Shown: positions 1 through 64,000 of the stretch, piece by piece
Position numbering within the stretch: position 1 is the stretch's first letter
Layout: each line of letters starts with the position of its first letter
Source of the DNA: Lactiplantibacillus nangangensis
GTDB lineage: Bacteria > Bacillota > Bacilli > Lactobacillales > Lactobacillaceae
Direction of reading: 5' to 3'
NCBI RefSeq assembly: GCF_005405065.1
Contig: NZ_BJDI01000001.1
Coordinates: 62,001-126,000, forward strand
DNA: 64,000 nt
Notes under the pieces: generated by a model
What the model was told of the DNA's origin: nothing
The model's database searches: none
The model's input: only the letters and a program-made list of their open reading frames with translations
Made by a program: the position numbers and the translations under genes

Positions 1-317
1 TTCATCGCAAAGCCTAGAATTAAGGTCAACGCAACAACGAACCCGTATTTACCTTGGGCCATCGCAGTCGCCGCTTCGGGTGCCGCAATGACACCGTGAA
101 TATGAAATCCGTCTTGGAAAAGCACGTTGAATGATTGTAACGTGCTGGTAATCGTGGTTGCCCCAATTTGGAAGATTAAGAAACCAACGATGGTCTTCAA
201 AGTCCCTTTAGTGACATCCGTGAAATCCTTACCTTTTTGAGCAACTAAACCAATGAAAGCCACGGCACCTAGTAGGATAGCCGGACTACTAAATAAACTG
301 ATTAAGAACTTTAGCAT
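1..317 (-). CDS. PTS ascorbate-type EIIC component (partial, N-terminus only)
   Basis: This is the first 105 codons of an integral membrane sugar permease; the rest lies outside the window. The start is ATG at 317, preceded by a GTAGG-rich ribosome site. The N-terminus shows a hydrophobic segment, then GTLKTIVGFLIFQIGA, which resembles the UlaA/SgaT family that carries L-ascorbate or related sugar acids with phosphorylation. The gene follows EIIA and EIIB on the same strand with a 9-nt gap, so the three form one operon. The substrate cannot be fixed from this fragment, because UlaA relatives also carry other pentitols and sugar acids. Confidence 0.85.
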   Translation of the reverse strand, partial: MLKFLISLFSSPAILLGAVAFIGLVAQKGKDFTDVTKGTLKTIVGFLIFQIGATTITSTLQSFNVLFQDGFHIHGVIAAPEAATAMAQGKYGFVVALTLILGFAM

Positions 318-326
318 GGGTTACGC

Positions 327-602
327 CTACTTTCCTACAAATGGGGCCATCTTTCGTTCAATTTCATTTGCATCCATTAAGCTTTGAATCCCAATAACTG
401 GGGTTTTAACGCCTTCGTCTTTAAGTTCTTGGGCAACATCACTCAATGAGATAATTAGGTCACCATGGAAGCTACCAACGGCATCGAGACTGGCATGTTC
501 ACAATCAACATCCCAACCATTCTTGCTGGCCACGTTACGAACTTGCACTGTTAACATTGTGCTGGTACCCATACCATTGCGACACGTTACTAAAACTTTC
601 AT
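327..602 (-). CDS. PTS EIIB component, ascorbate/lactose-type superfamily
   Basis: This is a 91-residue cytosolic phosphocarrier that passes phosphate from EIIA to the sugar. The N-terminal P-loop CRNGMGTS holds the expected phosphocysteine at Cys8. The length fits a stand-alone UlaB-type domain. ATG at 602 has an AAAGGTGA ribosome site that overlaps the end of the EIIA gene, so translation is probably coupled. EIIC follows 9 nt downstream. The role is firm; the sugar is inferred only from the UlaA-like EIIC. Confidence 0.9.
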   Translation of the reverse strand: MKVLVTCRNGMGTSTMLTVQVRNVASKNGWDVDCEHASLDAVGSFHGDLIISLSDVAQELKDEGVKTPVIGIQSLMDANEIERKMAPFVGK

Positions 603-608
603 AATTAA

Positions 609-1046
609 TCACCTTTCATTAACTAGCTTGACGACATCATCAATATTCTGTGCCTGTTCGATATTCTCAATCAGACCAGGCTTTTGTAAGACGTTGACCA
701 ATTCTGCCATTTGGTTCAAGTGAACGTCATCCCCCACTGAACTAAGCGTGAATACTAGTTTCACTGGATCATTGACCTTATTACCAAACGGCACTGCTTT
801 GACCAACACCGATAGCCCCAAACCATTCTTGATTGCACCATCTTCGACTGCTGCATGTGATAAAGCAATCTTGGGTGCAATCACGATATAAGGGCCATCC
901 TTTTGTGCAATTTCAATCACACGTTCCGGATAATTAGCAGTTACAAAACCCTGATTAACTAAGGGTTCTGCCGATTTCCTAATTGCCGCTTGCCAATTAC
1001 TAGCCCGAACGTTTAATTGAATTAAACTAGGATTAAGTAACTGCAT
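609..1046 (-). CDS. PTS EIIA component (fructose/mannitol-ascorbate type)
   Basis: This 145-residue cytosolic EIIA domain accepts phosphate from HPr and gives it to EIIB. The active histidine is His64 in ALSHAAVEDG, the usual PTS_EIIA_2 context. It is the first gene of the operon EIIA-EIIB-EIIC. ATG at 1046 is preceded by AGGTGGAGAG. Its promoter lies in a 122-bp divergent region with a near-perfect cre site (1096-1109) and two related TGCAA-N3-TTRCA boxes, so catabolite repression and control by the divergent regulator are both likely. A paralogous EIIA domain forms the C-terminus of that regulator. Confidence 0.9.
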   Translation of the reverse strand: MQLLNPSLIQLNVRASNWQAAIRKSAEPLVNQGFVTANYPERVIEIAQKDGPYIVIAPKIALSHAAVEDGAIKNGLGLSVLVKAVPFGNKVNDPVKLVFTLSSVGDDVHLNQMAELVNVLQKPGLIENIEQAQNIDDVVKLVNER

Positions 1047-1095
1047 CTCTCCACCTCCTATGTGCTTTACTTAACAAAGGTTAGTTTACTCTTGA

Positions 1096-1109
1096 TAAAA
1101 GCGCTTACA
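1096..1109 (-). promoter_or_regulatory. cre-like site (CcpA) for the PTS operon
   Basis: Read on the minus strand, TGTAAGCGCTTTTA matches the consensus TGWAANCGNTNWCA at 13 of 14 positions. It lies 50-63 bp upstream of the EIIA start, where CcpA would repress the PTS operon when preferred sugar is present. Confidence 0.7.
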
Positions 1110-1111
1110 AG

Positions 1112-1147
1112 TGCAACAATTGCAGATAGATTAGTGCAACTATTACA
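1112..1147. promoter_or_regulatory. Tandem operator-like repeats between EIIA and the regulator
   Basis: TGCAA-CAA-TTGCA (1112-1124) is a perfect palindrome with a 3-nt spacer. TGCAA-CTA-TTACA (1135-1147) is a one-mismatch copy 23 bp downstream. Two same-face copies in a divergent promoter region suggest a binding site for the neighbouring PRD-type regulator. That link is an inference. Confidence 0.5.
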
Positions 1148-1168
1148 CTACGAAAGGAAGTCACTGTC

Positions 1169-3217
1169 TTGTCACTAGAAACAATCAAGCACGGTAAAGC
1201 TGTTTTGAACCTATTACTGGAACCTCAAATCTACGTTAGCTTCGATAAAATCAATAGCAGCTTGCACATTTCAAGACGCACCTTCTTTTACACGGTCAAG
1301 AAACTAAATGACTATTTAGCTGACCGCGACCTAGACCCCATTCAGAATATGAAGGGTGTGGGCTACTATCTATCGACCGACACAAAAAAGGCGCTGTTGC
1401 AGGAATCACAACAGGCCGCACCAGCTACACCAGTATTTCCACAACAGGAACGCCATATTCTAATCATGCTGTCCCTGGTTAATGGCGATAAAGTTTCACT
1501 CGAAAACACTCAACGCCGTTTTAACGTCACGCACCATACTGCAGTCTCTGACTTTAAAGCATTGCGTGAATCAGTCAAGAAGTACCATTTAACGCTGGTA
1601 TCATCATCCGCTGGTACAACAATCAAAGGTATTGAACGTGATCAACGTAATTGGTTTTTAACCGCCATTAGCGATCATGGAGCACTCATCAATACTGTTT
1701 TGGCCATTGACCCGGAAATGTCATTAAAAATCACGGAACTACTGCGTCAACTAGAAAAACAAACCGGCAATTATTTCAGTGATGATACGCTAACTATCTT
1801 TATTACCTTTTTTTGTTGGTATCTCAACCGGTTGACGAATTCAAACGAAAACCACTTGTTATCATCTGCAGATAAGGCGTCATTAGCACATGACACGCTG
1901 ACGGACTGGGCACGCTCGCTTCTGTCTATGTATAAGGTCGAAAGTGAGGAAGAAGTTGCGTTTATTACCTACTTAGTAAAGAGTGGACAATTTGTTCATG
2001 TTAATACTAACAACAGTATCGCCCAGACTATCCGTCCAATCGTTAAACAAGTAATCATTCGTTTTAACGACTTGTCGGGTTCAGACGTTTCAAGCAATAC
2101 CTTGGAAGTTCCATTGCTGACGCATCTACTATCTACCTACTACCGGGTTAAATATCACATCAGGTTTAAACAACCCAGTTTAAACTTGATTATGAAGCAA
2201 TACGACGAACTGGTCTTTTTCACCCGAATGTCGTTAAAACCTTTTGAAGAGTTAATCCATCAGTCGTTATCAGATGAAGAGGTCACGTTAGTTGCCATCT
2301 ATTTTGGTGGTATGCTCCGTAGCCAAAGCAAAAATGACGCCACCGTTGAAGTTGTATGTTCCAGTGGCATTGGTACGTCCAGAATCCTATACGAGGAGTT
2401 AACACGCCGCTACCCGAACGTGCGCTTCTCAAAACCAATGAGTGTTTTCAAGCATAAAAATAGTAGTTTAGTCACTGTTCGCCTAATTATCAGCACAATT
2501 AAGCTCTCAAAGGACTACCAAATACCGGCCATTGTCGTTGCTCCTATCCCGACACCGGTACAATGGCAACAAATCAATCAAGAACTTGCCAAGTTAGGTC
2601 TTATCAATAAGGCTTCAAATACACTCACCGTTACTAATCTAATGGACTTAATCAGCGAATACGCCAGAATTACTGATCCAGTTGCATTAGAATCAGCTTT
2701 AACCAATCTAATCTCTAAAAATAAAGGCCCGGCCAAGCCTTCGTTAGACGGCAATTTTGGTCTCAAGAGCTTGTTGCCACAAGACAATATTCAAATCAGT
2801 GATGACGCCTTCGACTCCTGGAATCAAGCCATTCAACTTTCGTTTAAACCGTTATTAGATAACCAGTCCGTATCGCCTAATTATGTTACTAAGATTATCG
2901 ACTCGACTAAGAAGTTTGGTCCATACATGGTCATTGGTAACGGGGTTATGTTAGCCCATGCCCGACCAGCGGATGGTGTTAACAAAATTGGGATGTCCTT
3001 ACTCATTCTCAAACATCCAATAGAACTATACGATCAAAACGAACAGACAAACAAAGAGGTAAGTGTGATTATCGGATTAGCCCCAATCGACGCCGCAGAA
3101 CACGTTCTAGCCTTATCACAATTAGTCAAATTACTACAAAAGCCCAACTGGTTAACTACTGTTAAAACAGCCACCGACACCACGGCCGTCTATAACAGTT
3201 ACATTGGCACACTTTAA
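1169..3217 (+). CDS. PRD-type transcriptional regulator with EIIB and EIIA domains (BglG/MtlR/LicR family)
   Basis: This 682-residue activator is probably controlled by PTS phosphorylation and serves the divergent PTS operon. Domains in order: an N-terminal DNA-binding region with winged-helix segments, a middle PRD region (about residues 190-380), an EIIB-like domain with Cys397 in CSSGIGTS, and a C-terminal EIIA domain with His597 in LAHARP. The start is TTG at 1169, chosen because GAAAGGAAG lies just upstream and no better ATG exists. The divergent layout suggests that EIIA/EIIB phosphorylation state tells the regulator whether substrate is entering. It could act on other targets too. Confidence 0.87.
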   Translation: MSLETIKHGKAVLNLLLEPQIYVSFDKINSSLHISRRTFFYTVKKLNDYLADRDLDPIQNMKGVGYYLSTDTKKALLQESQQAAPATPVFPQQERHILIMLSLVNGDKVSLENTQRRFNVTHHTAVSDFKALRESVKKYHLTLVSSSAGTTIKGIERDQRNWFLTAISDHGALINTVLAIDPEMSLKITELLRQLEKQTGNYFSDDTLTIFITFFCWYLNRLTNSNENHLLSSADKASLAHDTLTDWARSLLSMYKVESEEEVAFITYLVKSGQFVHVNTNNSIAQTIRPIVKQVIIRFNDLSGSDVSSNTLEVPLLTHLLSTYYRVKYHIRFKQPSLNLIMKQYDELVFFTRMSLKPFEELIHQSLSDEEVTLVAIYFGGMLRSQSKNDATVEVVCSSGIGTSRILYEELTRRYPNVRFSKPMSVFKHKNSSLVTVRLIISTIKLSKDYQIPAIVVAPIPTPVQWQQINQELAKLGLINKASNTLTVTNLMDLISEYARITDPVALESALTNLISKNKGPAKPSLDGNFGLKSLLPQDNIQISDDAFDSWNQAIQLSFKPLLDNQSVSPNYVTKIIDSTKKFGPYMVIGNGVMLAHARPADGVNKIGMSLLILKHPIELYDQNEQTNKEVSVIIGLAPIDAAEHVLALSQLVKLLQKPNWLTTVKTATDTTAVYNSYIGTL

Positions 3218-3231
3218 CGCTCAATAAAAAT

Positions 3232-3283
3232 GCAAAAAATGTTGTTACTGACCGAGTAGTACAGTCAATAACAACATTTTTGC
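3232..3283 (+). terminator. Intrinsic terminator, probably bidirectional
   Basis: GCAAAAAATGTTGTTACTGAC pairs with a downstream arm ending ACAACATTTTTGC, giving a long AT-rich stem between the convergent regulator and ATPase genes. Its A and T runs suit both directions. Confidence 0.75.
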
Positions 3284-3393
3284 TAGTTTAACATCATTTT
3301 AACAAATCATTTATTTCAACCTTGTTGTTTTTCGGCATAATCTGAATAAACTAGTAAATACATTCCAGCAATTGAATCAAAAATAAATTATGG

Positions 3394-6012
3394 TTATTCC
3401 ACCAAATCCGGGTCCGCCACAATCCCTTGACGACGCCGGTGCCAGCGCTTGTTTAGTTCTAAAACAATTGTTGGCACAAACATTCCTACAATCGCAATCA
3501 CCCAGCCACTCGCCGGTAAAGCGACTAACCCGATCAAATTGCGCACTCCCGGAATCGCCGCGATCGCAATGACGACGGCAACGCCCACAATCAACGCCCG
3601 ATTTAACGTTGGATTACGTTTCAAACTCATCAGCGATAGCGGTTGCCGATCCTTGATGGCATAAATATCGATCATTGATCCCACGGCCAACACGAGGAAG
3701 ACCATCGTCATCCCGACGGTTGCTTGGTTAGCGCTTAAGACAAAGCGACCGAGCGCGTAAATGCCTAACGTTAAAATGGTAAACGTCAACGCCCGTATGC
3801 CTAAGCGTCGACCTAAGCCGCGCGCCAAGACGCTTTCATCGCTACCGACTGGCGCTTGTTGCATAGCCGTTGGTTCACCCGGTTCGCGACTGAGATAGAA
3901 CCCTGGGATCCCATCGGCCAGTACGTTGACAATTAGGAGCTGTTCCGCCAAGAGTGGCGCACCCCAACCAAACAGCACGGCCCCGACCATTAAGAAGATT
4001 TGGGCAAAGTTAACACCAACTAAAAATTCGACAGCTTTCAAGATGTTTTGATAAACTGTCCGGCCCTCCTTGACCGCTGCAATGATTGTTGCAAAATTAT
4101 CGTCCGTCAAAATCATATCTGCCGCGCCCTTGGATACTTCTGTCCCGGTAATACCCATGGCGATCCCCACGTCCGCCGCTTTTAAGGCGGGCGCGTCATT
4201 GACACCATCACCCGTCATCGCAACCGTTGCGCCCGTCGCCTGCCAAGCTTGCACGATGCGAATTTTATCTTTCGGTGACACACGGGCACACACGGCAATG
4301 TCCTTGATTTGTGCCGCCAGCTCGTCATCCGACAGACTACGTAACGTTTCACCGGAAATCACTTGTTGACCATCAGTCAAAATACCAATGTCTTTGGCGA
4401 TTGCCGTTGCCGTCACTAAATGGTCCCCGGTAATCATTACTGGCTTAATCCCGGCCCGCTTCGCTTCTCGAATCGCTGGAATCACTTCCGGCCGTGGTGG
4501 ATCAATAATTCCCACGATACCGGCCAACGTTAGGTCTTGATTGACACTCTGCCAATCAGCACTTGGATCAGCTTGTAGTGGCATCACTTTATACCCAACC
4601 GCTAAAACTCGCAATGCCGCTTCACCAAATTCATCATGGGCTTGTTGCGCAGCCGCTAAATTAGTGGCGTCAGCGCGCAATGGCAACCGATCCAAAGCCC
4701 CTTTGACGATGACCAATTGTTGTTCATCATTTAACTCGTGAACGGTCGTCATCATTTTCTTCTTGGAATCGAATGGATCTTCAGCGACCCGCGGATAGTC
4801 TTGTTCAAAAGTTGCCCGACTTGTGTTGTTATGGGTTAACCAACGCACGATGGCTAATTCAGTCGCGTCACCCAAGGTTTGTTCGACCCCGTCGACTTGC
4901 TTGATTTCAGCATTAGTTGCCAAACCTAAGGACTGCATCAGTTGCCGTCCTGCCGCTGGCACTGGGTCAGTCGCGGACAAAATACCAGTTTTCGGCGTCC
5001 AATATTTAGTAATGGTCATTTTATTTTGTGTCAACGTTCCGGTCTTGTCAGAAGCAATCACATCGATGCCACCAATCGTTTCTACGGCACTCACACGACG
5101 CATGATCGCATTGCGTTCAGCCATCCGTTTGACCCCGTGCGATAAGCTGATCGTCACGATGATCGGTAACGTTTCTGGCACCGCCGCGACCGCTAAAGAG
5201 ATCCCAATCATTAAACTATCGGCGATACCTTGATTTTGCATCCAGATACTCAAACCGAAGATCATCAGCCCACCTAAAACGGCAAAAGTGGTCAACCAAC
5301 CTGAAAGTCGGTTCAGGCGACCTTGCAATGGTGTCGCGCGTTTTTTCGTTTTATTCAACAGCCCCGCAATTTGGCCTAATTCCGTAGCCATTCCCGTTGC
5401 CACGACTTGAATCACGGCCGTGCCACCCGTGACCGCCGTCCCCGCAAAGGCTTGTTGCTCGGCTGTTGGGCTAGTGCCAATCACGAGACTGTCCTTTTCC
5501 ACCGGCACGCTTTCTCCGGTCAAAACGGCTTCATCAATCGTCAAGTTCGTACTTTCAATCACGACCGCATCCGCTGGTACTTGATTGCCAGCTTTTAATA
5601 AGACCAAGTCGCCTGGCACCACTTGTTCAGCCGCAATCGTCTGAGTGACATTGTCGCGCCGCACCGTGGTCGTTGGCAAACTCATGGATTTCAAGGCAGC
5701 CAAGGCCTTTTCTGCCGAGGCTTCTTGATACAAGCCAATGGCAACATTAATAATTAAAATTGACCCAATCACGACGGTCTTCATCCAACCGCCATTTTGG
5801 GCGATTGCCATATAACTTGCGAGCCCCACTGCGAACAATAGGACTAGCGACGAGACATCGCTTAAATGTTGCCAGATTTTTCGCCATAATGGGGGCTGCC
5901 GACTAGCAATCAATTCATTGATGCCAAATTGTTCCAGACGCGCATCGACCTCAGCTGGCTTTAATCCAGATTTCGGCGTTAAGTTAAGGTTGGTTAGCTT
6001 AGCGTTGCTCAT
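3394..6012 (-). CDS. Cation-transporting P-type ATPase (Ca2+/P2 type, PacL-like)
   Basis: This 872-residue membrane pump has the order cation-ATPase N domain, two helices, actuator domain with TGES at 165-168, M4 helix with PETLP near 279-283, phosphorylation site DKTGT at Asp322, hinge TGDGVNDAP, and a C-terminal transmembrane bundle. The M4 PE-x-LP motif and soluble N-domain fit P2-type Ca2+ (or Mn2+/Na+) ATPases, not heavy-metal P1B pumps. ATG at 6012 is chosen over an upstream in-frame ATG because GAGGAGAAAAT precedes it. The gene stands alone and converges with the PRD regulator. Ion specificity cannot be read with certainty. Confidence 0.9.
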   Translation of the reverse strand: MSNAKLTNLNLTPKSGLKPAEVDARLEQFGINELIASRQPPLWRKIWQHLSDVSSLVLLFAVGLASYMAIAQNGGWMKTVVIGSILIINVAIGLYQEASAEKALAALKSMSLPTTTVRRDNVTQTIAAEQVVPGDLVLLKAGNQVPADAVVIESTNLTIDEAVLTGESVPVEKDSLVIGTSPTAEQQAFAGTAVTGGTAVIQVVATGMATELGQIAGLLNKTKKRATPLQGRLNRLSGWLTTFAVLGGLMIFGLSIWMQNQGIADSLMIGISLAVAAVPETLPIIVTISLSHGVKRMAERNAIMRRVSAVETIGGIDVIASDKTGTLTQNKMTITKYWTPKTGILSATDPVPAAGRQLMQSLGLATNAEIKQVDGVEQTLGDATELAIVRWLTHNNTSRATFEQDYPRVAEDPFDSKKKMMTTVHELNDEQQLVIVKGALDRLPLRADATNLAAAQQAHDEFGEAALRVLAVGYKVMPLQADPSADWQSVNQDLTLAGIVGIIDPPRPEVIPAIREAKRAGIKPVMITGDHLVTATAIAKDIGILTDGQQVISGETLRSLSDDELAAQIKDIAVCARVSPKDKIRIVQAWQATGATVAMTGDGVNDAPALKAADVGIAMGITGTEVSKGAADMILTDDNFATIIAAVKEGRTVYQNILKAVEFLVGVNFAQIFLMVGAVLFGWGAPLLAEQLLIVNVLADGIPGFYLSREPGEPTAMQQAPVGSDESVLARGLGRRLGIRALTFTILTLGIYALGRFVLSANQATVGMTMVFLVLAVGSMIDIYAIKDRQPLSLMSLKRNPTLNRALIVGVAVVIAIAAIPGVRNLIGLVALPASGWVIAIVGMFVPTIVLELNKRWHRRRQGIVADPDLVE

Positions 6013-6327
6013 AATTTTCTCCTCTACTGTGATTATCGTTCCGATTCCTATCACCTAATGATAGCGCAAACATTTAGTCGATTCTTGCCCAGATTATGAA
6101 GAAAGTTTGTCCATGAGGCTCGATAAGGTTGGTTAATTGAGCAACCAAAGCAAGTGTAACGTTTGATGATTACGCCCTTTTTACACAACTATCCTTAGCT
6201 TAAGTTGCAGGTGAATTTGCCCAGCCAACCGCTATCTTAAAAAATTTAGATTGTAAACTGTCCTGATTAACTTAATTAGCGTTAATATTGTTATAATAGA
6301 TTTTAAATTATAGTGGAGGCCTGCCGA
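6013..6327. other. Divergent intergenic region with promoter for the nucleotidase gene
   Basis: This gap separates two divergent genes. On the plus strand a TATAAT at 6292-6297 with a weak TTAACT 19 bp upstream could start the nucleotidase mRNA. I see no clear operator, hairpin or reading frame in the remainder. Confidence 0.5.
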
Positions 6328-7878
6328 ATGCAAATCAAATTAATCTCAACCAGCGACGTCCATGGTTATTTAGCGCCCACTGACTATAGCCAGCGCGACC
6401 GTGTCGTACCTTTTGGCCTGAGTCGTGCCGCAACCATGATTCAAAAATTAACGGCTCAAAACGATGACGACGTCTGGCCAATTGTGATTGAAAACGGTGA
6501 TTTCGTGCAGGGCTCACCGTTAACCTACTTTATCGCCCGCCGACATCAAGAAGCTGCGCCGCTATATTCCCGTTTAGCGAACTGTAATCACGTTCAAGCG
6601 GGCGTCTTTGGCAACCACGAATTCAACTATGGGCTCGAATTCCTCGACCTATGTGAATCTGCGCGACACTATCCGATGCTGGCCGCTAACATTTCCGACG
6701 ACTTGAACCGCAAGCTGTTTGCCAAACCGTACACAATTATTGAACGGGCTGGCGTCAAAGTCGCGATTCTTGGTTTAACGACCCAGTTCGTGTCACGTTG
6801 GGAATTACCGCGCCATTTAACCGGACTGCATTTTGCCGATGTCGTCGAAACCGCTAAAAAATACGTGCCAAAGTTGCGCGCACTCGCGGATGTCGTCGTC
6901 GTGGCTTATCACGGTGGTCTTGAACGCGATCCAGTTACTGATCAACCAACCGAACGGCTCAACGGTGAAAACCGCGGCTCGGCGTTACTCGCAGAAGTTC
7001 CTGGTATCGACGCCATGATTACCGGCCACCAACACCGCCGTTTAGCGGTCACGGTGCATGGCGTGCCCGTGACACAACCGGGAATGAAAGGCACCAACGT
7101 GGCTATGATCACGCTCGATTTGGATGACCATAAACAAATCACCAAACGAAAACCGGAAGTCTTTAGTGTTAAGAATAGTGCTCCGGACGCCGATATGATG
7201 AACTTGTTAACCCCAATCAATACTAAAATGGAAGATTGGCTGGACACCCCGTTAGGCAAAATTAACGGCAGTATGCTCGTCCACAATCACTTGCAAGCGC
7301 GGCTACATAATCATCCGTACCTCAACTTTATTAATCAGGTCGAAATGGCCGCGACCGGCACCGATATTGCCGCCACAGCGCTCTTTAACGATGATGTTCC
7401 TGGCTTAAAGCAACACGTCACCATGCGTGAAGTCATGAATAGCTATGTCTATCCAAATAAGCTCGCCGTTGAAACCATCACTGGCGCCGACTTAAAACAA
7501 GCTTTGGAACGTTGTGCCAGTTATTTCTTACTGGTCGCTGATAAAGTTATCGTCAATCCCGAATTTTTAAAACCGAAATTACGCCATTATATTTATGATG
7601 TTTATAGCGGGATCGACTATACTTTCGATTTAACGCGGCCAATTGGTAAGCGGGTCGTTCAACTGGATTACCATGACGCCCCGGTGCAACCTGACCAAGC
7701 TTTGACCGTTACGCTGAACCATTACCGCGCAGGCGGTGGTGGAAACTACCCAATGTTTAGCACTGAAAAAATTGACCGGCAACTTTCTACGGATATGACC
7801 GTTTTAATTGCCGATTACTTCGCTGAACATCCCGTGGTGACCGCAGCACAGCCAACTAATTTTAAAGTGAACTACTAA
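6328..7878 (+). CDS. Metallophosphoesterase, 5'-nucleotidase / 2',3'-cyclic phosphodiesterase family
   Basis: This 516-residue hydrolase is related to UshA and CpdB. The N-terminal calcineurin-like metal site is intact: SDVHGYL (Asp10, His12), NGDFVQGSP, GNHEFNYG and GHQHRR (His234, His236). The C-terminal 5'-nucleotidase domain ends with an AGGGGNYP-like substrate segment. Many relatives are secreted, but this one starts directly with the first catalytic strand and has no signal peptide or anchor, so it should be cytosolic. ATG at 6328 is chosen because GGAGG lies 8 nt upstream. Likely substrates are nucleotides or cyclic nucleotides; the exact one is unknown. Confidence 0.85.
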   Translation: MQIKLISTSDVHGYLAPTDYSQRDRVVPFGLSRAATMIQKLTAQNDDDVWPIVIENGDFVQGSPLTYFIARRHQEAAPLYSRLANCNHVQAGVFGNHEFNYGLEFLDLCESARHYPMLAANISDDLNRKLFAKPYTIIERAGVKVAILGLTTQFVSRWELPRHLTGLHFADVVETAKKYVPKLRALADVVVVAYHGGLERDPVTDQPTERLNGENRGSALLAEVPGIDAMITGHQHRRLAVTVHGVPVTQPGMKGTNVAMITLDLDDHKQITKRKPEVFSVKNSAPDADMMNLLTPINTKMEDWLDTPLGKINGSMLVHNHLQARLHNHPYLNFINQVEMAATGTDIAATALFNDDVPGLKQHVTMREVMNSYVYPNKLAVETITGADLKQALERCASYFLLVADKVIVNPEFLKPKLRHYIYDVYSGIDYTFDLTRPIGKRVVQLDYHDAPVQPDQALTVTLNHYRAGGGGNYPMFSTEKIDRQLSTDMTVLIADYFAEHPVVTAAQPTNFKVNY

Positions 7879-7896
7879 TCAGTCGTAGTCAAAAAC

Positions 7897-7926
7897 GAGT
7901 CTGGGAGAAGAACCCAGGCTCTTTTT
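7897..7926 (+). terminator. Intrinsic terminator of the nucleotidase gene
   Basis: GAGTCTGGG pairs with CCCAGGCTC, followed by TTTTT. Confidence 0.9.
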
Positions 7927-7942
7927 GTCGTGCTAAATATTT

Positions 7943-8070
7943 ATAGCCGAAACGTGTTTGACGGCACTGCGGGCTCCGCTTATCCCAGTTAGGGCACCAT
8001 GTGGAAAAGCCACCACATAATGCCCTAACTACGATAATGCTCACCAGCAACCCGTGCCGTCGCACACTCT
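7943..8070. repeat. Structured intergenic element, copy 1
   Basis: This stretch starts ATAGCCGAAACGTGTT and ends CAACCCGT...CACACTCT. The outer arms GACGGCAC (7960-7967) and GTGCCGTC (8054-8061) pair fully, closed by GTGT/ACAC. Inside, AGTTAGGGCA (7987-7996) pairs with TGCCCTAACT (8021-8030) and ATGTGG with CCACAT. A second copy at 15958-16080 keeps the unpaired words and the fold but has different arm sequences. It lies between convergent genes. It could be a structured RNA or a small mobile palindromic repeat. Confidence 0.75.
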
Positions 8071-8073
8071 TTT

Positions 8074-9012
8074 TTAAGTCACGTGTAGTCCCAGCATAAA
8101 AATCCCCATGGTGATCGGTGCTAGTAACGTGCTCAATAACTGCGTCGCCACATATTCATCCGCCGGTAAGCGCTGCTGAACCGCCAACATCGTCGGAATC
8201 GCTGCAGTCGGGATTGCTAAGGTGATGACCACTAATTGCTGCGTTAAGAGCGGTAATCCCAGTAAATGCATCGCCAACCAAACGACTAATGGTAAGGCTA
8301 AATTTTTTAAACCCACATTTTTCACGATGGGCCGGGTCACCTTCAGCTGATGGGCGGCTAAAATCAGACCGAGTGCAAATAACGCGACCCCACCTGCCGC
8401 TTGACCAAGTTCTGTGAACAGCGGTAGCCACTGCAGCGGCAATTTAAAGCCAACCAAATTCAAGATGAAAGCCAAAATCGGTGCCCAAACGACGGGCTGT
8501 TGACTAGCAGTCAATAAGGTTCGTTGAAGCGTCACCCACGGACTCGTCGTGGCCTCATGACCGACCAACGTTAACAGAAAAACGCTCGTCGGCACTTGGA
8601 TTAAATTCATATATAGCCCACCCAAAGCCACCAGCAGAATACTAATTTTGCCGAAAACAATCAACAAGACGGACGTTCCCATGAAAGGCACCGACGGACT
8701 CGCAATCGACAAGGCACGCAAGGTAGCCGCCGTCAAAGGCACTCGCTGCAACCGCTGACTCACAATCAGTACGATTAGGCCGCCCAACATGCCGACAGCT
8801 AACCAGCCCGCCACAGCCAAATTTTCTCGAATTACGGCGCGCTTTAACGTCAAGATGCCCCCAAACAGGCTCAACGGCAACGCGTACACCATGACGAGCT
8901 GAATTAAGCTGTCGCTAGTATTGGCCGGAAATTGCTGTCGCCAACCAGCGATAAACCCAAGTCCTAACGTCACAACAATTGGTAAAATTGCTAATAATAA
9001 CGTTGCTAGCAT
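8074..9012 (-). CDS. AEC-family permease (auxin efflux carrier / malate permease-like)
   Basis: This 312-residue membrane protein has about ten hydrophobic helices and family-like segments such as ALPLSLFGGIL and a central glycine-rich crossover. AEC members move small organic anions such as malate or malonate, or act in amino-acid related export; the substrate here is not known. I chose the ATG at 9012 because AAGTGGGTGG sits 5 nt upstream and the length fits the family. Earlier in-frame starts at 9030 and 9093 are less likely, because a TACACT -10 element lies between them. The gene stands alone between two structured noncoding elements. Confidence 0.8.
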   Translation of the reverse strand: MLATLLLAILPIVVTLGLGFIAGWRQQFPANTSDSLIQLVMVYALPLSLFGGILTLKRAVIRENLAVAGWLAVGMLGGLIVLIVSQRLQRVPLTAATLRALSIASPSVPFMGTSVLLIVFGKISILLVALGGLYMNLIQVPTSVFLLTLVGHEATTSPWVTLQRTLLTASQQPVVWAPILAFILNLVGFKLPLQWLPLFTELGQAAGGVALFALGLILAAHQLKVTRPIVKNVGLKNLALPLVVWLAMHLLGLPLLTQQLVVITLAIPTAAIPTMLAVQQRLPADEYVATQLLSTLLAPITMGIFMLGLHVT

Positions 9013-9544
9013 GTCGACCACCCACTTCATTTGATTAAATCTTTCTGAGTGTACCACACTAGCCAACCTGACTCGGGCGCTTGGTGCAGGCATTAAACCA
9101 GCTAAACTTATTTTTAGTCGATCTAATCAGACTATCACTTCAGAATCGTAAAGGGCCAGTACTAAAGCCTTTCGATTCAACGTTTTTTGCTCGTGTTGAA
9201 ATTATCGAAACATTAATTTAGTTATTTTTCATTGAGCAACTGGCTTAAGATGCAACCTAATCTGTAGCCAATCGAAATCGCCGGAGGTCGGCGCTGATGG
9301 CATCGGTCGTGCAGGTGGCGTTAGAGCGGCGCTTTTTGCCGGTCTTACACCACGGACCGGCCGGGACAATTGCGGTTTTGGCAACTGTTCCGGGCGAGGG
9401 GGAAGACCGCTCTTCAGGCTTCCCCCGGTCCCACGACCGCATGCCATCAGCGGCGACCGGAGGCACTAATTCCCCCAAAGCTCAAAAACGCCGCCAAACT
9501 CAGACAGTTGTCTAAGCTTAGCGACGTTTAATTATCGATTTAAA
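9013..9544. other. 532-bp intergenic region with a GC-rich multi-hairpin element
   Basis: From about 9246 to 9510 the base composition is clearly GC-richer than the flanks. Long arms pair: 9287-9311 with 9432-9457 (core CGCTGATGGCAT). Inside are GCCGGTC/GACCGGC (9338-9361), CCGGGACAATTGC/GCAACTGTTCCGG (9361-9393) and GGGGGAAG/CTTCCCCC (9398-9426). Open frames exist on both strands but are explained by composition. This looks like a structured RNA or a repeat element, not a protein gene. The flanks 9013-9245 hold the AEC gene promoter (TACACT on the minus strand). Confidence 0.6.
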
Positions 9545-10405
9545 TTAGAAATCAACTTGATCAGGATCGTTGGCTAAACCAGCTACCCCGTGCATCCCAT
9601 CGATAGTTTCCATATCAGTAGGACTCAATTCAAAGTCGAATAACTCAGTATTTTGTTCAATCCGGTCTGTGTGAACAGACTTTGGTAATGGCAAGAAGCC
9701 ATTTTGTAAGGACCAGCGTAAAACGATTTGCGCAACACTCTTTTGGTACTTGTCGGCAATCGTCTTCAATTCTGGAATACCAAAGATTTTCCCAGTGCCA
9801 AGTGGACTGTATGCTTCGGATAAAATGCCATGGGCTTCGTTATAAGCCACAACATCCGCTTCCATGTCACTTGGGTTCAAGAAGATCTGGTTCACAGCTG
9901 GGACCACTTTGGCCGTCTTCAATAAGACATCCAAGTGCTTTGGCCGAAAGTTTGAAACACCGATGGCCCGGACTTTACGACTCGCATAAAGTTCTTCCAT
10001 GGCTTTCCAAGTATCCGCCGTCAATTGTTCAAAGTTATCCCGCATTGCGGCTGGATTTGGCCAATGAATCAAGTAGAGATCCACGTAATCTAAGCCTAAT
10101 TTTTGTAATGACGTCGCTAAGGCCGCTTTAGTGGCTTCGTAGCCATGATCTGCGTTCCATAGCTTGGTCGTCACAAATAAGTCTTCACGCGCAACGCCAC
10201 TATCCGCGATGGCTTTACCAACACTTTCTTCGTTGCCATAAGCAGCGGCCGTATCGATATGCCGGTAACCAGCCTTTAAAGCAGCAAGGACTGAGTCATA
10301 TGCGACTTGACCATCAGGGGTTTGCCAAGTTCCGAACCCAACAATCGGAATCTTCGTCCCATTATTTAAGCTATACGTATCGGTGAGCTTTGTTAATTCT
10401 GTCAT
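9545..10405 (-). CDS. Aldo/keto reductase (2,5-diketo-D-gluconate reductase group)
   Basis: This 286-residue NADPH-dependent cytosolic oxidoreductase reduces aldehydes and ketones such as methylglyoxal or keto sugars. The catalytic set is visible: Asp in HIDTAAAYGNE with the following Tyr, Lys in VTTKLWN, and His in LIHWPNP. The cofactor segment LPKSVHTDRIEQN near the C-terminus is typical of prokaryotic AKR5-type enzymes. ATG at 10405 has GGAGG just upstream. It is divergent from the ThrE pair and appears to be a single-gene unit. The true substrate is unknown. Confidence 0.92.
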   Translation of the reverse strand: MTELTKLTDTYSLNNGTKIPIVGFGTWQTPDGQVAYDSVLAALKAGYRHIDTAAAYGNEESVGKAIADSGVAREDLFVTTKLWNADHGYEATKAALATSLQKLGLDYVDLYLIHWPNPAAMRDNFEQLTADTWKAMEELYASRKVRAIGVSNFRPKHLDVLLKTAKVVPAVNQIFLNPSDMEADVVAYNEAHGILSEAYSPLGTGKIFGIPELKTIADKYQKSVAQIVLRWSLQNGFLPLPKSVHTDRIEQNTELFDFELSPTDMETIDGMHGVAGLANDPDQVDF

Positions 10406-10547
10406 CGAAATGCCTCCAGTATTTTATTTACCCTTTGATTTTCCCGTACTTTGGGGCTAATGGTCAAGCAATCTGTTCCTAAACGAGTGACGCGTCGCCA
10501 GTTTCGTGAGAAAATACAAGTATTCAATTTCAAAGGAAGTGCCCCGC

Positions 10548-11300
10548 ATGACTGAGCCCAAATTATTAATGCAAACAACGTTGCTGGCTGGCGCAATTCT
10601 ACTCGAAAATGGGGCCGAAATTGCGCGGGTTGAAGATACGATGCACCGGATTGCAGCCAACGCCGGTTATCCTGAGGCGCAAGTTTTCGTCCTCTTGACG
10701 GGTATTACGGTTTCCTTGCCTGAAACTGACGCCAGCCAAGTTCGGGCCATTCATCAACGTGGGATGGACTTAGAAAAAGTTGATCAAGTTAATACGTTGT
10801 CCCGCCAGTTCGCCAATCAAGAAATTGATCTCAACCAATTTGCCGACGCTCTCGCGCACGTCAATCAGGCTGTACCGACCTTTCCATTCAGCTGGTTAGT
10901 GCTAGCCGCGTTAGTCGTTAGCGTCACGTTGATGGTCGCCTTTACTGGGCACGCCACCCCAGCCGACCTCATCACTTGTGGCTTAGCCGGTATGGCTGGG
11001 TTTGCCGCCTATTATTGGGTGAACCGCCTCGCACACATCCGCTTCTTAAGTGAGTTTGTGGGTGCTTTTCTGATTGGCTTCATCACCCTAATTGGCTTTT
11101 ATCTCACTAAAAATAATTATCATCCCGATGCTATTATCATTGGTGCGGTCATGCCGCTCGTCCCAGGCGTCGCCATCACAAACGCGGTGCGCGACACCAT
11201 GACTGGCAACCTACTCAGCGGTCCCGCCCGTGCCATTGAAGCCATCTTATCGGCTTGTGCGATTGGACTGGGCATCGCCTTAACATCGATATTTTACTAA
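10548..11300 (+). CDS. Threonine/serine exporter, N-terminal subunit (ThrE/YjjP-like)
   Basis: This 250-residue protein carries the DUF1212 domain: a soluble N-terminal part with ENGAEIARVEDTMHRIA and HQRGMDLEKVDQVN, then five membrane helices with VMPLVPGVAITNAVRDT. In corynebacterial ThrE this half is fused to the small C-terminal half, which here is the next gene. The pair probably exports threonine/serine or, as for E. coli YjjPB, dicarboxylates. ATG at 10548 follows AAAGGAAGTG; the longer frame lacks a ribosome site. The spacing to the next gene is 15 bp. Confidence 0.88.
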   Translation: MTEPKLLMQTTLLAGAILLENGAEIARVEDTMHRIAANAGYPEAQVFVLLTGITVSLPETDASQVRAIHQRGMDLEKVDQVNTLSRQFANQEIDLNQFADALAHVNQAVPTFPFSWLVLAALVVSVTLMVAFTGHATPADLITCGLAGMAGFAAYYWVNRLAHIRFLSEFVGAFLIGFITLIGFYLTKNNYHPDAIIIGAVMPLVPGVAITNAVRDTMTGNLLSGPARAIEAILSACAIGLGIALTSIFY

Positions 11301-11315
11301 AGGGAGGCTTACGCC

Positions 11316-11795
11316 ATGTGGCATTGGCTTTTAACAACTGGACTTTTGCAAACGATTCTCGCTTATCTCGCCACAGCGGGATTTGGCGTCCTATTAAATA
11401 TTCCACGGCGCGCCGTTAATCTCAGTGGTTGGGTCGGGGCAGCGGGTTGGCTCACGTATGAAGCCCTCTATCAAGTGTTACCTACCACCATCGACGTCAA
11501 ACTCGCCATTGGGAACTTAGTTGCGGCCATCGTTATCGGTGTCGCCAGCGGACTAGCCGCTCATTACAAGCACATGCCGATGATCATTTTTAACATTCCT
11601 AGTCTGGTCCCACTAGTGCCTGGCGGGCAATCCTATCGCGTGGTCCGCAACTTAGTGACCGGCCACCCCGAGATCGCCAACCAATACTTGGCACAAGTCG
11701 TCATCATTGCCGGTGTTATCGCCATTGGCTTTCTAGTCGCCGAGTTCATCAATCGCATGACTTGGCATCTGGCCCAGAGTTTAAAACAGCTGTAA
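11316..11795 (+). CDS. Threonine/serine exporter, C-terminal subunit (DUF3815, YjjB-like)
   Basis: This 159-residue protein has four or five membrane helices and the segment NIPSLVPLVPGGQSYRVVRN, the counterpart of the VPLVPG motif in the partner. Together with the preceding gene it would form the full ThrE transporter in the membrane. AGGGAGG lies 8 nt before ATG at 11316. A strong terminator follows, closing the two-gene operon. Confidence 0.87.
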   Translation: MWHWLLTTGLLQTILAYLATAGFGVLLNIPRRAVNLSGWVGAAGWLTYEALYQVLPTTIDVKLAIGNLVAAIVIGVASGLAAHYKHMPMIIFNIPSLVPLVPGGQSYRVVRNLVTGHPEIANQYLAQVVIIAGVIAIGFLVAEFINRMTWHLAQSLKQL

Positions 11796-11849
11796 AAAAC
11801 ACCACTTTAACCTAGCAACAACGGCGCTGCGGTTAAAGTGGTGTTTTAG
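11794..11849. terminator. Bidirectional terminator between thrE pair and uppP
   Basis: AAAACACCACTTTAACC pairs over 17 bp with GGTTAAAGTGGTGTTTT, with A and T tracts on each side. It serves both convergent units. Confidence 0.92.
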
Positions 11850-11863
11850 ACTCATTTCAGTTT

Positions 11864-12691
11864 TTAGTGAACTAAGGTAAAGTAGGCGATCACCAAAGCC
11901 CCTAAGACGATTCGGTACCAACCGAAAGCCTTAAAGTCATTCTTCTTAATGTAGTCTAACAAGAAGCGAATGGATAAGTAGGCAACGACGAAGGAAACGA
12001 TGACCCCAACGGCCAACACAGCCCCTTGTAACCCAGCTAATGAGTTACCATGGTCAAAGTACTTATACAGCTTCAACAGTGACGCCCCAAACATCGTTGG
12101 AATCGCCATAAAGAAAGAAAATTCAGTAGCCACATACCGCGATGTCCCAATTAAGATTGCCCCTAAGATTGTGGCACCGGAACGTGATGTCCCTGGCACT
12201 AAGGAAAGTAATTGGAAACAACCGATGAAGAGCGCTGTCGTATAAGGCAACGTCTTCAAATCGCCAAATTTCGGTGATAATTGCTTATTATGATTTTCAA
12301 TGACAATGAAGAGAATCCCATAGATGATCAAGGTTGCCGAAACGACTGCCCAGTTCATCAAATGTTCATCCATCCAGTCGTTTAATGGCAAGCCAATAAT
12401 GACTGATGGAATCACAGCTAAGATGACTTTACTCCATAAAATCCAAGTGTCATGCTTTTCAGTGCTACTCTTTCGAGGTGATAACGGATTTAATTTATGG
12501 AAATATAGCACAACCACCGCCATAATGGCCCCTAATTGAATCACAACGTTGAACATATCTGTAAATTGCGTTGACTGTTGCATCTTAATGAACTCATCAA
12601 CCAACACTAAATGTCCAGTGGAACTAATTGGTAAGAATTCGGTAATTCCTTCGACAATCCCCAGGATCACCGCTTTAATCATATCTAACAA
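11864..12691 (-). CDS. uppP: Undecaprenyl-diphosphatase (BacA/UppP)
   Basis: This 275-residue membrane enzyme dephosphorylates undecaprenyl diphosphate, recycling the lipid carrier for peptidoglycan and wall polymers. It also gives basal bacitracin resistance. Motif 1 [14 protein letters not shown] (residues 14-27) and motif 2 [10 protein letters not shown] are intact. The start is probably TTG at 12691, because AAAGGAAT lies 7 nt upstream; ATG at 12682 is the alternative. The mRNA leader is about 110 nt and holds inverted repeats (see the separate entry). Confidence 0.95.
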
Positions 12692-12813
12692 TGTCAGATT
12701 CCTTTCTTTTAAGCTGGGCGCACCCCATGCTGCTCAGTTTGATTACAACTTCCCCGACAACTCATCTCGCTAGCAATCTTTGCTCGCTAACGAGTTTAAG
12801 CTATTTAATTATA
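12692..12813 (-). promoter_or_regulatory. uppP promoter and structured leader
   Basis: A TATAAT (12813-12808 on the minus strand) precedes a leader in which AACTCGTTAGCGAGCAA is followed by TTGCTAGCGAGATGAGTT. The ends pair (AACTC/GAGTT and AGCAA/TTGCT), giving an imperfect hairpin early in the transcript. No terminator is seen. It may only stabilise the mRNA. Confidence 0.4.
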
Positions 12814-12864
12814 GCAATGCTCGGCCCTAGTGAATAGCGTTTGAAAGTAAGGATTTTGTAAAGT

Positions 12865-13386
12865 TTAGGCCGATAACGCTGTTAGCGCGGTATCATAAGC
12901 CTTTTTAGTTTGGTCATCAAAGCAAACAATCTGAATCAATTGAACGTTTTGAGCCGTCGTCAGAGCGGTATCCCGCAACGTTCGTAGCGCAATTTCAGCG
13001 GCCACGGCTAATGGAAAATGATAGACGCCCGTACTGATTGAAGGAAAAGCAACCGTCTCACAATCATGGACGGCCGCTAAATTCAAACTATTTCGGTAGC
13101 TGTTTGCTAATAACGTCAACTCATTGTGCTGCCCACCGCGCCAAATTGGTCCCGGCGTATGCACCACATATTTGGCCGGCAACCGAAAACCAGGGGTTAT
13201 TTTAGCCTCACCGGTAGCACAACCATGCAGTGGCCGACAAGCAGCCAACAATTCTGGTCCCGCCGCGCGATGAATAGCGCCGTCGACCCCACCACCACCT
13301 AGTAAGCTCGTGTTGGCGGCATTCACAATGGCATCAACTTTTAATTTGGTAATATCACCTAAAATCACTTCAAGCTTGGCCATCAT
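12865..13386 (-). CDS. Macro-domain protein (ADP-ribose / O-acetyl-ADP-ribose deacetylase, YmdB-like)
   Basis: This 173-residue single-domain protein binds or hydrolyses ADP-ribose derivatives. The ligand loops are clear: [16 protein letters not shown], then [16 protein letters not shown], and [10 protein letters not shown] near residue 120. The start overlaps the stop of the upstream TetR gene (TAATG), so translation is coupled; a second ATG 3 nt later is equally possible. The operon is membrane protein, TetR regulator, macro domain. This suggests a regulated response to an NAD- or ADP-ribose-linked stress, but that link is inference. Confidence 0.92.
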
Positions 13387-13967
13387 TATTGCCCCCTGAC
13401 GATCAAGTCAACACTCGCCATGGCTTGCTGTTTCAATTGGGCACCGCTCGGATGCTGCTTGGCTAAGACTTGCAACCCAGTCCGAACTTGCATCAAGCTG
13501 GCCGCAACGGTTGCGACTGACACCGCCAAATCACTCGCATGCGGACTCAGCAACCCCACAAGTCGCGTTTGTAAATTGGCATAAATGGCTTGCGTTTGGT
13601 TGGCAATCAGTTCGTCTTGATCGCCTAATTCTGCCATCAAGTTGACCATCAAACACCCAGCTGGCCAACGATCACTCTGAAACGGCATCAACAAGCAATC
13701 GGCTAATAACGCTGTCAGTGGCGTGCCCATCGCCTGATTGCGTTGGATGAGTTGCGTTAACTGATCATCTAAAATGGTTTCATAAGCTTGTAAACTTCGA
13801 CGTAAGGCCACGGCTTTACTCCGATAATTGCGATAAAATTGGGACCGCGATAACTGGCCGACGGTAATCAGCTCATCTACCGTTGTCTGCGCATAGCCAT
13901 GTTGCCAAAATTGGATCATCATTGCCGTAGTCGTTGCTTGCGGCGTTAATTTTTGTGAGCTTGCCAT
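13386..13967 (-). CDS. TetR/AcrR-family regulator
   Basis: This 193-residue protein has an N-terminal helix-turn-helix with [31 protein letters not shown] and a C-terminal ligand-binding part with [11 protein letters not shown], typical of the TetR_C_16/YxaF type. ATG at 13967 follows AGGAGGTG. It lies between the small membrane protein (22-nt gap) and the macro-domain gene (coupled), so it probably represses its own operon. The inducer is unknown. Confidence 0.88.
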
Positions 13968-13989
13968 CTCGACGCACCTCCTAAAAAAG

Positions 13990-14313
13990 CTACTCGCTAA
14001 CTAAATATTGAATTCCACGAATCAACGCATATAGCGAACTGCCTAGTGCAATCACGGCTAAAACCGATAGCAACGCAATAGCTAACCAGCCGCTGTGTAC
14101 CAAATTATCCATGTAAAAACCAGAAACGGCCAAAACGATTAAAAATACGATTCCCATAATCATTGGCAACAGTTGTACCCAAAAGGCACGGGCGGCTGGA
14201 CGATGAATTTCTGGATTATCCCCAGTTAGCGCCCACACGATCAATGGAAATAACACCGGTAGAAATAAAATACTCAAATAGCTCAAACTATTAATCACAC
14301 GATTGCGTGTCAT
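13990..14313 (-). CDS. Small membrane protein, DUF4870-like
   Basis: This 107-residue protein has three predicted helices. The first segment, LSYLSILFLPVLFPLIVWA, followed by an acidic TGDN turn, resembles the DUF4870/Tic20-like fold. ATG at 14313 is chosen because AAGGGTGGGGACC lies directly upstream; the longer frame starts inside the promoter region. It leads the operon with the TetR and macro-domain genes. Function is unknown. Confidence 0.7.
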   Translation of the reverse strand: MTRNRVINSLSYLSILFLPVLFPLIVWALTGDNPEIHRPAARAFWVQLLPMIMGIVFLIVLAVSGFYMDNLVHSGWLAIALLSVLAVIALGSSLYALIRGIQYLVSE

Positions 14314-14493
14314 AAGGTCCCCACCCTTCGTTAAAGTTACCCTGAGTATAGCGAACCAGCACCAACACGGCAAATGATAAATAACTCTTAAAATGTTTAG
14401 GAGTCTGTCAAATTGTGCAAACCAAGAACTGTTTGAACCATCAGTCTGCTATAATTCAAGTTGCATTAGTTAAGATGTGGAGGGAACCTTTTC

Positions 14494-15450
14494 ATGAAAC
14501 GACAATTTAAATGGCTCGGCTTACTAGCCGCCTTATTACTCAGTTTTGGTGGTGTGCAATTACTGGCACACGCCGATACTAGTTCCGATGAACCCATCGT
14601 GACACTTGGGTCCAGTTTAACAAACAGTCAAAAGAGTGGCACGCTCAGCACGTTAACTGCCAGTTTAAATGGTGACAACTATCAAACCTTAACCGTTAAT
14701 GGCGATACCTTAGTCAAGTACCTCAACCCCGCCGGCGAGAGTTTTACGAGCAGTTCCGGCGTGTGGTCGAGTGCCATGATTCAAAAGACCAGTTCTGGTT
14801 CAGGAATTAATGTCAAAATTCTCGATTATAACGGTAGTAATAATATCACCACGATTACCGCCGACCAGTATAAGAATGCCGCTTTGACCGCCGGCATTAC
14901 TGACGCTAATATTTATGTCACCTCCGCCACCCCAATCGATGGTTCAGGGGCTTTAGCCGGCGTTTACGCCGCATATGCTAAGAGTGGTAATACTTTAAAC
15001 ACCAAGCAAGTCAACGCCGCTCAAAGTGAATTAAGCACCTTGAGCGGGATTACCAGCGCCAATAAGGACAAAGATGGTTACTCAGATGCCCAATTGAACA
15101 ACGCGGTCGCTGGGGCCAAGGAAGAAATGGCTAAAAAAGGCAGTAACGTCACCAACAATCAAATTACAAACATTGTGAATCAACAAATTACCAATAATAA
15201 TTTAACTAATGTGATCACCAATAATCAAAAAACAGAAATTATTAACTTATTAGTCAAAATTCGTGATTCTGGAGCATTAGACTCCTCAAGTTTCAAAACC
15301 CAGGCCAGTTCTTTGATGAAGAACATCCAATCTAACGCCAAAGGTATCTTCAGCAAATTGGATACCCCAGAGAACCAAAATCTCTTACAAAAGATTTGGA
15401 CCGCCATCGTGAACTTCTTCAGCTCTATTTTTAAATCAATTTTCGGATAG
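14494..15450 (+). CDS. Secreted DUF1002 protein (YpuA-like)
   Basis: This 318-residue exported protein has a signal peptide with hydrophobic core WLGLLAALLLSFGGVQLLA and cleavage near AHA-DT. The mature part has the DUF1002 pattern: TLGSSLTNSQ, GITDANIYVTSATPIDGSGALAGVYAAY, and an Asn/Gln-rich stretch near residues 225-250 followed by an amphipathic C-terminal helix. The family is secreted in Firmicutes; its function is unknown. GGAGGGAA precedes the ATG, and an extended -10 TGCTATAAT lies at 14447-14455. It is a single-gene unit with its own terminator. Confidence 0.85.
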   Translation: MKRQFKWLGLLAALLLSFGGVQLLAHADTSSDEPIVTLGSSLTNSQKSGTLSTLTASLNGDNYQTLTVNGDTLVKYLNPAGESFTSSSGVWSSAMIQKTSSGSGINVKILDYNGSNNITTITADQYKNAALTAGITDANIYVTSATPIDGSGALAGVYAAYAKSGNTLNTKQVNAAQSELSTLSGITSANKDKDGYSDAQLNNAVAGAKEEMAKKGSNVTNNQITNIVNQQITNNNLTNVITNNQKTEIINLLVKIRDSGALDSSSFKTQASSLMKNIQSNAKGIFSKLDTPENQNLLQKIWTAIVNFFSSIFKSIFG

Positions 15451-15483
15451 CATCAATAACTCTAGATACATCAGAATAGTAAT

Positions 15484-15527
15484 GGGACCGTAACGACTTA
15501 AACAATGAGTCGTTATGGTCCCTTTTT
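15484..15527 (+). terminator. Terminator of the DUF1002 gene
   Basis: GGGACCGTAACGACT pairs with AGTCGTTATGGTCCC, followed by TTTTTT. Confidence 0.93.
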
Positions 15528-15540
15528 TACGCTATTAGTC

Positions 15541-15835
15541 GAGAATTGCCGCTTCCAGTTGTTGATAACATGCGGCCGAGGAACCGTACTTCGACTAGCA
15601 CCGGCCCCGATTCTGACTGATAACGCGATATATATGTGTACGTGTATCTTGATTTTAGCGTAGTTTAGTAGCCGTGAGGGCGAGAAATTTTAGGGCTCAG
15701 TGGTGAAATTTGACTTAACTGGCGGTGGTCTGCCGGCAGGTTAGTCAAAGGCCGTCTTTTGAGACCGCCTTTTGGCTCAAAAACATGCCCACCACGTTCC
15801 AGCCCTAAAATTTTTCGTCCGGAAGGCGGCAATCG
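15541..15835. repeat. Large multi-stem noncoding element
   Basis: The ends pair: GAATTGCCGCTTCC (15543-15556) with GGAAGGCGGCAATC (15821-15834). A second long stem joins CGAGAAATTTTAGGGCT (15681-15697) to AGCCCTAAAATTTTTCG (15801-15817), 16 of 17 matched. Inside are TGGTG/CACCA, TTTGACTTAAC/GGTTAGTCAAA (15709-15749) and AAAGGCCGTCT/AGACCGCCTTT (15747-15772). No reading frame with a ribosome site fits. Nested pairing over almost 300 nt points to a structured RNA or a palindromic repeat. Confidence 0.6.
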
Positions 15836-15957
15836 CACACGATCAAACTTTCGGCACAGATTTTAGAGTTTGACATAGTAATGTCAACTAACAAACTTCA
15901 CGATTCGGCTTAATTATCACGATTTATCCTTCAATAATAATGCCATTCCTTAACTGA
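15836..15957. other. Unassigned AT-rich spacer
   Basis: This stretch separates the two structured elements in the same convergent gap (15451-16164). It contains a short inverted repeat around TTGACATAGTAATGTCAA, but I see no gene. Confidence 0.5.
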
Positions 15958-16080
15958 ATAGCCGAAACGTGTTAAAGCCAACTGCCACCTCCGCTTGCTA
16001 CGCCAAAGCCAAAATGCAAAAAACGCATTATGGCCTTGGCTAGGCAATGCTCAGTGGCAACCCGTTGGCCTTAACACTCT
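15958..16080. repeat. Structured intergenic element, copy 2
   Basis: This is the relative of the element at 7943-8070. It keeps ATAGCCGAAACGTGTT, CTCCGCTT, AATGCTCA and GCAACCCGT. The outer arms GTGTTAAAGCCAAC (15969-15982) and GTTGGCCTTAACAC (16064-16077) pair with one mismatch, although their sequence differs from copy 1. TGCCAC/GTGGCA and the inner GCCAAAGCC/GGCCTTGGC with AATGC/GCATT continue the stem. It also lies between convergent genes. Confidence 0.75.
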
Positions 16081-16086
16081 GACTAT

Positions 16087-16135
16087 AAAAAAACCGTTCT
16101 CCCGACACTCTTAAGTCGGTTGAACGGTTTTTTTT
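16087..16135 (-). terminator. Terminator of the marR gene, bidirectional
   Basis: AAAACCGTTC...CCGAC pairs with GTCGG...GAACGGTTTT, with A and T runs at both ends. Confidence 0.9.
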
Positions 16136-16164
16136 AAATGATGGACACTTAACACAGGTAAAGA

Positions 16165-16662
16165 TTAAGCTTCGGCACGCTTATCTTCGGCATAACTGGC
16201 CTGTTGTGATTGCTTGCCGGCATTTTCATTCACAAACTTGTCCATAAATTCTTCAACTAAGTCTAAAGTTTGGTACTGCTTAGCTGCACTGAATAGTTGA
16301 CGCCATTCGTGGTTCCGTTGCAATAATTCACTGAAGACGACATGTTCAATACGGGCGCCTTCTGGTGTTAATTTCAAAACTTTATTCCGACGATCATGAT
16401 CTTCGGCTTCTTGGTATAAGTAGTCTTTACGTAATAAACGGCCGATTAACCGTGAAATTGCTGAGCGCGTAACGCCATGAGTTTCCGCAATATCCATTAA
16501 ACGAATCTTACCCTTTGCTTCCGCAATGTCATAAAGGATATAAAATTCGTCTAGCGTAATTCCGTGCTCTGTGGCTGGTTCCGCAAACATGTCAGCTAGG
16601 TTCTTAAAGCCGTGTAAATACATATGGCTGAATCGGTTAAAAAACTCCATATCTTCGTTCAT
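16165..16662 (-). CDS. MarR-family transcriptional regulator
   Basis: This 165-residue protein has the MarR winged helix: ITLDEFYILYDIAE, the recognition helix region HGVTRSAISRLIGRLLRK, and the wing AEDHDRRNKVLKLTPEG. Dimer helices flank the DNA-binding core. ATG at 16662 follows AAAGGGAGA. It stands alone, with the TetR gene upstream on the same strand 164 bp away. No palindromic operator was clear in that gap. Targets and ligand are unknown. Confidence 0.9.
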   Translation of the reverse strand: MNEDMEFFNRFSHMYLHGFKNLADMFAEPATEHGITLDEFYILYDIAEAKGKIRLMDIAETHGVTRSAISRLIGRLLRKDYLYQEAEDHDRRNKVLKLTPEGARIEHVVFSELLQRNHEWRQLFSAAKQYQTLDLVEEFMDKFVNENAGKQSQQASYAEDKRAEA

Positions 16663-16826
16663 ATTTAAAATCTCCCTTTCAATCTAACGATCGAATCAGA
16701 ATCAGTCAATAATTCATAATTCGCTCCAAAGTTTTTAAAAATTAGTAAGCGTCTTTTATCATTTCCCCGATTTAAAGTGTACTAGTATATTTTACGAAAT
16801 ACAAGGAATTTAGGTTATTTTTTATA

Positions 16827-17495
16827 TTAAATTTTTATTTCTGAACTGAGATCGATTGTCGCGTGAGTGTGTAAATAATCAACGAAGTGTTGGTAATAAC
16901 GATCCGTATTATACTTGGCCGTACTTAAGTAAACCTGGTTAATCTTTTGGACATCCTTGCCTAATAACAAGTAAAACGATTGTGCGATGTTCTCTGATAT
17001 CGCCTCGACACTAGCTTTCAACAATTTGCGCTTAAAAAAGACCGCCATCCCACCAGATACTGAGAAATTAATCGCGTATCGAATCGCAGCAGTTTCTCCC
17101 TCAACCCCAATGGCTTCCAACCAATCCAAACTCACTAACACCAGCTCTGTCGTGAGTTCTGGGCTTTCAAACACATCACGAATAAAATGTTCAATCTTAG
17201 GATTTTCATCGAGTGTTCGCAGTAAAAAGCTCATTTGAATCATCGTCCGCTGTTCCGAAGACAGTGCCGTTAATTGCTCATTACTATAGGTAAAAGCACT
17301 CAACATCAGTTCATTTAGCATCGTACTCAGCAACACGATCTTCTTAGGAAAATAGTGTTGTAGCAACGATTTGCTAATATGACAAGCTTCAGCGATGTCT
17401 TTCATCTGAACCATGCTATACCCGCTTTCGGCAAATAACCGAAAAGCAGTGTTCACGATTTCCATGCGGCGTTGGGTATTTCTTTTACGTGGCAC
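16827..17495 (-). CDS. TetR/AcrR-family regulator, divergent from pckA
   Basis: This 222-residue regulator has an N-terminal HTH (RMEIVNTAFRLFAESGYS, then KDIAEACHISKSLLQHYFPKK) and a helical C-terminal ligand domain of no recognised subtype. An in-frame ATG at 17513 is rejected as the start, because that codon runs straight into AAGGAGGTGG, the perfect ribosome site for GTG at 17495. A palindrome AGACCAA-T-TTGGTCT lies about 110 bp upstream and may be its operator. The gene is divergent from pckA across a 413-bp gap; any role in pckA control is open. Confidence 0.85.
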   Translation of the reverse strand: MPRKRNTQRRMEIVNTAFRLFAESGYSMVQMKDIAEACHISKSLLQHYFPKKIVLLSTMLNELMLSAFTYSNEQLTALSSEQRTMIQMSFLLRTLDENPKIEHFIRDVFESPELTTELVLVSLDWLEAIGVEGETAAIRYAINFSVSGGMAVFFKRKLLKASVEAISENIAQSFYLLLGKDVQKINQVYLSTAKYNTDRYYQHFVDYLHTHATIDLSSEIKI

Positions 17496-17603
17496 CGACG
17501 CCACCTCCTTCATTATTAATGTCTCTCGCTGGCAGTGCCACTGATTACACTTGTCATCGAAAATATATACAATGTTAACGATTAGTTAAACCATGTCAAA
17601 ATA

Positions 17604-17618
17604 AGACCAATTTGGTCT
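17604..17618. promoter_or_regulatory. Candidate TetR operator
   Basis: AGACCAA-T-TTGGTCT is a perfect 7-1-7 palindrome. It lies in the divergent gap, closer to the TetR gene than to pckA, as expected for an autoregulatory site. Confidence 0.5.
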
Positions 17619-17828
17619 AAGACTCCACTCAATAAACTATACTAATATACCATTCGGTGCAACTAATTTTTGGTGATTTATCAAATTAATTGGATTCAAT
17701 TTAATTGGGTCAATTCCCATGCTCAATGGTTATCAATTGGTTTTCAAATAGACTTTTCATTCATTCTTTACTATAAGTATCGATTGAAATGAATTATTAC
17801 GTTATTTTTAAGATGATACTATGTCAGT

Positions 17829-17853
17829 TATAATAATAAATTAAGCGCTTTCA
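17829..17853 (+). promoter_or_regulatory. pckA promoter -10 and cre-like site
   Basis: TATAAT at 17829-17834 is followed at once by ATTAAGCGCTTTCA (17840-17853), which matches the cre consensus at 12 of 14 positions. A cre at the transcription start would let CcpA block pckA in the presence of glucose, which is sensible for a gluconeogenic enzyme. The rest of the 17496-17908 gap is AT-rich with no frame. Confidence 0.6.
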
Positions 17854-17908
17854 TAGATAGGGATTTGTGTTAGAATTAAATCATTAAATGTTCGAGGAGG
17901 CTTTCAAC

Positions 17909-19570
17909 ATGAGTACTAACAATTCATACAAATTAGCCGATATCGGTCGCAGTAACCCAATTTTTTCACAAATTCGTTCCACGATTGAGACCGCCTTTTA
18001 TGGTAACAACATGACTCACATTCCTAATGTCGCTACAGCCTATGAATTAGCTGTCCAAGGTCCAGGCACGATTCAAACCGATTTACCGATTTATCGGCCA
18101 ACCGATTTAGGCTTACCCGCAGACGCTAAAATGTTAATCGACAACACTGGTAAAGTCGTTGGTCGGACCGCTCAAGCTCGCCGGATTCTCGGTGACGAAG
18201 GCGTTGACGAGGCCGATATGGCGGGTCGTTTGCGCCAAGCCGTTTACAACGGACAGCAAAAACACTTTATCAAAACCGACGTTCTAGTCGGCCTAGATGA
18301 AGACTTTATCGTTCGTGCGCACTTAGCGATCCCGGATGGTTATGCTAACAACTTACTCTCGTATATGCTGAACTTCCAACCAATTACCGAGCATTATCAA
18401 GCGATGTTCGATAACTCCGTAGCCTATCCCGAAGGCGACATTTACATCTATGCCGACCCAAGCTACCACGATCCAGACTATCCAGATGGGTTAGCATTGT
18501 TCGATCCTAAACATAATGCAGCGGCCATCTTGGGCATGCCATACTTTGGCGAACTCAAGAAGTCGACGCTGACCTTAGCTTGGTCCATCGCCCATCGGCA
18601 CGGTTATGTTTCATGTCACGGCGGTTTAAAGGCCTTCCATTTCAAGGACAAGCAAGATCAAGTCTTTGCGATGTTTGGGCTTTCTGGCTCTGGCAAATCA
18701 ACTTTGACCCACGCTAAGCACGGCTACAAATATGACATCACCGTGTTACATGACGATGCCTTTGTCATCAATCGTAAAAATGGGAGTTCAGTTGCCTTAG
18801 AACCTTCCTACTTTGATAAAACGAATGATTATCCGATGACTTCCGATGAAACCAAATATTTCATGACGATTCAAAATGTTGGCGTCACTTTAGATGATCA
18901 GGGACGTAAAGTGCTAGTCACTGAAGACTTACGAAATGGGAATGGCCGGACCATCAAATCACGCTACGCCTCCACTAACCGAGTCGACAAGGAAAATGCG
19001 CCAATCAACGCCATTTTCTGGATCATGAAAGATGACAGTCTCCCGCCAGTCATTAAAGTCGATGATCCAGTCCTAGCCGCAACTTTTGGGGCAACCTTAG
19101 CGACAAAGCGGAGTTCTGCCGAAAATATCGTTGGCGACGTGGACCGTAATGCGCTCGTCATCGAACCATTTGCTAATCCATTCCGCGTTTACCCATTGTC
19201 GGAAGACTATCATGATTTCAAAGCGTTATTCGAAGAACGTCATTTGGATTGCTACCTATTAAATACCGGCTTTTTCGGTGACAAGAAGATTCCTAAGGAA
19301 ATCACTTTAGGCGCGCTGGAAGCCATCGTCAATAACACGACCGAATGGGAATCCTTTGCTGGCTGCGACCACATGCAGAACTTAAAGTTGGCCGATTTCC
19401 CAGTCGATTATGACAATGCCGACTATCGGAACTTAGTCGCAACTCGTTTAGGAATTCGGGCGAACTTCGTTGATCAGTACCAGCATACGCATAATGATCG
19501 TTTGCCACACGAAATCACTGATATTCTGGTTAAATTGCAAAAACAATTAACAGACAAAGTAACTCGTTAG
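17909..19570 (+). CDS. pckA: Phosphoenolpyruvate carboxykinase (ATP)
   Basis: This 553-residue cytosolic enzyme interconverts oxaloacetate plus ATP with PEP, CO2 and ADP. The P-loop GLSGSGKST (near residues 256-264), the metal/ATP segment HDDAF, the PYFGELKKS oxaloacetate-binding region and the C-terminal GCDHM are visible. ATG at 17909 is chosen because GAGGAGG lies 8 nt upstream; the in-frame ATG at 17888 has no ribosome site. In lactic acid bacteria PckA links C4 acids such as malate and citrate with PEP and can also run toward oxaloacetate and ATP. The cre-like site at the promoter fits catabolite control. Confidence 0.97.
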   Translation: MSTNNSYKLADIGRSNPIFSQIRSTIETAFYGNNMTHIPNVATAYELAVQGPGTIQTDLPIYRPTDLGLPADAKMLIDNTGKVVGRTAQARRILGDEGVDEADMAGRLRQAVYNGQQKHFIKTDVLVGLDEDFIVRAHLAIPDGYANNLLSYMLNFQPITEHYQAMFDNSVAYPEGDIYIYADPSYHDPDYPDGLALFDPKHNAAAILGMPYFGELKKSTLTLAWSIAHRHGYVSCHGGLKAFHFKDKQDQVFAMFGLSGSGKSTLTHAKHGYKYDITVLHDDAFVINRKNGSSVALEPSYFDKTNDYPMTSDETKYFMTIQNVGVTLDDQGRKVLVTEDLRNGNGRTIKSRYASTNRVDKENAPINAIFWIMKDDSLPPVIKVDDPVLAATFGATLATKRSSAENIVGDVDRNALVIEPFANPFRVYPLSEDYHDFKALFEERHLDCYLLNTGFFGDKKIPKEITLGALEAIVNNTTEWESFAGCDHMQNLKLADFPVDYDNADYRNLVATRLGIRANFVDQYQHTHNDRLPHEITDILVKLQKQLTDKVTR

Positions 19571-19665
19571 CCATTCGCGCCCCGTTTTTCCCGATTTAAG
19601 GTTATAATAAAAGTATCAGTTACCGCACTGAACTTTTACGAATTCTAATAATCGGGGTGAGGAGC

Positions 19666-19863
19666 ATGGAACTACCATTAAGCCAACTGTCCGAGAAACT
19701 GATTGCTTTCGAACGTCAGCACCATCTCACAGACGGGGATTTAGCTTTCGGCAGTCAAATTTCTGTTGAACGGATTCATAACATTAAATCCGGCGAAGTG
19801 ACACCAACACAAGATGAGTTACAACTGTTGAAAAAGTATATGAACAGTAAAGCGAAGGCCTAG
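19666..19863 (+). CDS. Small HTH-like protein
   Basis: This 65-residue protein reads like one XRE-type helix-turn-helix: FERQHHLTDGDLAFGSQISVERIHNIKSGEVTPTQDELQLLKKYM. The IKSGEVTPTQDELQLL part matches the usual end of such domains. GGGGTGAGGAG precedes ATG at 19666, and a TATAAT at 19603-19608 gives it its own promoter. A terminator follows. A family restricted to lactobacilli is likely. DNA binding is inferred from pattern only. Confidence 0.65.
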   Translation: MELPLSQLSEKLIAFERQHHLTDGDLAFGSQISVERIHNIKSGEVTPTQDELQLLKKYMNSKAKA

Positions 19864-19874
19864 TGTCTTCTTTG

Positions 19875-19904
19875 AAGGCAGCCATTAATTTGGCTGTCTT
19901 TTTT
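19875..19904 (+). terminator. Terminator of the small HTH gene
   Basis: GGCAGCC pairs with GGCTGTC, followed by TTTTTT. Confidence 0.85.
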
Positions 19905-19918
19905 CGTTTCGTTGCATT

Positions 19919-19950
19919 AAAAAAAGCCGTTCATCAATAAGATGAACGAC
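19919..19950 (-). terminator. Terminator of lytA
   Basis: On the minus strand CGTTCATC pairs with GATGAACG, followed by GC and a T run. Confidence 0.9.
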
Positions 19951-19982
19951 TCGTGACCAACGTCAATGACGTTAGCTTTTGA

Positions 19983-21002
19983 TTACATGTGGATTGCAAA
20001 GCTTGGTGTGAAGTATGCAGTACTCTTAACAGAAGCAGGATCACCGTAATCATGGGCACCAATATATTGGCCGCCGCCTAAGTAGATTGCAACGTGATAT
20101 GGTGCACCGTTAGAGCCCCAGAATACTAAGTCGCCAGCTTGTGCTTGGCTGAATGAAACATGGGCGCCAAGTGTTGCTTGTGCGTAAGTAGTCCGACCGA
20201 TTTGACGACCAGCTTTAGCAAAGGCAGCTTGGGTAAATGCTGAACAATCTAATTGTTCATATGGTGTGCCAACTAAAGTGTAAGCTGCAGCAATTGCTGA
20301 GCTGTAACTTGCGTTAGTCGTAGTGGCAGTTGATGAACTAGTTGTTGAAGCAGCACGACTCGTTGTCCGAACTGAAGTCTGGCTAGCAGCACTCGTTGAG
20401 CTTTGTGAAGCTGCGCTAGTGTTAGTGTTGTTGCTACTTTGTGAAGCAACAGAACTTTGACTAGTTGAACTTTGTGAAGCGACTGAGCTTTGGCTAGCTG
20501 AGCTAACAACACTTGAGCTTTGTGAAGTAGCGGCTGCACTTGAGGCAACACTGCTGCTTGCACTAGCAGTTGAAGTGCTTGATTGAACAGCGGCGCTCGT
20601 TGAAGCTACGCTGCTGCTTGAAGCTGCTTGGCTCGTGCTACTTGCACTAGTAACAGATGAGCTAGTAGCTGCGGCGCTGGTTGCTTGGCTACTAGTTGAA
20701 GTAGCAGCACTCGTTGACTTAACACTGCTTGCACTAGCAGTAGTAGTAGTCTTTGAGTTGTCAGAAGTCTTAACACCAGGGATGTTAATCTTTTGGCCAG
20801 CGATGATTAAATCAGCACTACCTAATTTATTTTGTTTAACGATTTCGTTAATTGAAACGTGATATTTTTGTGAATATGCCCAAACCGTATCCCCAGCTTG
20901 GATAGTCATTGAATCAGCGTTTGCAACTGCTTGGCTGGTAACCATTAAACCGGCTAAAGCAGCGGTTCCTAACATAACTTGTTTAATATTTACTTTTTTC
21001 AT
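19983..21002 (-). CDS. lytA: LysM and NlpC/P60 peptidoglycan hydrolase, LytA-type
   Basis: This 339-residue secreted gamma-D-Glu-diamino-acid endopeptidase has a signal peptide (residues 1-30), one LysM domain (about 31-76), a Ser/Ala/Thr-rich linker (about 80-230), and a C-terminal NlpC/P60 domain with Cys253 in QLDCSAF and His303 in APYHVAIYLGG. Ser/Ala-rich linkers of L. plantarum wall hydrolases are often O-glycosylated. L. plantarum LytA, located near pck, has this architecture and matters for cell shape. The start MKKVNIK is chosen because it opens a proper signal peptide. A WalR-like box upstream (21117-21133) suggests WalRK control. Confidence 0.92.
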   Translation of the reverse strand: MKKVNIKQVMLGTAALAGLMVTSQAVANADSMTIQAGDTVWAYSQKYHVSINEIVKQNKLGSADLIIAGQKINIPGVKTSDNSKTTTTASASSVKSTSAATSTSSQATSAAATSSSVTSASSTSQAASSSSVASTSAAVQSSTSTASASSSVASSAAATSQSSSVVSSASQSSVASQSSTSQSSVASQSSNNTNTSAASQSSTSAASQTSVRTTSRAASTTSSSTATTTNASYSSAIAAAYTLVGTPYEQLDCSAFTQAAFAKAGRQIGRTTYAQATLGAHVSFSQAQAGDLVFWGSNGAPYHVAIYLGGGQYIGAHDYGDPASVKSTAYFTPSFAIHM

Positions 21003-21116
21003 TTTAATGATGATCACTCCAAGAAGAATGTCACGCATATGTACTTCAAGCCACTACCTATAATACTCAATTAGTGTTACATACAAGTACCAACAAAATA
21101 ACAATATGTTACGAAA

Positions 21117-21133
21117 GTTACAGAACCTTAACA
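21117..21133 (-). promoter_or_regulatory. WalR (YycF)-like box upstream of lytA
   Basis: On the minus strand TGTTAA-GGTTC-TGTAAC fits the WalR consensus TGTWAH-N5-TGTWAH at every position. It lies about 115 bp upstream of the lytA start. Several related TGTTAC/TGTAAC words lie around it. The rest of the 21003-21306 gap is AT-rich without a frame. Confidence 0.65.
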
Positions 21134-21272
21134 ATATACCACAAACGTAACATCTTATTTTCAGAATGCCTCAACCACGCCGTTTCAAAGTGGACAACGA
21201 TTAACCGCTTTAGCTATTTATTTCGAAACTTTTTTAAAAAAGTTTTAAAAAACTCATATAAAATAAAAGAAA

Positions 21273-21293
21273 GCGCATGATTTAATCACGCAC
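21273..21293 (-). terminator. Terminator of the 110-aa gene
   Basis: On the minus strand GTGCGTGATT pairs with AATCATGCGC, followed by TTTCTTTTATTTT. Confidence 0.7.
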
Positions 21294-21306
21294 CTTCCCT
21301 AATTTG

Positions 21307-21639
21307 TCACATTTCACGATGACGATGATGGGTTCGGGGTAAGCCCAATAACCATCGAATATCGTTGCCGGTAAAGTTTAATTTCAAAAATTCAGTCTGA
21401 CTGGCTTGTTCATACATGGTCGCAAGCACTTCGTTATCAAGTTCAACGACGCGCTGCGCGATCACTTCATCAAATAAATAGAGTAGGGTCGCATCCGCAA
21501 TCTTACTTACCGTAAAGATCTCGTTTGCATTTTCAAATAAGGCTTCCTTAGAACGCTGTAACTGGACTTCTTTAAAGTTGTCATAAGCACGGTTGAGAAC
21601 TTGTTCCGCCTCGGTCATCAATACAGTTGTTTCGGCCAT
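21307..21639 (-). CDS. Hypothetical protein, helical, 110 aa
   Basis: I do not recognise this family. The protein is mostly helical and rich in Glu and Leu up to residue 95, then ends in a basic tail RTHHRHREM. There is no signal peptide or membrane segment. ATG at 21639 is followed by a good coding pattern and preceded by AAGGGGGTG. It is divergent from the next hypothetical gene. Confidence 0.65.
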   Translation of the reverse strand: MAETTVLMTEAEQVLNRAYDNFKEVQLQRSKEALFENANEIFTVSKIADATLLYLFDEVIAQRVVELDNEVLATMYEQASQTEFLKLNFTGNDIRWLLGLPRTHHRHREM

Positions 21640-21754
21640 AATGGCACCCCCTTGAATACCCTCATTTTAACGGGTAACACTTCAGATAGCCACACCTTAC
21701 CGCCGATTTGTTCGAAAATTTGTTATACTGATGAAAGTTACGGAGGAAATTAAT

Positions 21755-22126
21755 TTGACAACTATCAATGATCGCTTTTACCAACCAAATGATATCAAAG
21801 ATGCGCTTCAAACTATTCAGAAATTATTCAATTCATACACTGATGCACCATTAACGCCAGAGTTATTGGCCTACCATCAAAAACTCGTCCACCAGTTAGA
21901 GACCAACCTCCTCCCACTCGCGCAACAAAACCATGATCAGTTGCGCCGCGACCAGATCAACAGCATGATTACTGTGATGCAGGATTGGTTGAAATTACGA
22001 CTGAGTGGGCAAGTCTTTAACGGTAAGATGCAACATTTCAAGTTTGTCAGCAAAGCTCAACCCCAGTTTAAACGTCGGGTGCATAAAATTCGTGGTGGCC
22101 AGAATCATCGCGCGAGTCGGCACTAG
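21755..22126 (+). CDS. Hypothetical protein with basic C-terminus, 123 aa
   Basis: I do not recognise this family. The protein is helical with a strongly basic tail (KRRVHKIRGGQNHRASRH), which could bind nucleic acid. The start is TTG at 21755, chosen because CGGAGG lies 8 nt upstream; the in-frame ATG at 21731 sits directly next to the TATACT -10 element and would be almost leaderless. The tRNA-Ala gene follows 48 bp downstream under its own promoter. Confidence 0.65.
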   Translation: MTTINDRFYQPNDIKDALQTIQKLFNSYTDAPLTPELLAYHQKLVHQLETNLLPLAQQNHDQLRRDQINSMITVMQDWLKLRLSGQVFNGKMQHFKFVSKAQPQFKRRVHKIRGGQNHRASRH

Positions 22127-22133
22127 TCGGGAC

Positions 22134-22161
22134 TTGCAAGCGCTCAATTTTGCGGTATACT
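22134..22161 (+). promoter_or_regulatory. Promoter of tRNA-Ala
   Basis: TTGCAA (22134-22139) and TATACT (22156-22161) are spaced by 16 bp, placing the start a few bases before the tRNA. Confidence 0.8.
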
Positions 22162-22174
22162 AATTACTGTACTT

Positions 22175-22247
22175 GGGCCCTTAGCTCAGTTGGGAGAGCG
22201 CCTGCTTCGCATGTAGGAGGTCGTCGGTTCAAATCCGGTAGGGTCCA
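22175..22247 (+). tRNA. tRNA-Ala, anticodon CGC
   Basis: The cloverleaf is complete. The acceptor arms GGGCCCT and AGGGTCC contain the G3-U70 pair that marks alanine tRNAs. The anticodon stem CCTGC/GTAGG encloses TTCGCAT, so the anticodon is CGC (reads GCG). The T arm has GTCGGTTCAAATCCGGT. The discriminator is A and CCA is not encoded. A terminator follows at 22264-22290. Confidence 0.95.
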
Positions 22248-22263
22248 TTGATTATCCAAGTCG

Positions 22264-22290
22264 TAAAGCTGACAATTGTCGGCTTTTTTT
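22264..22290 (+). terminator. Terminator of tRNA-Ala
   Basis: AAGCTGAC pairs with GTCGGCTT, followed by TTTTT. Confidence 0.9.
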
Positions 22291-22303
22291 ATTTTGCGAT
22301 AAG

Positions 22304-22332
22304 TTGTCCCGTCCCTCATTAAGCTCTATAAT
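22304..22332 (+). promoter_or_regulatory. Promoter of the 119-aa gene
   Basis: TTGTCC (22304-22309) and TATAAT (22327-22332) are separated by 17 bp. Confidence 0.8.
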
Positions 22333-22363
22333 TTAATTACTTAAAGGGATTAGGCGGGGGATT

Positions 22364-22723
22364 ATGACGATAGATAAAGAAACTAATGATGAACTAGTCA
22401 CAACATTAACTGATCAACTGAGCGCGGCCTATGCCGCAGCGCAAGCAGATCACGATTTAGACATGCAAAAATTATTATTAACCAACGCGACCGACTTGAA
22501 TAATAACAAGCCTTATTTGGATGTTATTACGAACCTCACCCACGACATTTCGAAATATTATATTCATCATCACCAAGTTCCAGAACCAGTGATGGCCATT
22601 TATCGCGAATTACAGGCGGACGTTAAAGCCGGTAAAATTGACGCCGACGAAATGCGCAAACGTAATATTGCAGCCGGCATCATCATGTCACCAATAATGT
22701 TTGGTGGCATTGGCGGTTGCTAA
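22364..22723 (+). CDS. Hypothetical helical protein with hydrophobic GGC end, possibly immunity-like
   Basis: This 119-residue protein has a strong promoter, a G-rich ribosome site and its own terminator. Residues 1-98 predict a helical bundle (LTDQLSAAYAAAQADHDLDMQKLLL...; VPEPVMAIYRELQADVKAGKI). The size and layout recall enterocin A-type immunity proteins, but no signature residue proves this. The end, AAGIIMSPIMFGGIGGC, is unusual: a short hydrophobic, glycine-rich tail closing with cysteine, which might touch the membrane. No bacteriocin gene is seen nearby. Confidence 0.6.
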   Translation: MTIDKETNDELVTTLTDQLSAAYAAAQADHDLDMQKLLLTNATDLNNNKPYLDVITNLTHDISKYYIHHHQVPEPVMAIYRELQADVKAGKIDADEMRKRNIAAGIIMSPIMFGGIGGC

Positions 22724-22754
22724 CCAAGCTATTTAATGAACTCACTTCAAATAT

Positions 22755-22791
22755 GGTCACGATGATTAATTTCACCGTGGCCGCTTTTTTT
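22755..22791 (+). terminator. Terminator of the 119-aa gene
   Basis: GGTCACG pairs with CGTGGCC, then GC and TTTTTTT. Confidence 0.85.
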
Positions 22792-22885
22792 GACCCCTCG
22801 CAAATTCGCAAGCAATGTCACTGACCCTTTTAAAGAAACATCTGCTATAGTAGAACTATCAAGACTTAGCAAGGAGACTAGCATT

Positions 22886-23608
22886 ATGGCAAATCGCTAT
22901 TTACATAACGTTCAGGGGCTGTTTGATACCATTGCGCCCAACTATGATCGGATGAACAATATTATCAGTTTGGGAACCCATCGACACTGGCGCAAACAAA
23001 CAATGGCCCAAATTAAGCTCGCCCCAAACGCGCACGCACTCGATTTATGCTGTGGAACTGGCGATTGGACGATTGCGATTGCCCAAGAACTCGACCAGAC
23101 TGGCGAAGTGATTGGCTTTGACTTTTCCGCACCAATGTTAAAAATTGCCCAACAGAAAGTTACCCAAGCCAAACTCGATGATCGGGTCTGGTTACGTCGC
23201 GGTAACGCGATGCACCTGCCTTTCAAGGACAATAGTTTTGACTTAGTCACCATTGGCTTCGGTCTCCGCAACTTACCGGATAAGCCACAAGCTTTAGCTG
23301 AAATTTACCGCGTGCTCAAACCCGGCGCACAACTCGTTTGCCTAGAAACCTCACAACCTGATCAACCAGTGATCAAACCAGTTTGGCAATGGTATTTCAC
23401 CAAAGTTGTGCCATTTTTCGGGCGTATTTTCGCACATCAATATCAAGAATATTCCTATTTACAAGAAACGACCCGACACTTTGTCAGTTATCGGCAATTG
23501 GTTGGTCTCTTCGAAGCAGCTGGCTTTGAAGCAGTCCATTACACGCGCTTCAACTTTGGCGCTGCCGCCGCACATTTTGGGACTAAGCCAGGCAATCAAC
23601 ATGACTGA
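22886..23608 (+). CDS. menG: Demethylmenaquinone methyltransferase (UbiE/MenG)
   Basis: This 240-residue SAM-dependent enzyme would convert demethylmenaquinone to menaquinone. The opening FDTIAPNYDRMNNIISLGTHRHWRK, the SAM site LDLCCGTGDWT, and the second motif FGLRNLPDKPQALAEIYRVLKPG are family-specific. ATG at 22886 follows AAGGAG. Many lactobacilli lack full menaquinone synthesis and rely on supplied precursors, so this enzyme may act on imported or partial precursors. The next gene overlaps its end by 8 nt, so the two are co-translated. Confidence 0.93.
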   Translation: MANRYLHNVQGLFDTIAPNYDRMNNIISLGTHRHWRKQTMAQIKLAPNAHALDLCCGTGDWTIAIAQELDQTGEVIGFDFSAPMLKIAQQKVTQAKLDDRVWLRRGNAMHLPFKDNSFDLVTIGFGLRNLPDKPQALAEIYRVLKPGAQLVCLETSQPDQPVIKPVWQWYFTKVVPFFGRIFAHQYQEYSYLQETTRHFVSYRQLVGLFEAAGFEAVHYTRFNFGAAAAHFGTKPGNQHD

Positions 23609-24299
23609 GCTGACAGACTTAAATCGATGTCTCGCTTGGCTCACCCGACCAGCCGTCCCACTGGCAAACCTTGATGGGCTAGTTTTATGTGGGAACAGTC
23701 TACCTGTGACTGCCAAATTTGCGGCCAATATTGCGATTGAACAACAACTGCCAACCATGATCATTGCCGGCGGGATTGGTCATGCCACTAAATACTTGCG
23801 CCAAAATATGGGGGTCAAAAATGCCCTGAGTGAGGCTGAACTGATGACTGGCATCATTCGGCGTGCAGGCTACCAAGGTGAAATTTTACAGGATCGAACG
23901 TCAACCAACACCGGCTCAAATGCTAGTCACGCCTTGGCGTTGGCACCTGAAAGCTGGCGTCGCGTGATGCTGGTTCAAGACCCACTCCTCGCATACCGTA
24001 GTCAACTGACTTTTGAACAAGTTTGGGGACCAGACTACCAATTGACCCACTTTTCTCCGCGAGCCCTTCAACTAACTAAGCTTGATCCAGTCAGTTTCGT
24101 GGACCAACCCGCCTACCAAAGTGCTTGGCCGACCGCGTACTTCACTGAATTATTGCTAGGTGAACTCCAACGATTGTGGGATACCCCCCAAGGTTATGGG
24201 CCGCTGGGTGCCAACTATCTGCGCCATGTTGACATCCCTGACAACGTCCTAGCCGCGTACCAACGACTCTTAGCCCAAGCTTTAAAACGTGAACGCTAA
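23601..24299 (+). CDS. DUF218 protein, YdcF-like
   Basis: This 232-residue cytosolic protein of the DUF218 family (ElyC/SanA/YdcF group) has the strand-loop ANLDGLVLCGNSLPVTAKF, the glycine motif MIIAGGIGHATKYLRQ and the DRTSTNTGSNASHAL segment typical of the fold. The absence of membrane helices fits YdcF, not ElyC or SanA. ATG at 23601 overlaps the menG stop. YdcF binds SAM in vitro, and pairing with a SAM enzyme is suggestive, but its reaction is unknown. Confidence 0.8.
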   Translation: MTELTDLNRCLAWLTRPAVPLANLDGLVLCGNSLPVTAKFAANIAIEQQLPTMIIAGGIGHATKYLRQNMGVKNALSEAELMTGIIRRAGYQGEILQDRTSTNTGSNASHALALAPESWRRVMLVQDPLLAYRSQLTFEQVWGPDYQLTHFSPRALQLTKLDPVSFVDQPAYQSAWPTAYFTELLLGELQRLWDTPQGYGPLGANYLRHVDIPDNVLAAYQRLLAQALKRER

Positions 24300-24302
24300 C
24301 TA

Positions 24303-24347
24303 AAATAAGCTCCCACTAACTAAATCAAGGTTAATGGGAGCTTATTT
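24303..24347. terminator. Bidirectional terminator
   Basis: AAATAAGCTCCCA pairs with TGGGAGCTTATTT between the convergent YdcF-like and SGNH genes. Confidence 0.88.
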
Positions 24348-24350
24348 CAA

Positions 24351-25322
24351 TTAATCAGTAAATATTTCTGGATACAAGTTACGTAAAACGGCCGCTAAAG
24401 CATGTCCTACCGCTTGCGACCCGGCCAAATCTAAGTGAACGCCATCCGTCGTGCTGGGTTCCCAGTCAGCCGTTTCAATCAGCTGAACTGCCATAAATTC
24501 CGGCACCACGGTCCGAATCACACGATCAAACCGCTGATTAAATGGCACTAATACTGCAATTCGACTATTCGGATACAAGATTTGAACTTGATTAATGAAC
24601 TGTTTTAACAAAGCTGTGAAGCTTTCAGCCGATTCCAAGCCGTCATTCGTCCCAACATTGATCACCACAATATCCGTGGGCGTTGGCTGCCATGGCGTCT
24701 GACTGTCAATGGCAGTTAACACGTTTGGCAAAGGTGGCACGCCACCCTTCCCCGGTTTGTTAACGCCAACTGCACTATAGGCAATCCGAACGTTGCGCGC
24801 ATTCAATTGGTCACTCGCAATCGCGGCATAGTTGGCTTCACCGCGATAATCTTCTGCGGGCGTCTTACCAGCGACCCAGCAACCAGCCGTGATTGAATCG
24901 CCAATAAAGGTCAGACTATGTTGACCTAGTTTAACCGCATGCAAGGCGCCATCCGTTTGTAGCGCTTCAACGGCAAAGCCGCTCGTCCCATCCCAAACAG
25001 GATCCTGATCCGTATTGCCACTCATGACCACACGAATCACATGTGCTTGCCCATCCAAAGTTAACCGGAATGGCATTGTTTTGACTGCGACCCGTTGATA
25101 GGGCAAGCCATCGATTTGAATCGCGACCCACGCACTGGCCGTCGCTGCCAAGTCTAATAAGCTGATCGTCACATAGCTCGCCTGTTTAACTTGGAACCAA
25201 AACTCAGCGCCTAAATTCGTACTAAACATTACTGGGGTATTTTTAATCGTCTTAATTGCCCACCGACCTTGAAAATAAGCCGGCATGACGGGATTATTCG
25301 CCGTCGTTAATTGGTATTTCAT
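24351..25322 (-). CDS. SGNH/GDSL hydrolase, carbohydrate-esterase 2-like layout
   Basis: This 323-residue esterase has an N-terminal beta-rich domain (about 1-125) and a C-terminal SGNH domain. The catalytic set is seen: Ser143 in FIGDSITAG, the block III motif VGTNDG, and Asp293/His296 in TTDGVHLD. The jelly-roll plus SGNH layout recalls CE2 acetylxylan-type deacetylases. No signal peptide is present, so the substrate is probably an imported acetylated sugar. GGAGTGAAGGAC precedes ATG at 25322. It is divergent from the metal ATPase. Confidence 0.82.
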   Translation of the reverse strand: MKYQLTTANNPVMPAYFQGRWAIKTIKNTPVMFSTNLGAEFWFQVKQASYVTISLLDLAATASAWVAIQIDGLPYQRVAVKTMPFRLTLDGQAHVIRVVMSGNTDQDPVWDGTSGFAVEALQTDGALHAVKLGQHSLTFIGDSITAGCWVAGKTPAEDYRGEANYAAIASDQLNARNVRIAYSAVGVNKPGKGGVPPLPNVLTAIDSQTPWQPTPTDIVVINVGTNDGLESAESFTALLKQFINQVQILYPNSRIAVLVPFNQRFDRVIRTVVPEFMAVQLIETADWEPSTTDGVHLDLAGSQAVGHALAAVLRNLYPEIFTD

Positions 25323-25361
25323 GTCCTTCACTCCATCAATTCTCAATCTTATTTGTCAAAC

Positions 25362-25403
25362 TTGATACACGTCAATTTCTAATCAAGGACTAGCTTATAT
25401 ACT
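25362..25403 (+). promoter_or_regulatory. FNR/FLP-like box and promoter of the P1B ATPase
   Basis: TTGA-TACACG-TCAA (25362-25375) is centred 32 bp upstream of the centre of TATACT (25398-25403), the class II (-41.5) activator position. There is no good -35 element. The same geometry occurs upstream of both HMA genes. Confidence 0.75.
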
Positions 25404-25435
25404 AGATTCATCAAATCAAATAAGGAGTCCTCAAA

Positions 25436-27349
25436 ATGAAATTTCAACAGTTCTTAACTAAACATACGAACCAAATCACATTAATTACTGGGATCCTCAT
25501 CGCACTCGGGTTTCTCAGCAAATACGCTCTCAATTATACCCTCGGTTACCAAATCAGCCTAGCCGTCGCTTCCATCATCGCGGTCGTGCCAATTGCCGTC
25601 CGTGCTTGGAGCGCGCTGATCAACAAAGTTTTCAGTATCGAACTCTTAGTTAGCATCGCCGTCATTGGCGCCTTCATCATCGGTGAATTTAACGAATCAG
25701 CCGTCGTTACTTTCTTATTCCTGTTCGGGTCATACCTTGAAAGCAAGACCTTGCAAAAAACACGGAACGCTATCAAAGGCTTGACCGATCTATCCCCAAC
25801 CACTGCAACTTTAGTCACTGACGCCGGTACTGAAGAAGTCGACGTTGATGATGTTGACGAAGGTGATGTCGTCTTAGTCAAAACCGGGAACCAAGTTCCT
25901 GTCGATGGGACCGTCGTTGAAGGCAATGGTTATATCAACGAAGCGTCCATCACTGGTGAATCCCGTCAAATCAACAAAAATCTCGATGATCAAGTTTATT
26001 CCGGGACCATTGTTGAAAACGGCTATTTAAAAATCAAAGCCACCCAAGTTGGTGATGACACGACCTTTGCTAAAATCATCGAACTCGTCGAAGAAGCGCA
26101 AGATACGAAGTCTAAAGCTGAAAAGTTCATCGACCGCTTCGCGCAATATTATACTCCCGCCGTCCTCGTATTAGCTGCTTTAGTGTTCGTCTTCTCCCGT
26201 GACTTCCGACTGGCCATCACCGTCTTGGTACTCGGTTGCCCTGGTGCCTTAGTTATCGGCGCGCCCGTTTCAAACGTGGCCGGAATTGGGAATGGTGCCA
26301 AACGCGGCATTCTCATCAAAGGTGGCGAAGTCGTCGATACCTTTGCCAAAGTAGATACACTCGTTTTCGATAAAACTGGGACTTTAACGGAAGGCAACAC
26401 CGCCGTTTCAAGTTTCAAAGCTTATACAAACAATCAAGATCAACTCTTAAACTTAGCCGCAACCGTTGAAGGCGTTTCGGATCATCCGCTTGGCAAAGCC
26501 ATCATCGACTATGCTGGAAGCCACGCCAAAGCCAGTACCGACCTCAATTTGGATAACACTGAAACAGTTAAGGGCCAAGGTATCTGCGCTGAAGTCAACC
26601 ACTCACAAGTTGTGATTGGTAATCAAAAAATGTTAACTGCTCATGATATTAGTTTAACTGCGGATCAAGCTCATGATTTAAACGAGATGCAACAAGCCGG
26701 TAAATCAACGGTCATCATGGCCATTGACGGCGTTGTCCAAATGATCTTCGGTATTTCTGACACCGTTCGTCCCAACGTCAAAGAATCCTTAGCTGCTTTG
26801 AAAGCGCAAGGAATCAAACGACTAGTCATGTTAACTGGTGATAACGAATTGACTGCCGATGCCGTTGCTCGCGAACTCAATATTGATGAAGTTCACGCCA
26901 ACCTCTTACCAGAAGAAAAGGTCGATTACGTGAAACAGCTCAAGGCTGAGGGAAACACGGTAGCCTTCATCGGCGATGGCATCAACGATAGTCCTTCCAT
27001 TGCCAACGCCGACATTGGGATCGCCATGGGTAGTGGGACTGACGTCGCGATTGATACTTCCGATGTCGTCCTCATGCAATCCAGCTTTCCGGCTTTAGTT
27101 CATGCCCACGGCTTAGCTAAGAAAACCGTTTTAAACACGCGTGAAAACATCATCATTGCCATTGCGACCGTCGCCTTCTTATTAATTGGCTTAATCTTCG
27201 GTTACATTTACATGGCTAGCGGGATGTTCGTCCACGAAGCCAGCATCTTAGTTGTCATCTTCAACGCGATGCGCTTAATCAACTTCCGGACTAAATTCGA
27301 TAAGACTCGTCAAGAACCCGTTCATCAAACGGCTACAACTACCGCTTAA
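25436..27349 (+). CDS. Heavy-metal P1B-type ATPase with CPG motif
   Basis: This 637-residue membrane pump has two extra N-terminal helices, an actuator TGES loop, a transmembrane CPG motif (Cys268-Pro-Gly) in VLGCPGALVIGAPVSN, DKTGT at Asp312, the P1B-specific His-Pro in SDHPLGKAI and GDGINDSP. P1B pumps usually have CPC, CPH or SPC at this site, so CPG is uncommon and metal choice is unclear. There is no N-terminal HMA or His-rich metal-binding domain; two free HMA proteins are encoded nearby. ATG follows AAGGAG. The promoter carries an FLP-like box. Confidence 0.9.
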   Translation: MKFQQFLTKHTNQITLITGILIALGFLSKYALNYTLGYQISLAVASIIAVVPIAVRAWSALINKVFSIELLVSIAVIGAFIIGEFNESAVVTFLFLFGSYLESKTLQKTRNAIKGLTDLSPTTATLVTDAGTEEVDVDDVDEGDVVLVKTGNQVPVDGTVVEGNGYINEASITGESRQINKNLDDQVYSGTIVENGYLKIKATQVGDDTTFAKIIELVEEAQDTKSKAEKFIDRFAQYYTPAVLVLAALVFVFSRDFRLAITVLVLGCPGALVIGAPVSNVAGIGNGAKRGILIKGGEVVDTFAKVDTLVFDKTGTLTEGNTAVSSFKAYTNNQDQLLNLAATVEGVSDHPLGKAIIDYAGSHAKASTDLNLDNTETVKGQGICAEVNHSQVVIGNQKMLTAHDISLTADQAHDLNEMQQAGKSTVIMAIDGVVQMIFGISDTVRPNVKESLAALKAQGIKRLVMLTGDNELTADAVARELNIDEVHANLLPEEKVDYVKQLKAEGNTVAFIGDGINDSPSIANADIGIAMGSGTDVAIDTSDVVLMQSSFPALVHAHGLAKKTVLNTRENIIIAIATVAFLLIGLIFGYIYMASGMFVHEASILVVIFNAMRLINFRTKFDKTRQEPVHQTATTTA

Positions 27350-27356
27350 ACACGTG

Positions 27357-27391
27357 AAAAAGAACCGCCTTCATTGAGGGCGGTTCTTTTT
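27357..27391 (+). terminator. Terminator of the P1B ATPase, bidirectional
   Basis: AGAACCGCC pairs with GGGCGGTTCT, flanked by A and T runs. It also serves the convergent surface protein gene. Confidence 0.92.
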
Positions 27392-27429
27392 GTGTAATAA
27401 TTTAACTATTGATATTAACGGTCGAAGAT

Positions 27430-28947
27430 CTAGGACACTTGAACCCAATTAGTCCCGTCATATCTGAAGACAGAAAAGCCACCATCATAGTAATAAATCC
27501 AATCTGAATCTGGTAGAATTGGTCGGTCATATCGAACAGATGGATCCGTTGGCTTCACTACACCAGTATATAACCCAATACCAGGCTGATAGACACCATC
27601 GAGATAAATACCATCATCAATCAAATCAGGAAAACTAAGTTTCATATAGAGATTTTTGCCATCCAATGTAACGGGTAAAGCATAAGTAGTAAAATTCATC
27701 TGTCGTTCATTATTTGGATAAACTTGCATACCCAAATCACTTTTTAGCGACTGAGAAGCAATATTTGCATCTGTAAAATCACTTGAGGTATACAAATAAT
27801 CGCTTGTGCCAGTATATATTGCATGCACTGACTTGCCCGCAAAATCATTCACGGGAGCAGTCGCTGTACTAGACGAACTAGAACTATTGCTTGAAGATGT
27901 CACACTCGAGCTAGAACTGCTACTTACAGACTCAACGCTCGAACTACTACTCGTGACAGGCTTGCTTGTGCTAGAGCTGCTGCTTGAAACGACCCGACTA
28001 CTTGAATGACTAGTGACCTTCGTCGTTGACGTTGGTTTTTGGCTTGAACTGGTTTGCTTAGTTACGACAGCGTGCTTACCAGCTTTTACATAGTCACTCC
28101 GTACCCAACCGCTTACTGAGCCATTGGTATTTGAAATATTATAATAGCGATACTTCTTATTCCGCATATAAATATAACGTGCTTGCGTCGTCGTATAGTT
28201 ATCTTTAGCTGACAACGCCCGCGCACTAGTTAAATGCATTGCATTATTTTTGCCAGTTAAGCGATAGGTTTTCCCAGCTTTTGCCATGATTAAAGCCGTG
28301 GCTTTCAACTTAGAAACTCCAGTCATTTGATAGTCTTTACCAGCCTTCAAATAGTCGCTGGCAATCCAGCCACGCAACTTATTATCAGCGCTCACAACGT
28401 AATAATAATGATGTTTTTTTCCATTGAGATAAACATCTCGCTGTTTAGTCCGGTTATAGGTTAAATTTGTTTTTAAGGTCTTCCCATTTGTCAGCTTGAG
28501 CAGACTATTCTTGCCCGAAATAGTGACTAGCTTACCAGATTTAGCGCGATAGAAGGGCGCGCTTTTAGTCTTTTTAACTGAGCTAGCCTGATAATTTTTA
28601 CCAGCCTTTAAATCTTTTGCGTAAACCCAGCCCTTAACATTAGTCTTGGCATTCACAACATAGAAATATAACTGTTTCTTGTGATTCTTCGTCACATAAC
28701 TCTGGGCCGTTTTAGTCCAAGTCGTCTTAGTATAATTTTTCAAGGCATGATTTGCCTTCATCCGAAACTTGCGCGTCGAACCATTAAAGTTATAAGTCTT
28801 CCCTCGCTTATTAGCCACATAGTAACTACCATGCTTCACATTGACCGTCTTGGTGCGAGCATAACTGGTTGCAGCTTGTGCTGAAACAGTTCCAGCAAAC
28901 ATTGTCGCCCCAACCGTTACGACCGTCATCATTCTTTTAAAATTCAC
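27430..28947 (-). CDS. Secreted surface protein with three GW/SLAP-like repeats and Ser-rich linker
   Basis: This roughly 505-residue exported protein has a signal peptide ending near SAQA-AT. Three repeats of about 75 residues each end in GW-[VI]-x-[AS]-[DK] followed by [DY]LKAGK (GWVYAKDLKAGK, GWIASDYLKAGK, GWVRSDYVKAGK), rich in Lys and Tyr as in wall-binding SLAP/GW modules. Then comes a long Ser-rich linker and a C-terminal domain of about 120 residues with unknown role. No LPxTG is present, so binding to the wall is probably noncovalent. The start is GTG at 28947 after AGGGGTG; GTG at 28956 is the alternative. Confidence 0.75.
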   Translation of the reverse strand: MNFKRMMTVVTVGATMFAGTVSAQAATSYARTKTVNVKHGSYYVANKRGKTYNFNGSTRKFRMKANHALKNYTKTTWTKTAQSYVTKNHKKQLYFYVVNAKTNVKGWVYAKDLKAGKNYQASSVKKTKSAPFYRAKSGKLVTISGKNSLLKLTNGKTLKTNLTYNRTKQRDVYLNGKKHHYYYVVSADNKLRGWIASDYLKAGKDYQMTGVSKLKATALIMAKAGKTYRLTGKNNAMHLTSARALSAKDNYTTTQARYIYMRNKKYRYYNISNTNGSVSGWVRSDYVKAGKHAVVTKQTSSSQKPTSTTKVTSHSSSRVVSSSSSSTSKPVTSSSSSVESVSSSSSSSVTSSSNSSSSSSTATAPVNDFAGKSVHAIYTGTSDYLYTSSDFTDANIASQSLKSDLGMQVYPNNERQMNFTTYALPVTLDGKNLYMKLSFPDLIDDGIYLDGVYQPGIGLYTGVVKPTDPSVRYDRPILPDSDWIYYYDGGFSVFRYDGTNWVQVS

Positions 28948-29053
28948 CCAAAACACCCCTTTTTCTTTTTAAACCATTAGTAAATATACACCTAGCCCAC
29001 CCTCACTACTATATAAATATTGTTATATCCGCTAAGAATCTCAAACAAAATAA

Positions 29054-29082
29054 TTGCATTCATATACCTACGGGGGTATATT
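29054..29082 (+). promoter_or_regulatory. Promoter with CsoR-family operator
   Basis: TTGCAT (29054-29059) and TATATT (29077-29082) are spaced by 17 bp. The spacer holds ATACC-TACGG-GGGTAT (29064-29079), the G-tract palindrome type bound by CsoR/CstR repressors. The site would block RNA polymerase and is presumably used by the CsoR-family protein of the same operon. Confidence 0.8.
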
Positions 29083-29118
29083 AATAACATCAATTAACGC
29101 ATTGGAGGAGAATAACTA

Positions 29119-29439
29119 ATGATTAAAGAAATTCATGATCAAGATTTTGCCAAAGAAACTGATACTGGTATTGCCGTAGTCGACTTTCGTGCTGACTGGT
29201 GTCCACCATGTAAGATGATGGATCCAATTTTGAAATCTCTTTCGGAAGACCCAGCTTACAAGGATAAAGTTAACTTTGTTTCATTAAATGTTGATAATGA
29301 TCAAGAAGTTGCGAGCCAGTTCCAAGTTCAAGGCATTCCAACCTTCTTAATTAAAAAAGATGGCCAAGTCATCAGTCACATGGTTGGTGCGCGGCCAAAG
29401 TCTAACTTTGAAATTGAATTGAAGAAAGCGGTCGACTAA
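29119..29439 (+). CDS. trxA: Thioredoxin-like protein with WCPPC active site
   Basis: This 106-residue cytosolic thioredoxin fold has the redox pair in WCPPC (Cys28, Cys31) instead of the usual WCGPC, plus the cis-Pro loop GIPTFL. The Pro in the dipeptide should shift the redox potential relative to classical thioredoxin. GGAGGAG lies 8 nt before ATG. The CsoR-family repressor gene follows 2 nt after its stop, so the two are one operon controlled by the operator in the promoter. Confidence 0.92.
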   Translation: MIKEIHDQDFAKETDTGIAVVDFRADWCPPCKMMDPILKSLSEDPAYKDKVNFVSLNVDNDQEVASQFQVQGIPTFLIKKDGQVISHMVGARPKSNFEIELKKAVD

Positions 29440-29441
29440 TC

Positions 29442-29714
29442 ATGGCTGACAGCGAGACGCATTACGTTACTAGTAAACAAATTACGACGCGTTTGAAACG
29501 CTCAGCCGGACAGCTGGATGGGGTTTTGCGGATGATGGACGAAGATCGTTCTTGTGACGAAGTCCTCGTGCAGTTATCCGCTGTTAAATCAAGCATTGAT
29601 AAGGCCATGAAGCTTGTCATTGCCCGTAACATCAATGATTGTGTTGATAATATGACTGACGTTGATGTGGAAAATTTGGCACACTCATTAGATTTATTAT
29701 TAAAAACAAAATAA
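29442..29714 (+). CDS. CsoR/CstR-family repressor
   Basis: This 90-residue all-helical DUF156 repressor keeps the two conserved cysteines, Cys38 and Cys67, with the family spacing of 29. Copper-sensing CsoR has a His four residues before the second Cys; here the position is Asn63. That pattern fits persulfide-sensing CstR-like proteins, and co-transcription with a thioredoxin supports a thiol or sulfur signal. Sensing copper is therefore unlikely, but this is inference from sequence. The gene has a weak ribosome site and is probably coupled to trxA. Confidence 0.88.
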   Translation: MADSETHYVTSKQITTRLKRSAGQLDGVLRMMDEDRSCDEVLVQLSAVKSSIDKAMKLVIARNINDCVDNMTDVDVENLAHSLDLLLKTK

Positions 29715-29720
29715 TCACTA

Positions 29721-29752
29721 AAAAAATCCGCCGAAGATGGCGGATTTTTTAT
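29721..29752. terminator. Bidirectional terminator
   Basis: AAAAAATCCGCC pairs with GGCGGATTTTTT. Confidence 0.92.
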
Positions 29753-29760
29753 TGCTTCAC

Positions 29761-29964
29761 TTATTTATCGTCCCAGTTACCTTTTTTCCAATCATCATGG
29801 GCCCAGCTATCTTTATCCCAATCATCTTCCTTGGACGTTTGCTTCGGTTCATCAACTGGATGATTTTTAGCTCGCCGCATTAAAACTGCCGTTGTAATAA
29901 CGGTAATAAAGCCAGTTGCTAAGATAAAAACAGCCGTCCAAATAATGATTTCGCTAATCGACAT
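29761..29964 (-). CDS. Small single-pass membrane protein with Trp/Asp-rich tail
   Basis: This 67-residue protein has one membrane helix (IIIWTAVFILATGFITVITTAVL), a basic stop (RRAKNH), and a cytosolic tail in which DW or SW recurs between Asp and Lys residues (DDWDKDSW, HDDWKKGNWDD). I do not know a family function. ATG at 29964 follows GGGGGAA. It could bind metal ions or a partner through the acidic tail; that is a guess. Confidence 0.7.
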   Translation of the reverse strand: MSISEIIIWTAVFILATGFITVITTAVLMRRAKNHPVDEPKQTSKEDDWDKDSWAHDDWKKGNWDDK

Positions 29965-30015
29965 GGTTGAATTCCCCCAGTTTTTGTTAGCGCTAGTATA
30001 GCGCAACCGCGGCAC

Positions 30016-30265
30016 AAAGCCAACTTATGCTATTTTATAACTAATTTGATATACACCAAAACCGCTACTCACACGTAATACATTTCAGTATCTCTACAGC
30101 AGAATACATGTTAGTATGCAGGTGGAAAAGAATAAGTAACATGTATCACCTTAGAACACTCATCAATTCGGAGATTGATGGGTGTTTCTTGCTGATATAT
30201 ACAAAAAGCGACCCTAGATTAGCTCACAGACTAATCCAAGGTCGCTATACTGACTTCATTAACGT
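30016..30265. other. Intergenic region with an orphan plus-strand hairpin and the dps terminator
   Basis: ACACTCATCAAT (30157-30168) pairs with ATTGATGGGTGT (30174-30185), followed by TTCTT, with no plus-strand gene before it. AGCGACC...GATTAG pairs with CTAATC...GGTCGCT (30207-30246) and reads into TTTTT on the minus strand, so it ends the HMA-dps operon. Confidence 0.6.
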
Positions 30266-30820
30266 TTAATCTTCGTCATCGTCGTCTTCTTCGTCCAAGC
30301 CATCGCGAGCATCGTTGCCCAAGAAAGCTTGTAATTGACGAATATTGCGGTTATTGCTGCCACGGTAGCCCACTAACCAGGCAGCCAATGCTGGCCGTGC
30401 TTCTTTTTCAGCTAACTTGATGGCCCGGTCAACGAACAAGTTTTCCGTATCGAAATCCTTGATCGTTGCGGCGACCAGTGTGTCAACGTCGTTGTACTTG
30501 AAGGCACCGTTTTCTTCGAGCATTGAATACTTCGTTAATTCTGCCGTCGTTGAGGATGGCTTCTGCGCCTCATCCAACAATAAGTCCGCTAATTCCGCAA
30601 AATGCTTAGTGTTTAACGCGATTAAACGTGCATATTCTGGCCGTAAATTGAAAGCATTGGCGCCCTTCACGTACCATTTAACTTGGTTTAATTTGACATA
30701 TTCTACCATTAAGTTCGATAGGATATGGTTTGTCATTGCTCCCGCAGTGGGGACATGATGATCGATGTCACTTTGTTTTAATTCGGCTGCATATTGATCT
30801 TCGATAGTTAATTCACTCAT
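30266..30820 (-). CDS. Dps/ferritin-like protein lacking most ferroxidase ligands
   Basis: This 184-residue protein has the Dps helix-B signature KWYVKGANAFNL, but canonical Dps has HW at the first position. Aligned to E. coli Dps, ligands His51, His63 and Asp78 are replaced by Lys48, Arg60 and Ala75, and Glu82 by Asp79. It should therefore not oxidise iron in the usual way. The C-terminus is a very acidic tail (LDEEDDDDED) that could bind cations. It is 11 nt downstream of an HMA gene, with AAGGAGG before ATG, so the two form one operon driven by an FLP-like box. Confidence 0.8.
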   Translation of the reverse strand: MSELTIEDQYAAELKQSDIDHHVPTAGAMTNHILSNLMVEYVKLNQVKWYVKGANAFNLRPEYARLIALNTKHFAELADLLLDEAQKPSSTTAELTKYSMLEENGAFKYNDVDTLVAATIKDFDTENLFVDRAIKLAEKEARPALAAWLVGYRGSNNRNIRQLQAFLGNDARDGLDEEDDDDED

Positions 30821-30831
30821 GGGGGGCCTCC

Positions 30832-31053
30832 TTATTTGACCTTGACGCTTTGAACTTCATAGCCCAAGCCAGTCACAACATCCGTCAACTTATCAGCGTC
30901 AGTGACGCCTTCATCAAAATTCGTTTTTACTTTGCTGGCATTGAATAATACTTTGACGTTTTCCACGCCAGATTGATTTTCCAAAGCCTTTTCGATTTTA
31001 GTCATGCATGATGGGCAGGTCAGTGTCCCTAATTGCATCGTTGCTTTTGCCAT
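30832..31053 (-). CDS. Heavy-metal-associated (HMA) protein, CopZ-like
   Basis: This 73-residue single HMA domain has the metal motif LTCPSCMTKIE. It probably carries Cu+, Zn2+ or a related soft metal to a partner. ATG at 31053 follows ACGGAGGT; the longer frame starts in the leader. It shares about two-thirds of its residues with the neighbouring 80-aa HMA gene, so they arose by tandem duplication. Here it leads an operon with the Dps-like gene. The usual MxCxxC methionine is replaced (TCPSC), as in some Zn/Cd-type domains. Confidence 0.9.
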   Translation of the reverse strand: MAKATMQLGTLTCPSCMTKIEKALENQSGVENVKVLFNASKVKTNFDEGVTDADKLTDVVTGLGYEVQSVKVK

Positions 31054-31094
31054 AATAATTACCTCCGTTTGTTTAAATCTCATTGAATAAGGCT

Positions 31095-31137
31095 AGTTTA
31101 CTAGTCGAAACATGATTTGAACTTGACCGCCATCAAG
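31095..31137 (-). promoter_or_regulatory. FLP-like box and promoter of HMA-dps operon
   Basis: CTTGA-CCGCCA-TCAAG (31122-31137) overlaps the stop codon of the upstream HMA gene. Its centre lies 32 bp from the centre of TAAACT (31095-31100 on the minus strand), giving a class II position of about -41.5. Confidence 0.78.
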
Positions 31138-31375
31138 AAATGGCAACTTTTTCAGCTTTAACTTTCAGTTGCTTAACGGTGTACCCAAGTTCAGTCACCA
31201 CATCAGCCAGCGTTTCAGCGGTCGTCGCCGTTTCATCAAAGCTAACTTTAACCTTGCTAGCATTGAACAAAACCTTAACTGCCTGCACACCGGGCTGCTT
31301 TTCCAAAGCCTTTTGAATCTTGGTCATGCATGACGGGCAAGTTAACGTGTCTAATTGCATAATTGCTTTAGTCAT
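31133..31375 (-). CDS. Heavy-metal-associated (HMA) protein, second copy
   Basis: This 80-residue HMA domain has TCPSCMTKIQ and an extra C-terminal tail (KAEKVAIS) compared with its neighbour. Roles as in metal delivery or buffering are inferred from the fold. ATG at 31375 follows ACGGAGGT. Its own promoter has an FLP-like box identical to that of the next HMA gene, and the duplication includes the promoter. The end of this gene overlaps the box for its downstream neighbour. Confidence 0.9.
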   Translation of the reverse strand: MTKAIMQLDTLTCPSCMTKIQKALEKQPGVQAVKVLFNASKVKVSFDETATTAETLADVVTELGYTVKQLKVKAEKVAIS

Positions 31376-31416
31376 TTTAATTACCTCCGTTGGTTGAGTT
31401 GCGATTTGATGGTTCT

Positions 31417-31459
31417 ATCATAACGGGAATTTATTGATAAAAACTTGACCGCCATCAAG
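31417..31459 (-). promoter_or_regulatory. FLP-like box and promoter of the 80-aa HMA gene
   Basis: CTTGA-CCGCCA-TCAAG (31444-31459) is identical to the box upstream of the other HMA gene and centred exactly 32 bp from TATGAT (31417-31422). Confidence 0.78.
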
Positions 31460-31676
31460 AAACAAAATCTTTTTTCGTTATATGATAATGTTGTTCGAAA
31501 GAGTTGTCGTACTTATATAGTAGAAACTTGCCGTCTACCCTCACGGCTAAATAGCGCTTCATAGTTTGCTGAGTTATCGTAGACAGATACAACGCTAAAA
31601 TTTGAACAGACTAAAATGATTAGGAAAATCTGGTCAAGAATTAGCGTCATGGTCTTGCTATGTTTTATCCGATCCG

Positions 31677-31700
31677 GACTTGTTAGCGCGCTAACAAGTC
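31677..31700. promoter_or_regulatory. 24-bp perfect palindrome upstream of the FLP gene
   Basis: GACTTGTTAGCG is followed directly by its exact complement CGCTAACAAGTC, about 100 bp before the FLP start. There is no T run, so it is more likely an operator than a terminator. Confidence 0.6.
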
Positions 31701-31800
31701 ATACGGTTATTTACGCCGGAGACATCAAATCAGACAGCAAGAAAGCCCCTAACGATAAATTCTGATATAGTTAGGTCGGAGATATAAAGGAGGTAATTTC

Positions 31801-32475
31801 ATGTCAGCACACGCAACCCATGAATGCGTTCAATTAGTGCCAATTTTTCAAGAACTCGCCGCTGACCAACTTGATACGATCGAATCCATCGTGCAACATC
31901 ACCACTATCAACCGGGGGAAACGTTGTTTAACGCGGATGATCCATTGGATACCTTAATGATCGTTTCAGGTGGTCAAGCGAAAGTGTATCAATTGGCAGC
32001 AAATGGTCGGGAGCAATTATTATATCTATTGCAAACTGGGGATATCGATGGCGAGGCCGCCTTATTTGAAAATAAGCGCCGCACCTCCTATGGGGAAGCC
32101 TTAGTGCCAACGGATGTTTGCAGCATTCGCCGCGAAGACTTCCAAGCTTTGATGCAAAAATATCCAAGTATCAGCATTAACGTGCTGAACGTCTTCGGCA
32201 AACGGCTCACGCAATTGGAACGGCAGACAACGAGTACAGCCACCGAATCCGTCGAAGCGCGTCTGGCAAATTACCTCACTGAAACTGCGGCTTCACTCAA
32301 AGTTACGGCTTTCAAGTTACCTTTAAAGAAAAAAGATCTCGCTACTTTTCTAGGCACTACCCCTGAAACAATTAGTCGAAAACTAACTCGTTTTGAGCAA
32401 GCTGGCTTAATTACGCAGAGACCGGGTAAGGTCATCCAAATCAATGACGCGGACCAATTATTATTAGTTGAATAA
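31801..32475 (+). CDS. CRP/FNR-family regulator, FLP-like
   Basis: This 224-residue regulator has a cyclic-nucleotide-binding beta-roll (about 15-125), a dimer helix, and a C-terminal winged HTH. The recognition helix has ETISR (residues 189-193), the FNR residues that contact TTGA. There is no FNR-type cysteine cluster, but Cys9 and Cys107 are spaced almost as Cys5 and Cys102 of L. casei FLP, which form a redox-active disulfide. It probably activates the three TTGA-N6-TCAA promoters at 25362, 31122 and 31444. ATG follows AAAGGAGG. Confidence 0.9.
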   Translation: MSAHATHECVQLVPIFQELAADQLDTIESIVQHHHYQPGETLFNADDPLDTLMIVSGGQAKVYQLAANGREQLLYLLQTGDIDGEAALFENKRRTSYGEALVPTDVCSIRREDFQALMQKYPSISINVLNVFGKRLTQLERQTTSTATESVEARLANYLTETAASLKVTAFKLPLKKKDLATFLGTTPETISRKLTRFEQAGLITQRPGKVIQINDADQLLLVE

Positions 32476-32484
32476 ATTTACGTT

Positions 32485-32511
32485 GGTCGGGCGAAATCCC
32501 GGCCTTTTTTT
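32485..32511 (+). terminator. Terminator of the FLP gene
   Basis: GGTCGGG pairs with CCCGGCC, followed by TTTTTTT. Confidence 0.9.
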
Positions 32512-32578
32512 GCACCGGCAATTTTAATCTACGTTATAATTAAAGCTGTATTAGAAAATTAATCGAGGAGTGGATTTA

Positions 32579-34495
32579 ATGGCAACAATCAGTCAAGCAG
32601 CAGTTAAACAAGATCTCTATGACGCCGTCAACGGTGACTGGCTCAAGACCGCCGAAATTCCCGACGATCATGCTTCAACTGGTGGCTTTATGGACCTTGT
32701 TGATGCGATTGAAAAAACGTTAATGCACGATTTTGATGCCATGGCTGCGGGCGAAACGAAACCAACTGATCCGCAGTTAGCTGAATTCATTAAATTTTAT
32801 CAATTAACCAAAGACTTCAAACAACGCAATGCCGCTGGCGCTAAGCCAATCTTGCCTTGTTTGAAACAAATCGACAGTCTTAGTGACTTTGCCGATCTCC
32901 AACAACGGATGCCCGACTGGATCTATGATGGGCTCCCATTACCATTCAGTCTGGACGTTGACGCGGACATGAAAAATACCAAAGTCAACGCGTTGTTTGC
33001 CCAAGCGCCGGGCACGATTTTGCCAGACAAGACTTACTATGATGAAGGTAATGAATCGGGGCCAAAATTATTAGCCGTTTACGGCCAAATGATGACGCAG
33101 CTCTTACAATTGACTGGTTATAAAGCAGACGAAGCCCAACAAATCGTGGACGATACGTTAAAATTTGACCGGTTAATCGTGCCGTGGGTCAAGAGTGCTG
33201 AAGAATCAGCCGACTACAGTAAGATGTACAATCCCCGCGCCTTTAAAGATTTCGCCAATGACAGCAAGTACCTCGATTTAGCTGCCATTACTTATTCCGT
33301 TATCAATGGCAATCCTGAAATCGTCATTTTGCCAGAACCAGCTTTCTTCGATCATTTCAACGAAGTCGTTAATCCTGAAAACTTCGATATGATGAAGAAC
33401 TGGATGAAAGCTAAGCTCGTTCAACGGTTGAGCGGCTATTTGAGTGATGAGATGCGGACGCTAGGAACAACTTATTCACGGACTTTATCTGGTCAAAAGC
33501 AACCCCGTAATCAAGCTAAGAGTGCTTATTACTTAGCTGCTGGCACGTTTGACCAAGTTGTTGGCCTTTATTATGGTCACAAATACTTCGGTGAAGCTGC
33601 CAAAGCGGATGTTCACCAAATGGTCGAAAAGATGATTGGCGTTTATAAGCGTCGGTTAGAAGCTAACACTTGGTTGAGCGCCGATACCCGCGCCAAAGCC
33701 GTCACTAAATTGAATAATCTTGGCATCCAAGTTGGCTATCCTGATAAATTGGAAGCCGTTTACACGAAATTCAAGACGTTATCCGCCGCAGATGGTGGGA
33801 GCGTGTTAAGCAATGTGCTGGCCTTTGGACGGATTGCCAGAAAAGATATGTTTGCCAAATGGGGCCAGCCAACTGACCGGACCCGTTGGGAGATGAGCGC
33901 TGACACGGTCAATGCTTATTACCATCCATTCATGAACATCATCGTGTTCCCTGCCGCCATCTTACAAGCACCGTTCTACAGTTTGGAACAGTCTTCAAGT
34001 GCCAACTATGGTGGGATTGGGGCCGTGATTGCCCACGAAATCTCACATGCGTTCGATAACAATGGCGCGTTGTTCGATGAATTCGGGAATTTACACAATT
34101 GGTGGACTGAAGCCGATTCTGCCCACTTCAAAGAACTCGCCAAATCAATGATCACTGAATTCGATGGTCTTGATTTTGCCGGCGCTAAAGTTAATGGGAC
34201 CTTGACCGTCTCCGAAAACATTGCCGATGCCGGTGGCTTGAGCTGTGCTGAAGAAGCTGCCAAAAGTGAAGATGATGTTGATTTAAGTGCTTTCTTCACC
34301 AACTGGGCCATGGTTTGGCGAATGAAAGCGACGAAACAATACATGCAACTTTTGCTTTCAATCGACGTCCACGCACCAGCCAAATTGCGTGCGAACGTGC
34401 AACCAAAGAACTTAGACGACTTTTATACCACTTTTGACATTACGCCCGAAGACCCGATGTATCTGGCACCGGACCAACGTGTTAAAATCTGGTAA
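32579..34495 (+). CDS. pepO: Neutral endopeptidase PepO (M13 family)
   Basis: This 638-residue zinc metallopeptidase has the HExxH motif in AHEISHAFD (His486, Glu487, His490) and the third ligand region ENIADAGG (Glu546, Asp550). M13_N occupies about residues 1-380, with M13_C after it. No signal peptide or membrane helix is present, so it is cytosolic, as PepO is in lactic acid bacteria, where it cuts casein-derived oligopeptides. ATG at 32579 is chosen because GAGGAG lies 8 nt upstream. TATAAT at 32535-32540 gives a promoter. Confidence 0.95.
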   Translation: MATISQAAVKQDLYDAVNGDWLKTAEIPDDHASTGGFMDLVDAIEKTLMHDFDAMAAGETKPTDPQLAEFIKFYQLTKDFKQRNAAGAKPILPCLKQIDSLSDFADLQQRMPDWIYDGLPLPFSLDVDADMKNTKVNALFAQAPGTILPDKTYYDEGNESGPKLLAVYGQMMTQLLQLTGYKADEAQQIVDDTLKFDRLIVPWVKSAEESADYSKMYNPRAFKDFANDSKYLDLAAITYSVINGNPEIVILPEPAFFDHFNEVVNPENFDMMKNWMKAKLVQRLSGYLSDEMRTLGTTYSRTLSGQKQPRNQAKSAYYLAAGTFDQVVGLYYGHKYFGEAAKADVHQMVEKMIGVYKRRLEANTWLSADTRAKAVTKLNNLGIQVGYPDKLEAVYTKFKTLSAADGGSVLSNVLAFGRIARKDMFAKWGQPTDRTRWEMSADTVNAYYHPFMNIIVFPAAILQAPFYSLEQSSSANYGGIGAVIAHEISHAFDNNGALFDEFGNLHNWWTEADSAHFKELAKSMITEFDGLDFAGAKVNGTLTVSENIADAGGLSCAEEAAKSEDDVDLSAFFTNWAMVWRMKATKQYMQLLLSIDVHAPAKLRANVQPKNLDDFYTTFDITPEDPMYLAPDQRVKIW

Positions 34496-34512
34496 TTTAA
34501 TCACTGATCACC

Positions 34513-34543
34513 AAAACGTCTGGTGTTTGCCAGGCGTTTTTTT
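34513..34543 (+). terminator. Terminator of pepO
   Basis: AACGTCTGG pairs with CCAGGCGTT, followed by TTTTT. Confidence 0.88.
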
Positions 34544-34563
34544 AATTTCAAAAAGGAGTGCCT

Positions 34564-35043
34564 ATGCCTAAATTAGAAAAGTACCATCCTATTTTAACGC
34601 CACACTATACCTTTGATTGGCTAACCAAAGCACGGGTTAAAGATGTGTTAACACTCCAATCGCAAGAACAGTCTAATCAAGCACTGACCATGTTGACTAC
34701 CGCCGACATGATCAATCAAACGATGCGCGAAATCTTCCATGATCAGAAGCTCGTTTGGGGGATTACCCAGCGGTCAAACGACCATTTAATTGGCCAAGCC
34801 GGCTTTGATCCGCTCAATTTAACGGCTAAAACGGGGCAACTAACTGTCACCGTCCTAGCTGAGCAAGCAACCAATGCCGTTTTAACCGAACTTTATCAAC
34901 GCTTAGTTGATTTTGCAACTAAGGAATTGGGCTTAACTGAATTAAGGGTCACACTCCCCCAACCCAATCCAATTGTGGCGGCAATTTTAACACAGTTGAG
35001 CTTTACCAACACGACGCCAACGGTTTTTACTTGGCAAGCGTAA
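34564..35043 (+). CDS. GNAT-like acetyltransferase, divergent member
   Basis: This 159-residue protein has the layout of RimJ/RimL-like N-acetyltransferases, with central strands (LIGQAGFDPLN, TGQLTVTVL) and a C-terminal FATKELGLTELRVTLPQPNPIVAAILTQLSF that matches the last helix and strand. The acetyl-CoA loop Q/RxxGxG/A is weak, so activity is uncertain. ATG at 34564 follows GGAG. A terminator follows at 35053-35087. Confidence 0.65.
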   Translation: MPKLEKYHPILTPHYTFDWLTKARVKDVLTLQSQEQSNQALTMLTTADMINQTMREIFHDQKLVWGITQRSNDHLIGQAGFDPLNLTAKTGQLTVTVLAEQATNAVLTELYQRLVDFATKELGLTELRVTLPQPNPIVAAILTQLSFTNTTPTVFTWQA

Positions 35044-35052
35044 TTTACAATC

Positions 35053-35087
35053 AAGGCTCACAGCAGTTAGTTTGTGAGCCTTTTTTT
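35053..35087 (+). terminator. Terminator of the GNAT-like gene
   Basis: AAGGCTCACA pairs with TGTGAGCCTT, followed by TTTTT. Confidence 0.9.
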
Positions 35088-35355
35088 ATTCTTGATTGCG
35101 TTTTCAGTTAAGGACCTTTATAATTGAATCACAACATGTCGTTAACTATTCTTATCAAAGAATATCAAGACCGTCAACTGCGATAAGTCCTGTTAAATCA
35201 GCATTTAATTATCATCCGATTAATGAGCACCGTTAACTTCCAAATGGTTTATGGTTGCGTTTTCTTTTTAATTTAGTACAATAAAATCGTAGGCAAATTA
35301 ATTATGCACAGTCTTATTTGTGAAATGACATACATTAGCTAAGGAGTGTTTTAAT
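35088..35355 (+). promoter_or_regulatory. Upstream region and promoter of nox
   Basis: TTGCGT (35255-35260) and TACAAT (35277-35282) are spaced by 16 bp, giving a leader of about 65 nt. The region before is AT-rich; no clear operator or frame was found. Confidence 0.65.
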
Positions 35356-36708
35356 ATGAAAGTTATCGTTATTGGTTGTACCCACGCCGGCACCGCTGCA
35401 GTTAATCAAATTTTAGCCTCAAACCCAGAAACTGACGTCACAATTTATGAAAAAAATGACAACGTTTCGTTTCTTTCCTGCGGGATTGCGCTCTACCTTG
35501 GTGGCCAAGTGGCTGACCCACAAGGACTTTTTTACTCAAGTCCGGAAAAGTTAGCTGAACTTGGCGCAACAGTCCACATGCAACATGAAGTGACTGATGT
35601 TGATACTAACGAACATACGGTGACTGTCACCGACTTAGCTAGTGGTGCCGTTAAGACCGACCACTATGACAAATTAGTCATGACCACTGGTTCTTGGCCA
35701 GTGATTCCCCCAATTGATGGTATCGATAATCCAAATGTTTATCTTTGCAAAAACTGGGGTCACGCTCAAAAACTCTGGACCGACGCCAAGGATGCCAAGC
35801 GCGTCATCGTCATCGGTGGGGGCTACATTGGAACTGAATTAGTCGAAGCCTATCAACGTCAAGGGAAAGAAGTGACCTTGATCGATGGCTTGCCACGAAT
35901 TCTGAACAAGTATCTAGACCAAAGCTACACTGATCGCATCGAAAAAGATTTTGTCGACCACGGCATTAAAATGGCCCTTGGTCAGATGGTCAAAGGCTTT
36001 AGCGGTGATGGCGATGAAGTCACTGTGACTACCGATAAAGGCAGTTATACCGCTGATATGGCTATCTTATGTGTCGGCTTCCGACCTAACACCGGCCTGC
36101 TAAAAGGCAAAGTTGACATGCACGCCAATGGGGCAATCAAGACTAATAATTACATGCAAACTTCTGACCCAGATATTTATGGTGCTGGTGATTCAATCGC
36201 CGTTCACTACAACCCAACACACGAAGATGCTTATATTCCATTAGCAACCAATGCCGTTCGCCAAGGAACTTTAGTTGGTTTAAATATCTTCAAGCCGACT
36301 CGGAAGTACATGGGTACCCAGTCAACTTCTGGCTTGATGTTGTTCGGCAAAACCATCGTCGCTTCTGGGATGACCTTAGAACATGCGCAAGCAGCCGGCA
36401 TTCCAGCTGACGCCGTCACCGTCGAAGACAATTATCGGCCAGAGTTCATGCCATCAACAACGCCAGTCTTGATGCAACTTGTTTATAATCCAGAAACACG
36501 GGTGATTTTAGGGGCCCAATTCATGAGTAAACATGATGTTTCACAGTCAGCCAATACGATTTCTGTCCTGATCCAAAACGATAACACGATCGATGACTTA
36601 GGCTTTGTGGACATGTTCTTCCAACCAACCTATGACCGGCCATTTAACTACTTGAATATTCTTGGCCAAGCCGCAATCGCCAAAGAAGCTAATAAAGTGA
36701 CTGAATAA
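35356..36708 (+). CDS. nox: NADH oxidase (water-forming type)
   Basis: This 450-residue flavoprotein oxidises NADH, reducing O2, probably to water. The N-terminal FAD site begins KVIVIGCTHAG, the redox-active Cys42 lies in SFLSCGIAL, the NADH-binding fold is at VIVIGGGYIGTE, and the second FAD motif DIYGAGD is present. The dimer domain forms the C-terminus. NADH peroxidase has the same layout, so product assignment rests on overall similarity. ATG follows AAGGAGTG. It regenerates NAD+ in the cytosol under air. Its closeness to the WxL cluster is typical for this species group. Confidence 0.9.
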   Translation: MKVIVIGCTHAGTAAVNQILASNPETDVTIYEKNDNVSFLSCGIALYLGGQVADPQGLFYSSPEKLAELGATVHMQHEVTDVDTNEHTVTVTDLASGAVKTDHYDKLVMTTGSWPVIPPIDGIDNPNVYLCKNWGHAQKLWTDAKDAKRVIVIGGGYIGTELVEAYQRQGKEVTLIDGLPRILNKYLDQSYTDRIEKDFVDHGIKMALGQMVKGFSGDGDEVTVTTDKGSYTADMAILCVGFRPNTGLLKGKVDMHANGAIKTNNYMQTSDPDIYGAGDSIAVHYNPTHEDAYIPLATNAVRQGTLVGLNIFKPTRKYMGTQSTSGLMLFGKTIVASGMTLEHAQAAGIPADAVTVEDNYRPEFMPSTTPVLMQLVYNPETRVILGAQFMSKHDVSQSANTISVLIQNDNTIDDLGFVDMFFQPTYDRPFNYLNILGQAAIAKEANKVTE

Positions 36709-36743
36709 CGTTCTACTTTTAAATAACTGCGGCAATCTAATTT

Positions 36744-36785
36744 AATCCGAGGGTGCAATGACGCGATTTGCACCCTCGGATTTTT
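36744..36785 (+). terminator. Terminator of nox
   Basis: AATCCGAGGGTGCAA pairs with TTTGCACCCTCGGATT, followed by TTT. Confidence 0.92.
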
Positions 36786-36810
36786 ATGCCTTTCAAACAA
36801 TGATGCAAAC

Positions 36811-36847
36811 AAAAAAATCAGCTCTCAATAACGAGAACTGATTTTTT
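36811..36847 (-). terminator. Terminator of csc cluster A
   Basis: AAAAAATCAGCTCTC pairs with GAGAACTGATTTTTT. Confidence 0.9.
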
Positions 36848-36851
36848 GTAT

Positions 36852-39008
36852 TCAACTAGGCGCATTTGAAAGCGTCCAAGTAATTTTCCCAGAATAGGCG
36901 CCAGGTGTTGCCGCCGCATTCGTTTCAAAGAATAAACCCGTCTCTTTGGTCCAACTTTGCATCACATCATATTCATCCGTATCACTGGTACTCGTGTGAC
37001 TATCAATCACGGTCCCAGACCCATTGATCACGGTCGATTGTGTGCCATCCTTATAGACAACTTGTCCCGGTAATTTGCGTCCATCTTCGTTGCTAAAGTC
37101 GCTCGCGCTCGCTTGTAATTGCCAGCTGGAGTCCTTCCCACGATCATCGGCTACCACGAGTTCCCAATCATCCTCGCGTTGCGCGGTTTGAGCTTTACCA
37201 TCAAGCGTGATGGCTGAAAACTTACTCGTCGCCGAAACCGTCTTAAAGCCTAAGGAACCACTAGTGACATGAATTTTGACGTTCAACGTATTTGAGTAGT
37301 TTTCGTCCTCATCCATTGCATAAAGATCCAAGGTATTGTCCCCAACATGTAGCTGACTTGATTTCACGATCATTTTGAAGAGTGCTGATTCATCATCGTC
37401 ACTCATTTTAAATGGTTCCAGATCCTCGCCATTTAATTTCGGATAAATTGTAATCCAACTGTTCGTTAACTGTTCAGAATCTTCCCCAAATACAAATCCC
37501 GTCAGTTTTAAGTCTTGCCCATTTTCAATGGTGTATGACAGCGTTGACATGTAGAGTATCAATGGTTGGTCGACCGTAATTAGATAATCCGGCGCGATCG
37601 TTTTAACTTCAAGCTTGTCACTTGTAAAAAAGGCATCGGTAGCGGTCGTTTGCGTATTTACCGCCACATTATCGGCCTTACCTACCATCGTGATCGTCGC
37701 CGTCCGATTATCAGCATGGAGATTTTTTCCGATGTCGTAGTCAACACTTTCAGCCCCTGCTTCTGGTGCTTTCATGAGTTGCGTACCGCCATCCGCATAT
37801 TTAATGCTAACCTCGCTAAACGTCACAGCTTTCGGCAAAGTAATCTTAGCCGTAATGTGATCCCAATCCATCTGACCTTCTTTATAAGTCAACGTGTAGG
37901 TGTATTCCAGACTATCCTTAGCTTTAACTTTCATCCCAGTCGTCACTTCACGATTCTTTGACTTATCGACTACTTTGACATCTGCCGCGCCATCTAGCAT
38001 TAGATTGGGCACTGTTTCAAAGACGACCAGACTGTTGCCCGTATTCCCACCGTTGGTTCCCATAATGCCCCAGTTTACTTTTCCATCAGCACTATTAAAT
38101 TGACTCGTATCAATTGGATGAACCTGGGTCACTGTATTAGCATTAGCGGTGCCGTCAACATTGATGTCATCATACGTAGACGTCATCGTTTTAGCAGCGG
38201 CATTCCAGTCCAAGACGACATGATGCCACTGACCATCCGCTAAACTCAGATTCGGCTGCACATTATCATGAACTTGTGTGAAATACCGATTCGTCCCGAT
38301 AATCCCCCAGATAGTTAAACCAGTCACCTTTTCTGGCGTATATTGCGCCGCTAAACCGGGATACCCGCTCGCAATGTGTTGACCTTTGATCCCATAATCG
38401 AAGGCACTCCCACTACCGGCGTCGCTATAGCTCGTTTTAGTATTACTAAAGGAATCAAATTCAAGCGCCCAACTATTTTGGATCCCCGTGGCCGCAATTT
38501 CGGCCGGATCTTTTCGGTTCGTGTCGTTATCGACACCCCAGACCCCAAGTGTTTCACCAACCACGGTTTTCTTAGTAAAGGCAGAGGCAGCACCAGTACC
38601 ATTTGGGTCATTTTGCATGACAAAGGCTAGCCCATCACTCGATTTACTACTGGAAGCGCCAAAGTAAGCCCAAAATTTAATCGTGTCATTCTTGGTCAAA
38701 TCCAGCTTATTTACTTCGCTGGACCACGCCCCACCCAATTGCTTTTTAGTATTATTGATTTCAATCGCTTGCGTGTTAGGTGCACTCGTCGTGTTCACAT
38801 CTTTAATACTCGCAGAATTGGCGACACCATTAGAAAATTCTGTCGGTAAAATAAAGAGTTTATCTAATTGGTTCAACCCTTTTGGCGCACTGTCAATGGC
38901 ACCCGCCGTTGGGTCAACATCGGCGGCTTGCGTGCGCATCATGGTAAGTCCGAGACTCACCATCACCATTAATCCGGCTAATAATCCTGTTGTTAGTCGC
39001 TTGCGCAT
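36852..39008 (-). CDS. Large WxL-domain surface protein with L-type lectin domain (CscC-like)
   Basis: This 718-residue exported protein has a signal peptide (to about residue 29), a bacterial L-type lectin domain (about 40-340; note KFWAYFG, SWALEFDSF, HHVVLDW), a middle region with repeated beta modules, and a C-terminal WxL domain with WQLQASASDF and ending in ITWTLSNAPS. WxL domains bind the wall noncovalently. It probably captures sugar polymers outside the cell. ATG at 39008 is chosen over GTG at 39011, with GAGAGGAG upstream. It is the last gene of cluster A. Confidence 0.88.
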   Translation of the reverse strand: MRKRLTTGLLAGLMVMVSLGLTMMRTQAADVDPTAGAIDSAPKGLNQLDKLFILPTEFSNGVANSASIKDVNTTSAPNTQAIEINNTKKQLGGAWSSEVNKLDLTKNDTIKFWAYFGASSSKSSDGLAFVMQNDPNGTGAASAFTKKTVVGETLGVWGVDNDTNRKDPAEIAATGIQNSWALEFDSFSNTKTSYSDAGSGSAFDYGIKGQHIASGYPGLAAQYTPEKVTGLTIWGIIGTNRYFTQVHDNVQPNLSLADGQWHHVVLDWNAAAKTMTSTYDDINVDGTANANTVTQVHPIDTSQFNSADGKVNWGIMGTNGGNTGNSLVVFETVPNLMLDGAADVKVVDKSKNREVTTGMKVKAKDSLEYTYTLTYKEGQMDWDHITAKITLPKAVTFSEVSIKYADGGTQLMKAPEAGAESVDYDIGKNLHADNRTATITMVGKADNVAVNTQTTATDAFFTSDKLEVKTIAPDYLITVDQPLILYMSTLSYTIENGQDLKLTGFVFGEDSEQLTNSWITIYPKLNGEDLEPFKMSDDDESALFKMIVKSSQLHVGDNTLDLYAMDEDENYSNTLNVKIHVTSGSLGFKTVSATSKFSAITLDGKAQTAQREDDWELVVADDRGKDSSWQLQASASDFSNEDGRKLPGQVVYKDGTQSTVINGSGTVIDSHTSTSDTDEYDVMQSWTKETGLFFETNAAATPGAYSGKITWTLSNAPS

Positions 39009-39027
39009 CACAATCCGCTCCTCTCAA

Positions 39028-40050
39028 TTAATTATTGTCATCACGACGATTCTTGAGTATCAGCCAAATGACTAAGCTGAGTAAGGCGAGAATAATTACA
39101 CCGAGTCCAACGAACCACCAGAAGTAATTTGGTTGTTTCTCTTGGCCCACAGCAGTTTTGTTCAATTCTTTGGCCTTTTGTTCACTGATCGTAAAGTTAC
39201 GCGTGAACTGCCACTTATGCTTGCCTTTTTCAGCGGTCGCTGTGAGGTGTAACGTGTAGTTGCCGGCTTTTAAAGCTTGGTTACCATCGCCAATCGCGTA
39301 GTTAAAGTTACTATTTGGCGCCATGGCTAAATTTTCTTTATCCGTCGTGGTGATTTTCTTAGTCGAATCAACGTTTGTCACATAACTTTTAATCTTCAAA
39401 CCGTGCATGATTACCGGCGCCGTATTTTGTAAATTGGCAGTAACATAGTTGCGATAGTTCACTTGCTTGGCCTTGACGCCCAATAGTTTCATGTTAGGTT
39501 CGGCGGTCACTTTAGCTTCCTCTTGCAACTGCAATCCAATCACGTAAGCATATTGATTTTCAATCGTCATCCCACTGGCCTTATTTTTGCTAGCAGCTGT
39601 TTCTTGAACAACGTTGATTCCGCCTAACGCAATCCCAGTGAAACCTTTTTTAGGAACTTTCAATTTAAAGGTGACTGCCTTCGTCGTCTTAGCAGGAACC
39701 TCAACTGTTTGTGATTGTGATAAAGCTGATTTAATATCGAATTTCAGTGACGCATCTGCCTTGGCTTTAGTCTGGCTGTAATCAATGACCCCATTGTCAT
39801 TGGTCGTTGCGCGATTAGGCGTCACGACATACTTATGCGCGGCGCTATCACTGTTTTTAATCTGAATCGTCAGATCCTGTGTCTGTCCTGGGGTCACTTT
39901 CAAATCAAAATAGGACACTTTGGAATTAAGCTGATTCTTGGGCAAGTCCGCTGAAACCGTATAGTTCAGATTTTCGGCCTGTGCATTGGTCACTAAACCA
40001 CCGAAGAGGACGCCCACTAACATCGTCATTGTGATAAATAGTTTTTTCAT
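39028..40050 (-). CDS. DUF916/DUF3324 membrane-anchored surface protein (CscA-like)
   Basis: This 340-residue protein has a signal peptide, the DUF916 (about 30-150) and DUF3324 (about 160-290) extracellular domains, one C-terminal membrane helix (FWWFVGLGVIILALLSLVIWLIL) and a short basic cytosolic tail. CscA-type proteins are thought to hold the WxL complex at the membrane. ATG at 40050 is preferred to ATG at 40056 by ribosome-site spacing. A large inverted repeat separates it from the upstream WxL gene. It is a full-length paralogue of the frameshifted gene at 43134-44173. Confidence 0.88.
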   Translation of the reverse strand: MKKLFITMTMLVGVLFGGLVTNAQAENLNYTVSADLPKNQLNSKVSYFDLKVTPGQTQDLTIQIKNSDSAAHKYVVTPNRATTNDNGVIDYSQTKAKADASLKFDIKSALSQSQTVEVPAKTTKAVTFKLKVPKKGFTGIALGGINVVQETAASKNKASGMTIENQYAYVIGLQLQEEAKVTAEPNMKLLGVKAKQVNYRNYVTANLQNTAPVIMHGLKIKSYVTNVDSTKKITTTDKENLAMAPNSNFNYAIGDGNQALKAGNYTLHLTATAEKGKHKWQFTRNFTISEQKAKELNKTAVGQEKQPNYFWWFVGLGVIILALLSLVIWLILKNRRDDNN

Positions 40051-40092
40051 CGTCATTACCCTTTCCTTTTTTCAATGGTAATCTTATGTAGC

Positions 40093-40207
40093 GCGCAACC
40101 CGTGACTGGCAGGATGCCAATGAGTGGCGCCTAACTCGTCAAACAATCGGAAACGATGATTGTTGAACCAGCTAGACGTCACTCGCACCTGTCAGCACGG
40201 GTTACGC
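40093..40207. repeat. Three-part cruciform inside csc cluster A
   Basis: Outer arms GCGCAACCCGTG...CTGGCAGG (40093-40113) pair with CCTGTCAG...CACGGGTTACGC (40188-40207). Inside are GAGTG/CACTC and CTAACTCGTCAAACAATC (40131-40148) with GATTGTTGAACCAGCTAG (40158-40175). It sits between two genes of one operon and may act as a processing, stability or partial termination signal. Confidence 0.7.
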
Positions 40208-40215
40208 AAGCTTAA

Positions 40216-40899
40216 TTAACTTGGCGCATTCGTCAATGACCAAGTTAGCGTGCCAGTATAATCACCGGCCGGAATCTTGACATCATTTAGATGAAGCGTC
40301 GTTGGCTGCGAACCGCGGTTCATAATCAATAACCACGTCCCTAACCCCGCTTGTTGACCTGCTTTTAAAACATTGTTCACGCGGCCAGCAACTAGATGGC
40401 CTTCGTTGACCAACTGTGGCGTCCCACTGACCGTTTCAGTGACTGGTTTGATTTCAATCGTTCCCAAGTCAATTGTCGCCGCTAAGGCCTGCTTGCCATT
40501 CGTTGGCGCACTGGGAAAGACTTGTAAGGTCCAGCCACTCCCAGTCGAACGGCGATCTGAGACTTGGACCATCGCCTTTGAATTCTTGGCCGTCGCCGTG
40601 GCAGGTCCGCTAGCTGTTGTCACACTGTTAAATTTTAAATTACTTAAATAATCAATCGTTAAGCGACCCCGAGAACCGGTTCCGTCAACATTGCCTGGAT
40701 CAGTTGGATCACCAGGATAAGGTTTGGACGGGTCATCCGGATCCACTGGTTTGACCGCACTATCATCTTCATTGGGGGTAATCTTAACTTGAACTTGTGA
40801 CTGCGTTATTTGTGTGGCAGCTTGGCCAGCCATGGGGGTAACCAACCAGTCGCCAATTAAAATTCCGCTTAAAACCAACCACCAAATCAACGGCCGCAT
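40216..40899 (-). CDS. WxL-domain surface protein
   Basis: This 227-residue exported protein has a signal peptide ending near GQA-AT, a short Asp/Pro-rich linker (VKPVDPDDPSKPYPGDPTDP) and a WxL domain with SGWTLQV and the terminal LTWSLTNAPS. It should bind peptidoglycan noncovalently as a part of the csc complex. It lies between the smaller WxL gene (50 nt upstream) and CscA. Confidence 0.85.
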   Translation of the reverse strand: MRPLIWWLVLSGILIGDWLVTPMAGQAATQITQSQVQVKITPNEDDSAVKPVDPDDPSKPYPGDPTDPGNVDGTGSRGRLTIDYLSNLKFNSVTTASGPATATAKNSKAMVQVSDRRSTGSGWTLQVFPSAPTNGKQALAATIDLGTIEIKPVTETVSGTPQLVNEGHLVAGRVNNVLKAGQQAGLGTWLLIMNRGSQPTTLHLNDVKIPAGDYTGTLTWSLTNAPS

Positions 40900-40949
40900 C
40901 AGTTACACCTCGCTCCCATGAATGCAGCATTAGCCGTTTAATTAATGGG

Positions 40950-41537
40950 CTAGCTGCCAGAAGGGGCGTTATTTAAAGTCCAGGTCATCGTTGATTTGTA
41001 GGCACCCGCTGAGTTACCAGCTGGCACTTTCAAGCTAACTTGATTGTTCGCATGAGCCATGTCGAAGACCCCAATCCCTTCATTTTCATCAGCTGATAGA
41101 ATGGTTTGACTATTCGTATTGAGCGTTACTTCAGATGCAGTTGGGGCTTTTGACGCATTATTGTCATCCACCGCGTAAACGTCCCCTTGCATAAAGGTTA
41201 ATGCCGCGCCACGTAAAGTACCACTGCTATCACTCGTTTGGAAAGGTGTCGCACTAACACCCACGTGCCAACCGGAAATATTCCCCGGGTTTTTAACTTC
41301 GACTAAATCCGTAATCGTTTCAGCTGTGTATGTGGCTGTTTCGATATCGTTATCATGTTCCCCTAAATTGATGATTGGCGCTTTTTCTAAGGTAATATCT
41401 TTCGCAGTTTCATCCTGATTTAAGATGATCTCAGCAGTGGTGTCTTTTTCAGTACTTGTGTCAGCAGCTTGAGCAGCTAAGGGTAAAGCACCTAAAAGTG
41501 AAAGGCTGGCGATGAGTGTTCCAATTGTCTTTTTCAT
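40950..41537 (-). CDS. WxL-domain surface protein (CscB-like)
   Basis: This 195-residue exported protein has a signal peptide MKKTIGTLIASLSLLGALPLAAQA and the WxL domain with GWHVGVSATPF and terminal MTWTLNNAPSGS. The start codon overlaps the stop of the CscD-like gene (TAATG), and GGAG lies within the end of that gene, so translation is coupled. The longer in-frame start is rejected because it would bury the signal peptide. Confidence 0.87.
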   Translation of the reverse strand: MKKTIGTLIASLSLLGALPLAAQAADTSTEKDTTAEIILNQDETAKDITLEKAPIINLGEHDNDIETATYTAETITDLVEVKNPGNISGWHVGVSATPFQTSDSSGTLRGAALTFMQGDVYAVDDNNASKAPTASEVTLNTNSQTILSADENEGIGVFDMAHANNQVSLKVPAGNSAGAYKSTMTWTLNNAPSGS

Positions 41538-41818
41538 TACGATTGCTCCTTTATTTGTTGACGGCTTTGCCACCAGAGTTTGATCAGTAATCCTAATAAA
41601 CTAACAATTAGTAGGCCAATTCCAAACAAGGTCCATTGTTGGATTTCGTTCATTTGCGGCAGCAAATCTGCCAGTGGACCTCGATTTAAAACGCCCCCTG
41701 CCGTGTTTGAAGCTGTGACGGTGACATCGTAAGTGCCTTGTTGCACATCGGCTCCCGCGACGAGTGGGCGGCCACTAACGATCGCGGTTAAACCAGCGAA
41801 ACCTGTTTTCCAATGCAT
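41537..41818 (-). CDS. Small membrane-anchored protein with degenerate LPxTG (CscD-like)
   Basis: This 93-residue first gene of cluster A has a C-terminal sorting-like signal: LPQMNE, a helix (WTLFGIGLLIVSLLGLLIKLW) and basic WQSRQQ. In L. plantarum the sortase motif is LPQTxE; here Thr is replaced by Met, so cleavage is doubtful. The N-terminus has no clear signal peptide and resembles the end of a larger Ig-like domain (TYDVTVTASNTAG), which suggests N-terminal loss. AAGGATGTG precedes ATG. Confidence 0.7.
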   Translation of the reverse strand: MHWKTGFAGLTAIVSGRPLVAGADVQQGTYDVTVTASNTAGGVLNRGPLADLLPQMNEIQQWTLFGIGLLIVSLLGLLIKLWWQSRQQIKEQS

Positions 41819-42491
41819 CCCATCACATCCTTTGCACGACTTTACAATTAGTCAATTAACAAAACTAAGCATAGTTACCAATAGATATTTTTGTGTTCTT
41901 TCCCTATCAGCACGCAAAATATAGCATGTCGATGTAATCGCTGTCAATTAATAAAAGGGCTTAACTAATCACCCAAAAGACCTTTCTAACGGACTTCTGA
42001 GGGAGTTCTCATTTTTATATAAATACAAATATAATTATACAAACTGTTTCAATCAGTTTATTACCAAGGGTTTCAAGAATTTATGATTTTTGCTTTTTAA
42101 TAGATTGATGACCACCTTCAACCAATTATCCCATGAACATTATATTTTAGTGAAATTAAAATGAGGATTATTATTAGGGTTAAGCATTGACAACCATAAC
42201 TAATATATTCCGACATAATAATAGCATAATTGAGCTAGTTTCCTTGCTGTGTTTGCGTTAGACAAACGGTTCTTAAATTTGAACTAATAGATTTTTCGAC
42301 TCATTTTATGAACATATTTATTTTTGCTGCCAATCTACTCATTAAAAGCCTCTGTATAAACAAATACATTTGTATAGAAGATTCAAAGACATTATGTAGC
42401 GTCTTCAATCCCCCTGATCAGGTGCTAAAGTCACTCACGGCCTATGGTATACTTAAAAAAACAAGTTGATTTATCGAAAGGAATGAACAAT
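41819..42491. other. Divergent AT-rich region between csc cluster A and TetR
   Basis: No gene is seen. On the minus strand TTGACA (41942-41947) and TATATT (41918-41923) form a good promoter with 18-bp spacing for cluster A. For the TetR gene TATACT lies at 42448-42453. ACAAATACATTTGT near 42360 and CCTGATCAGG (42413-42422) are short palindromes that could be operators. Confidence 0.6.
41933..41946. promoter_or_regulatory. cre site over the cluster A promoter
   Basis: TGTAATCGCTGTCA matches TGWAANCGNTNWCA at all 14 positions and overlaps the -35 and spacer of the cluster A promoter, so CcpA should repress it. csc clusters of L. plantarum have been proposed to act in sugar use. Confidence 0.8.
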
Positions 42492-43076
42492 TTGCCAGCC
42501 AAGAAAACCTTTAGTGATGAACAAGTCATTGAAAAAATCATGTTGCTATTCTGGCAAAATGGTTATTACCATACTTCAATGGACGAAATCGTCGCGACCA
42601 GTGGCGTCAAGAAACAAAGTCTTTATAACGCCCTTGGAGACAAACACACGTTATATCTCAAAGCGTTGCAATGTTATCATCAGCGCGCCCTTGCTGCCTG
42701 CACTCAGGCCATGCAACAATTAGAACAAGCTGGTGACTCACCATTGACTGTTTTATTGATGCTGTACAGTCGTGACTTGAATCAGCCCAATCAACCGACT
42801 GGTGACTTGATTGCCAACGCGGTCGCAGAGTTCGGTGCCACCGATACTGATGTCAAACAAGCCACTGACCGTTTCTATGAAGACTACCTCACCTTGATGG
42901 CATCAGTCATTTTGAAAGGCCAAGCGAATGGGACGATTATGACCTCGGAATCAAGTATGGCCTTAGCACAAAGTCTGCTAGAAGCTCGCATTGGGCTGCA
43001 AACCCGCCTCCGTCAGGGTAGTCAACCTGATTTGGCTCAACGCCAGCGTGCTTGGCGAACCTTTTTACAACGTTAA
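42492..43076 (+). CDS. TetR/AcrR-family regulator
   Basis: This 194-residue regulator has the HTH FWQNGYYHTSMDEIVATSGVKKQSLYNALGDK and a YxaF-like C-terminal domain. The start is TTG at 42492: AAAGGA lies 9 nt upstream, while ATG at 42483 has no space for it and the frame start at 42444 precedes the -10 element. It lies between the two csc clusters, converging with cluster B and divergent from cluster A. It may control one of them; the sequence does not prove it. Confidence 0.82.
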   Translation: MPAKKTFSDEQVIEKIMLLFWQNGYYHTSMDEIVATSGVKKQSLYNALGDKHTLYLKALQCYHQRALAACTQAMQQLEQAGDSPLTVLLMLYSRDLNQPNQPTGDLIANAVAEFGATDTDVKQATDRFYEDYLTLMASVILKGQANGTIMTSESSMALAQSLLEARIGLQTRLRQGSQPDLAQRQRAWRTFLQR

Positions 43077-43080
43077 AGTC

Positions 43081-43126
43081 AACAAAAGAGCTTGTAATCA
43101 AAAATGATTGCAAGCTCTTTTGTTGT
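43081..43126. terminator. Bidirectional terminator
   Basis: CAACAAAAGAGCTTGTAATC pairs with GATTGCAAGCTCTTTTGTTG, 19 of 20 matched, between the TetR gene and csc cluster B. Confidence 0.93.
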
Positions 43127-43133
43127 ACTCTTA

Positions 43134-44173
43134 CTATTTTGTTTGATTATCATCATTCTTGCGACGATTCTTCCAAATCAGCCAAATGACTATCAGCAAC
43201 AAAATTAAAATAATCACAATTAGCGCAATGATTAAAGCCCAGTTTGTTGTTTTAACTTGTTGCGGTTTATAAACCGACTTGTTGTTTAACTTATCAGCTT
43301 TTCTCTGACTGATCACAAACTTTTTGTAAATGACCATTTATACTTGCCATTTTCAGAATTTGCTTTTAAATGCAGCATGTACGTGCCGGGTGTTAACATC
43401 ATAGTCCCGTCACCCATATCAAAATGGAAAGTACTATTCGGCGCCATCAGCATCTTATCTTTAGTCGTCTGCAGTTGTTTCTTAGTACTCCCTTGTTTGA
43501 CAACATAACTGTCCACATGAAAATCGTGAATAATTACTGACCGTGGGTTATGCAATTTAGCTGCAATGTAATTACGATAATTTTCTTGGCGCGGGGCAAC
43601 CTTCAAAAGTTTTAAATCTGGTTTAACTGTAATATTAGCTTGCTCCCGCAATTGTAGCCCAAGCACATAGGCAAACTTATTCTGCAACGTAACACCTGCT
43701 TGACGTTTTTGATTGGCTTGCTCATGTGGGGAAACATTAATTCCGCCTAAGACAATGCCATCAAAAGGTTTGGCTGGTATTTTTAGCTTGAGCGCAAACT
43801 TACTCGTCGTTTTAGCTGGCACAGTCACAATTTTAGGCGCCGTAACCGTATCGGCGATATTAAATGGCAACGTCTTATCTAGCTTTGGCTTTGCTTGATT
43901 ATAGACAATCGTCCCACTGTCCCCGGTGAGTGCTAAATTTGTCGCAACATCGTATTGTTGCTTGGTCGCAGCTTCATTCTTGATCCGGACATAAATGGTT
44001 TGTTCTTGTTTTGGGCTAACTTTCAAATCAAAATAGCCTGTTTCTTGATCCACTTGGTTACTCGGTAAGACCGCCCGAATTGCATACTGATTTTGCTCCG
44101 CTTGTCCTGGTAATGCCAACAATAATAGGCTAACACTAGCCAACAACCCCACTAACCATGATTTTAATTTCAA
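43134..44173 (-). pseudogene. DUF916/DUF3324 protein (CscA-like), frameshifted before the anchor
   Basis: The gene starts at TTG 44173 (signal peptide LVGLLASVSLLLLALPGQA) and codes for the full DUF916 and DUF3324 domains, then meets TGA at 43313 after WSFTKSL. The next frame continues as FVISQRKADKLNN, one membrane helix and a basic tail, matching the intact paralogue at 39028-40050 (FTISEQKAKELNK). The break lies at ACAAAAAG: one more A would restore the frame. Options are an inactivating deletion, phase variation, -1 slippage on the A run, or a sequencing error. Without the helix the protein would be released from the cell. Confidence 0.8.
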
Positions 44174-44241
44174 TTCTCTCAGTCCCCACTTTTAATCATT
44201 AATCTTATGTAAGATAGGTTATTCGCCCATCCGTTAAACCG

Positions 44242-44850
44242 TTACTTTGGTGTCGCCGCAATGGTCCATGTCAGATCTGCCGAATAATTACCAGCAACCA
44301 CGTTGGTTTCGGGTAAATCTAAAGACACTTGACTAGGCTTTAAATATAAATACCACTCTCGATAAGTACTATTAGTCGCTGTAACAATTGACTGCGGCGT
44401 CGCATTCGGTGAAACTTTCTGGGCAAGAATATCATCTAAGATCAGCATACCCGGATTATCATCTGGATTGGATGAAAGCATGCTGCCTTGAGCAATATGC
44501 AACTGAGCACCCTTTAACTCTCCACCAGTTGCATTATAAAAGCCACTGGCGGCAACTTGAACAGACCATGCACTAACTCCTGCATTATTGAAAATTGTTA
44601 AATAATCAGTCAATTTGCTTGCCTGCAGACCCTGACGTGACCGGCCATCCGCGAATTGTGAGGGAAAAGTTATATCAGGTGCAGCAGCCAGTTGTAACAT
44701 TTGACTAGCATCATCCGTAAATTCAACCGTTGCCTGACTTTTTCCCGCACTGCCGTTGGTCACACTAGAATCAAAAGTTGCGGCCTTAACCCTCGCCGGC
44801 ATCAACAATGACAACACACCGATAGCAACTAAGAAACCTAATTTTTTCAT
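44242..44850 (-). CDS. WxL-domain surface protein, cluster B copy 4
   Basis: This 202-residue exported protein has the signal peptide MKKLGFLVAIGVLSLLMPARVKA and the WxL domain with AWSVQVAASGF and the end ADLTWTIAATPK. AGGGGGG precedes ATG at 44850, which overlaps nothing; the longer frame starts inside the previous gene and is rejected. It is one of four tandem paralogues sharing ATFDPVVTxG-S-G-S/T-S-KA. Confidence 0.85.
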   Translation of the reverse strand: MKKLGFLVAIGVLSLLMPARVKAATFDSSVTNGSAGKSQATVEFTDDASQMLQLAAAPDITFPSQFADGRSRQGLQASKLTDYLTIFNNAGVSAWSVQVAASGFYNATGGELKGAQLHIAQGSMLSSNPDDNPGMLILDDILAQKVSPNATPQSIVTATNSTYREWYLYLKPSQVSLDLPETNVVAGNYSADLTWTIAATPK

Positions 44851-44878
44851 CTTAACAAGCCCCCCTAAAATGAAATTA

Positions 44879-45508
44879 TTATTCTGGTGATAGCGCAACC
44901 GTCCACGTTAGATCTGCCGAATAGGTTCCCGCAACAGCAGTGTTTGACATGATATCAAGTGAAACAGCAGTTGGCGTATATGCGGCAGCATTAGTCCCAA
45001 TTCCACTACCTTCAGTCGCACTAAAGATAGTTTGCGGTGTTTGGCTGGCAACAACCGGCTGCGTCTCAATTTTCTTGTGACCAGGATTGAAAGTATCATC
45101 GTCTGCCTCTTCCCCAGTATCACTAGTAACTGTTCCTTGGCCGAATTTTAATTGCGCACCGGTCAAAGTATTCCCGGTGGTCGTCTTGAAATCACTTGCC
45201 GTAACTTGTACATGCCAACCATCCGCCAAACCGGGATTCGTCACCGAAATGCCGTCAGTTACTTTTTCAGCATTGAGATTGTTCCGACTACGACCATCAG
45301 CGTATTGTTTAGGAAAAGCAACATCTGGCGCGGTAGTCAGTTCCACCATTGGATCTTCTTCTAAGTTATCAAACAATGTAATTTGTGCTTTGCTGGTTCC
45401 AGAGCCACCATTGGTCACCGCTGGGCTAAAAGTTGCTGCCTTACTGACATCTGGAATGCTTAGTAATGCCAAAAGGCTTAAAATCGCGAGACTTATCTGA
45501 TGCTTCAT
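44879..45508 (-). CDS. WxL-domain surface protein, cluster B copy 3
   Basis: This 209-residue protein has a signal peptide to about residue 24, the shared N-terminal segment ATFSPAVTNGGSGTSKA, DGWHVQVTASDF and the end DLTWTVALSPE. A Glu/Asp-rich insert (TGEEADDDTFNPG) near residue 140 is unlike its neighbours. GAGGGGGG precedes ATG at 45508. Confidence 0.86.
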   Translation of the reverse strand: MKHQISLAILSLLALLSIPDVSKAATFSPAVTNGGSGTSKAQITLFDNLEEDPMVELTTAPDVAFPKQYADGRSRNNLNAEKVTDGISVTNPGLADGWHVQVTASDFKTTTGNTLTGAQLKFGQGTVTSDTGEEADDDTFNPGHKKIETQPVVASQTPQTIFSATEGSGIGTNAAAYTPTAVSLDIMSNTAVAGTYSADLTWTVALSPE

Positions 45509-45575
45509 GTTGTATCCCCCCTCGTGTTGAGCAATAAGTTATGTATTAATGGGGTTCAGGCCCCATTTTAATTTG

Positions 45576-46205
45576 TTAAGTTGATTGACCAGGTGTGCAT
45601 GTAATCGTCCACGTTAAATCTGCCGAATACGTCCCCGCAACTGCGGTCGCCGGCACATCCATTGTGACATCTGTATTTTGATAGTTGACGGACCATGTCC
45701 CACCATTTTGCTTCGCATCTGGTGCATTAAAGATTGTTGTTGGGGTGCCACTAAGATCAACCTGTTGCGAGGCCGGGGAACTAGCAACAATACTGAAATT
45801 ACCCGAATTACTTACTTTTCCCGGCGCAAAATGTAACTGAGCTCCCGTCATTTCAGTACCATCAGTCGTTTTCAAGCCGCTAGTTGCCACTTGAACAGTC
45901 CAAACTGTCGGTACCGAGCTTTTCACCGCTAATGGATCCGTAACCTTGCTGGCATTTAACCCATTTCGAACGCGACCGTCAGCGAACTGGTTCGAGAAGG
46001 CGACATCTGGAGCAGATACTATCTGTGTCATGAGTCTAGCATCGTCTGTCATCTCAATCGTAGCTTTACTAGTCCCTGCACTACCACCAGTTACTACTGG
46101 ATCGAATGTTGCGGCATGCCCAACCATTGGTATTGCTAACAGTGCTGATAAGCTCAGGAAAACTACTGCCAAATTTGGTTTCATAATAAAGCGCTTCCGT
46201 TTCAT
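45576..46205 (-). CDS. WxL-domain surface protein, cluster B copy 2
   Basis: This protein of about 209 residues has a signal peptide, ATFDPVVTGGSAGTSKATIEMTDD, VWTVQVATSGL and the end ADLTWTITCTPGQST, with a Cys near the C-terminus that its neighbours lack. Start choice is uncertain: ATG at 46205 after GGGTGAAG, or ATG at 46181 after GGAAGCG. It is closest in sequence to copy 1. Confidence 0.83.
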   Translation of the reverse strand: MKRKRFIMKPNLAVVFLSLSALLAIPMVGHAATFDPVVTGGSAGTSKATIEMTDDARLMTQIVSAPDVAFSNQFADGRVRNGLNASKVTDPLAVKSSVPTVWTVQVATSGLKTTDGTEMTGAQLHFAPGKVSNSGNFSIVASSPASQQVDLSGTPTTIFNAPDAKQNGGTWSVNYQNTDVTMDVPATAVAGTYSADLTWTITCTPGQST

Positions 46206-46235
46206 GCGACAATCTTCACCCACAAATAGCTTTAA

Positions 46236-46832
46236 CTAGCTAGGCGTATTACCAATCGTCCAAGTTAGGTCTGCTGAGTATGTGCCTGCTACAGCTGCTT
46301 GTGGAATATCTAAGCTAACATCAGCTGGCTTATAGGTCACATTCCAATCGCCACCCACTTTACTAGCATCGTCACTGGCAAACACAGTTGCGGGGGTGCT
46401 ATTAACGGTCACTTTTTGAGCTGCTGGAGAGCCAGGAACAACCGGCGTACCACCATTGTCGACTGTCCCACCGCCAAATGTCATTTGGGCACCAGTCAGA
46501 ACCTTACTATCAGAAGTCATAAAGTCAGTAGCGGCAACTTGGACTTGCCAGCCATCAGATGTCGGATTTTTGACACTCAGCGGATCTTTAACTGTGCTTG
46601 CTTCCAAGCCCACCCGAGCCCGGTTGTCGGTAAATTGTTTTGGAAAGTTCACGTCAGGCGCTGACTTTAGTTGTAGCATGCTGTCAACATCATCAGTCAT
46701 TTCAATCGTAGCTTTACTAGTCCCCGTACTACCACCGGTTACCACTGGATCAAAAGTCGCTGCGTTCCCAACAACTGGAATAGCCAATAGTGCCGTAACG
46801 CCCAATGTCATTAAGCCTAAATGTTTTTTCAT
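46236..46832 (-). CDS. WxL-domain surface protein, cluster B copy 1
   Basis: This 198-residue protein has the signal peptide MKKHLGLMTLGVTALLAIPVVGNA, ATFDPVVTGGSTGTSKATIEMTDD, GWQVQVAATDF and the end DLTWTIGNTPS. CAAGGAGGAAT precedes ATG. It is the first gene of cluster B; the other three WxL genes and the DUF916 gene follow with gaps of about 28-70 nt. Copies 1 and 2 share long identical stretches, a sign of recent duplication. Confidence 0.87.
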   Translation of the reverse strand: MKKHLGLMTLGVTALLAIPVVGNAATFDPVVTGGSTGTSKATIEMTDDVDSMLQLKSAPDVNFPKQFTDNRARVGLEASTVKDPLSVKNPTSDGWQVQVAATDFMTSDSKVLTGAQMTFGGGTVDNGGTPVVPGSPAAQKVTVNSTPATVFASDDASKVGGDWNVTYKPADVSLDIPQAAVAGTYSADLTWTIGNTPS

Positions 46833-47234
46833 GATCCTATTCCTCCTTGATAATATGACAAAACGATCTAATCCAAATGAACAGATTAGCTTAGATTAGT
46901 TATTTCACTAAACTAACTAATGCAGTTTAGCAGTAAACCCATTACTTAAACAACCAAGTACAACCATGTCATTCAGACAACGTTATTTAATTTAAACGGT
47001 TTAAATGAATAACCCCATCAACCGACATAACAATAACAGATAATGGATCGATAAGCAATAGAAAATAGCTAAATATGTTAACGATTTCAAAAATATTTTT
47101 GTTTGCTAACACCAACTGATAGATAGCACCTGATTAGTATCACATTTTGCACAAATAACGACTCAAAAGTTACCATTGCTTTCGAGTCGTTGCCGTATAA
47201 AACTATTCATTTGTTTTACAAAGACTATCATTGT
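46833..47234. other. Upstream region of csc cluster B with cre-like sites
   Basis: TGTTAACGATTTCA (47076-47089) matches cre at 13 of 14 positions, and TTTAAACGGTTTAA (46991-47004) matches at 12 and is palindromic. AACGACTCAAAAG (47157-47169) pairs with CTTTCGAGTCGTT (47179-47191), a probable terminator of the upstream 99-aa gene. The nearest promoter is unclear. No gene is seen. Confidence 0.55.
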
Positions 47235-47534
47235 TTAAACGTATGGCCGGACTAACCACTGCTCAGCACTCACACTCAACTGATTGCCAAAATAGCGCCG
47301 TATTTTTTGCACACCAGCGTAGCTATCAAACTCAAATTGACTAGTCAGTGTGCCACTTATCAGTAATGCCTTGGCAAATTGTAGATCTTCTGGCTGAATA
47401 ACTTGACGAAATGGCAGTTCTTCTTCTGCAACAATCGTCAGCCACTGCCCCTTTAAAACGGCAGCGGCCCGTTGATAGCGCCAATCATGTGTCAGTAGTG
47501 ATTGCATCTCTGCTGATTTTAACGGTTCAGTCAT
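47235..47534 (-). CDS. Small protein coupled to the VWA gene
   Basis: I do not recognise this 99-residue soluble protein. It overlaps the end of the VWA gene by 8 nt, so it is translated with it. It has a central FRQVIQPEDLQFAKALLISG and no membrane segment or known motif. As part of a MoxR/VWA operon it may be an adaptor, but this is position-based inference. Confidence 0.7.
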   Translation of the reverse strand: MTEPLKSAEMQSLLTHDWRYQRAAAVLKGQWLTIVAEEELPFRQVIQPEDLQFAKALLISGTLTSQFEFDSYAGVQKIRRYFGNQLSVSAEQWLVRPYV

Positions 47535-48879
47535 CTACTTTAACCTCTTTTCGCAGCGTCACGACTTGACCAATCACTGGTTGTACAGATAGGTGATCTG
47601 TGTGATGTGCTAACAACCAAATCACATTCGTAAAGCCATGATCATCAATCGTACGTTCTCCACGACCATCTGTCAGAATCAAGGCTAACGTGGTCCGGTT
47701 AGTTAGGTGTTCTCGCGCTAAATCATCAAAAATACTTTGATAAATGGTTCCACCGCCGCCATGTCGAACAAAGCGAATTTGTTGCGGCAAGTTGGCTTGA
47801 TAAGATTGGCCGGGCTGAACGATGGCATCAAACGCCTTAACAGTAATTGTTGCCGTTACGGTTTGAGTCAATGTCGCAACCTGACTCAACAAGTATTGTA
47901 GCGTGTCATCACTGATTGAGCCTGAATTGTCGACATAAACTTGTACCGCTAAACGAGTATCACTAATTTGCCCCGGTAATTCCATCCGTGCGGGTTGTCG
48001 ACGATTAAATCGCGCTCGTGATGGTCGTTTACCACTTGGCATTTGGCCTAAACCTTTTACAATCAATCGACGCCAAGCTAAGGCTGCCGGTTGATGAGTC
48101 ACTTTTAAACTAGCCGCGACTTTACCGGCAACTAGGCCACGGCCCGCCTCTTGCGTCGCGGTCCAGGCATCATGGGTTAATTGCTGTAACCGAGATGACG
48201 CCAAATTCGGATTACTCAATTGACTCGCAGTGGCTTGCCAGCTAGCTGGATCATCAATCAATGTGGTGGCTGGTTTGTGGCCAGTACTCGGTTGAGGCAA
48301 TGTTTTTTTCTGTGAACTCGGTGGTTGTGATTGCTTGCCAGTTTGCTGACTGCGCTGTTGAGCTTGCAATAATAAGTTTAAATACACCCCCGAATCAGCT
48401 TTAATCGGGAGTTGCGGTTTAACTAACGCTTGCACCGTCCTTAGACTCGTTACCCCGGCCGGCAAGCCAGTCACATACTGATTGACTGAAAGATCAGTAG
48501 CAAGTGTCACTAATTGTTGCTGGGTCGCAACTTGTTGTCGATAGCGCAGCGGGTGCTGCCAAATGACATGTAACGCCACATGTTTGAGCCCTGCTTGCAG
48601 CTGATCAAAACGTGGAAAGGTCTGGGCAATCGCTAGTGGTGAAAACTGTAAAATCAATCGATTTGCTTGCCAAGTCAACGCGAACGCCGACTTTATTTCA
48701 ACACTAGTCCGTGGTAAGTGGGTCAACACTTCGCCATAAAATTGGTCAGCCGCCAATAATTCAATCACGGCACGATCAACCATCGTTTGACCTGCCCCCA
48801 ACAAATCAGGCGTGGGTGCATGACTGATTTGTTGACGCCACTGCGCATATTCGGCCGTATTATTTAACACGCCACTCAC
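47527..48879 (-). CDS. VWA/DUF2201-type protein, MoxR partner
   Basis: This 450-residue protein has an N-terminal part resembling the DUF2201 putative metallopeptidase region, where LKHVALHVIWQHP replaces the usual HExxH, so zinc catalysis is doubtful. After a Gln-rich linker (about 170-215) comes a C-terminal VWA-like domain with the metal-binding VDNSGSIS near residue 314 and LTDGRGE further on. MoxR ATPases and VWA proteins together act as chaperone-like assembly systems. It lies 6 nt after the MoxR gene. Confidence 0.8.
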   Translation of the reverse strand: MSGVLNNTAEYAQWRQQISHAPTPDLLGAGQTMVDRAVIELLAADQFYGEVLTHLPRTSVEIKSAFALTWQANRLILQFSPLAIAQTFPRFDQLQAGLKHVALHVIWQHPLRYRQQVATQQQLVTLATDLSVNQYVTGLPAGVTSLRTVQALVKPQLPIKADSGVYLNLLLQAQQRSQQTGKQSQPPSSQKKTLPQPSTGHKPATTLIDDPASWQATASQLSNPNLASSRLQQLTHDAWTATQEAGRGLVAGKVAASLKVTHQPAALAWRRLIVKGLGQMPSGKRPSRARFNRRQPARMELPGQISDTRLAVQVYVDNSGSISDDTLQYLLSQVATLTQTVTATITVKAFDAIVQPGQSYQANLPQQIRFVRHGGGGTIYQSIFDDLAREHLTNRTTLALILTDGRGERTIDDHGFTNVIWLLAHHTDHLSVQPVIGQVVTLRKEVKVDD

Positions 48880-48885
48880 CCTTTC

Positions 48886-50079
48886 CTATTGGTTCGACCA
48901 ACTCGCCACTTGTTGCAAATATTGATATAACGCCGTCACATACGGACTACTTTTAGCAATGTCGGCTGTATACAGTTGTTTCAACAAGTCACGGTCATGC
49001 CCAATCTGCTGAACTAGCGCAAACTGACCATCTTGACTCACGGTTTGTAATAACTGCAAAAAGCGACCCGCATGCTGATCATCAGTTAAAGCATATTGAC
49101 TGGTCACCCCTAAACAACTCCGTAACACAGCGCTCTTCTGTGGCTCACTCATCGCTTTAAACTGACTGAACATTGGTGCTGGAACCACCGCACCAACAGG
49201 TTGTTCTTCATAAATCATCGCTGGTGTTAAATGAATGGCCTGTTGTTCTAGATATTGTTCAAACGCGATGCCTAAAGTTTGCCCAATGTCCCCTTGGAAG
49301 ATGTCCAACGCCACTTGCTCACGAACAGCCGTTGGACATTTTTCTAATTCGAACAAGTTCGCCGACACGCGAGCCCAGGCCCGTGGGGTAGCAATCATAT
49401 CGGCTTGCTCGTCTGCTTGATTTAAGCGAGTCACGTCCTCACCAATAAACTGTTGAACCAACGGGTGAATATTCGGTCGTTGAGTTGTTGGGTCAAGCGC
49501 TGCCGCCCACTTTAACCAGTCACCCGCATCCGTGCGCATTACTAACCGAACCGTTCGATCTTTAATGGCCGCATCCCCAGCAACCACCCCATAATCACTA
49601 CTTTCAAAGCCAGTCATACTTGCATCTGGATTCTCAGCTAAGATCAATTGAACCTGATCTGGCAAGGTCAGCGTATTAATGGTCCGTTGTAAAACCAGAT
49701 TCATTAATTCACTTTGGACCGCTTGGGTACCGCGGTTAAATTCATCTAAGAACCATAATATAGGTTGATTTGGATGGGCTTCAGCGTAACGAATAATTTC
49801 AATCAACGTATGGGCATAGCCAAACTGGACATCAGCCAATTGACCATAAGCTTTCGTTTGGATAAAAGACTCACTAGTCAGTGGTGGCACTGGAATCGCT
49901 AAGTCGCCTTTTTCAGATAAGCTCACGACCGTTGTGAACAGTTTGGCCTGCATTCTAGCCGCCACTTCACTGACTAACGCCGACTTGCCAATTCCTGCTT
50001 CACCAACAATATTAGGCACATTTCCAGCTCGTAAAACGATTGGTACCGCCGTTAACAGACCTTGATAAGATAACGCCAT
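48886..50079 (-). CDS. MoxR-type AAA+ ATPase
   Basis: This 397-residue ATPase has the Walker A GEAGIGKS (residues 26-33), the Walker B WFLDEFNRG, sensor motifs, and a helical C-terminal lid. It pairs with the downstream VWA protein. Such systems mature or remodel metal-dependent or multi-subunit targets. GGAGGC precedes ATG. A parS-like site lies in the 39-bp gap to sbcC. Confidence 0.88.
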   Translation of the reverse strand: MALSYQGLLTAVPIVLRAGNVPNIVGEAGIGKSALVSEVAARMQAKLFTTVVSLSEKGDLAIPVPPLTSESFIQTKAYGQLADVQFGYAHTLIEIIRYAEAHPNQPILWFLDEFNRGTQAVQSELMNLVLQRTINTLTLPDQVQLILAENPDASMTGFESSDYGVVAGDAAIKDRTVRLVMRTDAGDWLKWAAALDPTTQRPNIHPLVQQFIGEDVTRLNQADEQADMIATPRAWARVSANLFELEKCPTAVREQVALDIFQGDIGQTLGIAFEQYLEQQAIHLTPAMIYEEQPVGAVVPAPMFSQFKAMSEPQKSAVLRSCLGVTSQYALTDDQHAGRFLQLLQTVSQDGQFALVQQIGHDRDLLKQLYTADIAKSSPYVTALYQYLQQVASWSNQ

Positions 50080-50101
50080 ACTTTGCCTCCATTTTCATGA
50101 T

Positions 50102-50117
50102 TGTTTCACGTGAAACA
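50102..50117. promoter_or_regulatory. parS-like site (ParB/Spo0J)
   Basis: TGTTTCACGTGAAACA is a perfect 16-bp palindrome that equals the known parS consensus TGTTNCACGTGAAACA. It lies in the short gap between sbcC and the MoxR gene. parS sites cluster near oriC, so the window is probably origin-proximal. Confidence 0.88.
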
Positions 50118-50118
50118 G

Positions 50119-53100
50119 TTAGTCAAAAGACAGCTGATACTTCACGCGACTTTCCCCATTACCCTCAGGAATGACTTGTAACTGCGCTGGTATCTGGGCT
50201 TCAAGTTCCGTCACATGACTGATAATCCCAATCATCCGGGACTGGCCTTCAACTTGTTGTAAAGTTTCCATCGCCATTTCCAAGGCTTCCTCATCTAATG
50301 ACCCAAAGCCTTCATCAATAAATAAAGCATCGATCTTAATACCGCCAGCTTGTTCTTGAATTACTTCAGCTAAGGCAAGTGCCAAGGATAAGGCCGCGAC
50401 AAAACTTTCGCCACCAGATAAGGTATGAACGCTGCGGACCTTACCCGCATTATCATCATAAATATTGATTTCAAGTCCGGTTCCATTACGATAAGTGCCA
50501 TAAGCCGTATCCAATTGGAATTGATAACGGCCACGCGTCAGTTGTTGCAACCGCTGATTACCTTTATGCAAAACTTTTTGCAAATAAGTCTGCAAGACAA
50601 ACCGCTCTAAGCTTAACTTCTGCGCACCATTCCCATTGGCAACCTGTGACAATTGTGAAATTTCAGCTAACTGTTCTTGCTGTTCATGGACTGCCGCTAA
50701 CGTCTTTTGCATTTTTTCCACTAAAGCTTGGTTAGCTTTCAACTGACGGTCTAACTCATAGTATTGTTGTTCGATTTGTTGCTCAGCTATTTGCGCCGTC
50801 TTAACCTGATCAGTTAAAACAGCTAAATCGGGTACTGGTTGATCGGCAATCGACTGTTTAACCGTGGTCAATTGACCTTGCAAGCTCGACCACTGTTGTT
50901 CGTAGTCATTAATGGTCTGCCGTAACTTAGGCAAAGTTGGTAATTGAGCTAATAGTTGTTGTAATCGACTAAAGTCTGCCGCACCCCAAGTAGTCGTCAT
51001 GGCTGCCGTTAAGTCAGCTGTTTGGCTAGTAACTGTCGCTTGTGCAGTGCTCAAATGTTGCTGAGTTGTGATCAGTTGCGCTTTAGTTGCTGAAAGTTGA
51101 TCATTTAATTGAGCTAGCGCTAAATCAGCTTGTTTAACCGTTGCTTCATACGTTGCTTGATCAGTTTTAAGCTGATTAAGATAAGCATCAAGCGCTGTTA
51201 AAGTTGGATATTCTGGCGATAATTGCGTTTGTCGATCGGTTAACTGCGTTTTCAATTGTAAGACTTGTGTTGTCGCATTAGTTACGGTCTGAATTTGTGA
51301 TTGCACTTTGGCAGTCACTGTTTCAAGCTGAGTCTTTAACTGTGCTAGCCGTTCATGAGCTTGTTTTGCCTGAGTAATCTGAGCCGTATTGGCCTGTATT
51401 TCTATCGTCAAGGCTTGTTCGGTCTGTTGCATCTCCATTTCAATAGTAGCTAAAGTATCAGTTTCAGCCGCTAATTGGCTAGTTGCTGCTTTAAAGGCAG
51501 TGACCAAAGTGGTTAAGTCATTTTGAGCAGTTACAACGGCCGTTTTTTGAGTTGCGAGCTGGCTTTGAACTGTGGCCAGCTTTTTATTCGCCTCAACACT
51601 GGCAGCCTGCGCTTGCTTAACCGTTGTTTCAGTTACCGTAATCGTGTCAACTGGCGCTGGTTGTGGATGATCTGTTGAGCCACAGACTGGACAAGGCTGA
51701 TTTGGCAACAGTCGTTGACTCAATAATGCAATCTGCTCACTCGCCCAATCACTATCTAATTGATGATAGCGGTCGTCCTTTTCAGTGACTTGTTGCTGTT
51801 GTTTAAGGACTAATTCCTGTTGTTGGGTCACTGCTTGTTGCGCTTGATCAACCAACGCTTGTTGTCGCTTAATTGTTGCTAGTTGCTTATCCAAATCGGC
51901 TAAGTCGCGTTGACGGGTCGTCAATTTAGCAGACTGCGTCGTTAAGTCTGGTAGTTGCGCACTCAATGGCGTCAATTCCGTTTCTTCACGACTTAGTTGC
52001 TGTAATTTTCCCTCAATTGTGGCTTGGGTTTGCTGTTCAGCTGCTACCAGCTTTTCAGCTTGTTTCAAAGCTTTCTGGGTTTGAACGACCTGTTCGTAAA
52101 CACCACGTTTACTAGTTAAAGTCGTGATTTGAGCCTCACGCTGCTTAGCTGACGTCGCCTGCGCTGTCAACTCCTGCACCGTCGTAGTCGCAGCAGCTTG
52201 TTGGGTTGCCAGCTTACTCTGCTGTGTGATCAAACGCTGTTGTTCAGTGGTTTCAGTTTTAACTTGGGACTGAGCTAACGCGAGTTGTTGCGCCGCATTG
52301 GCTAAACTTTGCCCCCACTCTAACGTCTTGATCTGTGTCCGTTGCGCCTCAATCGCTGGTCGTTGCGCCACTAATTGCGTTTGGGTAGCTAACAGTTGTG
52401 CTAAATGATCATGATCTTGCTTTAACGTTTTTCCAGCTTGCTCAGCTTGTTGGGCTTGCTCTAATGTTTTTTTAGCCACATCAAACTGACCTTTTAGCTC
52501 AGTGCGTTGGGCCGTTTGCGTCGTTTGCTCCGTTAATTGATGTTCAACAGCATCTTGAGGCGCTAGTTCTGCTGCTTCTGCCGCCGTCAATGCTGCCCAA
52601 GTTAACTGTTGCTGATACGTTTTTAATGTCTGCGTTGCTTGGGCGTTGGCTTGTTGTTGCTGCTTCAATTGTCGGCGTAGTTCATCGGCCCAACGGCGAT
52701 ACAAGCTGGTGCCAAAGATATCACGGAGGACTTTTTCTTTATCATCACTATTAGCCATCAAAAATTGTCGAAACTGGCCTTGTGGTAGTAGCACAATCTG
52801 TGAAAATTGTTCACGCGTCAGCTGTAACAAGTCACGAATATAGGCCTGAACAGCATTAACTTTCGTGATCTCGTCGACTTCCTTACCGGTCATATCAAAA
52901 ATCGTCAAGGTGACAGCGGCAACTTGAATGTGGGTGCCACTCCCCCGTTTCTTGGCAACTTCTTGTTCTGGCTGCCGCACAATTTTGAATGTCTGTCCTT
53001 GATGTTCAAAATTAAACGTGACTGACGTTTCATCATCAAAGGTCGCAAAGTCGGAACGCATCTGTTTGACTTGCCGATCTCCACCAGAAGTTCCCCCAAA

Positions 53101-53253
53101 TAGAGCAAAACACATAGCATCAAAGATCGTCGTTTTGCCCGCACCAGTTTTCCCACTGATCAGGAATACCGGAAAATCACTAAACTTCGTAAAATCAATC
53201 GTTTGATGGCGAAATGGGCCAAAAAAGTCAAGTTGTAGTGTTAATGGTCGCAT
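50119..53253 (-). CDS. sbcC: Exonuclease SbcC (SMC-like ATPase subunit)
   Basis: This 1044-residue subunit of the SbcCD nuclease opens DNA hairpins and processes ends in repair. Walker A GKTGAGKT is at residues 34-41. Two long Gln-rich coiled coils flank the zinc hook CPVC near residue 520. The C-terminal lobe has the signature LSGGE and the Walker B IDALFIDEGFGSLD. It starts 1 nt after the sbcD stop, so the two are coupled. The coils are unusually rich in Gln and Thr, as is common in lactobacilli. Confidence 0.95.
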   Translation of the reverse strand: MRPLTLQLDFFGPFRHQTIDFTKFSDFPVFLISGKTGAGKTTIFDAMCFALFGGTSGGDRQVKQMRSDFATFDDETSVTFNFEHQGQTFKIVRQPEQEVAKKRGSGTHIQVAAVTLTIFDMTGKEVDEITKVNAVQAYIRDLLQLTREQFSQIVLLPQGQFRQFLMANSDDKEKVLRDIFGTSLYRRWADELRRQLKQQQQANAQATQTLKTYQQQLTWAALTAAEAAELAPQDAVEHQLTEQTTQTAQRTELKGQFDVAKKTLEQAQQAEQAGKTLKQDHDHLAQLLATQTQLVAQRPAIEAQRTQIKTLEWGQSLANAAQQLALAQSQVKTETTEQQRLITQQSKLATQQAAATTTVQELTAQATSAKQREAQITTLTSKRGVYEQVVQTQKALKQAEKLVAAEQQTQATIEGKLQQLSREETELTPLSAQLPDLTTQSAKLTTRQRDLADLDKQLATIKRQQALVDQAQQAVTQQQELVLKQQQQVTEKDDRYHQLDSDWASEQIALLSQRLLPNQPCPVCGSTDHPQPAPVDTITVTETTVKQAQAASVEANKKLATVQSQLATQKTAVVTAQNDLTTLVTAFKAATSQLAAETDTLATIEMEMQQTEQALTIEIQANTAQITQAKQAHERLAQLKTQLETVTAKVQSQIQTVTNATTQVLQLKTQLTDRQTQLSPEYPTLTALDAYLNQLKTDQATYEATVKQADLALAQLNDQLSATKAQLITTQQHLSTAQATVTSQTADLTAAMTTTWGAADFSRLQQLLAQLPTLPKLRQTINDYEQQWSSLQGQLTTVKQSIADQPVPDLAVLTDQVKTAQIAEQQIEQQYYELDRQLKANQALVEKMQKTLAAVHEQQEQLAEISQLSQVANGNGAQKLSLERFVLQTYLQKVLHKGNQRLQQLTRGRYQFQLDTAYGTYRNGTGLEINIYDDNAGKVRSVHTLSGGESFVAALSLALALAEVIQEQAGGIKIDALFIDEGFGSLDEEALEMAMETLQQVEGQSRMIGIISHVTELEAQIPAQLQVIPEGNGESRVKYQLSFD

Positions 53254-53254
53254 G

Positions 53255-54373
53255 CTAATCCCCCTTATTGGCCGTGGTGAGCGCTTGTTCGGCCCATTGC
53301 TGTTGCTGAGCCGTCATCTCACCAGCTGTTGTTTGCTCAAAAAACTTCGTCATCAACGTCATCGGAGCCAAAGTTGGATCGATTTGCGCCGTCGCAGTAT
53401 CCGTCACAACTGGGCCATCCGCACGTTCCAACTCAATAATATTGGGATAGATTTCCCGCAACGCCTGCATCACATTCGGAATCACGCGTTTATCCGTCAA
53501 ACGAATAGCTAAATAATCGTCCTGCTTCTGTTGTTGATAGAATTCTGGATTTGTCAGGGTTTCAAAGTCATTTTCGAGAACACGCACATCCCGCTTCGGG
53601 GTCAGTGGTTTGAACGTCATTTCAAATGGGTCCGTATCCACGATCCAAACACCCTTTTGCTGATTAGCTTCTGAAACAGAAAATTTCACTGGCGAGCCAC
53701 TGTATCGAACTCGGTCAGCGTGCAAGGCATCCTTACCATGTAAGTGGCCCAGCGCAACGTAGTCAAATGGTGCCAGTAAATCGACCGGAATTGCATTCAA
53801 CCCACCGACCATCACTTGCGTTTCCGAATCAACATGCTCACTGCCGGCAGCAAAAAAGTGTGCCACTAAAACATGCTTCTTAGTTGAGTCGAACTTAGCT
53901 TGCATCGCTGCCATTAACTTGATCATGCCAGCCTCAGCCGTCCGAATACGGTCATCTTCAAAATACTGGCGAGCTTCAAACGGTTCAAAATAAGGTAGTA
54001 AGAAAAATTGTGTGTCGTCAAATTCGACCGGCGTTAATGCCTGACTAAATTTCGTATATAAATAGTACTTTGTTTCCTTAAACCAGCGACTACCCGTCCG
54101 CAACCGCGTGGCACTATCGTGATTACCACTGATTGCCAGAACGGGAAAATGTTGCTTTAAATTTAAGTCAATTAACATATCATCTAATTGTGTCACTGAT
54201 TTTTCGTTCGGAATAGCACGGTCATACAAATCACCAGCAATGACAACAGCATCGACCTTTTCATCAATAGCTAATTGTCGAATTTGTTGATAAGCAATAT
54301 CCTGCTCCTCAGTTAAATCAAAACCATGTAATTTCTTGCCAATATGCCAATCGGCAGTATGTAGAAAACGCAT
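53255..54373 (-). CDS. sbcD: Exonuclease SbcD (nuclease subunit)
   Basis: This 372-residue Mre11-like nuclease has the two-metal site: HTADWHIG (Asp8, His10), GDLYDRA, SGNHD and the GHLHGKD motif. With SbcC it forms the nuclease that cuts hairpins and blocked ends. ATG at 54373 has GAGGAGG nearby. The pair forms one operon. Confidence 0.95.
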   Translation of the reverse strand: MRFLHTADWHIGKKLHGFDLTEEQDIAYQQIRQLAIDEKVDAVVIAGDLYDRAIPNEKSVTQLDDMLIDLNLKQHFPVLAISGNHDSATRLRTGSRWFKETKYYLYTKFSQALTPVEFDDTQFFLLPYFEPFEARQYFEDDRIRTAEAGMIKLMAAMQAKFDSTKKHVLVAHFFAAGSEHVDSETQVMVGGLNAIPVDLLAPFDYVALGHLHGKDALHADRVRYSGSPVKFSVSEANQQKGVWIVDTDPFEMTFKPLTPKRDVRVLENDFETLTNPEFYQQQKQDDYLAIRLTDKRVIPNVMQALREIYPNIIELERADGPVVTDTATAQIDPTLAPMTLMTKFFEQTTAGEMTAQQQQWAEQALTTANKGD

Positions 54374-54782
54374 TGATGTAGCCTCCTCAAAGTCCTAGAT
54401 TCTCAAACCTTATTGTCACTTTTAATCCTTATCATGGCACGGATTTGTGGTCATGTCTAATGATATCATAGTAGTTCGTTTTGGGGAACGTGTGTTCTAA
54501 AATAAAACATTGTTGTGGTTTTGTAAGTTTAACAAACTAGTTTTGATGAGCGACACGCAACAGTTTATATAAAATAATTTATTGTTAGCGTCAGGCTCAT
54601 TATCAAAGTTAGCCACCCAACTTGTATTCTAAGCAAAGTAACCGATTACATAATCAACATAATTCTTGTATTTAGCTTATCTAAATCATTAATAACCTGA
54701 GTATATCGTGAGCGATACACCCGAAAGTATTGTAAAATAAAGCCAAGTTAGCAATTATTCTAAAAAGGGAGCGTGAATTTTC
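54374..54782. other. AT-rich region before the aquaglyceroporin
   Basis: No gene is seen. TAAAAT (54733-54738) is the best -10 element. TATCG-TGAG-CGATA (54704-54717), a short inverted repeat, covers the expected -35 and may be an operator. Confidence 0.5.
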
Positions 54783-55433
54783 ATGCGCAAATATTTAGCC
54801 GAATTCTTCGGTACATTTATGCTGGTCTTCCTTGGGACCGGCGCAGTTGTTGTTGCTAAAGGTGACACTCTCACCATTGGCTTAGCTTTCGGGTTAGCTA
54901 TCACCGTTTCAGCTTATGCTTTCGGGGGCATTTCAGGTGGTCATTTCAACCCAGCCGTCACGACGGCAATGTTGATCAATCGGCGCATCGATGCCATGGA
55001 AGCTTTATGGTACATTGTGAGCCAAATTCTTGGTGCTATCGTTGCTTCCGCAGCTATTCGGAGCTTTGTCAGTGCCTTGGGCCTTTCAACTAGTGCCTTA
55101 GGTCAGACTGATTTCTCTAAGATCAATAGTGGTATGGCGTTCTTCGTTGAAGCACTCGTCACATTCTTATTCTTAATGGTTATTTTGAACGTTACTAGTG
55201 CTGCACATGGCAACAGTGAATTTGCCGGCGTCACAATTGGGGTTACTTTAGCCTTCTTAATCATTGTGGCTTTGAACTTAACCGGTGGGTCATTGAACCC
55301 AGCTCGTTCAATCGGACCAGCTATCTTTGCTGGCGGCACGGCACTTTCACACTTGTGGGTCTACATCTTAGCCCCAGAAGTCGGTGCCATTTTAGCCGCT
55401 TACTGCGCACGTGTGATGGGTAGCGAAGACTAA
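54783..55433 (+). CDS. Aquaporin/aquaglyceroporin (MIP family)
   Basis: This 216-residue channel has six membrane helices and both NPA boxes (GGHFNPAVT and GGSLNPARS). The arginine after the second box is kept. In the position of the AqpZ His (helix 5) stands a hydrophobic residue, so the pore should be wider or less polar than strict water channels; glycerol, urea or H2O2 could pass. Lactobacilli carry several GlpF-type paralogues. ATG follows AAAGGGAG. A terminator follows at 55452-55493. Confidence 0.88.
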   Translation: MRKYLAEFFGTFMLVFLGTGAVVVAKGDTLTIGLAFGLAITVSAYAFGGISGGHFNPAVTTAMLINRRIDAMEALWYIVSQILGAIVASAAIRSFVSALGLSTSALGQTDFSKINSGMAFFVEALVTFLFLMVILNVTSAAHGNSEFAGVTIGVTLAFLIIVALNLTGGSLNPARSIGPAIFAGGTALSHLWVYILAPEVGAILAAYCARVMGSED

Positions 55434-55451
55434 TAATAAGTTGCAATTCAA

Positions 55452-55493
55452 AAGCGGATTACCTGACCAAGTCGGTCGGATAATCCGTTTTTT
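55452..55493 (+). terminator. Terminator of the MIP channel gene
   Basis: AAGCGGATTA...GACC pairs with GGTC...TAATCCGTT, followed by a T run. Confidence 0.85.
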
Positions 55494-55503
55494 ACTGGCC
55501 TAA

Positions 55504-55554
55504 TTATGTTATGTTCTGCATATAATTACGCTTTATATGCAAAATATAACATAA
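55504..55554. repeat. Long AT-rich hairpin at the end of the rhamnosidase operon
   Basis: TTATGTTATGTTCTGCATAT and ATATGCAAAATATAACATAA pair over 20 bp with two GU-type mismatches. It ends 8 bp before the ROK stop codon on the minus strand. There is no T run, so it may protect the mRNA end or act as a weak terminator. Confidence 0.65.
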
Positions 55555-55562
55555 TAATAGCC

Positions 55563-56459
55563 TCATTTAATCACTTGTAACAGGTGATAAAGTGCACCAT
55601 ATAGATTTGCATCGTTACTGAACTTAGCAGTCACAATTTCCGGTACCGTCAAGGTCTGTTGAATAATTGGTAACTGTTGATGTAAGGAATGATAAGCCTC
55701 ACGTATCGTTTTGGTCACAATTGGCTGCGCAGAAATCCCACCACCAATCACATAACGCTGAACATCAAGAACACTCTGTAAATTATGAATCGTTAAAGCA
55801 ATTTCTTGACAATATGCTGTAAAAATTGGTACTGCGCGTTCGTCGCCTTCATTAATAGCTGCAAAGACTTTTAAGCCATCATGACGATCAGGTAGTTGTA
55901 ATTTTGTCGCAATCTCCTCAATCATCTTAACTGCGGACCCCTGCGCGCCAAGTAAATTAGTCATTGTCGGTTGTAATTTAGTCAACATAAGGCTAATTTC
56001 ACCAGCTTGAAAATGCGTTCCCATGAACAACTGTCCATTTAAAACCAAGCCACTACCAACCCCAGTTCCAAGTACCAATGCAACCCCATTTTGAACATCT
56101 TTCAGGTTGCCTAACCAAAGTTCTGCTAAGGCCGCTGCTTTGCCATCATTTTCAACTGCTAGCTGAACATCACTGGGTAACGTTAACAGTGACAGCAATT
56201 GTTGCTGATCCAAGAATGGCAATGAACCACCACCATAAATCGTTTCATCCGGATGAGTCACCTTTCCCGGAATGCTAACTCCCACACCAACATATTGATT
56301 CTGGTAACGATTGATGATGTTTTGGATGGTTGCAATAAAGTCAGTTAAACTGGTCGTTGGTGTTGGTACATGATGTTTCTCACACAACTGCCCACTGTGA
56401 TTCATTAAGGCATACTTTATCATCGTGCCACCAACATCAAAAACTAAATATTTCGCCAT
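55563..56459 (-). CDS. ROK-family sugar kinase
   Basis: This 298-residue cytosolic kinase has the ATP motif FDVGGTMIKYAL, the catalytic Asp region NDGKAAALAE, and GTGVGSGLVL. The usual ROK zinc motif CxCGxxGCxE is absent, which points to a divergent kinase, not NagC/Mlc regulators; no HTH is present. It probably phosphorylates a sugar released by the upstream glycosidase. ATG at 56459 follows GGGAG, 26 nt after the rhamnosidase stop. Confidence 0.85.
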   Translation of the reverse strand: MAKYLVFDVGGTMIKYALMNHSGQLCEKHHVPTPTTSLTDFIATIQNIINRYQNQYVGVGVSIPGKVTHPDETIYGGGSLPFLDQQQLLSLLTLPSDVQLAVENDGKAAALAELWLGNLKDVQNGVALVLGTGVGSGLVLNGQLFMGTHFQAGEISLMLTKLQPTMTNLLGAQGSAVKMIEEIATKLQLPDRHDGLKVFAAINEGDERAVPIFTAYCQEIALTIHNLQSVLDVQRYVIGGGISAQPIVTKTIREAYHSLHQQLPIIQQTLTVPEIVTAKFSNDANLYGALYHLLQVIK

Positions 56460-56485
56460 TTCATTCTCCCTCATCTCTCGCAAGC

Positions 56486-58069
56486 CTAGTTCACCAAATA
56501 TTTACGAATTAAATATGTTGGCGTACAGCTCCAAGCATGACAATAGCTATTGATGATGGGACTACCGTACGGTGAAAAGTTTAAATCTTCCGGTTCAAAT
56601 GCTTCAAAGAAGGTATCTGCCCCTAGTTCAATCATCTTACCCCAATATGATTTGATTAGCTTGATTCCGTCGGTACGATGATTTGATTCAAACAAGGCTG
56701 CCACAATATGGTGATACATATATGGCGTCGCAATCCCGGTAACTGGGAACAAGCTTTCAATCGCCTTTGACATCAACTGATTGTTCGCTTGATCATCTAA
56801 AACATGTGCTAGTACCATCCAAACTTGGCTAGCAATATTGATTTCACGGTTAGGACCACTGACAAATAAGCCTTGTTGGACATCAAACAATTGGTCAATT
56901 GCCGCTTTTGAATATGATGCTACCAGCTTTTGATAGTGTTGCACCGCCGTTGGTTCGACTTGCTGAGCCATATCAACAAACTGTTTTAAAGCATAAATTA
57001 AGATAGCTTGCCCAGCAGTTGCTTTATCGATTTCATTGGACCAATCTACAAATACCGGCCAGTCTTCATTCATTTTCAATAAGTCATCTGACCCAACTTC
57101 GGCAATTGCTAAATCAATCTGACGCTTTGCAATCGGATATAACTCTTTCAAAACGGTCATATCCTGTGATTGTGTATAATAATCACTCAACACTGAAATA
57201 AAGAATAGGCTGTAATCATACATAAATGTATCATCAGGTTGAGGCTTCGGCTCAGTAAACACATTAGCTGAAATTTTTCCGTCCACTGTAGTCATTCCGG
57301 CAAATAAATACAGACATCTCTTAACTAATTCTGAATCATTGAAAGTGGCATAATTAGCCAACGCTTGTAACCGTAAATCTCCCAACCAGAGACGATGATC
57401 ACGCTTAGGACCATCCTCGAAGACTGTCTGCATACAATCATGTAACGTTTTGATGCTAACTTCATCAATCTTTTTGAGCATCGGATCATCAATTTTTACT
57501 GATGGAACAGTATCCATGCTAACGGCACTTTCAGTCACAACTTCTGGATTGCTAAAGCTAGCTTGCCACTTAGGTGACGTATCTTTCACTTCAATTTCAA
57601 CATAACGAAAAGCGTAACGCCGCGGTAGACTTAGTTTGGCTGGTAACACATCCAAATGAACATACTCTTCAGTAATCCATGAACTGCTTAACCAGCCGTC
57701 GTAAGTACTAGCTTCCACACCAATTTCAGCTGGCGTTTCCGCAAACGTTAAGTGTAAATACAAAGGTGCATCCATCGGTGAGCCAACTGAGTCGATATCA
57801 ATGCTGAACCGGCCAACTTGATGGTCGCCAAAGTCTAATACTAACTTGCCACCCTTTTTTAAGGTATATTTTGGTAAATTTTCAATAGCCTGTTGGTTTG
57901 AAACGGCCTTAAATCCATTGAATGCAGCTGAGTCTGCCACAATGTCAACCAAATCAGTAGGCTTAACGACGGTATGTTTTAGTGTAGGCCGATTAGCTTC
58001 AGCTTTTGCCAGTAAATCCTCATTGTGATTAAATTTAATATCATTATTGATTTGAAATGTAAATGCCAT
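56486..58069 (-). CDS. rhaB: Alpha-L-rhamnosidase-like glycoside hydrolase (GH78 type)
   Basis: This 527-residue enzyme has an N-terminal beta region and an (alpha/alpha)6-barrel with the GH78 signature EDGPKRDHRLWLGDLRLQAL, followed by DYSLFFISVLSDYY. L. plantarum is known to have short cytosolic alpha-L-rhamnosidases (RhaB1, RhaB2) of this size. No signal peptide is present, so it acts on imported rhamnosides such as plant flavonoid sugars. GAAGGAG precedes ATG. It lies 1 nt after the MFS gene. The assignment as RhaB is by size, motif and context. Confidence 0.8.
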   Translation of the reverse strand: MAFTFQINNDIKFNHNEDLLAKAEANRPTLKHTVVKPTDLVDIVADSAAFNGFKAVSNQQAIENLPKYTLKKGGKLVLDFGDHQVGRFSIDIDSVGSPMDAPLYLHLTFAETPAEIGVEASTYDGWLSSSWITEEYVHLDVLPAKLSLPRRYAFRYVEIEVKDTSPKWQASFSNPEVVTESAVSMDTVPSVKIDDPMLKKIDEVSIKTLHDCMQTVFEDGPKRDHRLWLGDLRLQALANYATFNDSELVKRCLYLFAGMTTVDGKISANVFTEPKPQPDDTFMYDYSLFFISVLSDYYTQSQDMTVLKELYPIAKRQIDLAIAEVGSDDLLKMNEDWPVFVDWSNEIDKATAGQAILIYALKQFVDMAQQVEPTAVQHYQKLVASYSKAAIDQLFDVQQGLFVSGPNREINIASQVWMVLAHVLDDQANNQLMSKAIESLFPVTGIATPYMYHHIVAALFESNHRTDGIKLIKSYWGKMIELGADTFFEAFEPEDLNFSPYGSPIINSYCHAWSCTPTYLIRKYLVN

Positions 58070-58070
58070 G

Positions 58071-59255
58071 TTAATTCTCCTTCAAGACTTGCTTATTCCG
58101 CCGGCTCAACACAAAGATAAAACCAATGACTGCCATTGCTGCCAGAATGATGCTCCCAACCATAAAAATACCATTTACAGCAGTCGTCCCTGACAACATA
58201 CTTAATAGCGCCAAGCCATATGGTGACATCGATGACCCTAGATTCGAACCAACAAGCAATAATGACGTTGATAAGGTTGCTGATCCAGCGGGTGAAACAA
58301 TGCTGACTTGGTTGAATAGATATGGCACGAATAATGAAAACGAAATTCCAGTTAAAATTCCACCAAATCCAGCCAATATGACATTATTAGCCAGTGCTAA
58401 GCATAAGAAGCCAATAGCCATTAATACAACTGAAAACGGAATCGTGTATTGACGAACGACCTTGAATACGGCACCAAATGCAAAACCGGCCAACATACCA
58501 CCAATCGACATAATACTAATAATATTGGCCGCATCTGTGGCACTACCATAGCCATTGGTTGTCAATAACAACGCCAACTTGACTTGCGCCGCCATATAAA
58601 TAACCAAAACAACGAATAGAAACAAGACATAACCGATAACCTGTACATTAGTCGATTGTTTAGCCGGCTTGTCACTAGATTTGGTTTGTGCCTGCAAACC
58701 TTCCTTTTCGGGACTAGGCACAAATAAGATAAATAAGACTAGAATTGGTAAAATGATTGCATAGATCCAAAAAGTAACATGCCAGTTTGTCTTTAATAAT
58801 TGACCTGCAACATAGGTCATAATTGCCGTGCCTAACCCTTGGAAGGCACTTTGAAATCCGATTAATTGCGCCCGCGTGTCCCCATCAAAGAAATCACTGA
58901 TCATGCTGACTGCCAATGAGTTGAATAACCCAAAACCGACACCTAAGCCAGCACGCGAAATCAAAACAACCGTAAAATCGGTGCTAAATACCGGTACTAA
59001 TCCAGAAACCAAAGCAATGATTAACCCAAGAACTACCGTCTGTTTAGAACCAATCTTTTTAGCAACAAAACTACTTAGTAAAACAAATATCACAACCATC
59101 AGGGCCGGAATCGTGGTGAGCATTTCAACTGACGATAATGGTTCATTCGTGAAAGTCTTGGCCATCGCTGGAATATTCCCAGAAATTGCCCCGGCTGACG
59201 TTAAAACCAATGAAATTGACAAAAGTGAAAATTTCATTAACCATCCTTTTTTCAT
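58071..59255 (-). CDS. MFS transporter, probable rhamnoside/sugar importer
   Basis: This 394-residue transporter has twelve predicted helices and the MFS loop motif SDFFDGDTRAQLIG after helix 4. It starts the MFS-rhamnosidase-ROK operon, so it probably imports the glycoside. ATG at 59255 follows AAGAGGTAA; upstream in-frame codons run through the cre site and are rejected. A perfect cre just 18 nt upstream implies catabolite repression. Confidence 0.85.
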   Translation of the reverse strand: MKKGWLMKFSLLSISLVLTSAGAISGNIPAMAKTFTNEPLSSVEMLTTIPALMVVIFVLLSSFVAKKIGSKQTVVLGLIIALVSGLVPVFSTDFTVVLISRAGLGVGFGLFNSLAVSMISDFFDGDTRAQLIGFQSAFQGLGTAIMTYVAGQLLKTNWHVTFWIYAIILPILVLFILFVPSPEKEGLQAQTKSSDKPAKQSTNVQVIGYVLFLFVVLVIYMAAQVKLALLLTTNGYGSATDAANIISIMSIGGMLAGFAFGAVFKVVRQYTIPFSVVLMAIGFLCLALANNVILAGFGGILTGISFSLFVPYLFNQVSIVSPAGSATLSTSLLLVGSNLGSSMSPYGLALLSMLSGTTAVNGIFMVGSIILAAMAVIGFIFVLSRRNKQVLKEN

Positions 59256-59272
59256 AACAGTTACCTCTTTCT

Positions 59273-59286
59273 TGTTATCGCTTACA
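59273..59286 (-). promoter_or_regulatory. cre site of the rhamnosidase operon
   Basis: On the minus strand TGTAAGCGATAACA matches TGWAANCGNTNWCA at all positions. It lies between the promoter region and the MFS start, where CcpA would block elongation. Confidence 0.82.
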
Positions 59287-59464
59287 AATGCTATTAAACC
59301 GTTTTCATCAGCAATCAACAATGGCTTGGCTACATAAGATATATATCCTAACTACAGGTTCACAATCTTTAGTTAGGCGTATTCAAGTTACACATCCTAA
59401 TTGAAGTTGCTCAATATTTTGTGCTACCATTATCGAAATGACAGTTAATTTAGAGGTATTTATT

Positions 59465-60439
59465 ATGAATAGTATCGAATTAGACCAACACTTACGCAGT
59501 GAGGATCCGATTGAAACACAGCAACGGCTACATGGTGGTAACATCAATGATGTCAAAATTACAGCTAGCCATTCTGGCATCCCAGAAATGCCCAAGACTA
59601 CTTTCTTTAAACGTGGCAATATTTTTGTTAACAAACACCATCGATACTCATATATGCCAGCCCATACCCACAGCTTTATTGAACTTAACTATATGTATTC
59701 CGGCCATAGTACCCAATACATTAATGACGAAAAGATAACCTTACACGAACATGAAATTATTTTAATGGATAAGGATATTGTTCAAAAAATCGACTACGTT
59801 GGAAAAAACGATATTTTAATCAACATTCTGATTCGTGATGATTCAATTCTGACTAGCATTTTGACTAATCTTTCACAGTCTAAGAACCTTGCGACACAAT
59901 TTATGATCAATGCTGCGCAAGTAAACGCCGTCCATAATAACTTTGTCGTTTTTGATATCCGTAAAAATGAAATGGCCCTATCCCTCATTAATGATCTAAT
60001 TATTAAAGGACTCGGCAATGACCCCTATCGTAATCGTTCAATGAACTTATTGTTATCGCTAATTTTAACCGAATTAGCTAATGCTATTGAAGTAACTGCC
60101 CAAGCAGCTGCGGACAACCACAATGATTTATCTCATATTCTGACTTATATTGACAGGCACTTTACAACATTAAGTTTGCAACAATTAGGTAAACATTTTG
60201 GCTACAACGCTAATTATTTGGGCAATAAATTGAAGGCGGAAACTGGACTGACTTTTAAAGAATTGATTGCGAAAAAACGATTAGCTGAAGCCGAAGAGCT
60301 ACTCCTCGAGACTAATTATTCAATTAACGAAATTTCTGAACGTATTGGCTATCAAAGTCCACCGTCACTTTTTAAACTGTTTGATAAATCACTCGGATTA
60401 ACCCCAATTCAATACAAACAAAACAAGTTGAAATACTAA
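59465..60439 (+). CDS. AraC-family regulator with cupin domain
   Basis: This 324-residue regulator has an N-terminal cupin (YMPAHTHSFIELNYMYSG, residues about 60-150) that could bind a sugar, and a C-terminal double HTH (YIDRHFTTLSLQQLGKHFGYNANYLGNKLKAETG; ISERIGYQSPPSLFKLFDKSLGLTPIQYK). It is divergent from the MFS-rhamnosidase-ROK operon and is probably its activator. ATG at 59465 follows AGAGG; the longer frame starts in the promoter. Confidence 0.9.
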   Translation: MNSIELDQHLRSEDPIETQQRLHGGNINDVKITASHSGIPEMPKTTFFKRGNIFVNKHHRYSYMPAHTHSFIELNYMYSGHSTQYINDEKITLHEHEIILMDKDIVQKIDYVGKNDILINILIRDDSILTSILTNLSQSKNLATQFMINAAQVNAVHNNFVVFDIRKNEMALSLINDLIIKGLGNDPYRNRSMNLLLSLILTELANAIEVTAQAAADNHNDLSHILTYIDRHFTTLSLQQLGKHFGYNANYLGNKLKAETGLTFKELIAKKRLAEAEELLLETNYSINEISERIGYQSPPSLFKLFDKSLGLTPIQYKQNKLKY

Positions 60440-60493
60440 AAAACGATTTGGTTTTCCAGCAAAGTTATTTTGCTGAAAGCCAAATCGCTTTTT
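60439..60493. terminator. Bidirectional terminator
   Basis: AAACGATTTGG...CCAGCAAA pairs with TTTGCTG...CCAAATCG, flanked by A and T runs, between the AraC and UbiB-like genes. Confidence 0.88.
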
Positions 60494-60494
60494 C

Positions 60495-62225
60495 TTATTT
60501 TTGTCGCCAATGTCGATACCAAGAATGTAGCGTACCAATCACTAGTCCAATAATCACCACGACCGCCGTCACGTATCCAAAGATCCCGATATACGTAATC
60601 CAATTGTTGTCGGAATGACTCTGAACCAATAACGACGACCCCACGATCAATGCGGCCAAAATGACGGCCAAGACAACTTTATTTACCATTGTATCAATCC
60701 GGTCGATAAACATCTTCCGGTGTGAGAACACGATATTGACCCGTGTTTGCCCATTTTCAAATGTATCTAACGCTGACAACAACCGCGACGGTAGTTTAGG
60801 CGTGTCGCGCAAGCTTTGGGCAGTCGCCAACAAGCCATCTTCCAATTCATTGCGTAAGTTTAAGTGTTCACGCATGTACTGACGGGCAAATGGCCGCGCC
60901 ACGTCCATCATCGATAGTGTTGGATCAAGCGTTTCAACAATGCCTTCGATCGTTCCAAACGCTTTGCCGAGTAACGTGACTTCAGGATTAACCTGAATAT
61001 TATTAGTCCGACAAACTTTAACCATTTCAAAAATTAGGCCTTGGAAGTCAATATCACCTAAACCGGAGTTGTAATACTGGCCTAAAAACGGTGCTAACTC
61101 ACTAAAGAAAGCTTCCTCGTCGACCTCACCCGTCCGATTGGAAATAGCCAAAATAGCTTTACCAACTTGGCGCGTGTTTTCAGTCGTAACCGCGATCACC
61201 ACATTCGCAATCCCGTCCATCAAGTTAGGGCTGATTGAGCCCATCATGCCAAAGTCTAGATAGACCAAACGATATGGAGGTAACTTCCGTTTACCAATGA
61301 TTCCAGTCGTTTTCGCTACGGTATCGTTATACCCAATATCATCTTTTTTCAGTTCTCGCAAAAGAATATTACCGGGATGTGGATCAGCGTGGAAAAAGCC
61401 ATCTTCAAAAACTTGTTTTAAGAAATTAGTGACCAAAACATGCGCTAAATATTGGCGTTCTTCATCATAACGATGGTCGTCAGCTTCATCCGCCTTAATC
61501 ATTTTCGCCATAAAGTGTTGAATGCTCGTTCCGGGCATGTATTGATTAACGAGCACTTTCTGGGTACTGTATTTCGCATACACATGAGGCACTCGCAAAA
61601 TATCATCATGATCATTTAAGTGATAAAACCGGGTCCCATTGCGAACTTCAATACTGGTATCTAACTCGTTGAATAGTGACCGTTTAATCTCTGCGACCAT
61701 TTCTCGTAAGTCAATGACCGAGGAATCTGGAATATACCGTAATAGCGGTAAGGCGCGTTCAAATAATGAAATATCCAACGCGACTTCGGCATCAATGCCT
61801 GGATGCTGGACTTTGACCACAACTTTTTGGCCATTTAACAACGTCGCATGATGGGTCTGCCCCATTGAAGCTGACGCGAATGGTTTTTCATCAAAGCTGG
61901 CAAACATTTCAGACATTTGCTTACCAGTTTGCGTTTCAATCGTCTTTTTGACCACGTCAAATGAATCTGACCGTACGTTATCTTGTAATTTTTTAAATTC
62001 ATTCGCAAATTCAGGCTTCACAATATCTGTTCGTGAAGACAAAATCTGACCAACTTTAATAAAAGTCGGCCCAAGCTCTTCAAAGGCGGCCCGCACCTGA
62101 CTTGGATGCTTTTGGCGTGCTAAATTGCTCAACACATTATATTTACGGATCACACTGACAATCGTTCGGAACCGTGTATGTCGGTTCTGATTGGCTTGCC
62201 ACTTAGGAATTGGTTCTTCAGCCAT
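60495..62225 (-). CDS. UbiB/ABC1-family atypical kinase
   Basis: This 576-residue protein has the UbiB pattern: the KxGQ motif in FIKVGQILSSR, an Ala/Ser-rich loop (SASMGQTHHATL) in place of the usual glycine loop, the KVQHPG Lys region, HADPHPGN and DFGMMG, and two C-terminal membrane helices. UbiB proteins support quinone or lipid metabolism by an ATPase activity. As this group makes no ubiquinone, the role may be lipid or menaquinone related. It is a single gene convergent with the AraC regulator. Confidence 0.88.
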   Translation of the reverse strand: MAEEPIPKWQANQNRHTRFRTIVSVIRKYNVLSNLARQKHPSQVRAAFEELGPTFIKVGQILSSRTDIVKPEFANEFKKLQDNVRSDSFDVVKKTIETQTGKQMSEMFASFDEKPFASASMGQTHHATLLNGQKVVVKVQHPGIDAEVALDISLFERALPLLRYIPDSSVIDLREMVAEIKRSLFNELDTSIEVRNGTRFYHLNDHDDILRVPHVYAKYSTQKVLVNQYMPGTSIQHFMAKMIKADEADDHRYDEERQYLAHVLVTNFLKQVFEDGFFHADPHPGNILLRELKKDDIGYNDTVAKTTGIIGKRKLPPYRLVYLDFGMMGSISPNLMDGIANVVIAVTTENTRQVGKAILAISNRTGEVDEEAFFSELAPFLGQYYNSGLGDIDFQGLIFEMVKVCRTNNIQVNPEVTLLGKAFGTIEGIVETLDPTLSMMDVARPFARQYMREHLNLRNELEDGLLATAQSLRDTPKLPSRLLSALDTFENGQTRVNIVFSHRKMFIDRIDTMVNKVVLAVILAALIVGSSLLVQSHSDNNWITYIGIFGYVTAVVVIIGLVIGTLHSWYRHWRQK

Positions 62226-62693
62226 TTGCAGGCCCCCTTGCTAATCATAATTTATCTCTATTATCCATCTTTCAACCTAAATTCGCACTAACTGAATCAC
62301 CTTTTTCAGAAAAAAGGTTGACAGGAACTCAAAACGGCTGTAAATTATAGGCACATTAAAAAACGGTTAACAAACGCGTTGATAAACACAGTACGTGATT
62401 GTCGTCCTTTTCAGAGAGTGCCGGTTTGGTGAGATGGCACAATGACACAATTACCGAAAATCAGTTTTGAGCGGCAGTGACGATGGCTTAGCCTAGTTGC
62501 TGTTGGGTGCTCCCATTATCGAGCCAGGGTATCGCAAGTGACCGGTCACTTGCCGTACCTGTGAAGGTAATTATAGCAATATAATTACAAAGCTAAGGTG
62601 GTAACGCGTTTTAAACGTCCTTGTATCTGAGAGATCTCTCAGAATGCAAGGACGTTTTTTTGTTTAACCGGCAAAAATTAAGGAGTGTTTTAC
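62226..62693 (+). promoter_or_regulatory. brnQ promoter and leader
   Basis: TTGACA (62318-62323) and TAAATT (62341-62346), 17-bp spacing, start a leader of about 340 nt that holds a complete T-box (next entry). No other gene lies in this gap. Confidence 0.85.
62365..62661 (+). ncRNA. T-box riboswitch, isoleucine specifier
   Basis: The leader has AGTA (62390-62393 area), AGAGAG followed by the GTGCC/GGCAC hairpin with GGTTTGGTG, then GAAA-ATC-AGTTTTGAGC. The specifier is ATC (62460-62462), isoleucine. The T-box proper AAGGTGGTAACGCG is at 62595-62608, and the terminator AACGTCC...GAGAGA/TCTCTC...GGACGTT with TTTTTT is at 62614-62661. Uncharged tRNA-Ile would stabilise the antiterminator and allow brnQ expression. 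Specifier choice is inferred from position in the conserved pattern. Confidence 0.9.
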
Positions 62694-64000
62694 ATGCTAA
62701 ATAAAATCCAAAAACGAAACTTAACAAAACGTGATTATGTCACCCTCAGTTCCATGATCTTCGCCCTCTTCTTTGGCGCTGGTAACTTAATCTTTCCACT
62801 GCATCTTGGGCAATTAGCTGGGAGTCATTGGGGTGTTGCGGCCGTGGGCTTTCTAGTAACAGCCGTCCTACTCCCATTGCTCTCCGTTTTAGCCGTCTGC
62901 GTGACCAAATCTAAAGGCGTCTACGACATTGGTAAGCCGCTCGGCGCAACGTTTGCCATTGTCTTTATGGTTCTGATTCACTTTACCATCGGCCCCTTCT
63001 TCGGTACGCCACGGACCGCGACCGTTTCTTTCACCGTTGGCCTGGCACCATTTTTCCCAGCTAAGTATCAAACGCTGGCTTTACTTGTCTTCTCCGCCGC
63101 TTTCTTTGGCCTAGCTTATTACTTATCCTTGGAACAACATAAAATCATGAACCGTGTCGGTAAATTATTAAATCCCTTATTTTTGCTATTATTAGTCGTC
63201 GTTTTCTTTGTCGCTTTCAGTAGTCCCCTAGCTAGTGCCGGAAACACTGCGGCTACTGCAGCTTATCAAACAGCTGGTTTCACAAATGGCTTCTTGCAAG
63301 GCTATAACACGATGGATGCCTTGGCTGGGTTGGCATTAGGCGTCACCATCGTCACCGCCGTCAACTTCATGGGTCAAACCGATCCGAACAAGGCTGCTTG
63401 GGTCACCGCACGCGCTGGGCTATTTTCCATGAGCTTTGAAGGCGTCATCTACGTGCTCTTAATCCTAGTCGGTGCGCAATCGTTAGGCATGTTTAAACTT
63501 TCCGATAACGGCGGGGTCGCTTTTAATCAAATCGTTAATCATTACATGGGTACTTTTGGTCAAGCCGTTTTGGCCGTTCTGATCATCACGACCTGTTTAA
63601 CGACCGCGATTGGTCTAGTCGCTGCTTTTGCTCAAGACTTCCATAAACACTTTGGCTTTTTGAGTTATAAGGCTTGGTTACGACTCACTTGTTTGGCGTC
63701 ATTCTTGACTGCCAATGTTGGCCTAAACCAAATCATTGCTTGGTCGACCCCCGTCCTCATGTTTCTTTACCCGTTGGCCATGGCACTCATCTTCTTGTCC
63801 ATCTTATCGCCATTATTCCACCGAGCAGCGGTCGTTTATCGCTGGGTCGTGGTCTTCACCGTTGTTCCTGCGCTATTTGATATGATGGCAGCCTTCCCAG
63901 CATCCGTCAGTCAATCAGCGCTTGGTCACGCAATGGCACACGTTCAATCGTTCATGCCACTCGCAGCTAGCGGGATGGATTGGCTCGTTCCCGCTTTAGT
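62694..64000 (+). CDS. brnQ: Branched-chain amino acid transporter BrnQ (partial, C-terminal end missing)
   Basis: This secondary transporter (LIVCS family) has 435 codons in the window, close to the full family length of about 440-460. The N-terminus DYVTLSSMIFALFFGAGNLIFPLHLGQ is typical, as is the region IGPFFGTPRTATVSFTVGL. It carries Ile, Leu and Val, coupled to a cation. ATG at 62694 follows AAGGAG. It is controlled by the Ile T-box. The stop codon lies outside the window. Confidence 0.93.
   Translation, partial: MLNKIQKRNLTKRDYVTLSSMIFALFFGAGNLIFPLHLGQLAGSHWGVAAVGFLVTAVLLPLLSVLAVCVTKSKGVYDIGKPLGATFAIVFMVLIHFTIGPFFGTPRTATVSFTVGLAPFFPAKYQTLALLVFSAAFFGLAYYLSLEQHKIMNRVGKLLNPLFLLLLVVVFFVAFSSPLASAGNTAATAAYQTAGFTNGFLQGYNTMDALAGLALGVTIVTAVNFMGQTDPNKAAWVTARAGLFSMSFEGVIYVLLILVGAQSLGMFKLSDNGGVAFNQIVNHYMGTFGQAVLAVLIITTCLTTAIGLVAAFAQDFHKHFGFLSYKAWLRLTCLASFLTANVGLNQIIAWSTPVLMFLYPLAMALIFLSILSPLFHRAAVVYRWVVVFTVVPALFDMMAAFPASVSQSALGHAMAHVQSFMPLAASGMDWLVPAL

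Follow-up and report, generated by a model that had tools for sequence, protein, structure and literature searches.

The FNR-type protein FLP, which carries two cysteines, probably responds to thiols or metal and, as a class II activator, switches on genes for metal export, carriage and protection; we put the probability of this reading at roughly 0.8. Its gene lies together with ATPase, HMA and dps genes in the window, that is, the whole 64-kb stretch of DNA analysed. Site geometry, its conservation, gene linkage, co-occurrence and the invariant cysteines were all seen directly in sequence.

Promoter geometry in the window

The following features were located.

1632-1645 and 59401-59414: two more TTGA-N6-TCAA boxes
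25362..25375, + strand: FLP box 1, TTGATACACGTCAA, TTGA-N6-TCAA, ATPase promoter
25398..25403, + strand: -10 TATACT of the ATPase promoter, 32 bp centre to centre from box 1
25436..27349, + strand: P1B-type metal ATPase, 637 aa, CPG in TM6, HEAS in TM8
29119..29439, + strand: thioredoxin-like protein (trx, CPPC), syntenic neighbour, no box, outside the regulon
29442..29714, + strand: CsoR-family repressor, syntenic neighbour, outside the regulon count; presumably C-N-C at the usual C-H-C positions
30266..30820, - strand: Dps-like ferritin-fold protein, 184 aa, downstream of HMA1
30832..31053, - strand: HMA1, stand-alone metal-binding (CopZ-like) protein, 73 aa, TCPSC
31095..31100, - strand: -10 TAAACT of the HMA1-dps promoter, 32 bp centre to centre from box 2
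31123..31136, - strand: FLP box 2, TTGATGGCGGTCAA, covering the final 4 bp of HMA2
31133..31375, - strand: HMA2, stand-alone metal-binding protein, 80 aa
31417..31422, - strand: -10 TATGAT of the HMA2 promoter, 32 bp centre to centre from box 3
31445..31458, no strand assigned: FLP box 3, TTGA-N6-TCAA, common to HMA2 and flp
31481..31486, + strand: -10 TATGAT of the flp promoter, mirroring the HMA2 promoter (spaced site 31445-31486)
31801..32475, + strand: flp, CRP/FNR-family regulator of the FLP type, 224 aa, with Cys9 and Cys107 only

A sequence-only reading had placed three TTGA-N6-TCAA boxes at 25362-25375, 31123-31136 and 31445-31458, each with its centre exactly 32 bp from that of a -10 hexamer, and all three positions and distances were confirmed. 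With the start inferred from the -10, the boxes lie near -41.5, and the promoters possess a -10 but lack a -35, which is the class II layout. The absence of a good -35 was likewise borne out, as the best TTGACA match in 43 distinct ATPase promoters averaged 2.70/6, the level of shuffled sequence (2.49, range 2.12-2.84).

Since TTGA-N6-TCAA is too common, the box alone is weak evidence and was dropped as proof of regulation: 8 boxes were observed in the window vs 2.15 expected, a number reached by 1 of 100 shuffles, and the whole genome holds 225 vs 96 for the reversed pattern. The box followed by N22 and TANNNT occurred 6 times in the window vs 0.03 expected, which 0 of 100 shuffles reached. 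These six spaced sites comprised the three promoters of the sequence-only reading, the flp-facing promoter on box 3 and two apparent by-products, 31123-31164, which runs antisense into HMA2, and 38072-38113, within a 719-aa ORF. Three window boxes were taken as chance, namely 29291-29304 within trx, 21755-21768 within an ORF and 38100-38113 within the 719-aa ORF. An Rfam search of 25000-32600 gave no match at gathering cut-offs.

On the opposite side of box 3, again at 32 bp, lies another -10, which faces flp and which the sequence-only reading had not included. Among 27 distinct intergenic regions between flp and HMA, 24 had a -10 on both sides of the same box (TANNNT background 2.7%) and 3 lacked the flp-facing one; a spaced site at most 260 bp upstream of flp was found in only 16 of 28 distinct regions. 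This single palindrome is predicted to serve both HMA2 and flp, and box 3 is a clean natural case in which two class II promoters lying back to back may share one activator site.

Conservation and distribution

The boxes, whose absence from close relatives the sequence-only reading had named as counter-evidence, were present both in the genus and in other genera. In the genus-level set (matches with at least 60% identity and at least 75% coverage, starting no later than residue 8 and with at least 150 bp upstream), the exact box + N22 + TANNNT was found in 19/19 distinct promoters of the ATPase, 34/35 of HMA and 8/8 of the RIC-like gene; the sole HMA exception, L121, adjoins an IS6 transposase gene. 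The four window neighbours without boxes were also box-free in relatives, with no spaced box in any of 64 distinct upstream regions (trx 0/23, tmHyp 0/16, pepO 0/13 and nox 0/12). Box conservation together with these box-free neighbours supports the proposal, also made in the sequence-only reading, of a putative FLP-controlled metal export regulon. The controlled units named there (ATPase, HMA and HMA-dps) stood, and the set was incomplete, as flp was boxed as well and so was a short RIC-like gene that 8 of the 21 genus genomes carry.

Among the best 30 loci from 58 genomes of other genera, the ATPase had the box and the -10 in 29 of 30. In a corresponding set of 30 dps loci, all 5 dps genes not located behind HMA had a box and -10 of their own. 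At more distant loci the exact pattern preceded the ATPase in 21 of 28. Two of the seven inexact loci carried the box with CATAAT at identical spacing; the box preceded an earlier gene of the row in L231, L239 and L241, had one mismatch in L232, and was not found in L240. Outside these seven, L195 likewise has no box at its ATPase. In L234-L237, ATPase, HMA, dps and flp form a single row on one strand. The other-genera and distant-locus counts cover ATPase matches starting no later than residue 10 or 12, a filter by which only one of the 30 ATPase-like loci of FLP-negative genomes (L154) entered the other-genera promoter count; two distant Saprospiraceae matches, L021 and L022 (26%), were left out.

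Among 35 ATPase and 48 HMA promoter clusters, which were pre-selected by the pattern, the half-sites were kept and the spacer and flanks diverged. Nearly all promoters inspected in the genus-level and other-genera sets matched the pattern behind this selection.

Across 301 genomes, FLP and the ATPase occurred together in 184, the ATPase only in 2, FLP only in 16 and neither in 99, so that an FLP-like protein was found in 184 of 186 ATPase-positive genomes. The two genomes without an FLP match, G042 (99% complete) and G083 (65% complete), each have a boxed ATPase; in G042 the genes may be recent arrivals or under another regulator. The module was also found on L. plantarum and Leuconostoc plasmids among 5 inspected of 191 matching plasmid records, the remainder of which include 95 from Enterococcus and 26 from Listeria.

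Similar boxes were seen at G000:C14 (L099) and G003 (L110), both in a convergent intergenic region and with no target gene found beside them, and in L109 a box lies 353 bp ahead of an ORF that resembles pyruvate oxidase.

The regulator and its candidate targets

FLP matched PF00027 (cNMP-binding fold) and PF13545 (Crp-type HTH) above cut-off. The FNR recognition residues ETISR claimed for it are present at residues 189-193, and the motif E-[TS]-[IV]-S-R, which matches FNR-type proteins, was found in 38/38 distinct orthologues of at least 57% identity. Cys9 and Cys107 were invariant in the same 38, of which 37 have no further cysteine and one (L094) has a single extra; additional cysteines were seen in L231, an FLP-like protein at only 42%. 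FNR proper uses four cysteines for its [4Fe-4S] cluster, and FLP-type proteins have two, the first N-terminal and the second around residue 107-112; the window FLP has two only. Of the two, only Cys107 was seen aligned to an FNR cysteine; for Cys9, a search of solved structures with an FLP-alignment profile gave an alignment to an unrelated cyclic-nucleotide-binding protein.

The P1B ATPase has neither an N-terminal HMA domain nor an N-terminal CxxC. CPG in TM6 was found in 51/51 distinct orthologues, and their TM8 motif was HEASI in 46 (plus one missed by the pattern), HEISI in 3 and HEGSI in 1. P1B-4 ATPases are defined by SPC in TM6 and an HEG(S/G)T-like motif in TM8. The HE-x-S of the window ATPase aligns with the HEGS of the P1B-4 structure 7qbz, which we take to be sCoaT, but 7qbz has SPC in TM6 where all 51 have CPG. 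As candidate metal we favour a divalent one of the Zn/Cd type, with Cu second and Fe third.

The Dps-like protein lacks most canonical ferroxidase ligands, which in Listeria numbering are His31, His43, Asp47, Asp58 and Glu62. None of 64 distinct relatives kept either His, and Asp47, Asp58 and Glu62 were kept in 14, 33 and 25, respectively; as far as the ligands go, this supports the description of the Dps as inert. Its closest solved structures are L. lactis DpsA (1zs3) and then 1zuj, presumably DpsB; unlike these, the window gene stands in a row with a metal exporter and HMA. The RIC-like gene, located on another contig in the source genome, is called RIC-like and no more: its TIGR03652 matches are weak and partial (31 and 46 bits vs 204.7), short of a full-length RIC/ScdA protein.

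From these features we infer dimerisation, binding, activation, a thiol or metal signal, the protein roles and the metal. Most likely, the Cys9/Cys107 pair would be altered by a toxic metal of the soft or transition type or by accompanying thiol oxidation, and the altered FLP would bind DNA and boost its own level. An FLP dimer would bind TTGA-N6-TCAA centred at -41.5 and activate RNA polymerase through class II contacts at promoters with a -10 and without a -35. The predicted targets are the HMA-less P1B ATPase, the two HMA carriers, the Dps-like protein, flp itself and the RIC-like gene; the carriers would hand metal to the pump, and the Dps-like and RIC-like proteins would limit damage. A job for FLP in metal defence is likely.

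It was also considered that FLP could be a repressor, whose dimer over -41.5 would block polymerase until metal or redox stress freed the promoter. The box borders the -35 region, repression is known for several metal regulators, and conservation by itself is neutral on sign, but we regard this as unlikely, since the exact -41.5 spacing with a chance-level -35 is an activator layout and a constant box-to--10 distance across promoters is not required of a repressor site. Fixed spacing and the missing -35 are the sole sequence arguments for activation over repression.

Slightly less likely again is that another CRP/FNR-type regulator is the main user of the boxes. Three such regulators exceed the family cut-off in the genome (FLP, its paralogue FLP2 and the C11 protein), similar boxes adjoin FLP2, and in G042 and G083 the ATPase is boxed although no FLP match was found; yet the spacers of the FLP2 boxes are A+T-rich, flp adjoins or sits among target genes in many loci, and the 8 of 21 genus genomes with only one FLP-like match keep the box upstream of HMA, which makes FLP the best candidate. 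That no regulator uses the boxes, which would then have arisen by chance or been inherited with the promoters, is very improbable: the pattern is frequent and close relatives share sequence, but the excess of spaced sites, half-sites that persist where spacer and flanks diverge, and the box-free neighbour genes all argue against it. Activation by FLP is the reading we prefer. More tentatively, and with the odds somewhat against it, FLP may be a widespread Lactobacillaceae guard that converts thiol or metal stress into export, carriage and Fe-S protection, with box 3 driving mirror-image -41.5 promoters at which flp and the carrier gene share, and maybe compete for, one dimer, and with the oxygen-sensing FNR cluster site shrunk to a two-thiol metal or redox switch, an idea raised because one FLP cysteine aligns with an FNR cysteine.

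Relation to known systems

To our knowledge, work on the FLP proteins of this bacterial group, the lactic acid bacteria, has mostly been done in vitro, and we know of no firm target set. L. lactis flp mutants are said to have a link to zinc and H2O2 stress. Class II promoters of E. coli FNR have TTGA-N..-TCAA at -41.5 and no -35, and FNR has E..SR recognition residues; the window system shares the box position, the lack of a -35 and E..SR, and differs in that the four-cysteine [4Fe-4S] site is absent from FLP and that its predicted targets are metal genes. In L. casei FLP, a Cys5/Cys112 disulfide switch reportedly governs DNA binding.

The system is not as poorly described as had been claimed. 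FLP belongs to an already known family: the L. casei protein (Gostick et al. 1998), like the window FLP FNR-like and from a lactobacillus, is cited in the available text of PMC5039431 and PMC4505428, the latter of which also names the FF-41.5 promoter type, and L. lactis FlpA and FlpB are likewise FNR-like and studied. A 2013 survey of lactic acid bacteria regulons, as far as its available text goes, already lists an FlpA regulon under 'metal homeostasis' (PMC3616900), which may overlap the one found here. In a literature search at title and abstract level, with supplements and many subscription papers outside it, no description of the ATPase/HMA/Dps target set for FLP was found. The conserved, compact regulon with its fixed promoter geometry offers candidate direct FLP targets and testable signals. 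FlpS of Streptococcus suis, an FNR-like activator with two N-terminal cysteines, controls arginine deiminase and not metal export in the available text of PMC5039431, whereas the regulon proposed here would tie an FNR protein of redox type to the export of metal and to a Dps that lacks most of the ferroxidase ligands.

Conservation of the box and its spacing

The three TTGA-N6-TCAA boxes claimed by the sequence-only reading were all found where it had placed them, and for every one of them the -10 centre lay exactly 32 bp off. The features concerned are:

25362-25375, box 1, upstream of the ATPase gene
31123-31136, box 2, upstream of HMA1 and dps
31445-31458, box 3, between HMA2 and flp
31801-32475 (+), flp, encoding the FNR-like regulator FLP (224 aa)

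Boxes counted without regard to a -10 were common, with 8 in the window vs. 2.15 expected, and 225 genome-wide vs. 96 for the reversed pattern. When TANNNT was demanded at the exact spacing (N22, hereafter the exact site), 6 were counted in the window vs. 0.03 expected, and 0/100 shuffles reached 6. Two of these six look like by-products, one being antisense into HMA2 and one within a 719-aa ORF, and another is an flp-facing promoter on the opposite side of box 3 that was absent from the sequence-only reading. Summed over the 21 Lactiplantibacillus genomes, the stricter pattern TTGAY-N4-RTCAA-N22-TANNNT gave 169 matches vs. 12 for its reversal, a control on the lenient side, given that TTGA-N6-TCAA already outnumbers its own reversal. 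The earlier remark that no good -35 accompanies the boxes agreed with 43 distinct ATPase promoters, as their TTGACA match averaged 2.70/6, within the shuffled range (mean 2.49, range 2.12–2.84).

Upstream regions (≥150 bp) were then compared in a genus-level set obtained by tblastn (≥60% identity, ≥75% coverage), mostly from Lactiplantibacillus, plus some transferred copies and plasmids. Recurrence of the box in related genomes, which had been proposed as a check, was borne out, since the exact site preceded the ATPase gene in 19/19 distinct regions (21 total) and HMA genes in 34/35 (64 total), the sole HMA miss, L121, having an IS6 transposase gene adjoining. The exact site was also present in 8/8 distinct regions (14 total) upstream of a RIC-like 94-aa gene that occurs in 8 of the 21 genus genomes. 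None was found upstream of the unboxed neighbour genes trx (0/23 distinct regions), tmHyp (0/16), pepO (0/13), and nox (0/12), while dps, which lies behind HMA, had the spaced -10 in 0/26 and a box in 1/26. For flp, a box within 260 bp was found in 19/28 distinct regions and the spaced -10 in 16/28, a count that omits the window's own flp box, which lies farther upstream. After later loci were added, the 35 ATPase and 48 HMA promoter clusters (near-identical ones merged), all chosen by the pattern, retained the half-sites and the -10, with the remainder variable.

Further boxes with a -10 were observed elsewhere in the genus. One lies 353 bp upstream of an ORF that by eye is pyruvate-oxidase-like (L109, G012:C1:895298), with a near-identical sequence in G016. 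Another lies 66 bp ahead of an ORF of 85 aa and unassigned family (L104, G004:C9), and its box is resembled by one at G017:C21:70836. A similar box and -10 occupy a convergent intergenic region in two genomes (L099 and L110); no ORF was found downstream, and the site possibly serves a small RNA.

The proposed regulator and its shared promoter site

Divergent HMA-flp intergenic regions numbered 52, of which 27 were distinct, although these are not independent events because many are close relatives or transferred copies. All 27 carried the box and an HMA-facing -10, and 24 (all except L008, L027, and L028) also carried an flp-facing -10 at equal distance from the same box, with a TANNNT background of 2.7% per position in these regions. 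From this arrangement, flp is likely autoregulated from the site that it would share with HMA. In the flp leader, downstream of the flp -10, a perfect 24-bp palindrome, GACTTGTTAGCGCGCTAACAAGTC, was noticed at 31677-31700; it could form a hairpin or act as the operator of a different regulator.

FLP was present in all 21 genus genomes. Across 38 distinct orthologues (≥57% identity), Cys9 and Cys107 were invariant, and further cysteines were none in 37 and one in L094; the recognition helix kept E..SR in 38/38, in line with the FNR-type recognition residues assigned to it before. An FLP relative of 42% identity at L231 has additional cysteines. Cys107 aligns with a cysteine of 9qlt, an FNR-type regulator of solved structure, which we take to be a cluster ligand. 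The promoter layout supports a putative class II arrangement of the FNR type, and the recognition helix, fixed spacing, and missing -35 lead us to infer that FLP would bind and activate. Its signal may be thiol oxidation or metal binding, a view based on the invariant cysteine pair and on earlier studies of FLP from L. casei.

A 43% identical paralogue, FLP2 (G000:C16:22108-22778; also L050 and L100), has cysteines at both equivalent positions and a box immediately upstream, TTGATAATTATCAA. Its -10 stands at 32 bp and in G000 faces a divergent 185-aa protein that gave no clear Pfam or NCBIfam match. Among the matches listed, at least 12 of 13 FLP2-bearing genus genomes have the box and -10 beside FLP2, and the 13th (G020) has the box.

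Distribution across genera and mobility

In 301 family genomes, an FLP-like protein was found in 200 (E up to 1e-3, paralogues counted) and the ATPase in 186 (E up to 1e-130); 184 had both, 2 the ATPase only (G042 and G083), 16 FLP only, and 99 neither (Fisher p 2e-59, uncorrected for kinship). Of the 101 FLP-negative genomes, the 20 that were listed were tested, and an ATPase of ≥50% identity was absent in 19. The exceptions to the pairing with FLP are G042, which has a boxed ATPase of 54% identity, and G083, which is 65% complete and also has an ATPase with the box. In G042 (L154, contig C4), the boxed ATPase and HMA genes adjoin an ORF that by eye resembles an IS transposase, which suggests recent transfer.

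The cross-genus sample comprised 58 non-genus genomes picked for better FLP matches, and all 58 had the ATPase and a Dps relative, with best E values no higher than 3.3e-145 and 2e-35, respectively. The exact site was found at the ATPase in 29 of the best 30 ATPase loci, with L195 as the miss. For the best 30 Dps loci, 10 had the box and 5 the spaced -10, the latter being those in which dps is not behind an HMA gene (L129, L130, L131, L137, and L140). In 28 further loci (20 picked for diversity, 8 for FLP linkage or diversity), the ATPase had the box in 23 and the exact site in 21. L218 and L219 combine the box with CATAAT at equal spacing, L232 by eye has a one-mismatch box at the right spacing, and in L231, L239, and L241 the exact site precedes an earlier gene in the ATPase's row; no box was seen upstream of the L240 ATPase. 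Many of these loci had a second promoter of this type ahead of HMA. An independent tie between the RIC-like protein and the set comes from L231, where flp is followed by the box, the RIC-like gene, ATPase, and HMA. The loci L234-L237 have ATPase, HMA, dps, and flp consecutively on one strand.

Genes for the ATPase, trx, csoR-like, dps, HMA, and flp were also present on plasmids from L. plantarum (L119) and from Leuconostoc (L122). The L. plantarum plasmid stretch L120 has the L119 set minus flp, and its HMA gene adjoins that of an IS30 transposase; the L. paracasei plasmid L123 has ATPase-HMA-Dps with boxes at ATPase and HMA, and no annotated flp within the 8.2 kb viewed. These plasmid copies, together with FLPs 84–86% identical to that of the window in Liquorilactobacillus, Ligilactobacillus, Paucilactobacillus, and an unplaced Lactobacillus sp. 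(L014-L019), suggest transfer.

Encoded proteins and known regulators

The window genes encode a P1B ATPase without HMA domain, a thioredoxin, a CsoR-family protein, a Dps-like ferritin-fold protein, two stand-alone HMA proteins, and the CRP/FNR-family regulator. Among 51 distinct ATPase orthologues, CPG was present in TM6 of all, CxxC in the first 70 residues of none, and HE-x-S was the usual TM8 motif. A full-length match was 7qbz, titled cadmium translocating P-type ATPase and presumably the P1B-4 protein sCoaT, whose SPC and HEGS align with CPG and HEAS of the window ATPase. For the window ATPase, the NCBIfam cadmium subfamily model scored 475 bits and the copper model 421, both above cut-off. 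CPSC was present in 67/67 distinct HMA proteins, and these carriers point to a metal that would be soft or borderline. Neither ferroxidase histidine of Dps was kept in any of 64 distinct relatives, so at the ligand level the earlier description of it as inert appears sound; among solved structures, L. lactis DpsA (1zs3) and 1zuj come closest to it.

The CsoR-family protein (29442-29714) shows C-N-C, with Asn in 20/20 distinct relatives by eye. Copper-type CsoR has a His ligand at that position, and persulfide-sensing CstR has Asn there. The gene lies directly behind that of a CPPC thioredoxin, whose upstream region lacks an FLP box.

S. suis FlpS is described as an activator in PMC5039431, which also refers to FLP of L. 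casei (Gostick 1998) and FlpA of L. lactis (Scott 2000). In one L. plantarum strain, cadmium is reported to raise lp_3327, termed a Cd/Zn/Co ATPase, 4.57-fold (PMC5430759); lp_3327 may or may not correspond to the window ATPase. Among the papers listed by the literature search, none describing this FLP target set was found. PMC3616900 counts FlpA, along with AdcR, CopR, MntR, and SczA, among the already known regulons that it enlarged in its 'metal homeostasis' group, and that FlpA regulon may overlap the present set. At the level of sequence, the regulon interpretation stands, and it is extended by likely flp autoregulation, the RIC-like protein, and cross-genus conservation. The set thus described would be a regulon of FNR-like type whose regulator belongs to a known family; it is partly anticipated by the 2013 'metal homeostasis' label, and unusual in content and geometry.
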